Below, piece after piece: positions 1 to 64,000 of a stretch of 64,000 bases of DNA (positions are counted from its first letter, which is position 1; each line of letters starts with the position of its first letter). A program made the translations under genes and the position numbers. The stretch is taken from assembly GCA_963971405.1 (NCBI GenBank), contig OZ020491.1, positions 5,636,855-5,700,854 on the forward strand. The letters are read 5' to 3'. Source of the DNA: Psococerastis gibbosa. Lineage: Eukaryota > Arthropoda > Insecta > Psocodea > Psocidae. Under the pieces are notes generated by a model, which was not told where the DNA came from, searched no databases, and saw only the letters and a list, made by a program, of their open reading frames with translations.

Positions 1-852
1 AATGTATATTCCATCTGTAGTTCCTCGACCAGGCATGAATCCTAGTTGGTTATCGATGGTCTCATTTATTAGAACTCTCAATCACCCTTTCCATCCACTT
101 CATTGCATGGCAGAGCAGTTTAATAGGTCGGTGGTTCCCACAGTCTTGCACATCGCCCTTTCGCTTGTAGGCTATATGGGTACCACTGTGCTTTCACGCC
201 AACGTGATGGGATTACTCCTTTTAGTATCCGATTAAATAAGTCCGAAATTCATGGGGTCGTTGGCATTGGACAAGGGACCTATGTGCCGCTATAAGTAGA
301 CCTAGGTCCATAAAATGTCCTTCAGGACAATATTACTATATATACATGTTAACAGGTCTTATACTGTTCGAAGCCATTTATGCGCAAGTCCTTTTCGTTC
401 CGTACGTATGTATTCCACGTTCCGCGTCTCTGTTTCTAATAGACTCTCGTCTACATTCTGTTCTACGTTCCAGTCCAAGTTTTTCAGTAAGTTTTTAAGA
501 ACAATGGAGATACCATCATCTGGTATCTTACAATAACCGGTTACATTTAATAAAATAGATTGTTGATGAGAACATTGCGTCTTTTCATATTATATTTAGA
601 CACATGTTCACGTTCCACGAAGTCACTTTGGAGACACTCAATTTTGGGGGAATTTACCCTAAAAAAAAAAAACATTAATGTTAACAAACCCCAATAGGTC
701 GCTTGCCCCTTGATAGTTTGGTTCTGGGGAAAAAGGAATAAGACTCAATTTTCTTGAAAAATGACTAAAATTTAAACGAAAACTTAAATGCTGGCCTTGA
801 TCCTCGTTACTGCGCATGTGCTAGGATAGGACAGTGGTTTCGTATAGCGATC
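1..852. other. No recognisable gene
   Basis: Two open frames (to about 295 and 315-536) show no domain or conserved motif. About 665-785 is a diverged fragment of the 0.85 kb family C (GGTCGCTTGCCCCTTGATAG core). Confidence 0.6.
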
Positions 853-1195
853 AATGGCGGATCCATGGGGGGGTCATGACCCCCCAAAATTGTACTATAT
901 GAAATCTATTCTCCGAAATTAGTACATTACAGAAAGTTACATCCGGCTATGAAGGTCATTTACTATTATAAAGTAGACGGGACTGAGCAGTGAAGGGAGG
1001 TTTGCAATTAGTTACTCTAGTAATGTAAGTACTAATTTCGGAGAATAGATTTCATATAGTACAAAATGAGTAATTTCAAAAGATACTAGTAATTAAAAAA
1101 AAAAAAAAAAACAACTTTTCAACAACAAAAAAATTACCTTATATAAACATGTGACCCCCCCCCCCCCTCCCTAAATTGTCCAATGGATCCGCGCT
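853..1195. mobile_element. Nested foldback element
   Basis: Outer ends GGCGGATCCAT and ATGGATCCGC are inverted and carry poly-G/poly-C. Inside, 892-930 (GTACTATATGAAATCTATTC...) is repeated in inverted form at 1022-1062. Confidence 0.7.
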
Positions 1196-1395
1196 TGCCC
1201 TCGATAGCATTGCCGCCAGCTTAGCTACAATTTTATAGCTCATCAAACTGTTTTAACAGACCAGTTAGGGGGAGTCTGTAATGATTTTGTTTGAATTTAG
1301 CCTGTGAAATATTTAGGGGTTACCACTGAGGATTGAATATAACTCTCGGCTCCGTTCGTTTTGCAGTTTGCACAGAAGGTGGCATAAGTACCTGT

Positions 1396-1640
1396 TATCA
1401 TGTAATAGTAGTAGTATGGTTGGACACAGTCCCAGGCCACGGTGTGGGCCCATAGAACAGGGGACCTCCTGATTGTAGTGGATTCCGAACCACTTGGGAA
1501 ACACAGTGAAGTGACACGATTAGTTTGGAGGTGACCAGGACAAGTCCTACCATGTTTCCCTACCGGCACTGAGCACACTACCAAGTTATCTGCATCTTTG
1601 AACCTGCTCTGGTCCGCTGGATTCAACTTGGTAAGGCGAC
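1396..1640 (+). repeat. Dispersed repeat R, partial copy
   Basis: Shares GGTGACCAGGAC, CCATGTTTCCC and GCACACTACCAAGTT with 27081-27265 and, inverted, with 34018-34240. A further piece (GGTTGGACACAGTCCCAGG) recurs at 29340-29380. Confidence 0.7.
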
Positions 1641-2086
1641 CGGCTCATCATGTAATAAATAATTTATATTGATGTAATGTATTTTATGGTTGGCTTTGTA
1701 CATCACTTGAATTATAATGAAGTGGATTTTAAAATTAACAGCTACTATTGGACTATTACTCTATTAGCCTATCATTTGTGTGTAGATTATCAACTAAAGT
1801 ATCTGTAAATCCAAAAATTATTTATGGCGGGAAAGAATGATCTACGCAAGCCTATCAATCAACAATCAGAGCGAGGATTCTCCATAAGTTAATCATGGAC
1901 GCAATAATTGGAAATTAACAGCAGGCCCAATCCCAGCAGGTAATTCTATAGGAGAGTTGACAATAATATGGAAGGAAAAATAGCATAAAATAATGGCTAT
2001 TTTTCAAATGCCTATATATAGTATCTCCTTAGTCAAAGAAACGCGCTAAAGCGGCTATTCCACTCATTTATGCATCAATACTAAGT

Positions 2087-2540
2087 CTACCATCTTATAA
2101 CTTAATTTATAATAGATAAGTTAAATATCTACATAATAATCTCCTTAAAATTAAAATCTCATCAATTATTGATGCCCAAATGATGGAATATTGACAAGTG
2201 GAAAGCCACCTAAGTAAGGTAAGAAATAAAAAGAGGCACTAATAAGCTAAGTTCACTGGCTGAACTAACTTTATCCAATATGTTGGAATCCATGACAGCA
2301 TAGACGATAGAGGTACTCCAATCAGAATACAAAACTTACTTTGGCGCCTATTCCACATACGTCAATAGTCATTACCACATTTACTATTGACTATTGCGTA
2401 GATGGAATCGGCGGCTTTAGTCTCATTCTCATGAGGCGGCTATTCCACCGGCGGATTTACTTCATTTGTGATTATGTCATTAACATTTGTTTTGTTTTAA
2501 GGGGACTACTATGTAGATACTTATCTACGTTATAATATGG
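2087..2540. mobile_element. Palindromic MITE halves and a nested short palindrome
   Basis: 2087-2215 matches one arm of the element at 49750-49945. 2498-2540 looks like the other arm. 2341-2420 is a short palindrome (ATTCCACATACGTCAATAGT). This suggests one MITE split by others. Confidence 0.55.
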
Positions 2541-3120
2541 TAGGGCCTGTCTACTTGTCGTGGCGCTACTGGGTTTTGTATACGTTCGAAAAAAGAAAAC
2601 AATGGAGTTCTTGCGCAGGTAAAACAAAGATGGCGGGCTGTCGGAAAGGGAGGGGGTACCCCTGATTCTCGGACATCACCCCCTCATTTTAACATGGAGT
2701 GTATAGGCTTTAAATGAAATTTGTTTTATTTTAAGAAATTTTCGCTTTTAAATGGCAAATTAGTGCTATTTATATGTTCCTTCAATACTTGCGCGGGTAC
2801 TGACAAAAAATTACGGCAAAGTAGCTGCAAATAATTGTCGAAAAATATTATTTACTTGTGTATCTAATTTTATTTCATTGTTTGTGATACTTCCGCGAGG
2901 GCAGAACAGATTTTTAAATGGGTATATGAGCCTAAGCTTGCTTATACATATTACAATTAATGTATTAGTAATGATTTATTACCATAGCCATACAACTTTA
3001 CTGCATAACTACCATGAAATATAGCCTAGTCGGCTGGGCTGTCGACACGCTAGCCTATCATGTTGTTTGTAAATATTAGTAGCGTAAAAAGGGTTATTGT
3101 CTCTCCATAATACTATCACT
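2541..3120. other. AT-rich stretch, nothing recognised
   Basis: No coding signal, RNA gene or clear repeat seen. Confidence 0.5.
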
Positions 3121-3169
3121 AGAATTCAATTTAGTATCTGAGCACCAAAGCAGTTAATTTTCGTAGGGT

Positions 3170-3345
3170 CACAGGCCGTTCCGTTTGCTTTTGTTTTCGG
3201 GGGGGGGGGGTCCAAACATTTTTTAACGTAATTAATTATTGAATTAATGGTCATCGAGCAATACAGGTTTACATAAAAAATTATTACGGGGGGGGGGGGG
3301 GGGTCGGGACCCCATGGACCACCCACCTGGGCACGGCCGTGGCTA
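3170..3345. repeat. Poly-G element copy 1
   Basis: G runs flank a core (TAATTATTGAATTAATGGTC, then ATACAGGTTTACATAAAAAA) shared with the next two entries. It ends in GGCACGGCCGTGGC. Confidence 0.7.
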
Positions 3346-3397
3346 CTGGAAAGTAACGAAGATACATATTAATATACATTATTGATCCAAATCAAGG

Positions 3398-3557
3398 CCA
3401 TAGCCAGGATTTTTCGGGGGGGGGGGTCCAATTTTTTTTAACGTAATTTATAATTGAATTAATGGTCATCAAGCAATACAGGTTTACATGGTTTACATAA
3501 AAAAAATTATTACGGGGGGGGGGAAGGAGGTTGAACTCCCCCTTGGCTACGGCCATG
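3398..3557. repeat. Poly-G element copy 2
   Basis: Bounded by GCCATAGCCAGGATTTTT and CCTTGGCTACGGCC, imperfect inverted ends. Same core as its neighbours. Confidence 0.7.
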
Positions 3558-3639
3558 ATCTCAATCGACTGTCCTATTGGATCTGGAAAATCTTTTGTTG
3601 GCCCACTAGGATCCACTAAATGTTTTGAACACATATACA

Positions 3640-3783
3640 AGGCTGTTCCCAGGTCCAAACATTTTTTTTCGTAATTTATTAATGAATTAATGGATAAATT
3701 CTTCAAACCATACAAGTTTATCTGCAGAAATTTATTTCGGGGGGGGGGGCGGACTCCATGGACCACCTCCTGGGCACGGCCAT
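3640..3783. repeat. Poly-G element copy 3
   Basis: Same core and G run. Ends GGGCACGGCCATG. Confidence 0.65.
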
Positions 3784-4301
3784 GCATATATATGTGTATT
3801 TTGTAACTTTAAATATTGTGGACATCGTTCTGCCACAAAGATGCAACCTCCACTTGCATTTCTTAATTTTTTCCAGTGGCTTGGGGAACGATATAATTCG
3901 GACCTCTCTCATATGTGTTCTGTCCTGGTGTAGGTTATCACTATTACACAAGTTATAGCAGCAATGCTTGACCATAACGCTAGAAATATGAATAATAACA
4001 ACTTAAAACTGTAAAAATCAATAGCGCTCAATGCATTTCATATCCTCCAATGGCCGAACAGCTGATTTTGTTTACATTATTTTCGCAATCACGCATGCGC
4101 TGTTAGCTCCGCCCTCTTCCTGTGACGTCACTACGCAAGAGCTCTATTGAAGTCAACCTCAATGTTTTGAAAATTAACGTTTTTGTTTTAATAAAGAAAA
4201 ATTGCGAACCTTGAATAATTATTTATAGTTTTTAACACTACTGCCATATTACAACCTAATTTATAATCAATAAGTTTGTATGTACATAATAGTCTCCTTT
4301 A
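3784..4301. other. No gene seen; MITE arm at its end
   Basis: About 4235-4302 resembles an arm of the 49750-49945 element (CTAATTTATAATC ... CATAATAGTCTCCTT). Confidence 0.5.
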
Positions 4302-4660
4302 GGCGGGTATTCCATTGGTGCCCATTCCACATACGTACAACGTCAATGAAAATTATGAAATTGATGGTGGCAGCAGACATTTTTACATACTAAAAATTCT
4401 GCTGCCACCATCGTATACGGAATGTGGAATGGGGGCCATTTATACGTACAACGTCAATGAAAATTATGAAATTGAAGGTGGTAGCAGAATTTTTAGTATG
4501 TCTTTAATGTCTGCTACCATCCTTCAATTTCATAATTTTCATTGACGTTGTACGTATGTGGGATGGACACCTAAAACATAACAAACGTCAATGACATAAT
4601 CACAAATGAAGTAAATCCGCCGGTGGAATTGCCGCCTAAACTGAAGTCGAAGTCCAAATT
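4302..4660. mobile_element. Cluster of two adjacent palindromic MITEs
   Basis: 4317-4437 and 4440-4570 are each near-perfect inverted repeats (CCATTCCACATACG / ...GGAATGTGGAATGG; TACGTACAACGTCAATGAAA / its complement). They share the internal GCAGACATT...CTGCTACCA motif of other MITEs here. Confidence 0.8.
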
Positions 4661-4730
4661 ATAGGCGCGATTTGCGGTAAATGTTTGCGGTAGGTTCCAA
4701 GTTCGATGTTTAAATTTAGTCAGAACCTGT

Positions 4731-5765
4731 GGTCAGACGAGTCGGTCAACGTAACACCTGTGTTTGCACCATTCGTTTGCACTGCGCATGCTCATGGACT
4801 CTAACCACAGAACATCGTATAATTATATATTAGGGCTGCCACATTCCGTGGTTTAACTCAGAATTCCGTGGGAAATAATTCTATTCCGAGAAATTTCCGG
4901 AATCAACAATTTTTGAGGTTTTTCTGTGGATTTTTGGGGAAATACCTATGCATACCAATATTTGTATGTCAATTTATGGAATCATGTCAATTTGTGATGA
5001 TTGAATCTGAAGCTGATGGGTATTTTTTATCGGCTGCAATTTAAAGTTACAATTAAAATTTAAAATAACCAGATAAGGTTAGGAACCAGGGCCATGGACA
5101 GATGAGAGTTAAAAAAATCATATCATATACAGGGGACCAACATAAAAAAAATCCCGGAGTATTCTGTATTCCGTGAATTATTTAAAAATTGTTAGGAATA
5201 CGGCTGAAGTCGTTTGGCTGCCCAGCCTGGTACTCATCGTAGCTTACCATCATTAGTAATTAGTGCATTTAGTTTTTTTTCTACTACTGCACCTAATAAG
5301 CTAAATGATGAAGCAGTGGCACACCTAAATTTCAAATCATGTAAATAGGATTAAAGAAGCTTGTGTTTTGATATTACTAAATAATTAATGGAAAAATTAA
5401 AAAATTAATTAGACTTATATTGTGTTTGCAATTGAAAACTTCACTGCACTTTACAGAATAGTCAGCAGCACAGAACACCAAAATAGCATGCAGTACCGAG
5501 TAGGCCAAAAGTAAATTACAGTATTACAACCCTTCACATTGAACTGTAGCCTACATACCTCCAGTACCCACTGTTCTTAGGTACTCAAAAATTGTTGACC
5601 CCGGAATAGAATTATTTCCCACGGAATTCTGAGGTAAACCACGGAATGTGGCAGCCCTAATATATATATATACGATATTCTGTGGTTGGAGTCCATGAGC
5701 ATGCGTAGTGCAAACGAATGGTGCAAACACAGGTGTTACGCTGACCGACTCGTGTGGTCAGAACT
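4731..5765. mobile_element. Large nested inverted repeat immediately upstream of GCN5
   Basis: Outer arms 4731-4828 and 5661-5765 are reverse complements (contain GTTTGCACCATTCGTTTGCA). Inside, 4829-5660 is a second element whose roughly 85-bp ends begin TAGGGCTGCCACATTCCGTG. The inner element sits at the AT-rich centre of the outer palindrome, with TA on both sides. Confidence 0.88.
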
Positions 5766-5985
5766 ATTTGCTGGAAGCAAGCTGTGCGCCAGCAAATGAT
5801 ACGCGTCAGTCGGCCATTTCTATTTTTATTAAAAATAAAAACAATGAAATATGAATACAAAATAATTTATTATAGGGCAGTTTATGTGAGTAATAAATAA
5901 AACATTGAACTAAAATGGTTTTTATAAGAACTCGTATAATATTGAATATTGAAGAACTTTGATTCATACATGCTCATTTTTTGCC

Positions 5986-19588
<13,603 letters not shown>

Positions 19589-19655
19589 TATTACATTCGT
19601 ATTTATTGAGTGAGCAGGCCTATAGGGAAACTACTTTGAGTAGGGCCATATATAT

Positions 19656-19834
19656 ATCTCAGCAGAAAAATCACGGTAAGTTGACTGAGGCATTTTGTGC
19701 AATAGTTACTCGAACAACAGTCATCTTACAAAATGATATGTGCGTTGCGAGTACATATAATTTGTAAGATTGATCGCATAACACTTGCACAGTACGCCTG
19801 TCAGTTAACTTACCGGGATTTATCTGCTGAGACG
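19656..19834. mobile_element. MITE with 30-bp inverted ends, just downstream of GCN5
   Basis: Ends CTCAGCAGAAAAATCACGG and its imperfect complement at 19805-19831, plus further internal inverted repeats (CATCTTACAAA / TTTGTAAGAT). A half copy lies at 42270-42320. Confidence 0.82.
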
Positions 19835-19967
19835 TATGGCTCAACTCCGCGTAGTTGTATAACAGCTCGAGCACTTAAGGTGAATTTTACGTGGCGGCTT
19901 AGAATTTAGAATTAGATTTTTTGTGCAAATTCAAATTAGAACCTCGAAAAATTGTCTTGTTTTGTAT

Positions 19968-20321
19968 AAATCGGCTTCCGTGGAAAGGTGGTAGCGTGCA
20001 TGTGCTTGTGAGAGTTTCAACACACCATGCAATCGGGACATGTAGAGTAGTGGTACGGACTCTGACTTTCACCCGAAAGGTTGTTGGTTCGAGTCCTACA
20101 CTTCCTACATTTTCTGGCCATGCTTCGGAGGGCATGTAAAGCAGGCGGTCCCGGGCTTTCTTAGTTGAGTGTAAGAGAGGGCTTTATAGCCCTAACTCCG
20201 CTAGGTTGGCTTAGTAATAGAACAAAAAAAGTCCTTATTTATTTATTTATTTAATTGGAGACGTGTCGTAACTCAATGCGGGTACTAACCTAGAGGGGCG
20301 ACTGAAGAGGTCAGTCGGTTA
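19968..20321 (+). repeat. Family B, copy 2, split by a SINE A insertion
   Basis: The left part, 19968-20036, ends in CATGCAATCGG. The right part resumes at about 20255 with TTGGAGACGTGTCGTAACTC. Intact copies show these two joined. Confidence 0.88.
20037..20254 (+). mobile_element. tRNA-derived SINE family A, copy 3, nested in family B
   Basis: Full-length SINE with an ATTTATTTATTTA tail, lying between the two halves of a B element. A short imperfect duplication (AATCGGA / AATTGGA) flanks it. Confidence 0.9.
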
Positions 20322-20521
20322 AATAAATAAATAAAAAATAAATCTTGACTTTTTGTTGTTCTATTACTAAGCCAACCTAGCGGAGTTAGGGCTATAAAGA
20401 ATGACCCGCCTGCTTTACATGCCCTCCAAAGCATGGCCAGAAAATGTAGCTAGTGTGGGACTCGAACCAACAACCTTTGGGGTGAAAGTCGGAGTCTGTA
20501 CCACTACTTTACAGGTCCTGG
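20322..20521 (-). mobile_element. tRNA-derived SINE family A, copy 4
   Basis: Reverse-orientation copy: tail TAAATAAATAAAAAATAAAT, then TTCTATTACTAAGCCAACCT, and the tRNA-like head at its right end. Confidence 0.9.
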
Positions 20522-21100
20522 CAGTCATTATAAATTGTTTGTGTGCGATTAGCCTTAAAAATAAACTTACATTACATTAATGAACGCAATTTTTATGCCT
20601 AGCACCAAGTCAGATTTTTAAAAAAACTAACATATTTAGATCATTTTAACACGGCATTACAACTCACTCGAACATATATATCAAAGCAGAAATTTTTTGG
20701 ATTCCAATTTTTTTATGCTGCGCAAAAATGTTCCGCCTACCTTATGCAACAATGGACAGTTATTAATCCATTGACAAATCATTTATAAGACAGTTTTAGG
20801 TCCTTAATTCAATTTAGAATCATTAGGGTTTATTTTTGATAATTTAATCGTATTCTCAGAGTAGTTATTTTTTAGCTTTTTAGGTAATGCTTCTGCCGAA
20901 AAGTTTTTACCACTGCCCTGATTTAGTAAATTTATGTTAAGTATGGTTGTGAAGATTATGAGTAGATTACCCTTCCTTTCTTGTGTTAGACCTGCCGAGT
21001 CAGCTGTCTACCATGTTAAATTAGCACCAATGAAGTAAATTATGAATCGAACTCTTATAAACTAAACTCAAGGTCTATAAGTTAAAGCAAAAGGTTCATT
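20522..21100. other. AT-rich intergenic DNA, nothing recognised
   Basis: CATGTTAAATTAGCACCA near 21011 has an inverted match near 23023-23040. No gene was seen. Confidence 0.5.
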
Positions 21101-21103
21101 AAT

Positions 21104-21526
21104 TTAAGAAGGGCACTCCATTAAGCAGAGGACAAAATAATGCCCATGGTGTGTTTCGATTTCAATTACAGGTAAAAAGCAATTGAATGGGTTAGAAGCC
21201 AATATATACAAGTCGCTCCTTGATTTGCCTTCTTCTTCCCCCTTAGTGCCGCGTACGCAGCGTGGGGGGGGGGGGGGGTCGCCCCGGGCCCATTTCCTGA
21301 ACTCGCCCAGGTCAGACACTAACGCCGTGAACTCGGCCATTGTTTTCCCTCTTACTCCGGCTCGTTCAATCCTTTCCTCGAGGGTTGTCCTCGGTCTGCC
21401 GATGGGTCTTCTTCCTTGTGGTCTTGCTTCCGCCAACCTCCGGGTAGTCCTGTTCTCGCCCATACTTTGGACGTGGCCGAACCATTGCAGCTGCGTGTTA
21501 TCCATTCTTCTCTCTATGGAATCCAA
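21104..21526 (-). pseudogene. LINE ORF2 C-terminal fragment
   Basis: Reads LQWFGHVQSMGENRTTRRLA, then QGRRPIGRPRTTLEERIER, the well-known C-terminal motif of many non-LTR reverse transcriptases, followed by a poly-C interruption. Confidence 0.8.
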
Positions 21527-21943
21527 TTGCAGGTCTTGTCTGATGCTCCTTGATTTGCCAACTGTTTTAACTATAAAAATTCATTTTTTTTTATTACACC
21601 AACAATTTCAATTTTCCCTCTTTTTACGTCCAATCGTCGTATCTGGAAGTCTGTAAAAAAAAAATGAACATTTCTTGGTTGAAGTGTAGGAGATAGCCTA
21701 CATAGATTAAAACCAATGGAAAAAACTTTGGAACGCTTTTTATTTTATTTTATTGCAGTTAGAACAGTTGGCAAATCAAGGCGCGAAGTGTTGTCAGGCT
21801 CATTTCGAGAAAAGCGCAGTTGAAGTTTTATAGTCGGTATCCTTTTAACGGTGGACAAAATTTTCAACCCCTTATAGCTCAACAACTATGTATGAGATAT
21901 AGCGCTTGGGTGCAGACATAGATTATTAGCTCTCGGAGATTGT

Positions 21944-22151
21944 CATAAATAAATAATGGCTTTTTGTTTACAAAGCCAACCTAGCGGAGTTAAAGCCCTC
22001 TCTTACACTCAAGTCTCAACTAGGAAGGCCCGCGACTGCATGCTTTACATGCCCTCCGGAGCATGGCCAGAAAATGTAGGATGTGTGGGACTCGAACCAA
22101 CAACCTTGCGGGTGAAAGTCAGAGTCCTTACCACTAATCTTCATGTCCTGG
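21944..22151 (-). mobile_element. tRNA-derived SINE family A, copy 5
   Basis: Reverse copy, diverged at the tail. B-box seen as GGGACTCGAACCAACAACC. Confidence 0.88.
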
Positions 22152-22325
22152 CAAAAGCCACATGTCATGGTGCACTTACCTCAAAAAGTAAGAAAATGTC
22201 ACTTGTACAAATTGGTTGCTAACCCCTTCAATTGGAAAGTATTCTCAAATAAGAATGAAATTATAAACTGAACTTAATAATTCCTCTCTCATATTTAAAT
22301 TCTCAACATATTAAAATCTACCTTA

Positions 22326-22660
22326 GGCGGAGTTTCCACCGACCTCTCATTGCAGAATGCAAATACATTAACGTGGTAGCAGAATGTAAATGACATTGAC
22401 GGAAATTTTTGTTTTACTCTATGCCATAGTTAAAATTGATCAATGATCATAGAGTAAAATCACCAACTAAAATTAAAAAATGGCGTCATGGGATATGTTA
22501 AGTACAAACATTTTAATAGATTTCTTTAAAAAGAAAAATTCAAATTTCCGTCAATGTCATTTGCATTCTGCAATGAGGTCGGTGGAATACCCGCCCAAGT
22601 CTTGATTGTCTGCTACCACGTCAATGTCTTTGCATTCTGCAATGAGAGGTCGGTGTACAG
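22326..22660. mobile_element. Nested palindromic MITE (outer plus inner)
   Basis: Outer arms: GGCGGAGTTTCCACCGACCT... and ...GCATTCTGCAATGAGAGGTC. Inside is the inner element with ATTTGCATTCTGCAATGAGG and a central TTGATCAATGATCATAGAGT. The same composite occurs near 39 kb, 45 kb and 51 kb. Confidence 0.82.
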
Positions 22661-22679
22661 CCGAGTGTACAGCCAGTAG

Positions 22680-22918
22680 GAAATTTGCAGCCCGAAATTT
22701 AATACTTTTTATTTAATTAACTAAGCAAGCTATTAAAGATTTGGCTCATTTAAGTTGTAGAAAATTACTTCATGTATCATATAATAAGGTATTTTTAGTA
22801 GTCTTATACAACTTAAAATGAGCCATATCTTAAAATAACTTGCTTAGTTAATTAAATAAAAAATAAAAAGTACTAAATTTCGGGCTGCCAATTTCCTACG
22901 GGTTGTACACTCTTAACG
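22680..22918. mobile_element. MITE, about 240 bp, inverted ends
   Basis: GTAGGAAATTTGCAGCCCGA ... inverted at TCGGGCTGCCAATTTCCTAC, with an internal inverted pair TTTGGCTCATTTAAGTTGTA. A second copy at 42343-42857 is interrupted by another MITE. Confidence 0.87.
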
Positions 22919-24715
22919 CAACATGTCTAATTTCGTATGGTATTTTCTTTCGCCTTAAAGGCTGCATTTTAATGGATCGCTTGATTAGGAGTAGTTCCTT
23001 CTATGAATCTGTAGAAGAACTTGGTGCTAAATTAACATGGTAGGAGTAGGAGCGACTTTCGTTTTAAATAAAGTATTTTTTTTCTAAACAGTTCATTCTA
23101 TTTACTAATGGGTAGAACCAATCTACCTAGACTGTGATGTAACTCCCCACCAAGTGAGCGCTTTTTCGTATTGCCTCTATTATAAGGCACCCAAAATAAA
23201 AATAAATAACGCTAATACAAAAGGACACTGCGTTTAAAATACTACTAAAAGACTTGATACTTGGTGAAAGTGTGTTTTAATACAAAAACATTTTGATACA
23301 GTACTTCTAAAAAAAGGCGTCAGTTATCCAATCATTTCGCCTGCTGACTAGGAATTGATTCGTAAACACAATTGTAAAACATTGACCAGATCATTCACGG
23401 CTGAAATTTCCAAATAATTTGTAAACAATTCAGGCTTGGGCATTTTCACATCTACAAAGATTAAAAAATGGTATGAAAAATTTGTATAAAACACAACCTT
23501 TAAATATATAACATAACAAGCCCAAAATACTTTCTTAAATAGCAGACCATGTACCTATCTGGCTTACGACTATTCAATAAAATCGGTTAACACACTTTAT
23601 CATGTTGTTATAGTAATAACATTTAGGTGCGAAAATGCAAATTCACTACGAAAGCTTGTGTTTTTTATTAATTTTTCGTAAGACCATTTTCCTATCTTTA
23701 GGCTCGAGTAATAAATTATAAATAACCTGGTTTGTTTACAAAATACTTGGAAATCGCCGCCTTAAGAAACCTCCAGAACCCAAGGGACAGTGCATTATCC
23801 TACACAGTTCCACAGTGAATCGTAGCGAAACTCTTAATTTTGAAATGTCGAATGCAAAGACAAAAGCTCTCTCTAAACTACTATATATTAGGCTACTTTG
23901 TCCTGGTTCGAATAGTTGAAAGCGTAAAACAAGTAACCACTTCAAACATAATAAACTTGGACAAGTTATTTGAATAAATAGAAAAAATAAGACTACATTT
24001 TTCTAAAAAAAAAAATAACATCAACTAAACTACTCCATACTGTGTTCTACACTACGAGTAAAATAATTAAGAATAATGATCTGTTCCGGTATTAAGCTAT
24101 TATAATACACAGTACAGCCAAATAAAAATTAAAAGACAGCAGAACAAAATGCACGTGATTGACTTGCCTGCGTGAAAGAATGAAAGATTATCATTGGTTT
24201 GGTGACATGACATAGAATAAAGGGTTATTTGGACTTATATTGCCTGCTGTATTATTAGTCGTTAGAGGTACTGTCAGTTGGGGTGGAGTCCATTGTCAGG
24301 GGAATGGGGCGACGTTTAGGGAGTGGGTAAGACTCCAATCATCATGCCTAGTCAAGATAAGGACTGATGGTTTCTGGACGATTGAATCTTTTGACTACTA
24401 ACACAACAGGCTGTGTAAGTCCAACTAACCCTTTTTTAAATAATATAACACCATTGCCATTAACCTTTACCAATAGAATGCGACACAACACACAGCAATC
24501 ACTTTTTGTTCTGCTAAAACATACAGGGCAATACACAATGACATTTTCAAGAGATGTTTTCCGAAACAATTCATTGTCAACAGGCGAATACTAAACAAAT
24601 TAAAAATTAATGTTTGTCACGTTATGTTAAAAAAAAAATAATAACATAAACAGAACCGCTACTAGGTCCTGATCGAAGTTCATCATCAGTAAAACCCCTG
24701 TAGCTGAAACCTTGT
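22919..24715. other. Intergenic DNA and probable PPM1G 3' UTR
   Basis: AT-rich, no other gene seen. PPM1G stops at 24716 on the minus strand, so its 3' UTR should occupy the right part of this block; I could not place its end. Confidence 0.5.
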
Positions 24716-24973
24716 TCAAGGTTCTGGGGCGTCCACAGAACAGGAGGGCGTTTCCATGGTGGACTCAGGGCCGTCGGCCACAGTTTCAGTCTTGCTTCGC
24801 TTGCTGGGCTCCGTTTCCTGCGCCGCCTTCACCACATCCTCCTCTGATTTCCGTTTTACCGCTTTCACGATTGGCTCGAGTTTCGCACCGCGAAATTGAA
24901 CGATAACGGCGGTCATGTTGTCGCAACCGGTGCCGTCACCAGCCGTGTCGGGTGCAAGGCACGTGTCGAAAAG
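24716..24973 (-). CDS. PPM1G: PPM1G coding exon 6 (C-terminus)
   Basis: Encodes [20 protein letters not shown], then a basic/acidic tail that ends in PEP before TGA. Confidence 0.94.
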
Positions 24974-27900
24974 CTGAAAAGAGAAACACGTCAGTTATTG
25001 CTATAGAGCCAACAGGAGGGGGCGGGGCAGAGAGAGTGGCGTATCCGTATAGAAATGACGAGCTCTACGCGATATACCGAAAACCTCCGATAGTAGCCGA
25101 AATCAAGAGAGCCCGCATCAAGGGAGAAGACGAGTGGGACGACCACGGACGACTTCGAGGTGGATCTGGCGACCCTTGGCGTCGATGACTGGCGAAGAGA
25201 GCGCAGGACTTCGCAGGCTGGCGCGATGTGGCAGAGCAGGCCAAGGCCCTTCACGCCAAGGAGTAAGTAATAATAATAATTCGTGTATTTCAGAAGATTA
25301 TTGACCTAACAACATATACTGTAGGCCCCATTAACCTAACGGTGTGCGGGGTACCTACGAATATGGGTAGTAAGTATAAGTAGTAAGGAGGGGGAAAATC
25401 TTTACGGGTGCAAAAAATCCAATTTCACTGGAATACCGTTCGTAGAGCAATATATGAGATGTCATAAAGTACAAGTGATGTTCCTATTTTTTTTATGTAC
25501 ATTATGTAGCCGTCACTGACAAAAATCAGCCCCAGTTTTATTTTCAGTTGCGCTATATGTCTCCTCTACCGAAGATTGGCGATCATCATGGCCATTTGTG
25601 TCTTGGAGACTACTTCTCTGAAAAGGGAAGTCGTCATCATGCCAAATCCACTGCCGAAGATTTTTTTAACCATGATGTTCTTCTGCCGGGAGCACTGTCC
25701 TTCTATCTTTCCTTGGTTTCCATCATGCAGAAGGGGACATTGCTCGTTTCTCATCACACGACTGAAGTTATTTTCGTTTTTTAAATGTCCGCAGCAACTC
25801 GGCTTCAGGATCCATTCCCCTCAAGTACCTCGGCATTACGAATTTTATGAAAAATTACCGTGTTTCAAATACATACTCCAAAGTTCACGTACCTCTTCGC
25901 ACACTGAAGAAAGTTTCTCGGGATTCTTTAGTAGCCTTGGACGGACAAAGTCAACAACCTCCTGACTCGACATGAAGTTCCAGATCCCGTCACAGGCGAG
26001 CACCAGGAACTCCACGTCCGGGGTCACCTCCAGCACCTTGACGTCTGGCATCGGCGAGATCATTTGTTCTTCCGCTGGCAGCTCAGTTACAAGCTTGTAT
26101 ACGTGGTCACCTGCAACGATATTGAAATGAAGTAGAGCGATTTTAGGTTTCACCATTTTTTCTACATCCCTGTTTTTTTAATAACAATACAATACCGTTT
26201 ATTTCATAAAAGAAACATAATTACATGCTGCTTTATAATCATAATATGCTGCAGGGCTCATGCCCGTGCTCAGCTAACAATTGGGAATATATATTTGTAA
26301 CCTAACCGTTAGTAAAAGTAAGTAAAGTCTGTAAGATGAGTAATTGCTTCACAAAATACGATATGTACTTAATGTGATTGGTACTGTCGACTCATCGTTT
26401 GTCGGCACTATTTCGTTAGAAAGTGTTTTTAAATGTCCTCACAATATGTTCAGTTGATGTACTGTATTTCCGTAACTTGGAAGTTTGTTGTTGTGCTACA
26501 ATTGTCTTCAATTGCATAATAATGATTCACTATAGACAGCTAGGTCTAAAGGTAATACACGTGTGTACCAGTGTACCTATGGCCTGCTGTCATCAATTGT
26601 GCGTCATTATTAGCCAATCAGAGCGCTAGTTACATGTCTTTTAGACTACTGACAGGTAGGCTCCCTGAAGTGATAATAGACCTGTAACGGCGACTTACAA
26701 TTCCGAAGCAACACCCAAGCATTATTTCCATAATACGGGTATTCGTTATGTTAAGCTTTGCCCACGCAAACCTTACTCCGCAGTTAGTTTTCTCCTCACC
26801 ACATGAGCCAACGTACCCAAACTTAAGGGCTTAAGGGCTCTATATACCCGGAAATTGCTATCCCTCTATTTGATTCCCATAGTAAGTACTGCAAGTTGCT
26901 AAAAGATTAAAAATCACTGTTGTTTCCCACGCCTACTTTAAGCAACCCTGTCAGCCTGGCGGGGGGAGTGAGTCTGTTTGTTAACTTGAGGCCCCCTAAG
27001 GGCAGACTCTTTCACCTCGGGGAAAGGGGAGTTGACTGACAGGGTGGACCCCCTGATTATATATTAAAAAAAAAAAAAACTTGGGGAATATGGTTAAGCC
27101 ACACGATTAAATCGGAGGTGACCAGGACTCCGACACGCACGTAGACTGACTGGTGTAGTCTCAGCACGTTATCATGTCCCCATGTTCCCCTGCCAACGCT
27201 GTGCACACTACCAAGTTTGCCGCAGTTTGAAACATGCTTTGCTCTCATGGATTCAAAATGGTAAGGCAGATTAAAAATAACTAAGATACTTTTTATGAAG
27301 CACTTTTCCACCGGGTGGGACGTTTTTTATGGTTAAAAAAACACATTAAAAGAAATAAGTGCCTAAAAATAACAATTTTAGAACTCAATGCTTTGCTTGT
27401 ACACCAAACTTGATGATGAATTCGAAGTGGCGATGGAATACCTGACTAATATAGAGCCCTATCTAAAAAGAAACAAAACGGAAATGACACTTACCCAGAG
27501 CCCGCGACAGGTTAAGGCCGCCATTGACTCGGCCCTCGCTGGTCACCTTCCCACCCGCATTCTTGATCCTCTGCATCTCAACCTCGTCTTCCGGCTTGTG
27601 GTCTAGACTCAGGTCGACGGCAACGCCATTCTGCGACGCGACGCACCGCGAGTCGCCCGCGTTGGCTACGTACACTTTGTCGCCGGCCACGAGCGCGACC
27701 ACAGCGGTGCAGCCACTGTCCGACCCGGGCTGTAAATATAAAAGAATCATGACAGAACGGATAGCTGAAAAACGACCACCGACCTCGCATTGCAGAATGC
27801 AAATGGCATTGACGGAAATGTTTGTTTTCCTCTATTCCTTGGTTTAAATTGATCAATGATCATACAGTAAAGTCTTGAATGTCTGCTACCACGTTACCGT

Positions 27901-30900
27901 TTTTGTATTTAGCCCTAGCCGGTCGGTGGAATCCCCGCCTAATGAGAGGGTCCTCGACCTGTGCTCAGGCCTAGACCCTTATTGGGCTGTCGTGCCACGG
28001 CGTATTGCTATACGGCGACACAGGTCTTCACTTTGCAGGCGTTCCAGCCTTGCGCATCTTCTGGTGACAGGCCGGGGGTCCTCCCTCACGCTGGTTTCCA
28101 AGGGCATCCTTGGTGGTCCTTATTCCTCGGAATAGTCACTTAAGCGTTGCTGGAGATGACTGTCTTCTTTCCTCTTCGTGTGACTCTCCATTTTAATAAA
28201 ATAAAGCGATAAAAATATAAAATGTTCATAGTACTTCAGTGGAAGTGGAAGTAACAGGTTAATCGTCTTTACGCCAGAGGGGGAAAACCTTATGGGTGCA
28301 AAAATTCAAAAAATTGTCGAAACTGTCCAAAATATCACATTCCTTAGCAGAAATACCCCATTTTTTTAAGAAAAGAAAAAAAACGCAGTGTCCGATTTGC
28401 TCTTTATCAGCTACAACATCAATGTTTGGTTCACTGCTACCCACCAACCCAACTCCCTCTGCTGACAAATAACCGTACGCCGCAGAGTAACATTCGTCCA
28501 TCAAATCACCCAAATTAGCAGCCTGCCCACTTTTGCTTACCTCATCTGTTGTACCCATAGTAAATTCATCGTCGTCATCTTCCATCCCCTCCTCGTCCTC
28601 GTCGTCATCTTCGTCCTCATCCTCCTCGTCTTCGCACTCATCGTCCTCCTCAAGTCCCCCGCTGTCCGGCTTCTTTGAAGAGCAACCTTCTGTAAGAGAA
28701 TGACATTCAAGGCGCCCCTCATCGTCACTTGAACTCACGACGTCCTGACCCGTAAAGTTTTCATCGCTGTCACTCTCGCTTGAGTCTTCAGCAGGATCTA
28801 CAAAGCAAAACAAATAATTATTTTTTGTTGGGGCATATCATATGCATTTGATGGTCTTGGTTTTTGAACACCATAAGGTGGTGCTGACGTTCAAGTTTGC
28901 ACTTTTTCTCCCATTTCGTTAAGGTGCATATTCCACCTACATCAATAGTCAATAGTAAATGTGGAATTGACTATTGACGCAGGTGGAATAAGCGCTTTAC
29001 TCGTTGCAAGGTGCAGCAATTGCTCCTCTTGGCCTAGGCTCAAGGCTGAGGACAGACAATAAAATTGTAAATGTTATATACTGTCTATCATCCAGCACGT
29101 ATGTCCTTATCCATAATGTATAAAACACGAACCTTAGGTTCAAACGGAAAGAGAGCTGATCACCATGTGAGCAGATTAAACCGTGCAAGTGAGAGTAGTC
29201 TCCATGCCCAGGAACAAGTACGTTACCGTGTAGCCCCTAAGTAATTAATTTGCCCCCCCCCCCCGAAGTAATAAATAATCATTTATTTTCTTCCTTCATA
29301 AGATATCCAATGCAATCAATGCAACAATATAGTAGTAGTTTGGTTGGACACAGTCCCAGGTCACGGTGTGGACCCATTGGACAGTACAACAATATAACAA
29401 ATATTTCAATTTTACTAATCATTTTCTATTCGAGGTAGGAACCCTTTACATTTCTCTGTGATGTGCCCCTATATAGGTTATATATTACTTACTGTACGGT
29501 ATAGGTTACTTGTGATGTAATGCGATTTACAATAATGATGTATTTTTTTTTCTTCTTCCTTTTTTACCATCTCATAAATAATTTCTTCTAATTTAAGGAA
29601 TGTATTCTTCAACATTTTAAAGAGAGTGATTTCACTTGAATTGGCAGGTTGCCCCCTGTCCCCCAAGTGGTTAAGTGTAAGCTTATAAATAATTCCCCTC
29701 TCATAAGTACATTCAGTATACGCTAGTCTATAGAAGGTCCCAATTAGTGGTATTCGGAGTGTGACAGTACTTACCCGAAGAAACAAACTTCTTAAACAGC
29801 TCATCCGGATTAACAGACTCTTTCTTCTTTGCCGGCAACGGGACATGCTTCAACAAAGCTTTCCCCTTCCCTTTCGACTTTTCCGACTGGGCCGGACCAT
29901 TTTCCGAGGACGATATCTCTGCATTCTGCTTTCCATCGTCCTCGACGCCATTACCATTAACAACAACCTCCTCAGTCACACTCTCTTCGCCTACATCCCC
30001 TGAACTATCCGGAGCAGTAGCATCACCATTTAAATACTTCTCAGCCAGACTCGTTCGCGTGATCTCCTTCGAAGACGACGAACTAGAAACCGCCGGCTCG
30101 GCAACACGAGTAACACCACTACAACTACTGCTTGAACTGCAAGCGGCCGCCCCGCTATCGGAAGAACCCTCATCGGCAAAGTCACTGCTTAAACTAGAAC
30201 TTGTGCACTCAGCTTCGTTGAGGGGCTTGTTCATTTTCGCCCGCAGGAATGGGGACACAGGTGTTGATAAATTCTCTCTCTTCCACTTCATTCCCTTCTG
30301 GTCCATGAGTTTACCGGACGCGTACTTGGCTATAACCGCTTCCAACGGCATCTCCGCCTCTTCCTTAAGATCACCCAAATTCTCATCTTCATCCTCTGTT
30401 GCATCGCCTTCATCGTTCTTTTCAGCTAATTCTTTTAAAATATCTATTACATCAGGTTCGGTTAGAGATTTGTCAAACTTAAGGAATGCTTCTTTCAAGG
30501 CCTCTATGTAATCTCCTTTCTTGAAATTGTCACTGTCTTTAATGAAATCGGGTAGTTTTTTGGCTGCATATTCGGCGACTTCTTTACCACCATGGCCGTC
30601 GTACACAGCCATAAGAGATAAGTTTTCTGACAAGTCCAAAATACAGTTATGAGCATCCTAAAACAAAGATTTCGTTGTACTGTTCTGTTTAAAAATGACA
30701 ATCTACAACGTGACCTATATTCTTAAATTCCAATATATTTAAAGCGCGGACTTGGCTATACTCCGTAATATTAGTGGTGACTGCCACAAAAGCATTGTTA
30801 AAGCTACGGAAAGTGGAATCCAAATATTATACAATTTAACCATGCTTATTGCTTTACTAATATAAAACGCCTTGGTATTTTTTTTTTTTTTTAAGGTTAA

Positions 30901-32461
30901 TCGCATACAAACAATTTAATGAATGTATCCGATTGACCTCTTCAGTCGCCTCGCTAGGTTATTACCCGTGTTGAGCTACGACACGTCTCCGATAGCATGG
31001 CGTGTAAAGACTCGCACAAGTGGAAGCACGTTACCACCTGGCCATCGAAGTCGATTGCACCACCATTTTTTGTTTAGTTATCCGCAACTTTTTGCTTGGA
31101 TGTATAGGATGTTATACTACACAAAAATTAGAGTCCCTGACCAGCCAGAGCAGGTTCGACCGTGGCAACAAAAACAGCCACCCGAGAGGGTTTTGTACGA
31201 AAAAAGGAGGAGGTACTTTAATAGTCCAGCTCCTGGAGTCTTACTCATCCAAATTATATATAGTGAGGCGTCAATAAGTCTGCGCTTAATGTATGTTCTG
31301 AAACAAGCTTGATCCAACTGGCTTACTAAAAATGGTAGCATATTGTAAAGCCGGTGTGCAAGTATCGGATAAGAATCCCTCAACTTGTTTAGGCGACACC
31401 TAGTCATATCGAACCCGTTCGCCGATAGCGTATTATAAGAGTGCACTGTACTCCGAGCTGGCAATCCAGGATTCATCTTTACGGCCATGAGACAATTAAA
31501 GACATAATGGCCATGAACGGTGAGGACTCTAGCGGCTTTAAAAAGGGGTCTGCAGTGGGCAAGATACGAACTTTTTTTGACATTGCGGACAGCTCGTTTT
31601 TGTAGTAGGAGTACCTTGCTTACTCCTGGAGAGTGCCCCCATGCCAGTATACTATAATTTATATGGGCATGAAACAGACCATGGTATGCCATCAAAAGAT
31701 ACTGCTCCGGCACCAGTCTACCAAGTTTACGTAGCAGGAAAGCAACTTTAGCGAGTTAACTACATGCTATTAGTATGGTCCTCCCAGGATAGTTTGTTGT
31801 CAATCATAAAGCCCAACAGCTTAACTGCACCAGTTTGATGTACACTAGCACTACTAGACAAGGAACAGATAATTCTTTGTGTCTTATCATTGTTAATTTT
31901 AAGTCTTATTGACAAACCACACTGTATCCTCAAGCAAAAGCAAGACAGATTCACTCGTCTATCACTATTTTCCGGTTTGTTTCTTAACACAAATAAAACT
32001 GCTCAATGTGTCATGGATAAAGATTGATTGAATAGGTTTGTGCCGAAACCGCGTGTATTCAAACTTTAGTTTTTAAAAATTGAGCTTTTGCGACTAGCCA
32101 GTGGCAAATTTGCCTGATAAGCCTAAGTTAACTTAACCTAACTTTATTACCTAAATTAATAGACATAACTGTCAAAAGACAAACGGGAATAAATAAGTAA
32201 GTGTCGGGTCATAGTTTAAATTTCTACAAAAACTAAAATGTTTAAAGAAACATAGATTCCTTTAAGTTTATAGGGAACTTACAGCTATTTAGCTTTCTTT
32301 ATGCAAGTAAGTAGACTGTCTGATGAGTGGAGAAGCTAGAAAATACTCACTTCTTGAGAAACCCGCCAACCTTGCATGGAGCTCACACCGCACTTTAAAC
32401 TGTTGTTTACTTCATCACTTGAAAATTTCTCAGTCACAGGTTGTGTGAGATAGGCACCCAT
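24716..32461 (-). CDS. PPM1G: Protein phosphatase 1G (PP2C gamma), complete, 6 exons, 653 aa
   Basis: Mg2+/Mn2+-dependent nuclear Ser/Thr phosphatase of the PPM family, linked in other animals to splicing factors and histone chaperone functions. Exons in transcript order: 32461-32351, 30657-29775, 28797-28541, 27729-27495, 26110-25893 and 24973-24716. Phases all agree, summing to 1962 nt. It starts [13 protein letters not shown] and continues [16 protein letters not shown]. Metal-binding Asp residues are visible at DGHGG (about 57), ACDGIW (about 536) and GCDNMT (about 586); GDSRCV is also present. As in PPM1G, a long acidic, Ser-rich insert (about 105-410) splits the catalytic domain. The C-terminus has basic clusters (VKRK, SKRSK), a plausible nuclear signal. 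Length is 653 aa against 546 in human; the extra length lies in the insert. It converges tail-to-tail with GCN5. Confidence 0.96.
25893..26110 (-). CDS. PPM1G: PPM1G coding exon 5
   Basis: Catalytic part: [31 protein letters not shown]. Phase 0 at the 3' end. Confidence 0.95.
26929..27265 (+). repeat. Dispersed repeat R, long copy in PPM1G intron 4
   Basis: AAGCAACCCTGTCAGCCTGG through GGTGACCAGGACTCC to GGATTCAAAATGGTAAGGC. An inverted copy lies at 34018-34372. Confidence 0.85.
27495..27729 (-). CDS. PPM1G: PPM1G coding exon 4
   Basis: Catalytic part: [29 protein letters not shown] and [10 protein letters not shown], all canonical PP2C motifs. Confidence 0.95.
27779..27941. mobile_element. 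Deletion derivative of the nested MITE, PPM1G intron 3
   Basis: The left half is inner-element sequence (CCGACCTCGCATTGCAGAAT). The right half is outer-element sequence (GTCTTGAATGTCTGCTACCA ... GGTGGAATCCCCGCC). Confidence 0.8.
28541..28797 (-). CDS. PPM1G: PPM1G coding exon 3 (acidic insert)
   Basis: Almost entirely Asp/Glu/Ser, including a run of more than 30 mostly acidic residues, matching the acidic box of PPM1G. Open reading continues to 28259, but the donor GTAAGC at 28540 gives phase 0 and joins exon 4 at PGSDSG, as in the family. Confidence 0.9.
28922..28992. mobile_element. Short palindromic MITE, PPM1G intron 2
   Basis: About 71 bp, ATTCCACCTACATCAATAGT and its complement. Related to 2341-2420. 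Confidence 0.7.
29775..30657 (-). CDS. PPM1G: PPM1G coding exon 2
   Basis: Encodes residues 38-331: the first catalytic segment with [10 protein letters not shown], then a long low-complexity, Ser- and acid-rich insert, ending at a Lys-rich stretch and VSSG. Donor GTAAGT, phase 1. Confidence 0.94.
30885..31056 (-). repeat. Family B, copy 3 (PPM1G intron 1)
   Basis: Reverse copy: AAGGTTAATCGCATACAAAC ... CCACCTGGCCATCGAAGTCG. Confidence 0.88.
31117..31990 (-). pseudogene. LINE ORF2 C-terminal remnant, PPM1G intron 1
   Basis: Two adjacent open pieces. 31760-31990 has LKINNDKTQ and [16 protein letters not shown] (end of the reverse transcriptase domain). 31117-31713 has [20 protein letters not shown] and [10 protein letters not shown], typical of CR1/Jockey-like ORF2 tails. 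The two pieces are separated by stops. Same strand as the host gene. Confidence 0.82.
32351..32461 (-). CDS. PPM1G: PPM1G coding exon 1
   Basis: Encodes residues 1-37, including MGAYL (a potential N-myristoylation start) and MQGWRVSQE. Phase 0 donor GTGAGT. Confidence 0.94.
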
Positions 32462-34017
32462 TTTCAAAATTGTTGATAAATAACCGGTTAAGCTATAATA
32501 CTACTGTTAAAAATAATTTTCTCGCTACATTGCCCTGTAGAGAAGACGACGGCGTGAACGCTTTTTCAAAATGGCGAAGGAGGGGGAGGGCTTGTTTTGT
32601 GTGGAGCAAATCAGGAGATTGGCTATAGCAAATGCCCGCCATAAAGTGTTTGGCGGGAAACTGATTTTAAAAATTAACGTTTTTAAATTTATTAATTATT
32701 TTGCTCTTATATTTATAAATTATGCATCAGTGAATGAATTTAGTGGCTATTGTTTTATAACTAAACCTAAAAAAGGTAGCATATAATAATGTATAAACAT
32801 TTGCAAGTGAATATATGCAGAACCTGCAACATTATGTTCCGCAAATTAATTAACATATTGAATTAATTATTGTCATTATAAGCCTACTCAAAATTCGGTG
32901 TCATGAAAAATTAAATCCGTTGAGACTCGAGCAATTAAAACAGGTCATCCTGTTAACAGAACAAATACATTATGGATTCCAAAGCACTCACAACTAGCTT
33001 AGGCCAGAGTAATTTTAATTCAGCTTCTTTTACGATGCACCCTTTAGGTTTCGTAAAAACCCCGCTTTTCCGGTTTATTTATTGAAATAACTCTGGTTTC
33101 TTGGGAGCGAATGTTCCTTGAGGGGAAAATGCCCCCTAACTTTCCCCTAAATGACGCAGTACAGGGTTGTATAATTACATTTTTTCACAATACTTATACC
33201 CACTGCATACTGGTAGATGCGTTGCCACCCGTTGCCTATATGGCTTGTTCTATCTTCTTCTTCTATTTCAGTCATGACTCTATGACTATACCAAGGAATC
33301 TGATCTATCTTTGAGTTCTATTTTGTTGCATTGGTGTTTACACGAATTAATTATTAAAGTATACCTTGAGAGTTTAGCCTACACCTAATAAGTCTACTGC
33401 CTAGTAGGCCTACTTTGGTCGTATTTCTTACAATTTCTTTTCACAACATTTTGTACGTTAATAGGGTAGGGGGCGCTAGTAGACTTGTTGTCCAGAGCGC
33501 CAAAATCTCATTCTGCTCGGCCTCCATACAGTGCGTAAATTTATTCTAATTTTTTTTTTTAATTAATAAAATCGACCACATCACCTATATGGGTCGTCGT
33601 GTACGATAATAATTAGCGAAATTAACGGGATTAAAATATTAGTAGGAAATGATAATCTATAGCTGGTTTACAGAATAGTTTCGTGAATATGGACGGAGGG
33701 GATAGGCAGGGCGGGGGGTGGGGGGAATAAAGGGAGAGAGGGTTTTGATAACCCACTTTCTAAATGGGAAAATCATGGATATGAACATGAGTGGGTTTAC
33801 AACGGTATAATGCCATTACCATTGTCATTTGTATGCAATGAACTGTATGCAGTCACGAGAGCTTCCCTCGTTAAGCCATACATATTACTTCTCTCATTCC
33901 CCGCGGGTGATATTCAGAAGTTGCCACTTGTTCCAGTATTTGTACTGACACGGCTGTCAATATAGTGTTTTTCACTGTTACTTGCGGCATGTCACCATCA
34001 GTAGGTAGTGCCAACGG
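32462..34017. other. PPM1G upstream region, no other gene seen
   Basis: The PPM1G promoter should lie just right of 32461. I saw no clear TATA box. The remainder is AT-rich with a G-rich patch (33695-33726). Confidence 0.5.
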
Positions 34018-34372
34018 CCTTACTATGTTGAATCCATTAGAGCAGAGCATGTTTCAAACTGCGGCAAACTTGGTAGTGTGCATAGCGATGGCAGGCGAAC
34101 ATGGTGGGACATGACAACGCGCTGGGACTATACCAGTCAGTCAGTCTACTTGCTTGTCGAGTCCTGGTCACCTCCGATTTAATTGTCTGACTTTAACATG
34201 TTCCCCAAGTGGTTCGAAATCTACTATAATCAGGAGGTCCACCCTGTCAGTCATCTCCCCTTTCCCCCGAGGTGAAAGAGTCTGCCCTTAGGGTGCCTCA
34301 TGTTAACAAAGGACTCACTCCCCCCGCCAAGCTGACAGGGTTGCTTAAAGCTGAAATGCTGAAAGTAGGCGT
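34018..34372 (-). repeat. Dispersed repeat R, inverted long copy
   Basis: Reverse complement of 26929-27265, from GAATCCATTAGAGCAGAGCA to AAGCTGACAGGGTTGCTTAA. Confidence 0.85.
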
Positions 34373-34721
34373 TAGAAGCAACAACAAAATGTCACCAGTA
34401 GCGTTAGTAGGGGGGCTGGGTAGCTACAACGCATTGGACAAATAATAGTCAAAATGCAATTCATATATAACAAACAAATTAGGCTACAGCATAAAACTAA
34501 TTAAGTAGTTAAAAATTAAAGTGGCAAAATATAATGGATATATATTTCGATTTCATTGTGGATTGGAAGCTTATGGGTATACACGTAGACAGCAGCCTAC
34601 CTGCAATAATGCTTGTTTATAAACTTTTTGACAATTTACGCAATCGTTGCCACATGTGAGAAGTTTTTCTCTGATTGGAAATTAATATATACTCGTATAA
34701 TACTATTTAAAAACTACAATG

Positions 34722-34753
34722 CGTCGGCTGCAAAGTAATACCTCGTAACTGAC
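34722..34753 (+). repeat. Left terminal inverted repeat of the 3.68 kb transposon
   Basis: 32 bp, 31 of which match the reverse complement of 38369-38400. Flanked outside by AATG. Confidence 0.93.
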
Positions 34754-34959
34754 TTTTTTTCGAAAATCGGTTTTTTAATGCATTGTGAAGAGAATTTAAA
34801 AAGGCACATTTTTATACAAGAATTATGACCAAAGCAGCGTTCTTCTTAGAGAAAATCAAGATTTGAAATTTATTGTAACTGAAATGGCGCATGCTCGGTC
34901 GGAAATACCGCGTATTTGATAGTCGGCCATATTGATAGCCGCATCACCTGTTGTCAATT

Positions 34960-35214
34960 CTAGTTTGTTCGTGTGCTTATCAATTTTGGTGAGTATAATA
35001 TTATTTTTAGATTTTCTTTTGCAAATATACTATAGAACACATTATTGTCGACCATAATATGTTTCAAAACTATCATTAAATCATGCATCCCAGTTACATT
35101 TTCTTTGTCAAAGAAGGCCAAGCAGATACGAGTTATTGCATGTTCATATTTTTTGTCAACAGAGTTATTATTACAATGTAACTGATTTAGCTCAATGGTA
35201 GAACCCTCACTCAT
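34960..35214 (-). CDS. Small antisense ORF in the left arm of the transposon, 84 aa, unknown
   Basis: It starts with ATG on the minus strand (MSEGSTIELNQLHCNN) and ends before the left TIR. The composition looks protein-like (ICLAFFDKENVTGMHDLMIV), with no low complexity and no family I recognise. It may be a chance ORF or a second gene of the element. Confidence 0.25.
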   Translation of the reverse strand: MSEGSTIELNQLHCNNNSVDKKYEHAITRICLAFFDKENVTGMHDLMIVLKHIMVDNNVFYSIFAKENLKIILYSPKLISTRTN

Positions 35215-35252
35215 GGTAGCTGTAGGCTAATAAACTGAACGAACCACAGAAT

Positions 35253-35425
35253 TTTTGGCCCAGGGGGTGGTCCGTAGGGTCCGCCCCCCCCCCCCCCCCG
35301 AAATACATTGTATGTAGACCTGTATGGGGTGAAGAATTTATCCATTAATTCATTAATAAATAATGTAAAAAAAAAAAATTGGACCCCCCCTTAATCAAAA
35401 CCTGGGCACGGCCTGGCCCAAATCA
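35253..35425 (-). mobile_element. Poly-C/G short element inserted inside the transposon
   Basis: Contains a long C run followed by the reverse complement of the sequence found at 3180-3345, 3398-3556 and 3640-3783 (about AATACATTGTATGTAGACCT ... TAATGAATTAATGG-like core). Its ends contain GGCCCAGG / CCTGGCCC. Confidence 0.6.
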
Positions 35426-35498
35426 TCTACTCTAGAATTGGCTTTAGCTCCCAAGGTAAGGTATAACGCGTGTTACTGTGATTGTTTCAGATCAGAAG

Positions 35499-35604
35499 AT
35501 GGATTCCTCTTGTGACTCGTTTGATTCGGAGGAGGACGTGGAAGAGTTGGTTCGAGAGCTGAAGAAAATAATCCTGCAATTAAAATCGCATTTAGGCCTA
35601 AAAG
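35499..35604 (+). CDS. Possible 5' coding exon of the transposase
   Basis: After a pyrimidine tract and cag, an ATG opens an acidic stretch (MDSSCDSFDSEEDVEELVRE) that ends at a GTAACT donor. It resembles N-termini of this transposase type. Its phase (1) does not fit the best downstream acceptors cleanly, so the exon structure is unresolved. Confidence 0.45.
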
Positions 35605-36059
35605 GTAACTTTATTTCTATCTAATGACGGGTGCAGTCTACATTAAGTACCGTAAGCCTAACCAATTGATGACTCACACTATTTAAAGTAGGTTCATTGG
35701 TCAGCCCCCTGCTATGTAACGCAGAGGTTTGGACTTCGCGGTCTAAATCCCCATGGTACCTATGAATTTTTTCGGCGGTGTGCTTCGGCTTTTAGAGGTC
35801 CACCCAGCCTCTCTAAAGTTAATTTGGGAAGCTAGTTTGCTTCATAGCAGAAGGTCCGGTCTAGAAAACTAAAATTAAGTATTGCGTCATGCTGACTACA
35901 TGACTCTTTGTTCTCCCTGCATTGCAGCAGGCTCAGCTCCTCATTCAAGGGTTGCGCCACAGATTTTTTTTTATTATCAGGCATAGCCTAATGTTTATTA
36001 TTTTTGTTTCTAGCTCTCGTAGTTTGAAAAAAGCCATTACAATTACATCTTCTCAGAAT

Positions 36060-38105
36060 ATGAACTTTTCGCTCAGTACAGCTACAGAGGATGTACATCC
36101 AACTCCACCACATGAATTAAATATCAGTCTCGAGAACCAGTCAGTCAACAGTTCATTAACTGAACCATTTCAACCCTCTGATGGCGATAGTGACCCAGAC
36201 TATTCACCCGAACAAAGGAAGCGCAAAAAGTTACCTTTTAACTTGAATACTTCTGCAGACACTCTTCAGAGTTTGAACTCGCCTCTCAGAAAAGCTACTG
36301 AAGTTCAACTACCAGCTCCAACAACTAATTTTGCGGATGTGAGTGATGCTGGTCTTAACGCATCTCTGACCCCCATGGCACCTAGCCCTTCTCCAGCTCC
36401 TATTGCTGGACCAAGCACATTGTCAAAGGGTGGAGGCAAAGTAAAGGGTCTGGGATCAAAGACACTTGCGCACTCATTGCGTGAAAAAGGAAAGGATTAT
36501 CTTGGGTACAAAGTAAAGAAAGGAGAAAATAAAATCGATAGAATTGAAAGAACTTCACGAAAAATTAAAAACCGCTGCTCGTCGGAGAAATGCAAAAAAA
36601 GTTCTGCCTTCTTTTGTAACACCATTTTGGAAGACATCAGGCAAGAGTTATTTGAACAATTTTGGCAAAATATGACTTGGGACCAACGAAAGGCTTACGT
36701 GTCCGCATTAGTAGACAAAATTCAAACAAAGCGCCCTAAAAATGACAATTCCTGAAGAAATTCAACATTCGTATGTCATTTAAAGATAAATGACCAGCGT
36801 TTAAGGGTTTGCAAGAATATGTTTCTAGCAACATTTGCCATAGGAGAAGCCATGGTGCATTCTTGGGTTGCAAAGGGGGGACCGAGCGGTCTCAGCCATC
36901 AGAAGGTAGCCAGAAAAGGAGCCTTGAAGGAAGATGAACTAACCTTTTTAGAGGAGTTCATCGATATGCTGCCTAAACTGCCTTCCCATTACTGTCGCAA
37001 GTCGTCTTCAAAATTATACCTCGAAGCAAACTTTGAAAATAAAACTGAATTTCACAATGAGTATAAAAGATTCTGCGTTGGTGAGGGGAAAACTCCTGTG
37101 GCGTTAACAACCTTTCGCAAGGCTCTAAAACGCAAAAAAGTTGCCCTGTTTTCACCTAAAAAAGACTGGTGTGATACCTGTTCTTCCCACAAAGCTGGAA
37201 ATGTGGATGACGTTACTTGGCGAAACCACATGGCTGAAAAGGATCGCGCTAGAGCGGAAAAGGATGCAGATAAAGAGCGCGCAAAAAATGGAGAGGCAGT
37301 GGTACTTACTATGGACCTACAAGCTGTTCAACTCGTTCCATACCTAAATGCAAGTGCGTTGTATTACAGGACAAAATTGGTTTGCCATAATTTTACGGTG
37401 TACGACTTGACTAGCCATGCAGTCATGTGTTATTGGTTTACAGAAACAGCGACCGATTTGACAGCCTCTACATTTATTTCTTGTTTGGAACACTATTTAA
37501 AAACTCGCTGCGTTGATAAAAAAGTTCCAACTATCATTTACAGTGATGGCTGTACTTACCAGAACCGCAACGCTATCATGTCCAGTGCTCTGAGCAACCT
37601 CGCCATAAAATTCAAACTATCAATTGAACAGAAGTTTCTAATTAAGGGACACACCCAAATGGAGTGTGACAGTGTACATTCAGCTATAGGTCGCAAAGTA
37701 AAAAAAAAAGAAATGTACCTTCCATCGGATTATTTGAAAGTGACAAGGGAAGCAAGAAAAAAGCCATTTCCATACGAAGCAGAGCTTTTTGATTTCAGTT
37801 TTTTCAAAGACTATACAAACAGTCAATCCTATACTTCAATACGACCAGGAAATTCATTAAATGATCCCAAAGTAACAGACCTACGCCTGATTGCGTATTA
37901 CCCTGATGGCAGCATTAAGGTAAAAACATCTTTTGATGGGGCATTGCAGGCGTTGCCACGGCGGCGAAAGCAATTACAATTGGAGGAACCAGTCGCAAGA
38001 AAAACGGCGCTGAAGATTAGTCAGCGAAAATATGATGATCTCCAGTACCTTAAAAGTGTTCTGCCGGCTGATTGTCACTCTTTTTTCGACTTATTACCCC
38101 ATTAA
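36060..38105 (+). pseudogene. Transposase of the 3.68 kb element, DUF7869-like DDE protein, interrupted by one in-frame TGA
   Basis: An open frame runs from at least 36014 (acceptor TTTCTAG) to TAA at 38105 and is broken only by TGA at 36753-36755. The 21 codons after it lead without a shift into the downstream half. From the ATG at 36060 the protein would be about 681 residues including the stop position. The N-terminal part is acidic/Pro-rich, followed by a basic and helical region. After the stop come VCKNMFLATFAIGE (family-typical), a CDTCSSH zinc-like motif, and three acidic motifs: LTMDLQ, IIYSDGCTYQNRN and GHTQMECDS, which I read as the DDE triad. Such proteins are common, uncharacterised entries in arthropod and cnidarian genomes. 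The stop could be a CGA-to-TGA (CpG decay) change. I treat the copy as recently inactivated, although readthrough cannot be excluded. Confidence 0.85.
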
Positions 38106-38368
38106 ACTCTAAAAACTGATTGGTGGTTATTATTTTATATTATTATTTATACAAGAAAAACCTCGTATGTGCATGCAATGAACCAAAATCTGAGAATGAA
38201 ATATATCGTAAGTAACATTTCTCCTTAAGTATTAAGTAAAGTTAAATTTCTGACTTACTAGGTAAAAAAGAGACGGCACGACATGAAAAAGGAGCCAATA
38301 ATTTGATCCCAAGCTTTAATATTGACTAGAAAATTAGTTTTTTCACTCTCCTGAACAATTTGCAATTT

Positions 38369-38400
38369 GTTAGTTACGAGGTATTACTTTGCAGCCGACG
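38369..38400 (-). repeat. Right terminal inverted repeat of the 3.68 kb transposon
   Basis: Reverse complement of 34722-34753 with one mismatch. Followed by AATG at 38401-38404. Confidence 0.93.
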
Positions 38401-38404
38401 AATG

Positions 38405-39080
38405 GCTTTAAAGAGAGCTCTCTTTTGTCCAGGGGCGCCCCCCATCCGTTAAGCGAATAAGGCGACCACTCGAAGCCCCGCACTTTTGTAGAAATTCACT
38501 ACCGCACTTGCTTTGCGCTTATTTATTCAAAAACTTTCCCCCAGAGGAGACCCCCACTCCCCCTGTTCCCTGCGGCTCCCCTGCTGCCTGTTTTTTTATT
38601 AAATTCTTCGTCTGTAAAATCGAAAAAGTTCCCTGCCAAAATGCGTAAAACCAAACTATTTCAGATCTATTTTGCCAAAACGAATCTTCGGGGAGACCCT
38701 GGACCCCCTGCTTAGCAATAATATATCTTAACAAAATTAATTATGGTTGGAATAATTAATACACTATGCTTTTATTTTATTCATTATATTAATATTGCTC
38801 AAAAATAATAAAAGTTAACGATTGAAAACTGGGAATTTTTACATTCATTTTTTTAATTTATTTATATTTATGTACTTATATATACTGTATGTATATACAC
38901 GCAAACATGGAATTTAACAATTGTTTTAATAAAAGAAGGCAGCGACGTCGTTATTTATAAACACCCGTGTGCATACAGTAAGTAACAACACACTTTAAGT
39001 GGTTGTAGGACAACCCAGTACAGTAGTACAGTACATTAGAATGATATTTTACTAGCCACAGACATTATATACTTCTTGCT
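38405..39080. other. AT-rich DNA with a GC-rich repeat patch
   Basis: 38530-38715 resembles the 8560-8880 tandem unit theme (GGGGAGACCCTGGACCCCC). No gene was seen. Confidence 0.5.
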
Positions 39081-39081
39081 A

Positions 39082-39469
39082 TGGTGACCATTCCATTGAC
39101 CGGCTAGGGCTATTTCCCAAAACGGTGACGTGGTAGCAGATATTCAAGACTTAGGCGGGGTTTCCACCGACCTCGCATTGCAGAATTGACGGAAATGTTT
39201 ATTTTCCTCTATGCCATAGTTAAAATTGATCAATGATCATACAGTAAAATCACAAACAAACAAACTAAAATTAAAAAATGGCTTCATGGGGTATGTTAAT
39301 TACAAACATTTTAATAGATTTCTATAAAAAGAAAAAGAAACATTTCCGTCAATGTCATTTGCAATATGCAATGCGAGGTCGGTGGAAACGGTACCTAAGT
39401 CTTGAATGTCTGCTACCACGTCACCGTTTTTGGAAATAGCCCTCTAGCCAGTCAATGGAATGGGCACCT
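39082..39469. mobile_element. Nested palindromic MITE, clearest example
   Basis: Outer arms start GGTGACCATTCCATTGACCG and end at CAGTCAATGGAATGGGCACC. The inner element (39154-39395) begins GGCGGGGTTTCCACCGACCT and lies at the exact centre of the outer palindrome: left context AAGACTTA, right context TAAGTCTT, so a TA is duplicated. Confidence 0.9.
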
Positions 39470-39899
39470 ATGCACCCCTGGATTACCCCTAAACCTGTCA
39501 ATATTTATTTGTTATTTAATTCACCTATCATATAGATAACAAACCACCCAAAGCTGTCAGTGACTTGCTAAAAGCTTGAAAACTAATAAGAATTATTACA
39601 AAAAAAATATTTTCATTCAGAGTTTTGGTTTCACGTGGCACAAAAATCACTCCATTCCACATAAGAAAATTAAATTTTTCCTGTAATTTTCTTAAATTCT
39701 TCGTTTTCAAGCCTTCAAATAACGCACTGACATTTTCATGTGTCATCTATTTAAGGTGCCTTTACCTAAGTACAAGTTGTTAAGAACTAGGCCTATAAAA
39801 GTATTTAATCACTATGCAACATACTTCCATATAAAGAAATTTTAATTTTATGTAATATGTATAGGCAAACATGTCGACGCTACTGAGGCTTCTGAGCTG

Positions 39900-39970
39900 T
39901 TTTGTACCATGGCCGCAGCCAGAGGGGGGTCCAGGGGGTTTGGAACCCCCCCCCCCCGAAAATGAAGAAT
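39900..39970. repeat. Poly-G/poly-C element fragment
   Basis: CATGGCCGCAGCCAGAGGGG followed by a long C run, same theme as 3170-3783. Confidence 0.55.
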
Positions 39971-41000
39971 AAACATAAAGTGACAGGTTAAGGGGTGTTA
40001 TGCCGTGGTGACACTATGGCAACTCAGACTTTGCCACAAATTGTAACAACACCTATATAAATGTCATTTGGACACCCCTAGTACGGTACAACGTGTAATT
40101 TTGAAGTACGGTACCTATACTTATTCGCCTTATAAGTCTTGAACCAATAAAATTAATAAACAACTAACGTTACTTAGGCTATTTAAATTTTCTCCATAAA
40201 GTATAATCATGCACAGTCAAATGTCAATAATCAACATTAATATTTTTGACGTCACTGCCCTAATCACTTTTAACAATGGAATTATTACTATATTATAGAA
40301 ATGACAAAGAGAGAAGATATATTGTAGCAGGTATTCTATAGTAGTACCACCTCAGTATGCATTCAGATAAAACCTTTTATAGCCTATAATTTTGTTCAGC
40401 ACCGTTTCAGGCACTGAGTGTAAAATACTTGGAAAACGTGTATAGTTTTACACGTGTTTTACACCCCGCGCGGTGCTGTGTTGCGTGGCTAAGTGATTAA
40501 CACTGCTTACAGGTGGAGCATGTGATGGTGGCGGGTATTATTGCTTTATTTGATCATGGATGAGAACGGTTAAGTTCCAAAAAATGGTGGTATTATCGTC
40601 CTTAATGGTGCTTTTGCATACGAATTTTGAGTAGACCTGCAGTCAACGCAAGTTAAAGAAAGTTCTATCGACAAATCTTATAGTCGCTGCCAACATTTTG
40701 GTGAACTTGACTGCTGTCTTCCATACATCAATTGGTACTTAAGAGTCTTAATTTTAATGACAAATATCTATACCTACAACGGATTTTCGTCATTAAAATT
40801 CCGCATTCCGTTACTACAAAGTAGCCTACTTACAAAAAGTAAAATTGGGAATCCTAAACTTCCCCACTTCACGGAAATAAATATGAATTACTACAGTTAC
40901 TAAATTGTCAGCAGAAATAGCACCAACAAAAAAGAAAAACTTACCCAATCAATTTTTTAAGCCATTTTAATACGGTAATAAAACTAATCCACTCTAAAGC
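39971..41000. other. No gene or repeat recognised
   Basis: AT-rich sequence, no coding signal. Confidence 0.5.
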
Positions 41001-41065
41001 GACTTCGGTGGCAAGGTGGTACCTATTTAGTGACTTAGTGAGGCGATTGAAGAGATTAACCTTTA

Positions 41066-41068
<3 letters not shown>
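41001..41068 (+). repeat. Family B, copy 4 (internally deleted)
   Basis: CGACTTCGGTGGCAAGGTGG joins directly to TAGTGAGGCGATTGAAGAG and then runs into AAT repeats. Confidence 0.75.
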
Positions 41069-41102
<34 letters not shown>

Positions 41103-41267
41103 TTTTTTTTTCTTTTTTTTTCCCAGCCGGTACCCCCAGCACTGGGAGCATTTAATAGAAAGAATACAATACAACATTAAAGAAAATAATCGTTTTTACC
41201 GGAATACTGCATGTAAGCCCCATAAGGGAGGCTTGTGGCAGGATTCGCCAAAAGACTACAAAAAGTT

Positions 41268-41314
<47 letters not shown>
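41067..41314. repeat. Two AAT trinucleotide microsatellites
   Basis: (AAT)n at about 41067-41102 and 41270-41314. Confidence 0.9.
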
Positions 41315-41315
<1 letters not shown>

Positions 41316-42265
41316 TCACTTTTTTTTTACTTTTTTCCTTGACCGGTAACCCCGGACAAGGTGCATATATTGAGAACAACAATTTGTTATTAATCAGCAT
41401 TATCACGCTCAAGCTTCCGCTTATCGAGCGATCATAGTGCAGTGGCACTGCAAGATATAAATATAATTAATAGTAATTAATAATAATAAACCATTGTATA
41501 GTACTCACTCTAGCTTTCTGCAATGAGTGAGATCCTTCTGACCCCGAGGGATGTATTTATATATATTTATTATTTATACTATTATATATTATTATATATT
41601 GATGTAAAATTATATGTATAATGAAATGGCTAATAGTCTGTATTTAAAATTAAGTATTTTTTTAATTTTTTTTTTATTTTCCCTATTTTGTTCAATTCTT
41701 TTAGTTTAAGTGGCAAAAAAACGTACTGCTTACGCTTAGCGCATGCAACAATCAATCGCAATAAATCTTTGTTGACAAACAATTTTTTATATAATTATTA
41801 TTCCTATAGATTACTTTATTTAGGATAGCGTACCCTTATTCCCGGATACTTAAGTCACTCTTTTGCGTTGGTGCTATAACTGTTGTGGAGTACAGCCTGT
41901 ATTGTACAGGTTGTACCTACTTTAAATTTCTACGGTTTCTGAAGCTTTAAAACTTATATGTACAATCATTGGCCTTTAATAGGCCTATGTATATAGGCTA
42001 TTGACCACAGCCTCAAAGAATTAGGCTAGCTTGCATTGTATTGCATTTATCGATTTCACTAAAAATCTAAATTCATTTACTACCGACAATATAAAAGTGC
42101 ACTAATAATAGTGAGACCTAAACATTATAAAGAAAGGCTATACTTAAGTAGGCCTGTAAGCAGCGTAGCTAGCGTGAGAAATATTTTCTTGAACAAAAAA
42201 TGTAAAGCGACCATTACACACCTGATAAGAGAATTGCTGGTATTAGAAACTTACTCCGAGTTGAA
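41315..42265. other. AT-rich DNA, nothing recognised
   Basis: No coding or RNA signal. A half copy of the 19656-19834 MITE follows at about 42267. Confidence 0.5.
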
Positions 42266-42342
42266 CCATAGCAGAAAAATCACGGTAAGTTGACTGAAGG
42301 ATACTGTGCAAATGTTACGCGTACAAATGATAAAATTAAGAG

Positions 42343-42857
42343 TGTAGGAAATTGGTAGCCCGAAATTTAATACTTTTTTATTTTTTATTCAATTAACTTA
42401 GCAAGTTATTAAAATATTGGTTGTAGAATACTACCTACTTTATTCATCACATAATAGGGTATTATTCATTTTTGGTTTTGAAGATTTTTCGTGGTACGTG
42501 AATTGTTAGCTCTCAACCATTTTTATGAAAAAACTACGGTACAAAAATGAAAAATACCCTATAATGTTATGCATGAAGTAGTCTTCTACAACTTAAATGA
42601 GCCAAATCTTTAATATCTTGCTTTGTTAATTAATCGGGGTTTCCTCATACGTCAATGGTCAATGGTAAATATGGTTTTGACGTGGTAGCAGACATTTTTA
42701 GTATGTCTTTAATGTCTGCTAAAACGTCAATATCACATTTACCATTGGCCATTGACGTATGTGGAAACCCCGCCTTAAATAAAAAGAAGTCTGTAAAAAG
42801 AACGGATTTTGGGTACGGTACGTATTTCCTATGGGACTTAGGCCTACACTCTTAAGT
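42343..42857. mobile_element. MITE related to 22680-22918, interrupted by another MITE
   Basis: Left part GTAGGAAATTGGTAGCCCGA, right part ends TATTTCCTATGGGAC...ACTCTTAA. It is split at TTAA by the element at 42634-42774. Confidence 0.82.
42634..42774. mobile_element. Palindromic MITE inserted at TTAA
   Basis: GGGGTTTCC...GGAAACCCCGCC palindrome. TTAA lies on each side (42630-42633, 42775-42778). The related uninterrupted MITE at 22849-22860 has a single TTAA there. Confidence 0.87.
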
Positions 42858-43167
42858 TTTAAAATATTAATAATCGACAAATGGATTAAGATTTAAAATT
42901 CTGAATACATCACATGAAGACAAATCGAATGATAGAAAAAAATCATATTTTTAAGGAGTCTCAAGTTACCTTAGTTTGCACTTGTGATGCAGTAGATCAT
43001 ACTTGACATATGATGGCTGGGCCCTTACATCAAGAAATAGGGGGACGCGATCCGACGACTCTTAGAAAATAAGTCAGTGAGCGACTGGATGCTATGTACT
43101 ACAAGGATTCGTCTAGCTTAGAAAACTCCCAAATGAAAATAATGAAGAGTGGCGTGAAATACTACTA

Positions 43168-43360
43168 GTACTAACTTCCCTAACTTGCTTACGGACCATC
43201 TCTTAGTGAAAGCTTTCTACGGTGTCACTGAGGCACTAGCACGACGGCAATGACATAACTACCTGATTTTGACGATATTTTGACGATTTTACTTTATACT
43301 TTCTTTTCGAATACGTCTTGTTGATTACTTCATTGCATAATTTAACAGAAATATATTTAT
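43168..43360 (+). pseudogene. LINE 3' end, second copy
   Basis: Matches 15545-15745: CTTCCCTAA...TTGCTTA, CATCTCTTAGTGAAAGCTTT, GATTTTGACGATATTTTGAC. Confidence 0.8.
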
Positions 43361-43745
43361 TTAAAGTCCTTACGACTAGTCTACGCTGCATCATCATGTG
43401 AGCACTTTTGGCCTCTAAATTATACTGGTAAAATACAAGTCGCGAAGTGTTAGGCTAGGACCCCTCAAATTTTACAGCTATACAAATATTATTACTGTAG
43501 TATTTTCAAGTTTAACTACTTATTTAGCGCAAAAAACACTAATCATGAGCTCAAGTTACTCAAACAATGCTCTTTAAGAGTCAGATTACAAAATATTTGT
43601 AGACAAGGAATGGTTTGCGTATTTTTGACGTAATTAATTAATTTTATGTTCCACAGCCGCAAAGAAATGAAAATATTTATCTATAACAATGTCCTAAGGG
43701 ACTCTTTATGAACTACTTATAGCTATTACCTACTCCTTTACTTTT

Positions 43746-44600
43746 TGCTTTCCAATTTATACGTAGTATAAGGAAAGCTTTGTGATGGTCGAAATTTTCG
43801 ATTCCGAGATTTCAACGGATTTACACGTTTTGAGGTCCCAGGAACCCAAAAAAGACGTTTTTACGAAATGTCTGTCTGTCTGTCTGTACGTCTGTATGTC
43901 TGTCTGTGCGTCGATTTCCGGGCAAACTACCCGGTCGATTTTGATGAAATTTTGCATGTAGGTTTATAAAAATCATACCTCGGAAATTTTTTTTATTTGG
44001 GCCTAATTAATTTGGGGGGTTTTATTCTCAAAAAACTCCGAAAAAACGTCTAAAAAAATTATTTCTCAAAAACGGCTCCAACGATTTCTTTTAAATTCAC
44101 ATATATTGTAGTCGTTATTAATGTTAACGAAATGCGGGGAGTCCCTTGCCCCTTGATAGGTTGCTTCTGGGGGTTAGAAAATAAAAACAACTAAATTTTA
44201 ATGAAAAATGACTAAAATACAATTTTTCTGCGAAATTCTATCGATGATTTCTACCTTCAGGCATGTTTTAGGTGTTAAATTGAGTAACCCAGAAAAGCAT
44301 TTGGTTTTGTAAAAAAAAAATGTTTTTCGAAAAAATTATAGAAAATTCACGCTCAAATGCGTGCCCTGCCAGTATTGCTGTGTGGTAATGTGTTGGTCTG
44401 ACCTATCTAGAATTTACCTCACCTCCAGTGACGTCAGGTGGACAACCCCCCCCCCCCCTCCCCCCCTCCCCCTCCCCGAGATATCGGAAATCTAACCATA
44501 GGAAAATTATTTACCAAGAAATTACTCATTTTCTCTATCTACTAATTTTGATAAATTGGAAAGCATGTTCTAGTAAACTCGGACCGGTTCTTTTTATTGT
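43746..44600 (+). repeat. Family C, copy 2
   Basis: From GCTTTCCAATTTATACGTAG to TGATAAATTGGAAAGCATGT and ACTCGGACCGGTTCTTT, with an internal (CTGT)n tract and a poly-C block. Confidence 0.92.
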
Positions 44601-45275
44601 TTCCGTATGAATTTTTGGCCATTGGCAAACTGGTATACGTCCTCGATGTCTACCTACACCGGCGACAAGCAATAATGGACAAGCTGAGATAAGCTTACAA
44701 TTGACGCAATGAAACAAGCGAAAGCTTGACTTAACCAAGTACAGATACGAGTAAATGAAAGTACTTAGTTGTATTTAAAATTAATAATGGATTATATTTT
44801 TTATAAGCTACCCTCGCATGCCCCCAGTTTTGATCCCAGCATCATTTACGGGACTTCACTAAATCCCAATAAAGTGCATTAAACCAATTTTACAGAATAG
44901 AGGTAATTTAGTTGGGGAAATTGACAGCTTTTAAAGAAAGCTTGCATTTTCTATGAATTTTTTATCACACCACTTTTGACTTTCCTAACTTTGCGGCTGT
45001 GGAACGATAAATTAATTAATAATGTCAAAATTAAATTTAGACCTGTACGTTTCTTGTTCACAAAATAATTAGAAATTTGTCTCTTAATTTATACAATTGT
45101 GTCTCCAATGTGGAATTACAAAAATACATAGCTATGCAGCGAAAACTTACATTCTTAGTTATTCTACAATTTTTTTTAATTCAATTAAAACCTAGCATAC
45201 GACGGACCAATATGATCCAAGAAACTATTTTTTTTTAAAGGCAGTGCACTCTTAATGGGCTGAGCTTACGAATTA

Positions 45276-45670
45276 GGCGTGGTTTCCACCGATCGGCAAG
45301 TGCAAAATACACATACGGTGACGTGGTAGCAGATATCATTAATAAAGACGGGGTTTCCACCAACCTCTCATTGCAGAATGCAAATGACATTGACGGAAAT
45401 TTAAATTTTTCTTTTTATAGTAATCTATTAAAATGTTTGTACATAACATATCCCATGACGCCATTTTTTAATTTTAGTTTGTTTGTTTGTGATTTTACTC
45501 TATGATCGTTGATCAATTTTAACTATGGCATAGAGTAAAACAAAAGTTTCCGTCAATGTCATTTGCATTCTGCTATGAGAGGTCGGTGGAAACCCCACCT
45601 TTATTAATGATATCTGCTACCACGTCACCGTATGTGTATTTTGCACTTGCAGGTCGGTAGAAACCGCGCC
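45276..45670. mobile_element. Nested palindromic MITE
   Basis: Outer GGCGTGGTTTCCACCGATCG ... CGGTAGAAACCGCGCC. Inner about 45347-45599, GACGGGGTTTCCACCAACCT ... GGTGGAAACCCCACC, at the palindrome centre. Confidence 0.88.
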
Positions 45671-47170
45671 TAACACCAAGCAAAAAGGTTTTATATATAC
45701 TGTTTAAGCTTTTGAAAGGTTGATGCGAGACTTAGTAAGAAGAAAATTTTGAAAAAAATAAGATATTGTAGAAAAAGCGGGGCTTACGCACTTTTTTTAG
45801 TACCTAGGTAGTAAAGATTATAGATTTTTACAGACGAAGGTTCAAGTGTAACTCGAGAGGGGTCCAGGGTCCACCACAGGGAAATTGTTTGAAAAAAAAC
45901 CAAAATAGTGGGGATTAGGCATTTTAAAAACAAAACACAATATAGATTTTACAGATGAACTCTTATTTATAAACATTCAAGCAGGGGGGGGGGGAGGGCA
46001 CGGGGTTTCCGCGGGTGATTTCTTAATACACTAAATATAATAGACGTGACATATAGTGCGTTTGTTGATATACAACGTCAGACCAAGCGTGAGGCCTACC
46101 CATTGACCCTAAGGAGGGTGAGGGGGCAAGAGCCCCCAAAAACACCTCTGCATACGGGCTTGTCATTATTCTTAAATCCAATAAGTTACGTTTTTGGATA
46201 AATTAAAAAAAATGTGCCACAGAAACAAGCAGGCGCGGATCTAGAATGAGGCCAAGGAGGAGGCTAAGATTAAATACGAATAAAAAAGATGAATGCCAAA
46301 AATTGCTAATCAGAGGCGGTCCCAGACCTCTTAAAAGGGGGAGGCACTTGTCAGTGGCGTAACGAGAGGTTTTCGAAAGGGGCGGTGCATAATTTGGCGC
46401 CCCTCCAACCATTTTCATAAAAGTGTATAATGTGCACATCGCTCGTGGGGCCATAAATGAGATATAATAAAATAAAATAAATGTCAAAGTATATTTGAAT
46501 ATAAAATATGTGGCCGTAACTAACACCAATTGGAGCCACAGTTCCGGAAGTCCTTCACCCTGGTCAACACGTGCAGTGTCCGTTATTTATAAATAAAATC
46601 ATGTTTATTAACGACCCCTGCCAATAACGGCCACAGAGTGCTGCTCAAAATGTAGGGATTTCATGAAAATTTTTAGTTTTTGCAATAAAAAATGATTATT
46701 CCATTTGGCTATAAAGTAAACGTAACATTTTGCCGGAGAGTGCAATGCCTTTTTTCTACCCAGCTGACTAGACCAATTACTTTAGTGCCTACCTGGCCAA
46801 ATTGCCTAATTAATAAATTAATTTTTCATCTTTACACTTAAAATATAAAATTCTCTATACAAATTGTATTGCTGACTGTGCGTCAATATACCACCATAAC
46901 AAATAACAGCACATGAAATTATTCTACTGTATGGAAACTTCCCAGCTACCGCATCATAATTTGGCCGGTTTTATGATATGTATTCAATGGTTATTTCAGG
47001 TATTTTAATATGATATGTAAGTTAAATCTTACGTAACCGCAAGATGACAGCCTGTATTCATTCAAAATTAATTAATGTCACATTCTTTATTTTTTCACAA
47101 TTATCTATACCTACTCATAATTTCTAATAGTAAGAATATAAAAAAGGAAAATTTGATAATTTGTCAATAA
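45671..47170. other. Degenerate repeat DNA
   Basis: G run at 45986, and a GGCGGTCCCAGACC...CAGTGGCGTAACGAGAGG segment that looks like overlapping hAT-type element ends (46200-46470). TAACTAACACCAATTGG at 46517 recurs near 7462. No gene was seen. Confidence 0.5.
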
Positions 47171-47171
47171 C

Positions 47172-47320
47172 TAGTTTCCACCGACCTCTCATTGCAGAAT
47201 GCAAAGACATTTCCGTGGTAGCAGACGTTCAAGACTTATTAATGATATATGAATGATATCTGCTACCACGTCAATGTCTTTGCATTCTGCAATGAGAGGT
47301 CGGTGGAAACCCCGCCTAAA
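47172..47320. mobile_element. Palindromic MITE (same outer family)
   Basis: TTTCCACCGACCTCTCATTG and its complement CAATGAGAGGTCGGTGGAAA enclose GTGGTAGCAGACG...CTGCTACCACG. Confidence 0.87.
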
Positions 47321-48760
47321 CATTTAACATTTCGATGATATGTCATATTCACAATCTCTATTTATATCGTATAGGTACCTATAGCGTAACTGAAATTTAC
47401 AATAAGATTAAGGCCCTGATTACACACACAAATATTTATTCGATCGAAGACATATTTGGAATGTTTATGTTGACGTAGCCTATACGATTTGAATCTGAAT
47501 TTAGGTAATACACTTTCCAAATTTTCTTATGCCCATATTTATTGGATCGCATATTTGAGCAATATATTTGAGTGTGTAATAGGGGAGTATACAGTAATAT
47601 TATTGCATACGATGCCCTAAATATAAGAAACCTACAGGAAACTTACAGTAGCGCCAAAATTTTCCCACCTCTAAGTCATTCTATGACAGTATTTGCATTT
47701 GAAAATAACGACTATGAGGCCCATGCCTCTATTGACTATTAACACAGCAGGCAATGTAAGTCCAACTAACCCTTTGTTAAATAGTCTTACACCATTTCCA
47801 ATGGGTTTCTTTCTACTATAATTTGATGTCACTTTTTACCATTTTTCAAGGGATCAACCCTGGACTAATTGCCATTAACCTTTACGAACAAATTTTGGTT
47901 TTACTCTTGTTTAATAGGTTGGTATTACTAATACAATAGAATAAAAAGTCAATATTTATTTATTTATGTCGATTCTTGAATGTCGACCCTCCGATTCATA
48001 CAAAATTCACTACCTTATAAATTACGCCGGTTCTTGTCAGGCAAAGCATTATAAAAAATTAGCAAAGTTTGGCTCCCAGAGAATGAAAAAAAAATTTCAG
48101 TGACTTGAAAACCCCATTATATTTCCCCCTTTACACAAAACCTACCTGTCCGCAATATTTAGCATTGAAGTTGTTGTTTATTTTTTAAACCCTTCTCCCT
48201 TTTTTTGAAACCGTAATTAGTTTAATCAAAAGAAATATGCGGATGAAACGTGGAAATGAAAATTATCGTTGTTTTCAAACCTTTTTTTTTTTTTTTTTTT
48301 TTAAAAAAAAAAGGGTTCTTTCAAAAAAAGTCAAAAAGCTTTATGATGGAATTAGGCTTCTACCGCTGTTGCTGTGGGCACCCGCAGAACGCCGACGCAT
48401 GTAATTAACGAGCGTTGACTGGATGGCTTTGATTTTTTGAAAATCGTGGGTAGGTTTGATTCACAAAAATAAAAAGCTCTTATAATAGCCTGCCATGAGC
48501 CATACTACATGAGCTCAGGCCAAATCCCATTGGGTCTTCTAATCCACTAGGTCTAAAAATAAATATTGGCAAAATCTCTTTTCAGCATTATTTATCATTC
48601 CAAGACATTTTAGGATTTCTGATTATACTATACTATAAATTCACTGCCATGGCTAGCGATATCACTAGACAGTGGTAAGATGAGGAACTTGAGCACATCG
48701 CCTTTTGCATCCTTTGTTTTAATCAATTACATGAAAGTTTGAGTCGCCATAGCTTTGTTA
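47321..48760. other. AT-rich DNA, nothing recognised
   Basis: Contains a T18/A10 inverted homopolymer near 48282-48312. No gene was seen. Confidence 0.5.
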
Positions 48761-48761
48761 T

Positions 48762-49570
48762 TGCTTTCCAATTTATACGTAGTATAAGGAAAGTTTTGTG
48801 ATGGTCGAAATTTTCGATCCCAAGATCTCAACGGATTTACACGTTTTGAGGTCCCAGGAACCAAAAAAAAGTGGTTTTTACGAAATGTCTGTATGTCTGT
48901 GTGTGCGTCGATTTCCGGGCAAACTACTCGGTCGATTTTGATGAAATTTGGCATTTAGGTTCACAAAAATCTTACATCGGGAACATTTTTTTTTTTTTGG
49001 GCTAACTCAATTTGGGGGGTTTTATTCTCAAAAATCTAAAAAAAACGTCTAAAAAAATTATTTATCCAAAACGGCTCCAACGATTTCTTATAAATTCACA
49101 TATATTGTAGTCGTTATTAATGTTGATAAAATGCGGGGGATCGCTTGCCCCTCGATAAAAAAATATAAAAAAATTTTTTTTTAATGAAAAATGACTAAAA
49201 AATTATTTTTCTGCGAAACCTTTCTATCAATGATTTCTACCTTCTGGTATGTTTTAGGTGTTAAATTGAGTAACGAAACCGGACAGGTCGCTTTCCCAGA
49301 AAATTATTTGGTTTTGTAAAAAAATTATGGAAAATTCACGCTCAAATGCTTTGCGTGCCCTGCCAATATTGCTGTGTGGTAATGTGTTGATCTGACCTAT
49401 CTAGAATTTACCTCCCCTCCAGTGACGTCAGGTGGACAGCCCCCTCCCCCTGAGATATCGGTAATTTAACCATAGGAAAATCATTTACAATTAAATTACT
49501 CATTTTCTCTATCTACTAATTTGATAAATTGGAAAGCATGTTTGAGTAAACTCGGATCGGTTATTTTTCA
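48762..49570 (+). repeat. Family C, copy 3
   Basis: Aligns with 43746-44600 throughout, with a shorter CTGT tract and small internal deletions. Confidence 0.92.
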
Positions 49571-49749
49571 TTGCCTGACAAAACCAAAAACACTGTTTTG
49601 TCTTCTCTTTATTTGGTCATAAGCTAAATATTGCCATGTCTAGTGATTTCAGTAGACGGGGGCTGGAACGAAAATTTACATACAGGGTCTATCCAGAATG
49701 TAATGTCAGTGAATTTTTTACGGAGACTGTAGACAAAAGCGCAGGACAC

Positions 49750-49945
49750 TATTATGTAGATACTTAACTTATCTATTATAAATTAAGTAATAATATGGTA
49801 GACTTATTATTGATGTCTGCTACCATATTATAACTTAATTTATAATAGATAAGTTAAGTATCTGCATAATAGTCTCCTTAAAACAAAAATCTAAAAAAAT
49901 TTTAATGCACAAATTAAGAAAATATGACAAGTGGAATAGACGCCT
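49750..49945. mobile_element. Palindromic MITE
   Basis: ACTATTATGTAGATACTTAA is inverted at TTAAGTATCTGCATAATAGT, meeting at GGTAGACTTATTATTGATGT. It continues into ATTTTAATGCACAAATTAAG and GACAAGTGGAATAGACGCC. Confidence 0.82.
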
Positions 49946-50117
49946 AACTACAATAATTATTTTGTGTGATAGGGATGTACATACAATTTTGTGTTTGACA
50001 CGCTCCATCCGTGGACTGACGCAAAATGACGCAGAAATATACATTATAGATTATAAATCGTAAGTATGTTCTTCTTGTTATTAACATAATTGAATCGAAT
50101 TAAATTGTCATGTCACG

Positions 50118-50485
50118 ACTCTTTTCCAACCATATTATGGTAAAGCCTTAAAGCCTTGAAGGCGGTGGGGCTTTTGAACTCTCTACCGGACCCCATAAGA
50201 AATGAAAAAAGTTTAAAGAAGTTTAAGGCTGCTTGTCACAAGATGCATAAATGTGTGTAAATGGTCTGTTTTAGTTTTAGATTTTTAGTTTAGTTTTGTA
50301 GTTTCAGTTTAAGTTTTGAATATTTACCTTTTTTGAAATTCCATTAACTTTGTATATTTTTTATATTGTAAGGTACCCAAATTTATTATGGGTTAATTGT
50401 AAGAGTGGGCCGAAACGCCCAAATCCACCGGATTCGCCCATATGGAAAATAATGACACTTTCTTTCTTCTTTCTTTCTTCCCTGT
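50118..50485 (+). pseudogene. LINE 3' end with CTTT tail
   Basis: Encodes VGLLNSLPDPIRNEKSLKKF and then KAACHKMHKCV before a stop, a typical ORF2 C-terminus, followed by a UTR and a (CTTT)n tract at about 50459-50482. Confidence 0.72.
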
Positions 50486-51430
50486 GAGATAAGCAGACTA
50501 ATTACTTTCAATGTATTTTACAGTACGGTATTTAATGTTAGGGTAAATAAAAACAACCTCCAGCAGGATATACTACATACAGTATATGTACGATTGATAT
50601 GTATATTTAAAGTAGGCTAAATCCGGTTAAAGTAAGGCACAATTATTTAAAATTATATATACGGTCATATTTTATACCATCATTTCTTCCACAACAACTA
50701 CATTTTCAATTGATTTGACATACAGTAGACCTCGATTTAACGTTATCTTTGGGAACAGATTACACTAATATTACAGTACACTCGTATGTACAGGGAAAGT
50801 AAAAATACCATTTCAGACATTATAAAAATCTAAAAACTAAGCATGGAGCGTAAGTTGTGACTTGAATGGTCGGTTAAAGGAGGTCCGTTAAAAGGAGGTC
50901 GGACGTCGGTCAATCGAAACTCTATTGTACTATGTCGTTGATGGGGATATACTGGTTGATAGATTGGCGCTACTGAAGCAACCTTATAATACCGGTATCA
51001 ATATAATTTAAATTAAATGCTACGCAATAATAGAACTGTACATACAAAATCAAATATTTACAAAAGACAATTAATTTAAAGCAAAAAATCCTTCTCCTTC
51101 CCCGAGGGAACTAAAACACCATTTTCAGCCTGAATTTATAAGCCTAATAGTTAATTAATTTTTAAATGGTAACACTAATTATCACGTAAAATAGGTTGCA
51201 GTGGCGTATTTATACCCCCTCCCCTTATTGAAATGGGAAATTTTATGAAGAAATTAACAAATGTGACTTGTTGTAATGCATAATTTGCCACATCTAATAG
51301 GTCGAAAGTGAGCGCGAAGCGGTTTGGTTTGTAGAATTCAGCGTCTTCTCGGACCAGTGGCAAGAAGTCCATAGCCAGTAGCGATCTGGCCGTGCTCTCC
51401 CCTCCACAAAAAGATTTCTTTCTTTTTCTC
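50486..51430. other. AT-rich DNA, nothing recognised
   Basis: No coding or structural signal seen. Confidence 0.5.
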
Positions 51431-51433
51431 TTA

Positions 51434-51820
51434 GGCGGGGATTCCACAGACCTGCAAGTGCAAAATACAAATACGGTGACGTGGTAACAGACATTCAAGA
51501 CTTCGGCGGGGTTTCCATCGACCTCGCATTGCAGAATGCAAATGACATTGACGGAAATTAGAATTTTTCTTTCTATTAAAATGTTTGTACTTAACATATC
51601 CCATGACGCCATTTTTTAATTTTAGTTTGTTTGTTTGTGATTTTACTCTATGATCATTGATCAAGTTTAACTATGGCATAGAGTAAAACAAACATTTCCG
51701 TCAATGTCATTTGCATTCTGCAATGCGAGGTCGGTGGATACCCCGCCTAAGTCTTGAATGTCTGTTACCACGTCACCGTATTTGTATTTTGCACTTGCAG
51801 GTCTGTGGAATCCCCGTCTT
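51434..51820. mobile_element. Nested palindromic MITE
   Basis: Outer GGCGGGGATTCCACAGACCT ... GGTCTGTGGAATCCCCG. Inner about 51515-51747, again central, with the right junction reading CCCCGCC|TAAGTCTTGAATG. Confidence 0.9.
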
Positions 51821-52069
51821 GTCCGAGCTCGGTGTACTTTACCGCGTTACCGTTATGATAAATTAATGAATGTAGGCTATGTTGGAAAAGTTAAACTTAA
51901 ATGAACGATTATATTATTTAACCCCATTTTCCCCCACTAAAATTAGGAAAAACACTACAGTACCTATACTTACACTCATTCCTAATAAAATATTAACCTG
52001 ACCAAGATTGAGGTAGTATATACTGTACCTGATTATAAGAAAGGAAACGAGTCTGGGGCTGGAGGCTGC

Positions 52070-52205
52070 AGGCCCCCCCCCTCCCCCGAAATTTCTTGGC
52101 CTTTCACTAGATGGAATTGAACTTTCCAGACGTGCTACCTTTCACTACAAATACTATAGAAATGCAGCCCCCCCCCCCCTCCGAAAAATCCTGGTTACGG
52201 GCCTC
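52070..52205. repeat. Poly-C element
   Basis: Two C runs surround CCTTTCACTAGATGG. Ends CCTGGTTACGGGCC. Confidence 0.55.
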
Positions 52206-52306
52206 GAGAAAACCATTCACTCAACCATCAGTAACATAGAAGCTCATTTATAACGGTATAGTAAAAAAATGAATTTTTCAAATCCCTTTTCTAATTCTTT
52301 AAAAAA

Positions 52307-52873
52307 TTATTGCTCTGGCCATCCCATGTCCTCCCCAACTAATTCATAAAATTTTTGGTTGTGCTCTGTAAAAAATTGCCTTAACTTTGTAACAACAATT
52401 GGGTGTACCCTCGGGTGTTTTCTACCTTTGGTTTCTCTTAAACACTTATCAGCAGTCTCGTTGCGTAAACAGTAAAAACCTTTGGTATGATTAAAATAGA
52501 AATTCTGCCGGGTTATCCGGTGTTCTAAACCTAAAAATGACTCAATTTTCCGGATAACCGGAACCGGGTCCTTAATTAATAAGTCGCCGTTAACTACGAG
52601 GAGTTGTTTTCTAGAGAATACCTCTAGCCACCGGTGGAGGTAGGTATGGTACAGGCTGATGGCGACAGGCCTATAAGCCAGGTTCACGGTACCGTCTGGA
52701 AGCATGACTAGCTCTTCAAAGCTCTTCTGCAGAAGAGGAGATGTCGTCATGGAAGATGCGGTGGCTGCGTGACTTCTGAGCTGCGTGTAGTCGGAGATCG
52801 CTCTGGTGACAGGTTCGCGAACTATCAGAAGAAGTTTGACGCTGTTGTTCATTGCTCTAATTCTTTCTGGCAC
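52307..52873 (-). CDS. Hs3st-A: HS3ST coding exon 2
   Basis: Residues 164-351: PAPS 3'-phosphate site, substrate cleft and disulfide region, ending in GEDMGWPEQ and a stop. Confidence 0.94.
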   Translation of the reverse strand: MPERIRAMNNSVKLLLIVREPVTRAISDYTQLRSHAATASSMTTSPLLQKSFEELVMLPDGTVNLAYRPVAISLYHTYLHRWLEVFSRKQLLVVNGDLLIKDPVPVIRKIESFLGLEHRITRQNFYFNHTKGFYCLRNETADKCLRETKGRKHPRVHPIVVTKLRQFFTEHNQKFYELVGEDMGWPEQ

Positions 52874-55800
52874 CTGAAATAAAAGGGAGAAGCTTCTTGA
52901 AAACAGGGACGGATCCAGCCCATTTTTGGGGTGGGGGGAGGGGGGCAGTTGGGTGATAAATAGGAAAAACATATTATGTAGGATTGATTAAATCAAAGCG
53001 TAATAAATTAACTTACAATACAATTTACTAAATTTTTTTAAAATAAAGAAATAAATAAATATTGACTTTTTTTGTTCCATTACTAAGCCAACCTAGCCGA
53101 GTTAGGGCTATAAAGCCCTCTCTTACTAGGAAGACCCGGGACCGCCTGCTTTACATGCCCTCCGAAGCATGGCCAGAAAATGTAGCAAGTGTGAGACTTG
53201 AACAAACAACCTTTCGGGTGAAAGTCGGAGTCTGTACCACTACTCTACATGTCTTGACAAACAAACAAATTTGCAGTGGGGCCCACTAGTAATGATATTA
53301 TAATAATGAAATTCTCCGTTACAATTTTGAATGGGTCCATGAAAGAATGAATGAAATTCCAGTAGAATCCTATACTAGTATGTGAACGAAAATTATATTT
53401 ATGTGCACTTTTAAATCCAGGTCGCATATCTCCCTCCCACACACAGCAGAGCTTTATATTGGCTGGTGGGTGGGGGGGGGGGCGCAAAATTGGGTCTCAC
53501 TGCAGCAGAAATCCTGCTGCGTCTTATCGAGTTATTCTCAACTGGGTGGAGGTTTTTTTTTGGAATGTAGCTTCTGTTTTTGGCCTTTTCATGGAAAATT
53601 CAAAAAACTTCCGACCATTATGTTTGCATGTTTACCTTTGTGTAGATTTTACTGACAATGATGGGAAATACTTGCGCCGAACCAATCAGAACGTATCAAC
53701 GTACCTACTTAAAAAAACATCGGGGGTTGAAGGGGCGCTTGATTTGTATAAGTATGCATTTAATTTACCATAAATAACTGACTGCGGTTTTCTTTTGATT
53801 GTCAGTTAATTAGGTATATAAATTTGAACGCTGACCCACAACCTACTGTATATCTTGTACAGACATTTGAGCTCGTAACCATCTCTGACTCGATTAACAC
53901 ATCTTGAAAATCAATTTACTGTGCATGTCACACATTGTTGTGGCAAACAGTGAGGTGCTGACCGCTATTTGACGTTTATCAGCAGACACTAGTGTCAGTT
54001 GCAGGTGTCAGGCCCCAGGCACCCAACCAAGGCTGAGGGTGGAGCAATAGCAGTGGGAAAACTACATATAAGGGAAAGTATAAATGAGAAAAAAGGTGTG
54101 TGCTTGGGACCAATCGAGCCAATGTAGAATTTTGTTTTACTTCGTGGCCCTGCCCCCCTAGCGCCTACGGCGAGCGGCAGCTCGCCCCTTCGGGCCTCGC
54201 ATGTTTCCATTGGGCATTACGCAGCTCGGGCCTTCGGGGCTCGCATGCCACAACATATATTTCAGAATTTTCTTATTTTCCGCGCAATTTTAAATTTTTT
54301 TTTTTGTCTTAAGAACCTTCTCCTGACAATAACAAACACAACAACAAAAAAATAAGTAAATCGACTTCGATGGCCAGGTGATAACGTGCTTACACTTGTG
54401 CGAGTCTTTACACGCCATACGATCGGAGACGTGTCGTAACTCAACACAGGTACTAACCTACAGAGGCGACTGAAGAGGTCAATCGGATACATTCATTAAA
54501 TTGTTTGTATGCGATTAATCCTTTTTTTTTTTTTTAAAAGTGAAATCGGTCCAGCCGTTCACGCGTGATGGCGTGACAAATAGGGATTCATTTTTATATA
54601 TAGAGATGGTGTATATGACACTGCTGACTAAGCCTATAATTCCACTTGTCAATTTTTTCTTCAATTTTGATGATATCATTTATATTTTTACACTTCATTG
54701 AACTTGCCCTCAATAATTGACCTTTTTTCTTCAATTTTCTCTTATTTTGTAAGTTTGCCCCGTCTTTCTTTTAATTTTATAATCGGCAAGAAATTTTATG
54801 ATTTAAATGTTTTCAAGAAATAAATTACAATTATTTATCATCTCCAGACGACGCCATTGTTTAATTTTAGTTTGTAATTGCTTGCAAAGCGTGATTTTAT
54901 TCTATGATCATTGATCAATTTTAACATGCGGAAGCTAAAATAGACAATGACTTAGAGTAAAACAAAACTCTCTTCAATTATTGACGGAATATTGACGAGT
55001 GGAATAGCCGGCTAACATTTAATTAACTTTGGTTGGAGAGGTAACCTCCTCGTTATAACTGAAATTAGGAGGCATGTGGTCCAGCGGTTAAGACGAGGCA
55101 TAGATCGTGGGTTCGAATCCCGGCAAGTCCAGTTTTTTCCATATCCTCTAATTTCGTCAACAAAATGGCATTAAAATAAGCCCCCAAATGAAATCTACGG
55201 TGTTTAAATTAATAATAATAATAATAATTCGTGTATTTTTTATAAATTTGTTTTACACAAATACGGAGACAGTTGAAGTGCCCCCTCATGCCAGCGGCGT
55301 GCGAGGGTAGCATACTCAATACCGATACCTATTTCACCCAAAAGACTTTTACTAACTACGAGTTCAGAACTAATTTGTACCTTCTCAACTACCTATAACT
55401 GAGAATTATAATTTATAAAAAAAAAATGTTTGTATAAAAATATATAAAATGCTAATGCTAATGTAATTTGTCGAGTTCGTCCCTTGTCCATAATCTTATT
55501 ATTGTCCTGTATGTTGCTGTTCTTAGCGATCTTGTATTACTGTCAGTGTTGTCTAATTGATACAAAGTCATACTTACATCAGGAGTTACGAAGTAGCTTG
55601 GACTCTTCTCAATAGTAATTTGCCCTCGGAACGAATGCGGCATCTTCTTTCGATACCAGTCAAGTCCCTTGTAGTAGTTTTCATCCCGGTCAAAAAAATG
55701 TATCTCCCCCGCAGCCTTTTGGATCATCGGATGCAAAAACAACATTTCCAGCAGCGCCCTCGTCCCACATTTCCGAACCCCTATTATAATAGCTTGCGGC

Positions 55801-56066
55801 AGTCTTCTGCTGGTCCGAGGAAAGTGTACCCTCGAACCGTACATTTGAGATCGATTCTCAAAAACCATCTTCATCTTCTCGTCAACAACTATTGCAATAT
55901 CATTGTCATCGAATGCTGCCGGATCCAAACTGCAGACAGCACTGTCATAAATGACGCTAAATGTTAAAAATAACGAAATGAAGGTTATCGTTATGAGAAA
56001 TATGGCCAGTTTAGGGCGTGTCAGTCCCAGTGTAAAGAGACAGTCGTCAGAATCGTGGCTTCTCAT
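52307..56066 (-). CDS. Hs3st-A: Heparan sulfate glucosamine 3-O-sulfotransferase (HS3ST5 / Hs3st-A type), complete, 2 exons, 351 aa
   Basis: Golgi type II enzyme that moves sulfate from PAPS to the 3-OH of glucosamine in heparan sulfate. Exons 56066-55578 and 52873-52307 join at phase 0 (TPD|VPERI), total 1056 nt. A short cytoplasmic tail is followed by a membrane segment at about residues 18-41, a stem, and the sulfotransferase domain. The PAPS loop is IIIGVRKCGTRALLEML with catalytic-site Lys99. Then come GEIHFFDRDENY (Glu121, the likely base), ITIEKSPSYF, LLLIVREPVTRAISDYTQ (3'-phosphate site) and a Cys pair around FYCLRNETADKC. Human HS3ST5 (346 aa) is the closest length and motif match I recall. 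Cys100 replaces the first Gly of the vertebrate KGGT motif. The 2.7 kb intron is full of repeats. Confidence 0.94.
53041..53259 (-). mobile_element. tRNA-derived SINE family A, copy 6 (HS3ST intron)
   Basis: TAAATAAATATTGAC tail, TTACTAAGCCAACCTAGCCG body, and head ending in ACCACTACTCTACATGTCTTG. Confidence 0.9.
54357..54540 (+). repeat. Family B, copy 5 (HS3ST intron)
   Basis: AAATCGACTTCGATGGCCAG ... TTGTATGCGATTAATCC plus a T run. Confidence 0.88.
54625..55012. mobile_element. Degenerate palindromic MITE
   Basis: Ends AATTCCACTTGTCAAT and ATTGACGAGTGGAAT. The interior shares TTGATCAATTTTAAC with the nested MITEs. Confidence 0.65.
55066..55131 (+). other. tRNA-like sequence (probable SINE head or tRNA relic)
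   Basis: GTGGTCCAGCGGTTAAGACG fits an A box and GGGTTCGAATCCC a B box at tRNA spacing, followed by a T6 run. The acceptor stem does not pair convincingly, so I do not call a working tRNA. Confidence 0.5.
55578..56066 (-). CDS. Hs3st-A: HS3ST coding exon 1
   Basis: Residues 1-163: cytoplasmic tail, signal anchor, stem, PAPS 5'-phosphosulfate loop and catalytic Glu. Donor GAT|GTAAGT. Confidence 0.94.
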
Positions 56067-56636
56067 ACTGGGTCCGCCATTTTAGAATATGAGGGACTTC
56101 TCGTCCGTCAATATGCAAGTCTGTTTAAAAATTATACAAAATATTTATCTGTGGTAATAAATTAAATCTTGGAGTTGTAGGGGGTCAGGAATCGGTATTG
56201 GAGGTGTGAGCTAGAATCCACACTTTTACACTACTTCGGAGAATCACTGCTGTTTTCCTTTTTTGAGCGTTTCCTTAAACAATTCTTATAAGTATATTAT
56301 ATCTTCTGCGCTATATAATGTTCAATATACTGTACATATGTACTGTAACTTCTTTTCCTTCGGATTTGTACTAGGGGTAAAATATTTTGAGGGTGTTTCG
56401 GCTGCTGTACACAGAGTTTAATAATCAAAATAATGTTTTTAGGTTGGTGTTTAATTGTAATACAAGTATATTTGCTAATATTAAATTATCTAATTTGATA
56501 CGTTTCTTGATATGTTTATGTTTCTTCTTAATGGATGGCGTTTTTTTCTTATCTGAAACAAATAAAAGACAAATTAGCCTAAATTTGACTATTACATTAT
56601 AAATCAATTAATAAAAGAACGCAACGCACGACAACC

Positions 56637-56853
56637 CAATAAAATAAATATTGACTTTTTTTGTTCTATTACTAAGCCAGCCTAGCGGAGTTAGGGCTAT
56701 AAAGCCCTCTCTTAAACTCAACTAGGAAGACCCGGGACCGCCTGCTTTACATGCCCTCCGAAGCATGGCCAGAAAATGTAGGAAGTGTAGGACTCGAACC
56801 AACAACTTTTCGGGTGAAAGTCAGAGTCCGTACCACTACTCTACATGTCTTGA
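56637..56853 (-). mobile_element. tRNA-derived SINE family A, copy 7
   Basis: Full reverse copy directly downstream of an AATAAAATAAAT tail. Confidence 0.9.
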
Positions 56854-57296
56854 CACAATGTGGATCTAGACCTGAAAACTGGCGGAGGGCCCACTCTCTT
56901 GACTACAGTACTACGAACTGTACCTGTCTTGTAGTCAGCAACAGGTTAGCACCAGTGGCGGGTTCGGTCTTGTGGGGGGCCCGTGGGCCCGGAATTCTGT
57001 GGTGGCCCTTTCGGCATTCTGGGGCAGAAAAGGCTCCCTTAGACGAATATTCCACTATCAATTATAAAATGGAGACACAGGATGCAAAATAGAATAATAT
57101 AGAATAAATTAAATTTACTTCATTACTTCATTTTAATAAACAAACAAAAACTTAGTGTTTTAGCAAAACTTGTTATATAACTAGAATTAATAAGTAAAAC
57201 CCAAATAATCCTAAAAAAAATTAACTTTGTCTAAGAATTTGCATCTTTTCCACAAGTTGAGCAAGTCTCAAATAGCTGATAAGGTGTAACTGTGCT

Positions 57297-57569
57297 CAGT
57301 GGCGGCGCTACGGGGGTGCCTGGCCCCCCGAAAGTTTCTCTGGCCCCCCCTGGGGCCTGGGCCCCCCACTTATGAGATATTTTACATGTTATATCTAGCA
57401 GAATTTTTGTAATTCAAAAACATCAGAATTAAAACTGGTTACATTTTACTTACTTTCATTATACCTACTCCCAATGAAAAATGTTTTGTTTTTTCATTGC
57501 CCCCCCCCCCCCCGATAGAAGTCATGCCCCCCATGCCCCCCCGCCTTAAAATTTCTAGTGCCGCCACTG
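57297..57569. mobile_element. hAT-type MITE with 8-bp target duplication
   Basis: Ends CAGTGGCGGCGCTA and TAGTGCCGCCACTG are inverted. ACTGTGCT flanks both sides (57289-57296, 57570-57577). The interior has poly-C tracts and GATAGAAGTCATG. Confidence 0.92.
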
Positions 57570-57901
57570 ACTGTGCTATTGGATGTCCCACTATAGATGG
57601 CAGTTCTTGCCGAAAGCGCTCAGGGTTTTACACAAACATACAAACACCATTGGGTTTCTTAGACAAAGCAAATTTTTTAACGATTACTCGGGTTTTACTA
57701 ATTCTTAGTTATTAGTAGTTGTAACAAGTTTTGCTAAAACACTGTTTTTGTTTTTGTTTATTAAATAGAATAGAGTAGTCTACAGTAGGGCTCTATATTA
57801 GATATATAGTGCCTTCGTCTAGAGTACGGCGATTAGTCATTAATGTCATGGCACGTTCCAATTTCTTACCTAAGATTTTGACAAGTTTATTCCTTTACTT
57901 T

Positions 57902-58763
57902 TTGCTTTCCAATTTAAACGTAGTATAAGGAAAGCTTTGTGATGGTCGAAATTTTCGATTCCGAGATTTCAACGGATTTACACGTTTTGAGGTCCCAGGA
58001 ACCCAAAAAGTGGTTTTTACAAAATGTCTGTCTGTCGGTCGGTCTGTCGGTCTGTCTGTTCGTCGATTTCCGGGCAAACTACTCAGTGGATTTGAGTGAA
58101 ATTTGGCATGTAGGTTCACAAAAACCATACCTCGGGACCATTTTTTTTTTTTTTGGCTAACTCAATTTGGGGGAGTTTTATTTTCAAAAACTTCCAAAAA
58201 AACGTCTAAAAAAATTATTTCTCAAAAACGGCTCCAACAATTTCTTTTAAATTCTCGTAGATTGTAGTCGTTATTAATGTTGACAAAATGCGGGGGGTCG
58301 CTTGCCCCTTTATAGTTTGCTTCTGGGGGTAAAAAAATAAAAATTACTAAATTTTAATGAAAAAATGACTAAAAAATGCGAAACCTTTCTATCGATGATT
58401 TCTACCCTGAAGCATGTTTTAGGTGTTAAATTGAGTAACGAAACCGGATAGGTTGCTTTCCCAAAAAAATATTTGGTTTTGCCCAAAAAATTATTTTTTG
58501 AAAAAAATGATAGAAAATTCGCGCTCAAATGCATTGCATGCCCTGCCATTATTGCTGTGTGGTAATTAATGTGTTTGTTTGACCTATCGAGAATTTACCT
58601 CACTTCCAGTGACGTCAGGTGGACAACCGCCCCCCCCCCCCCCCGAGATATCGGAAATTTAACCATAGGAAAAATATTTGCCATAAAATGACTAATTTTC
58701 TCTATCTAATAATTTTGATAAATTGGAAAGCATGTTCGAGTGAACTCGGGCCGGTTCTTTGTT
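57902..58763 (+). repeat. Family C, copy 4
   Basis: Near full-length, from TTGCTTTCCAATTTAAACGT to CGGGCCGGTTCTTTG. Confidence 0.92.
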
Positions 58764-58767
58764 TTGG

Positions 58768-59354
58768 TTTTTGCTTACCAATTTATACGTAGTATAAGGA
58801 AAGCTTTGTGATGGTCCAAATTTTCGATTCCAAGATTCCATGAAAAATGACTAAAAAATAATTCATATAAAATAATAATAATAAACCTTTCTATCGATGA
58901 TTTCTACTTTCAGTCATGTTTTAGGTGTTAAATTGAGTAACGAAACTGGAGAGGTTGCTTTCCAAAAAACTATTTGGTTTCTATCAATGATTTCTACTTT
59001 TAGTCATGTTTTAGGTGTTAAATTGAGTAACGAAACTGGACAGGTTGCTTTCCAAAAAACTATTTGGTTTTGTGCAAAAAATTATTTTTTGAAAAAATGA
59101 TAGAAAATTCACGCTCAAATGCATTGCGTGCCCAGCGATTATTACTGTGTGGCAATGTATTGGTCTGACCTATCTAGAATTTACCTCACCTCCAGTGACG
59201 TCAGGTGGACAACCCCTCCCCTCCCCCCCCCCCCCCCGAGATATCTCAAATTTAACCATAGGAAAATTATTTACCAAGAAATTACTCATTTCCTCCATCT
59301 ACTAATTGATAAATTTGAAAGCATGTTCGAGTAAGCTCGGACCGGTTCTTTAAT
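58768..59354 (+). repeat. Family C, copy 5, deleted in the left half and with an internal duplication
   Basis: Begins TACCAATTTATACGTAGTAT, jumps to the ATGAAAAATGACTAAAAAAT part, and carries a 90-bp segment twice (58891-58980, 58981-59070). Confidence 0.9.
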
Positions 59355-60360
59355 CTCTTTTAATTTTGTGTTTTGTGGTTTTTTGTTGGGGGCCTTTTTT
59401 TTGTGGAGGCCCTGTTTGGTTAGCATAGCTACCCTCTACTATCTAAGCGAATAGCAGGTCTGTGAGCTTACTTTAATGCATAATTGAATAAAGGGAATTG
59501 CTTTATGCAATATATTGCAGCATTATAGGTATATTGTATGATAGACTCAAGACCGTATTTAGGGGGGGGGGGATCTAAGGGTCCGGACCCCCCCCCCGTC
59601 GTGAAAAATTCCATCATCCACAAAGTAGTTTCTAATCTTCGTACACTTTCATTCTTTGTCAGTCCCTTCATAAGGTAGTTTTTAAATTAATAAAAAAATA
59701 AATTTGCTCGGTTCTTTCTATATTTCCACTTGTTGTATTTACCAAAATTCAGTTTATTGATTTCTTAAGCTCGTTATAAACTACTATGGTAGGCTCGGGC
59801 CTTAGGCTGGCTTACCTACCCCCCCCCTATCTATATATCTATCTATAGAATCTGTAGCTACGGCCTTGGATAGACTGTATGCATCATGGTGTCTAATAAA
59901 TACGAATAATTTAGTCGAAGAGCATCGAAGCAGAGGATTTGCCGATCTCAGTACTTCTGCAGGCCTGTGGTACAAACGGTCCGTTGATTTTCACCATACA
60001 GTATAGTCTAAAATATCAACAAAAAAAGGCACGGCAGTTGCTAAATTATCATTTAATATTGCCATTTTGCATGGTTTGTCCATATTAAAAGCCAAAGGCA
60101 TTTAAGGATGCCACCAGCTCATGATGAAAAACCCACTTGGGACTGAAAAGGGTTGACATTTTACCGCTCGTCCTATTGATAATCTTCCATGCTTTGTAAA
60201 CATAATGGCTGCCAATGGAAAACAGTCCAACACCTTTTCACTCAAAACAGGTGTATGTATAGTAGGGCAAGTTCTGTGTGTACGAAAGGCGCCAATGACA
60301 TTTTTAGAATTTGTTCGGTAAAGCCAAGCTTGACGCTTGGCAATCTTGATTCTAAATATT
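59355..60360. other. No gene; poly-G/C element at about 59548-59605
   Basis: A G run and a C run flank ATCTAAGGGTCCGGAC. The remainder shows no pattern I recognise. Confidence 0.5.
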
Positions 60361-61210
60361 TATTGCTTTCCAATTTATACGTAGCATAAAGAAAGCTTTG
60401 TGACGGTCGAAATTTTGGATTCCGAGATTTCAACGGATTTACACGCTTTAAGGCCCCCAGGAACCCAAAAAAATTGTTTTTACGAAATGTCTGTCTGTGT
60501 CTGTCTGTCGCTCTGTCTATCTGTTCATCGATTTCCGGGCAAACTATACTCGGTCGATTTAAATGAAATTTGGCATGTAGGTTTATAAAAATCATACCTC
60601 GGGACCATTTTTTTAAATTTAGGGCTAACTCAATTTGGGGGGGTTTTATTCTCAAAAAACTCCAAAAAAACGTCTAAAAAAATTCTTTCTCAAAAACGGC
60701 TCCAACGATTTCTTTTAAATTCACATATATTGTAGTCGTTATTAATGTTAATAAAATGCAAGGGGTCGCTTGCCCCTTGATAGTTTGCTTCTGGGGGTAA
60801 AAAAATAAAAATAACTAAATTTTAATGAAAATTGACTAAAAAATAATTTTTCTGCGAAACGTTTCTATCGATGATTTCTAACTTCAGGCATGTTTAAGGT
60901 GTTAAATTGAGTAATGAAACCGGACAGTTTGCCTTTCCAAAAAACTATTGGGTTTTGTGCAAAAAAATATATTTTTTTGAAAAAGTGAAAGCAAATTCAC
61001 GCTCAAATGCATTGCGTGCCCTGCCAATATTGCTGTGTGATAATATGTTGGTCTGACATATCTATTATTTAATGGACGACCCCCCTCCCCCCGTGATATC
61101 CAAAATTTAACCATAGGAAAATTATCTACCATGAAATAATTCATTTTCTCTTTCTACTAATCGATAAATTGGAAAGCATGTTCGAGTAAACTCGCACCAG
61201 TTCTTTGTTA
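60361..61210 (+). repeat. Family C, copy 6
   Basis: TTGCTTTCCAATTTATACGT to ACTCGCACCAGTTCTTT, with all internal blocks recognisable. Confidence 0.92.
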
Positions 61211-61249
61211 CTGTCAGGATGGTACTTAATGCTTCGATTGCTTTGACTT

Positions 61250-61425
61250 TTATTTTTATTTATTTATAAAAGGTTAATCGCATACAAACAATTTATTGAA
61301 TGTATCCGATTGACCTCTTCAGTCGCCTCTGTAGGTTAGTACCCGTGTTGAGTTACGACACGATCGCATGCCTTGTAGATTCTCGCACAAGTACAAGCAC
61401 GCTACCACCTTGCCATCGAAGTCGA
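61250..61425 (-). repeat. Family B, copy 6
   Basis: AAGGTTAATCGCATACAAAC ... CCTTGCCATCGAAGTCGA. Confidence 0.87.
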
Positions 61426-62547
61426 TTTGATCTTTGGTTTCACCCAACTCTCCTACATAGAACTCAAGAATCCGCTACGTTATGATAATAGCCTGTTGAA
61501 AATGGTAAAATTTGAATTCATCTTCGACCATTAAAAAAGGCTGTGCAATTTCAGGGTAAGGAACTGACAAATCGAAAAAGTATAAAATAGGCTAATAATA
61601 GGAAAACAACATTAAGGCATTAAACTTCCTACGGGGGCTAAAAATATTTTCCAACCCCATGACAGCCTGAGACATATTGCAATATTTCATAGAAATTGAA
61701 ATTTTCCCTTTTTCATTCATGTATTTTTTTTTGCAAAAATTTATTATTTCATCGATTGATGTCGTAGAGAAAACTATTCAAGTGTTTTTGGCACGTCTTT
61801 GGGGAGGTTGAAATTTTAGATTGGAAGGGGGGGGGTGCTGACGAGTGACGTGTCGTATCCAGCCAGGGGCAATGGAGGTACGGGACTCGGAGAAAGGGGG
61901 GGGGTTGGACTGTTCATGCTTGGAATTGGGAATTTCTTTGCAAAATCTACCATTGTAATAAAGACGAAAAGTTATTTTTCTTGCATAGAAATGAAGTTAC
62001 TTACTTTTCGCGGCGAAAAAATTTCCATCTCTTTACGACTGGAGGGCCGGGGCGGGGCATATGCGATAAAAATTTAAACTTGCTTTTCTGTAAAACAATT
62101 CCTAGGAATGCTAAAGTTCTACTGTTTTACGCCTATACGCCCGAAAAGTTTCCTCTGGTAGAGTACCCCCGAGGGCCAAAATGATTGTCAAACTCGTTGG
62201 TCTCCCTTTGGCCGGGGGGTCAGGTAGATCGCGTCCTTGTTGTGCCCCCTGGACGCAGAGATTGTGTGAAGAGAAATCTAATACGGTTACGAGTACTGTT
62301 ACTGAACGATCTACACTTTCGCCAGCAGTTCAAGACCGTGTGTAGGCAGACAAGAGGCAGAGGCTCGCCAAATTGTTGTAGGCTATTGGGCTGCAAGAAA
62401 GCTGGGAACGGAAGAATTAAAAAAAGGTCTCTATGTCACCAAAAGTTAGCAAAAACGAAAAAGAAATCATTCATGAAATTCTCTGTGCGAGAAGAATCTG
62501 AGAGTCCAACAGCTTTCAATTGATATAGCGTTTTTTTGAAATTCAAG
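61426..62547. other. No gene recognised
   Basis: Open frames at 61835-62184 and 62185-62523 have no recognisable motif and run through G-rich tracts. Confidence 0.45.
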
Positions 62548-62722
62548 CGGCTTCGGTGGCAGTGCGGTAACGTGCTTGTACTTGCGAGAGTCTCTACACA
62601 CCTTGCTATCGGTGACGTGTCGTAACTCGACACAAGTACCTACTAGGTTACTTAGTGAGGCGATTGAAGAGGTTAATCGGATACATTCCTTAAATTGTTT
62701 GTACGCGATTAACCTTTAATGA
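62548..62722 (+). repeat. Family B, copy 7
   Basis: CGGCTTCGGTGGCAGTGCGG ... TTGTACGCGATTAACCTTTA. Confidence 0.87.
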
Positions 62723-64000
62723 AAAAAAAGTGCAGTATGCATGTACACGCCATTATACCTAGGCAGAGGACGGAAGGAACCAATGGAATAGGTTGGCCGA
62801 AGAAGGAGTTAATGGAGCTAAAGAGGTGGAGGATGATATGCAGGGAGTTGCTGCCAACCAATCGTTGAGATTGTGACCTCAGAGGAAGAAATGCGTCATG
62901 TTGTGGTTTGGGCAGATCAATGACATGAAATCATTTCTCGATATGGGCAACTAAATGCGGTTACTTCATGAAGTGGCCATGATAATATCTTAAAATAGTT
63001 ACATTTATTAGCGGTATAGAGGTGCTGCAAGCATAGGAGCACCATATTTATACGATCCGGCCAAAAGTAGTTGACAATCGTAAAATGCTGGCGATGTGAT
63101 GATTGTAGATGTCATAATCGTGAAATGTAAACGTCCAAGACTCAATTATATTTGGAAATAGTCGAATAGTAAGAGTTCCTAGACGGATAATGTTTCTAAT
63201 TATTTCAATAAGACGTCAACAATTTTAGTAACCTTTCTTTTGTGTCATCTGAATGGAGTTTCGGCTGGGAAAAGTTAATTTCGTTCAAAAACCATACAGA
63301 AGGATTCTCCCCTATTGCAGACTCGATGAATATTTTTTTCAATATTTGATACAATAAATAAAAAATTCGAAAGTGCAAGCCAGAAATTCTGATTCGAATC
63401 GTATACTTCAACATATAAACATTCCAAATATTTCTTCGATCGAATAAAAATATTGGGTCGAATAAATATTCGAGTTTGTAATCATGGCCATTGTCTGATT
63501 TCCTTATAAATTAGAAAAAACACTTCTGTTAATTATTGACACATTCATTACATTTATTCATAACATCACGTGTTGTAAAATATTTTACAAAAACCTCTAA
63601 TTATCACGTTAAATTTCCTACAGACCAATTCAGGAAACGTGACAAATGCAAATTAAGGCTAAAACTATAATTCTCGGAATGGCTGCCAATTTCCCCGGAA
63701 CAGTACTATATATTGTTTCCTTCAGTGTAGATCTTTATCTGCTGCGGTAGGGCGTATACGCTACACAACTTTCCGAGAGGGTAACGTTCACTCCGGTAAA
63801 TTCAAGGTTTGCGGGTTCAACTCAGCTCTGCCCACATTTCAGCAGGCTATTTGGGGGGGGGGGGGTTTCACTTAAAGGTTTCCCCGCTCTCTTCCCCCCC
63901 CCCCTTTCCACTACTTGCGGTGTATCCATGTCTGCGTCTAATTTAATGCTGTACCGCAACTTTCGTTTGTCCGTGTTATTATATTGGAGGTAACTCCCTG
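62723..64000. other. No gene recognised
   Basis: 62760-62850 (GAGGACGGAAGGAACCAATG) may be a short LINE relic. G and C runs occur at 63852-63866 and 63895-63904. Nothing else was seen. Confidence 0.4.

Follow-up and report, generated by a model that had tools for sequence, protein, structure and literature searches.

In the excerpts available of PMC10741241, Sola transposons are described as having a DDD transposase, 4-bp target-site duplications (TSDs), highly variable termini, terminal inverted repeats (TIRs) of 11-1124 bp and, mostly, a size of 2-9 kb. Elements of the Sola2 type duplicate the AT-rich tetramer AWWT, according to the excerpt of PMC3627910. TSDs of 4 bp, about 4 bp or 3-4 bp are also given for piggyBac, Kolobok, Ginger1, IS481EU and AcademX, the target of piggyBac and Kolobok being TTAA, in the available parts of PMC10045372 and PMC9587614.

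Here, we analysed a window, i.e. the whole stretch of 64,000 nucleotides under study from the insect Psococerastis gibbosa (assembly GCA_963971405.1, contig OZ020491.1, positions 5,636,855 to 5,700,854), which contains a mobile element. It is very probable that this element is a Class II cut-and-paste transposon with its own D-D-D transposase, that it belongs to Sola or a close relative, and that the copy in the window is defective but recent. Compared by description, it is similar to Sola in its 4-bp duplications, in three aspartates recognized by their conservation in an alignment, and in the variable termini of its relatives, and both its TIR length and its size lie within the ranges given for Sola (PMC10741241, in the excerpts available). 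Seven of the 11 duplications found in the element and its relatives (families A to E) fit the AWWT of Sola2 as given in the excerpt of PMC3627910, unlike AATG, CCGT, ATAA and AAGT. Judged by these descriptions, Sola or a close relative is a plausible placement and the best fit among the known superfamilies.

piggyBac and Kolobok share the 4-bp duplication and the cut-and-paste anatomy with our element, but they target TTAA and use other transposase families. Both are unlikely because TTAA was not among the duplications of families A to E (0/11), and Ginger1 and IS481EU are unlikely because Pfam recognized no integrase domain in either the window protein or the scanned relatives. A named transposase domain was missing from the same proteins. 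Although the TSD lengths described for these four superfamilies and for AcademX are similar in the parts available of PMC10045372 and PMC9587614, we regard it as highly improbable that the element belongs to any of them.

Structure and copies of the element

The features of the element are listed in Table 1. TIRs of 32 bp and a 4-bp AATG duplication had already been reported in a preliminary description of the sequence, and both were confirmed. The two TIRs are complementary at 31 of 32 positions, as is characteristic of Class II transposons, and the duplication is exactly 4 bp long because a comparison of five bases fails (CAATG versus AATGG). When the outermost 21 bases of the TIR were searched in the window with up to three mismatches, just two sites were obtained, which are the two ends of the element; 100 shuffles yielded zero matches.

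Table 1. Coordinates of the features of the element within the window
Feature	Position	Strand	Remarks
Target-site duplication, left	34718..34721		AATG
Whole element (family A, window copy)	34722..38400	+	3679 bp
Left terminal inverted repeat	34722..34753	+	32 bp, 5'-CGTCGGCTGCAAAGTAATACC...
Dispersed genomic repeat inside the element	35258..35420		5' of exon 1
Predicted coding exon 1	35499..35604	+	ATG 35499; splice signals and phase; 1-bp deletion versus C14 and C15
Predicted exon 2, bulk of the transposase	36014..38105	+	interrupted by TGA 36753-36755
428-aa frame of the preliminary description	36819..38105	+	C-terminal part of the transposase: CxxC...H, D166, D243, D284, DUF7869 match
Right terminal inverted repeat	38369..38400	-	pairs with the left TIR
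Target-site duplication, right	38401..38404		AATG

The host's own genome (409 Mb in 68 contigs, with the window on contig C19) was searched for further copies. Including the one in the window, six copies were detected on six contigs, dispersed at unrelated sites, and are referred to here as family A. A genome-wide search with the 21-mer of the TIR, allowing up to two mismatches, resulted in eight matches, every one at an end of these six copies, and the reversed control pattern had none in the whole genome. Given that, at up to two mismatches, the 21-mer was found nowhere beyond the six copies, family A is a small family together with its deletion derivatives, and a large swarm of MITEs with these ends could be ruled out.

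Over the aligned length, the window copy shares 99.0% identity with the copy on C14 and 98.2% with that on C15, which is truncated at its left end. The copies on C20, C1 and C2 are shorter, consist of pieces that are 83-90% identical to the window copy, and lack query positions from roughly 350 to 1200. The C20 and C1 copies have additionally lost about 1.05 kb from the core of the transposase, and the match of the C2 copy to the window element is confined to the left part. The preliminary description had suggested a comparison of the termini and duplications of other copies, which revealed the same ends and, in all four family A copies with both ends, a duplication of exactly 4 bp at different sites (AATG, ATAT, CCGT and ATAT). 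The best reading of the window copy is a young Class II element that is defective now, but recent.

The dispersed repeat located 5' of exon 1 occurs in at least 35 further places of the genome, with three partial matches elsewhere in the window, and is common to all three long copies of family A (window, C14 and C15). Since the C14 and C15 copies have it too, it predates the separation of the three, and a late nested insertion that broke the element was excluded on the same grounds. In the window, this short repeat was also observed at 3204-3775.

Several other features were seen in the window. Open frames on the plus strand match PCAF_N of Pfam (5953-6330 and 9940-10632) and a GNAT acetyltransferase domain (14841-15245), and the region 5953-15245 may be read as a histone acetyltransferase gene of the KAT2A/PCAF type; the gene content suggests an animal host. 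On the minus strand, a frame with an acidic stretch matches PP2C (29731-30657), and neighbouring frames at 25845-28837 look, by eye, like further exons. The frame at 31117-31755 on the same strand had no Pfam match, but resembles the tail end of a reverse transcriptase from a non-LTR retrotransposon. Two minus-strand frames matching Sulfotransfer_1 (52310-52987 and 55461-56081) resemble a heparan-sulfate sulfotransferase. Scanning the window for tRNAs and against Rfam gave no match.

The transposase gene and its domain

The preliminary description had placed the start of the protein at ATG 36819. This was not borne out, because the coding region is apparently split into two exons. The frame at 36756-38105 is the 3' portion of a longer frame that begins at 35904 and is cut by the TGA listed in Table 1, and predicted exon 1 lies still further upstream. 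In the C14 and C15 copies, the same stretch is fully open (736 aa from stop to stop), and the predicted splice sites, a GT donor at 35605 and an acceptor preceding 36014, form an in-frame junction there, the phase being counted on the alignment. In the window copy, predicted exon 1 is one base short and this junction is out of frame. Judged by these splice predictions, the full protein appears to comprise about 730 aa. The window copy is defective at two places because it carries the nonsense TGA and the 1-bp deletion in exon 1, and sister copies without both lesions exist. It follows that the wording "near-intact autonomous" of the preliminary description is fair with respect to the length of the element; autonomy does not apply to the window copy, but fits family A.

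The expectation of a DUF7869-like protein within a transposon proved to be correct. Pfam family PF25273 (DUF7869) matches residues 210-314 of the window protein above its curated cut-off (30.6 bits versus 26; E 3e-7), and the match lies inside an element with both ends. It is the sole Pfam family matched by this protein at E values up to 10; an NCBIfam scan of two frames gave no match. The PF25273 entry carries no function, whereas the domain forms the core of the protein of a mobile element here.

Residues are numbered from ATG 36819. All three acidic motifs named in the preliminary description are present, namely LTMDLQ with D166, YSDGC with D243, and HTQMECD with E282 and D284. We aligned 16 proteins from the host genome, some of which are near-identical copies. 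D166 (in TMDLQ) and D243 (in YSDGC) are present in 16/16 proteins, and the C, C and H of an upstream CxxC...H motif, one P, and the E of WFTE are likewise invariant. E282, which had been suggested as the third acid, was ruled out in this role, since three of 12 alignment rows have P or R in its place and further loci have P, G or A. Instead, conservation is found at D284, the last residue of HTQMECD, which is D in all 11 rows with a letter at this position (L070 has a gap). Two residues of the proposed triad are therefore retained and the third is exchanged, and the alignment suggests that the catalytic triad is most likely D-D-D (D166, D243 and D284, with spacings of 76 and 40). The three conserved acids of a DDD/E transposase are present in this sense, the third being D284 by its conservation in the alignment. 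A regular-expression scan, in which the third D was obligatory and a later site could be E, D, G or Q, matched 12 of 14 loci. Each of the 12 has E at this later site; L055 and L070 did not match. Because the regular expression already demanded a D, D284 was tested by the alignment only.

The CxxC...H motif just upstream of the acids is probably a zinc site. As to the fold, the transposase core most likely adopts an RNase H-like architecture carrying D166, D243 and D284; splicing, superfamily, fold and catalysis are all inferred from the sequence. Secondary structure was estimated crudely from averaged propensities, with residues numbered as in the alignment, 20 higher than from ATG 36819. This profile placed strands just ahead of both D186 and D263 and in the segments at about 199-216, 223-226 and 287-293, and it placed a helix at about 308-316. 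Such an arrangement, in which strands precede the acids and a helix follows the third one, weakly suggests roughly the order of RNase H, but the profile also gives a strand at 241-245, between D166 and D243, where the RNase H fold should have a helix. Protein and profile searches of solved structures led to chance-level matches only, with no transposase among them.

Related families in the host genome

A protein search of the host genome resulted in 69 matches, 30 of which were made into loci. When nine proteins, comprising a sister copy and relatives, were scanned with Pfam, seven matched DUF7869 at E values of 0.1 or below, and four of these seven exceeded the cut-off; the relatives L067 and L070 had no DUF7869 match. 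By family, the proteins of A, D and E score above the Pfam cut-off and that of B below it, and the protein of family C has no match alone, but aligns with the others.

Family B shows approximately 40% protein identity to family A. Across about 3.2 kb, six places share 99.3-99.7% identity with one another, and a partial copy is 98.9% identical; the longest open frames reach 791 aa, in four of the places. The left end is CGTCGGCCTAATTAGTAAAACACG and the right end, read inward, is CGTCACCCTAATTAGTAAAACACG. A duplication (ATAT, ATAT and ATAA) flanks three of the four copies with both ends. The copy L045/L075 on C3 has both ends complete with the flanks CCTT and CTGG and no duplication, which possibly reflects recombination between copies. 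Three further places on C21 (L048, L049 and L054) have a common right flank, ATAT. The left end was found in two of them, with the first bases lost in both, but was not found in the third. This looks like a segmental duplication of one insertion, and the three places were excluded from the counts of both-ended copies.

Family C comprises two copies with the ends GAGGCGGTCCGTTGCAAAATGCGCC, one of the four arms being altered near its tip, and with the duplications AAGT and ATAT. Family D is represented by one copy with imperfect ends beginning GAGGCATATGGTTGC and GAGACATATAGTTGC and the flank AATT, and family E by one copy with a perfect 35-bp TIR beginning CGCTCC and the flank ATAT. Because D and E are single copies at palindromic tetramers, the border between repeat and duplication was set by analogy. 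In families B to E, a 4-bp duplication was present in seven of eight both-ended copies, two of the seven (D and E) being ambiguous. All five families together reach 11/12, or 9/10 without D and E, and a chance match of four bases is expected at about 0.005 per copy, assuming 38% G+C.

Among 17 further related loci, a convincing TIR pair was identified in three, and additionally in L057 once wider flanks were read; in the remaining 13, flanks of 1.5 kb to either side (10 kb for L061) revealed no convincing TIR. In a quick tree of the core segment, families A and B formed a group with two of their relatives at a support of 0.98. Neither by protein nor by TIR was a relative detected in viral contigs, and phages contained no relative. 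A degenerate HTQMECD pattern occurred in two viral and four bacterial stretches, none of which was taken as a relative because the best protein similarity had an E value of 0.053.

The strong differences between the termini of related families (CGTCGG, CGCTCC and GAGGC) raise the question of whether the DUF7869 group constitutes a DDE superfamily of its own, which would share the duplication length with Sola without being its homologue at the superfamily level. The fact that DUF7869 is the only Pfam match of the window protein fits with such a separation, as does the absence of DUF7869 and PF25273 from the literature searched. However, the excerpts of PMC10741241 describe Sola itself as combining a DDD transposase and 4-bp TSDs with very variable termini, and no new superfamily is needed to account for these features. 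We consider a separate superfamily somewhat unlikely and retain the placement in Sola or a close relative.

Traces of selection were sought in the families with several long copies. The last 449 codons of the three long family A copies differ pairwise by 9, 7 and 10 changes. On a three-branch tree of exon 2, six nonsynonymous and seven synonymous changes were counted, compared with 78% nonsynonymous changes expected at random. The numbers are small; for this excess of synonymous changes, a simple model that ignores transition bias gives P about 0.011. Four family B copies differ in their six pairs by four to 13 changes each, about half of which are nonsynonymous. Both results point to proteins of families A and B that would have been working while the copies spread.

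Seven residues past D284, all three family A rows carry G, while E is present in all eight other rows having that position. If this E is required, the family A transposase may be catalytically dead and family A a passenger, moved by the enzyme of a relative such as family B. The latter has several near-identical open copies, its left end CGTCGGC has the first seven terminal bases in common with family A, and internally deleted A copies carry duplications of their own, all of which would be in line with mobilization in trans. However, the similarity of the A and B TIRs ends after these seven bases and the right end of B is CGTCACC. Moreover, the three aspartates are intact in family A, and its copies show fewer amino-acid changes than expected, although in small numbers. 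A passenger role of family A is, in our opinion, quite improbable, and mobilization by its own transposase is the preferred reading.

Discussion

Termini, 4-bp duplication, copies, conservation and lesions are directly visible in the DNA described here, and they are compatible with a simple course of transposition. The transposase of the family, with about 730 aa encoded by two exons, would bind the TIRs and cut at the 5'-CGTCGG ends. These ends would then be joined to the two target strands at positions four base pairs apart, and repair of the gaps would give rise to the 4-bp duplication.

A broader hypothesis is that DUF7869 marks a large and internally diverse superfamily of eukaryotic transposases, with at least five families that have 4-bp duplications in the host genome, in which the termini change freely around a constant D-D-D core, and that the glutamate missing from family A is either dispensable or compensated in trans. 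We put this forward tentatively and rate it as unlikely.

The literature searched contained nothing with DUF7869, PF25273 or the accessions IPR057191, PTHR34415 and PTHR10773. This says nothing about entries in Repbase or Dfam, which may well already contain such elements.

In kind, the element is ordinary, being one more DNA transposon that duplicates four base pairs. What is useful is that DUF7869 is explicitly linked to whole elements: since the sister copies have the same ends and a four-base scar, this protein family is tied to a class of mobile DNA. Annotators could therefore treat DUF7869 proteins, listed as being of "unknown function", as transposons and not as host genes, and defined ends, residues and substrates are now on offer for biochemical tests.
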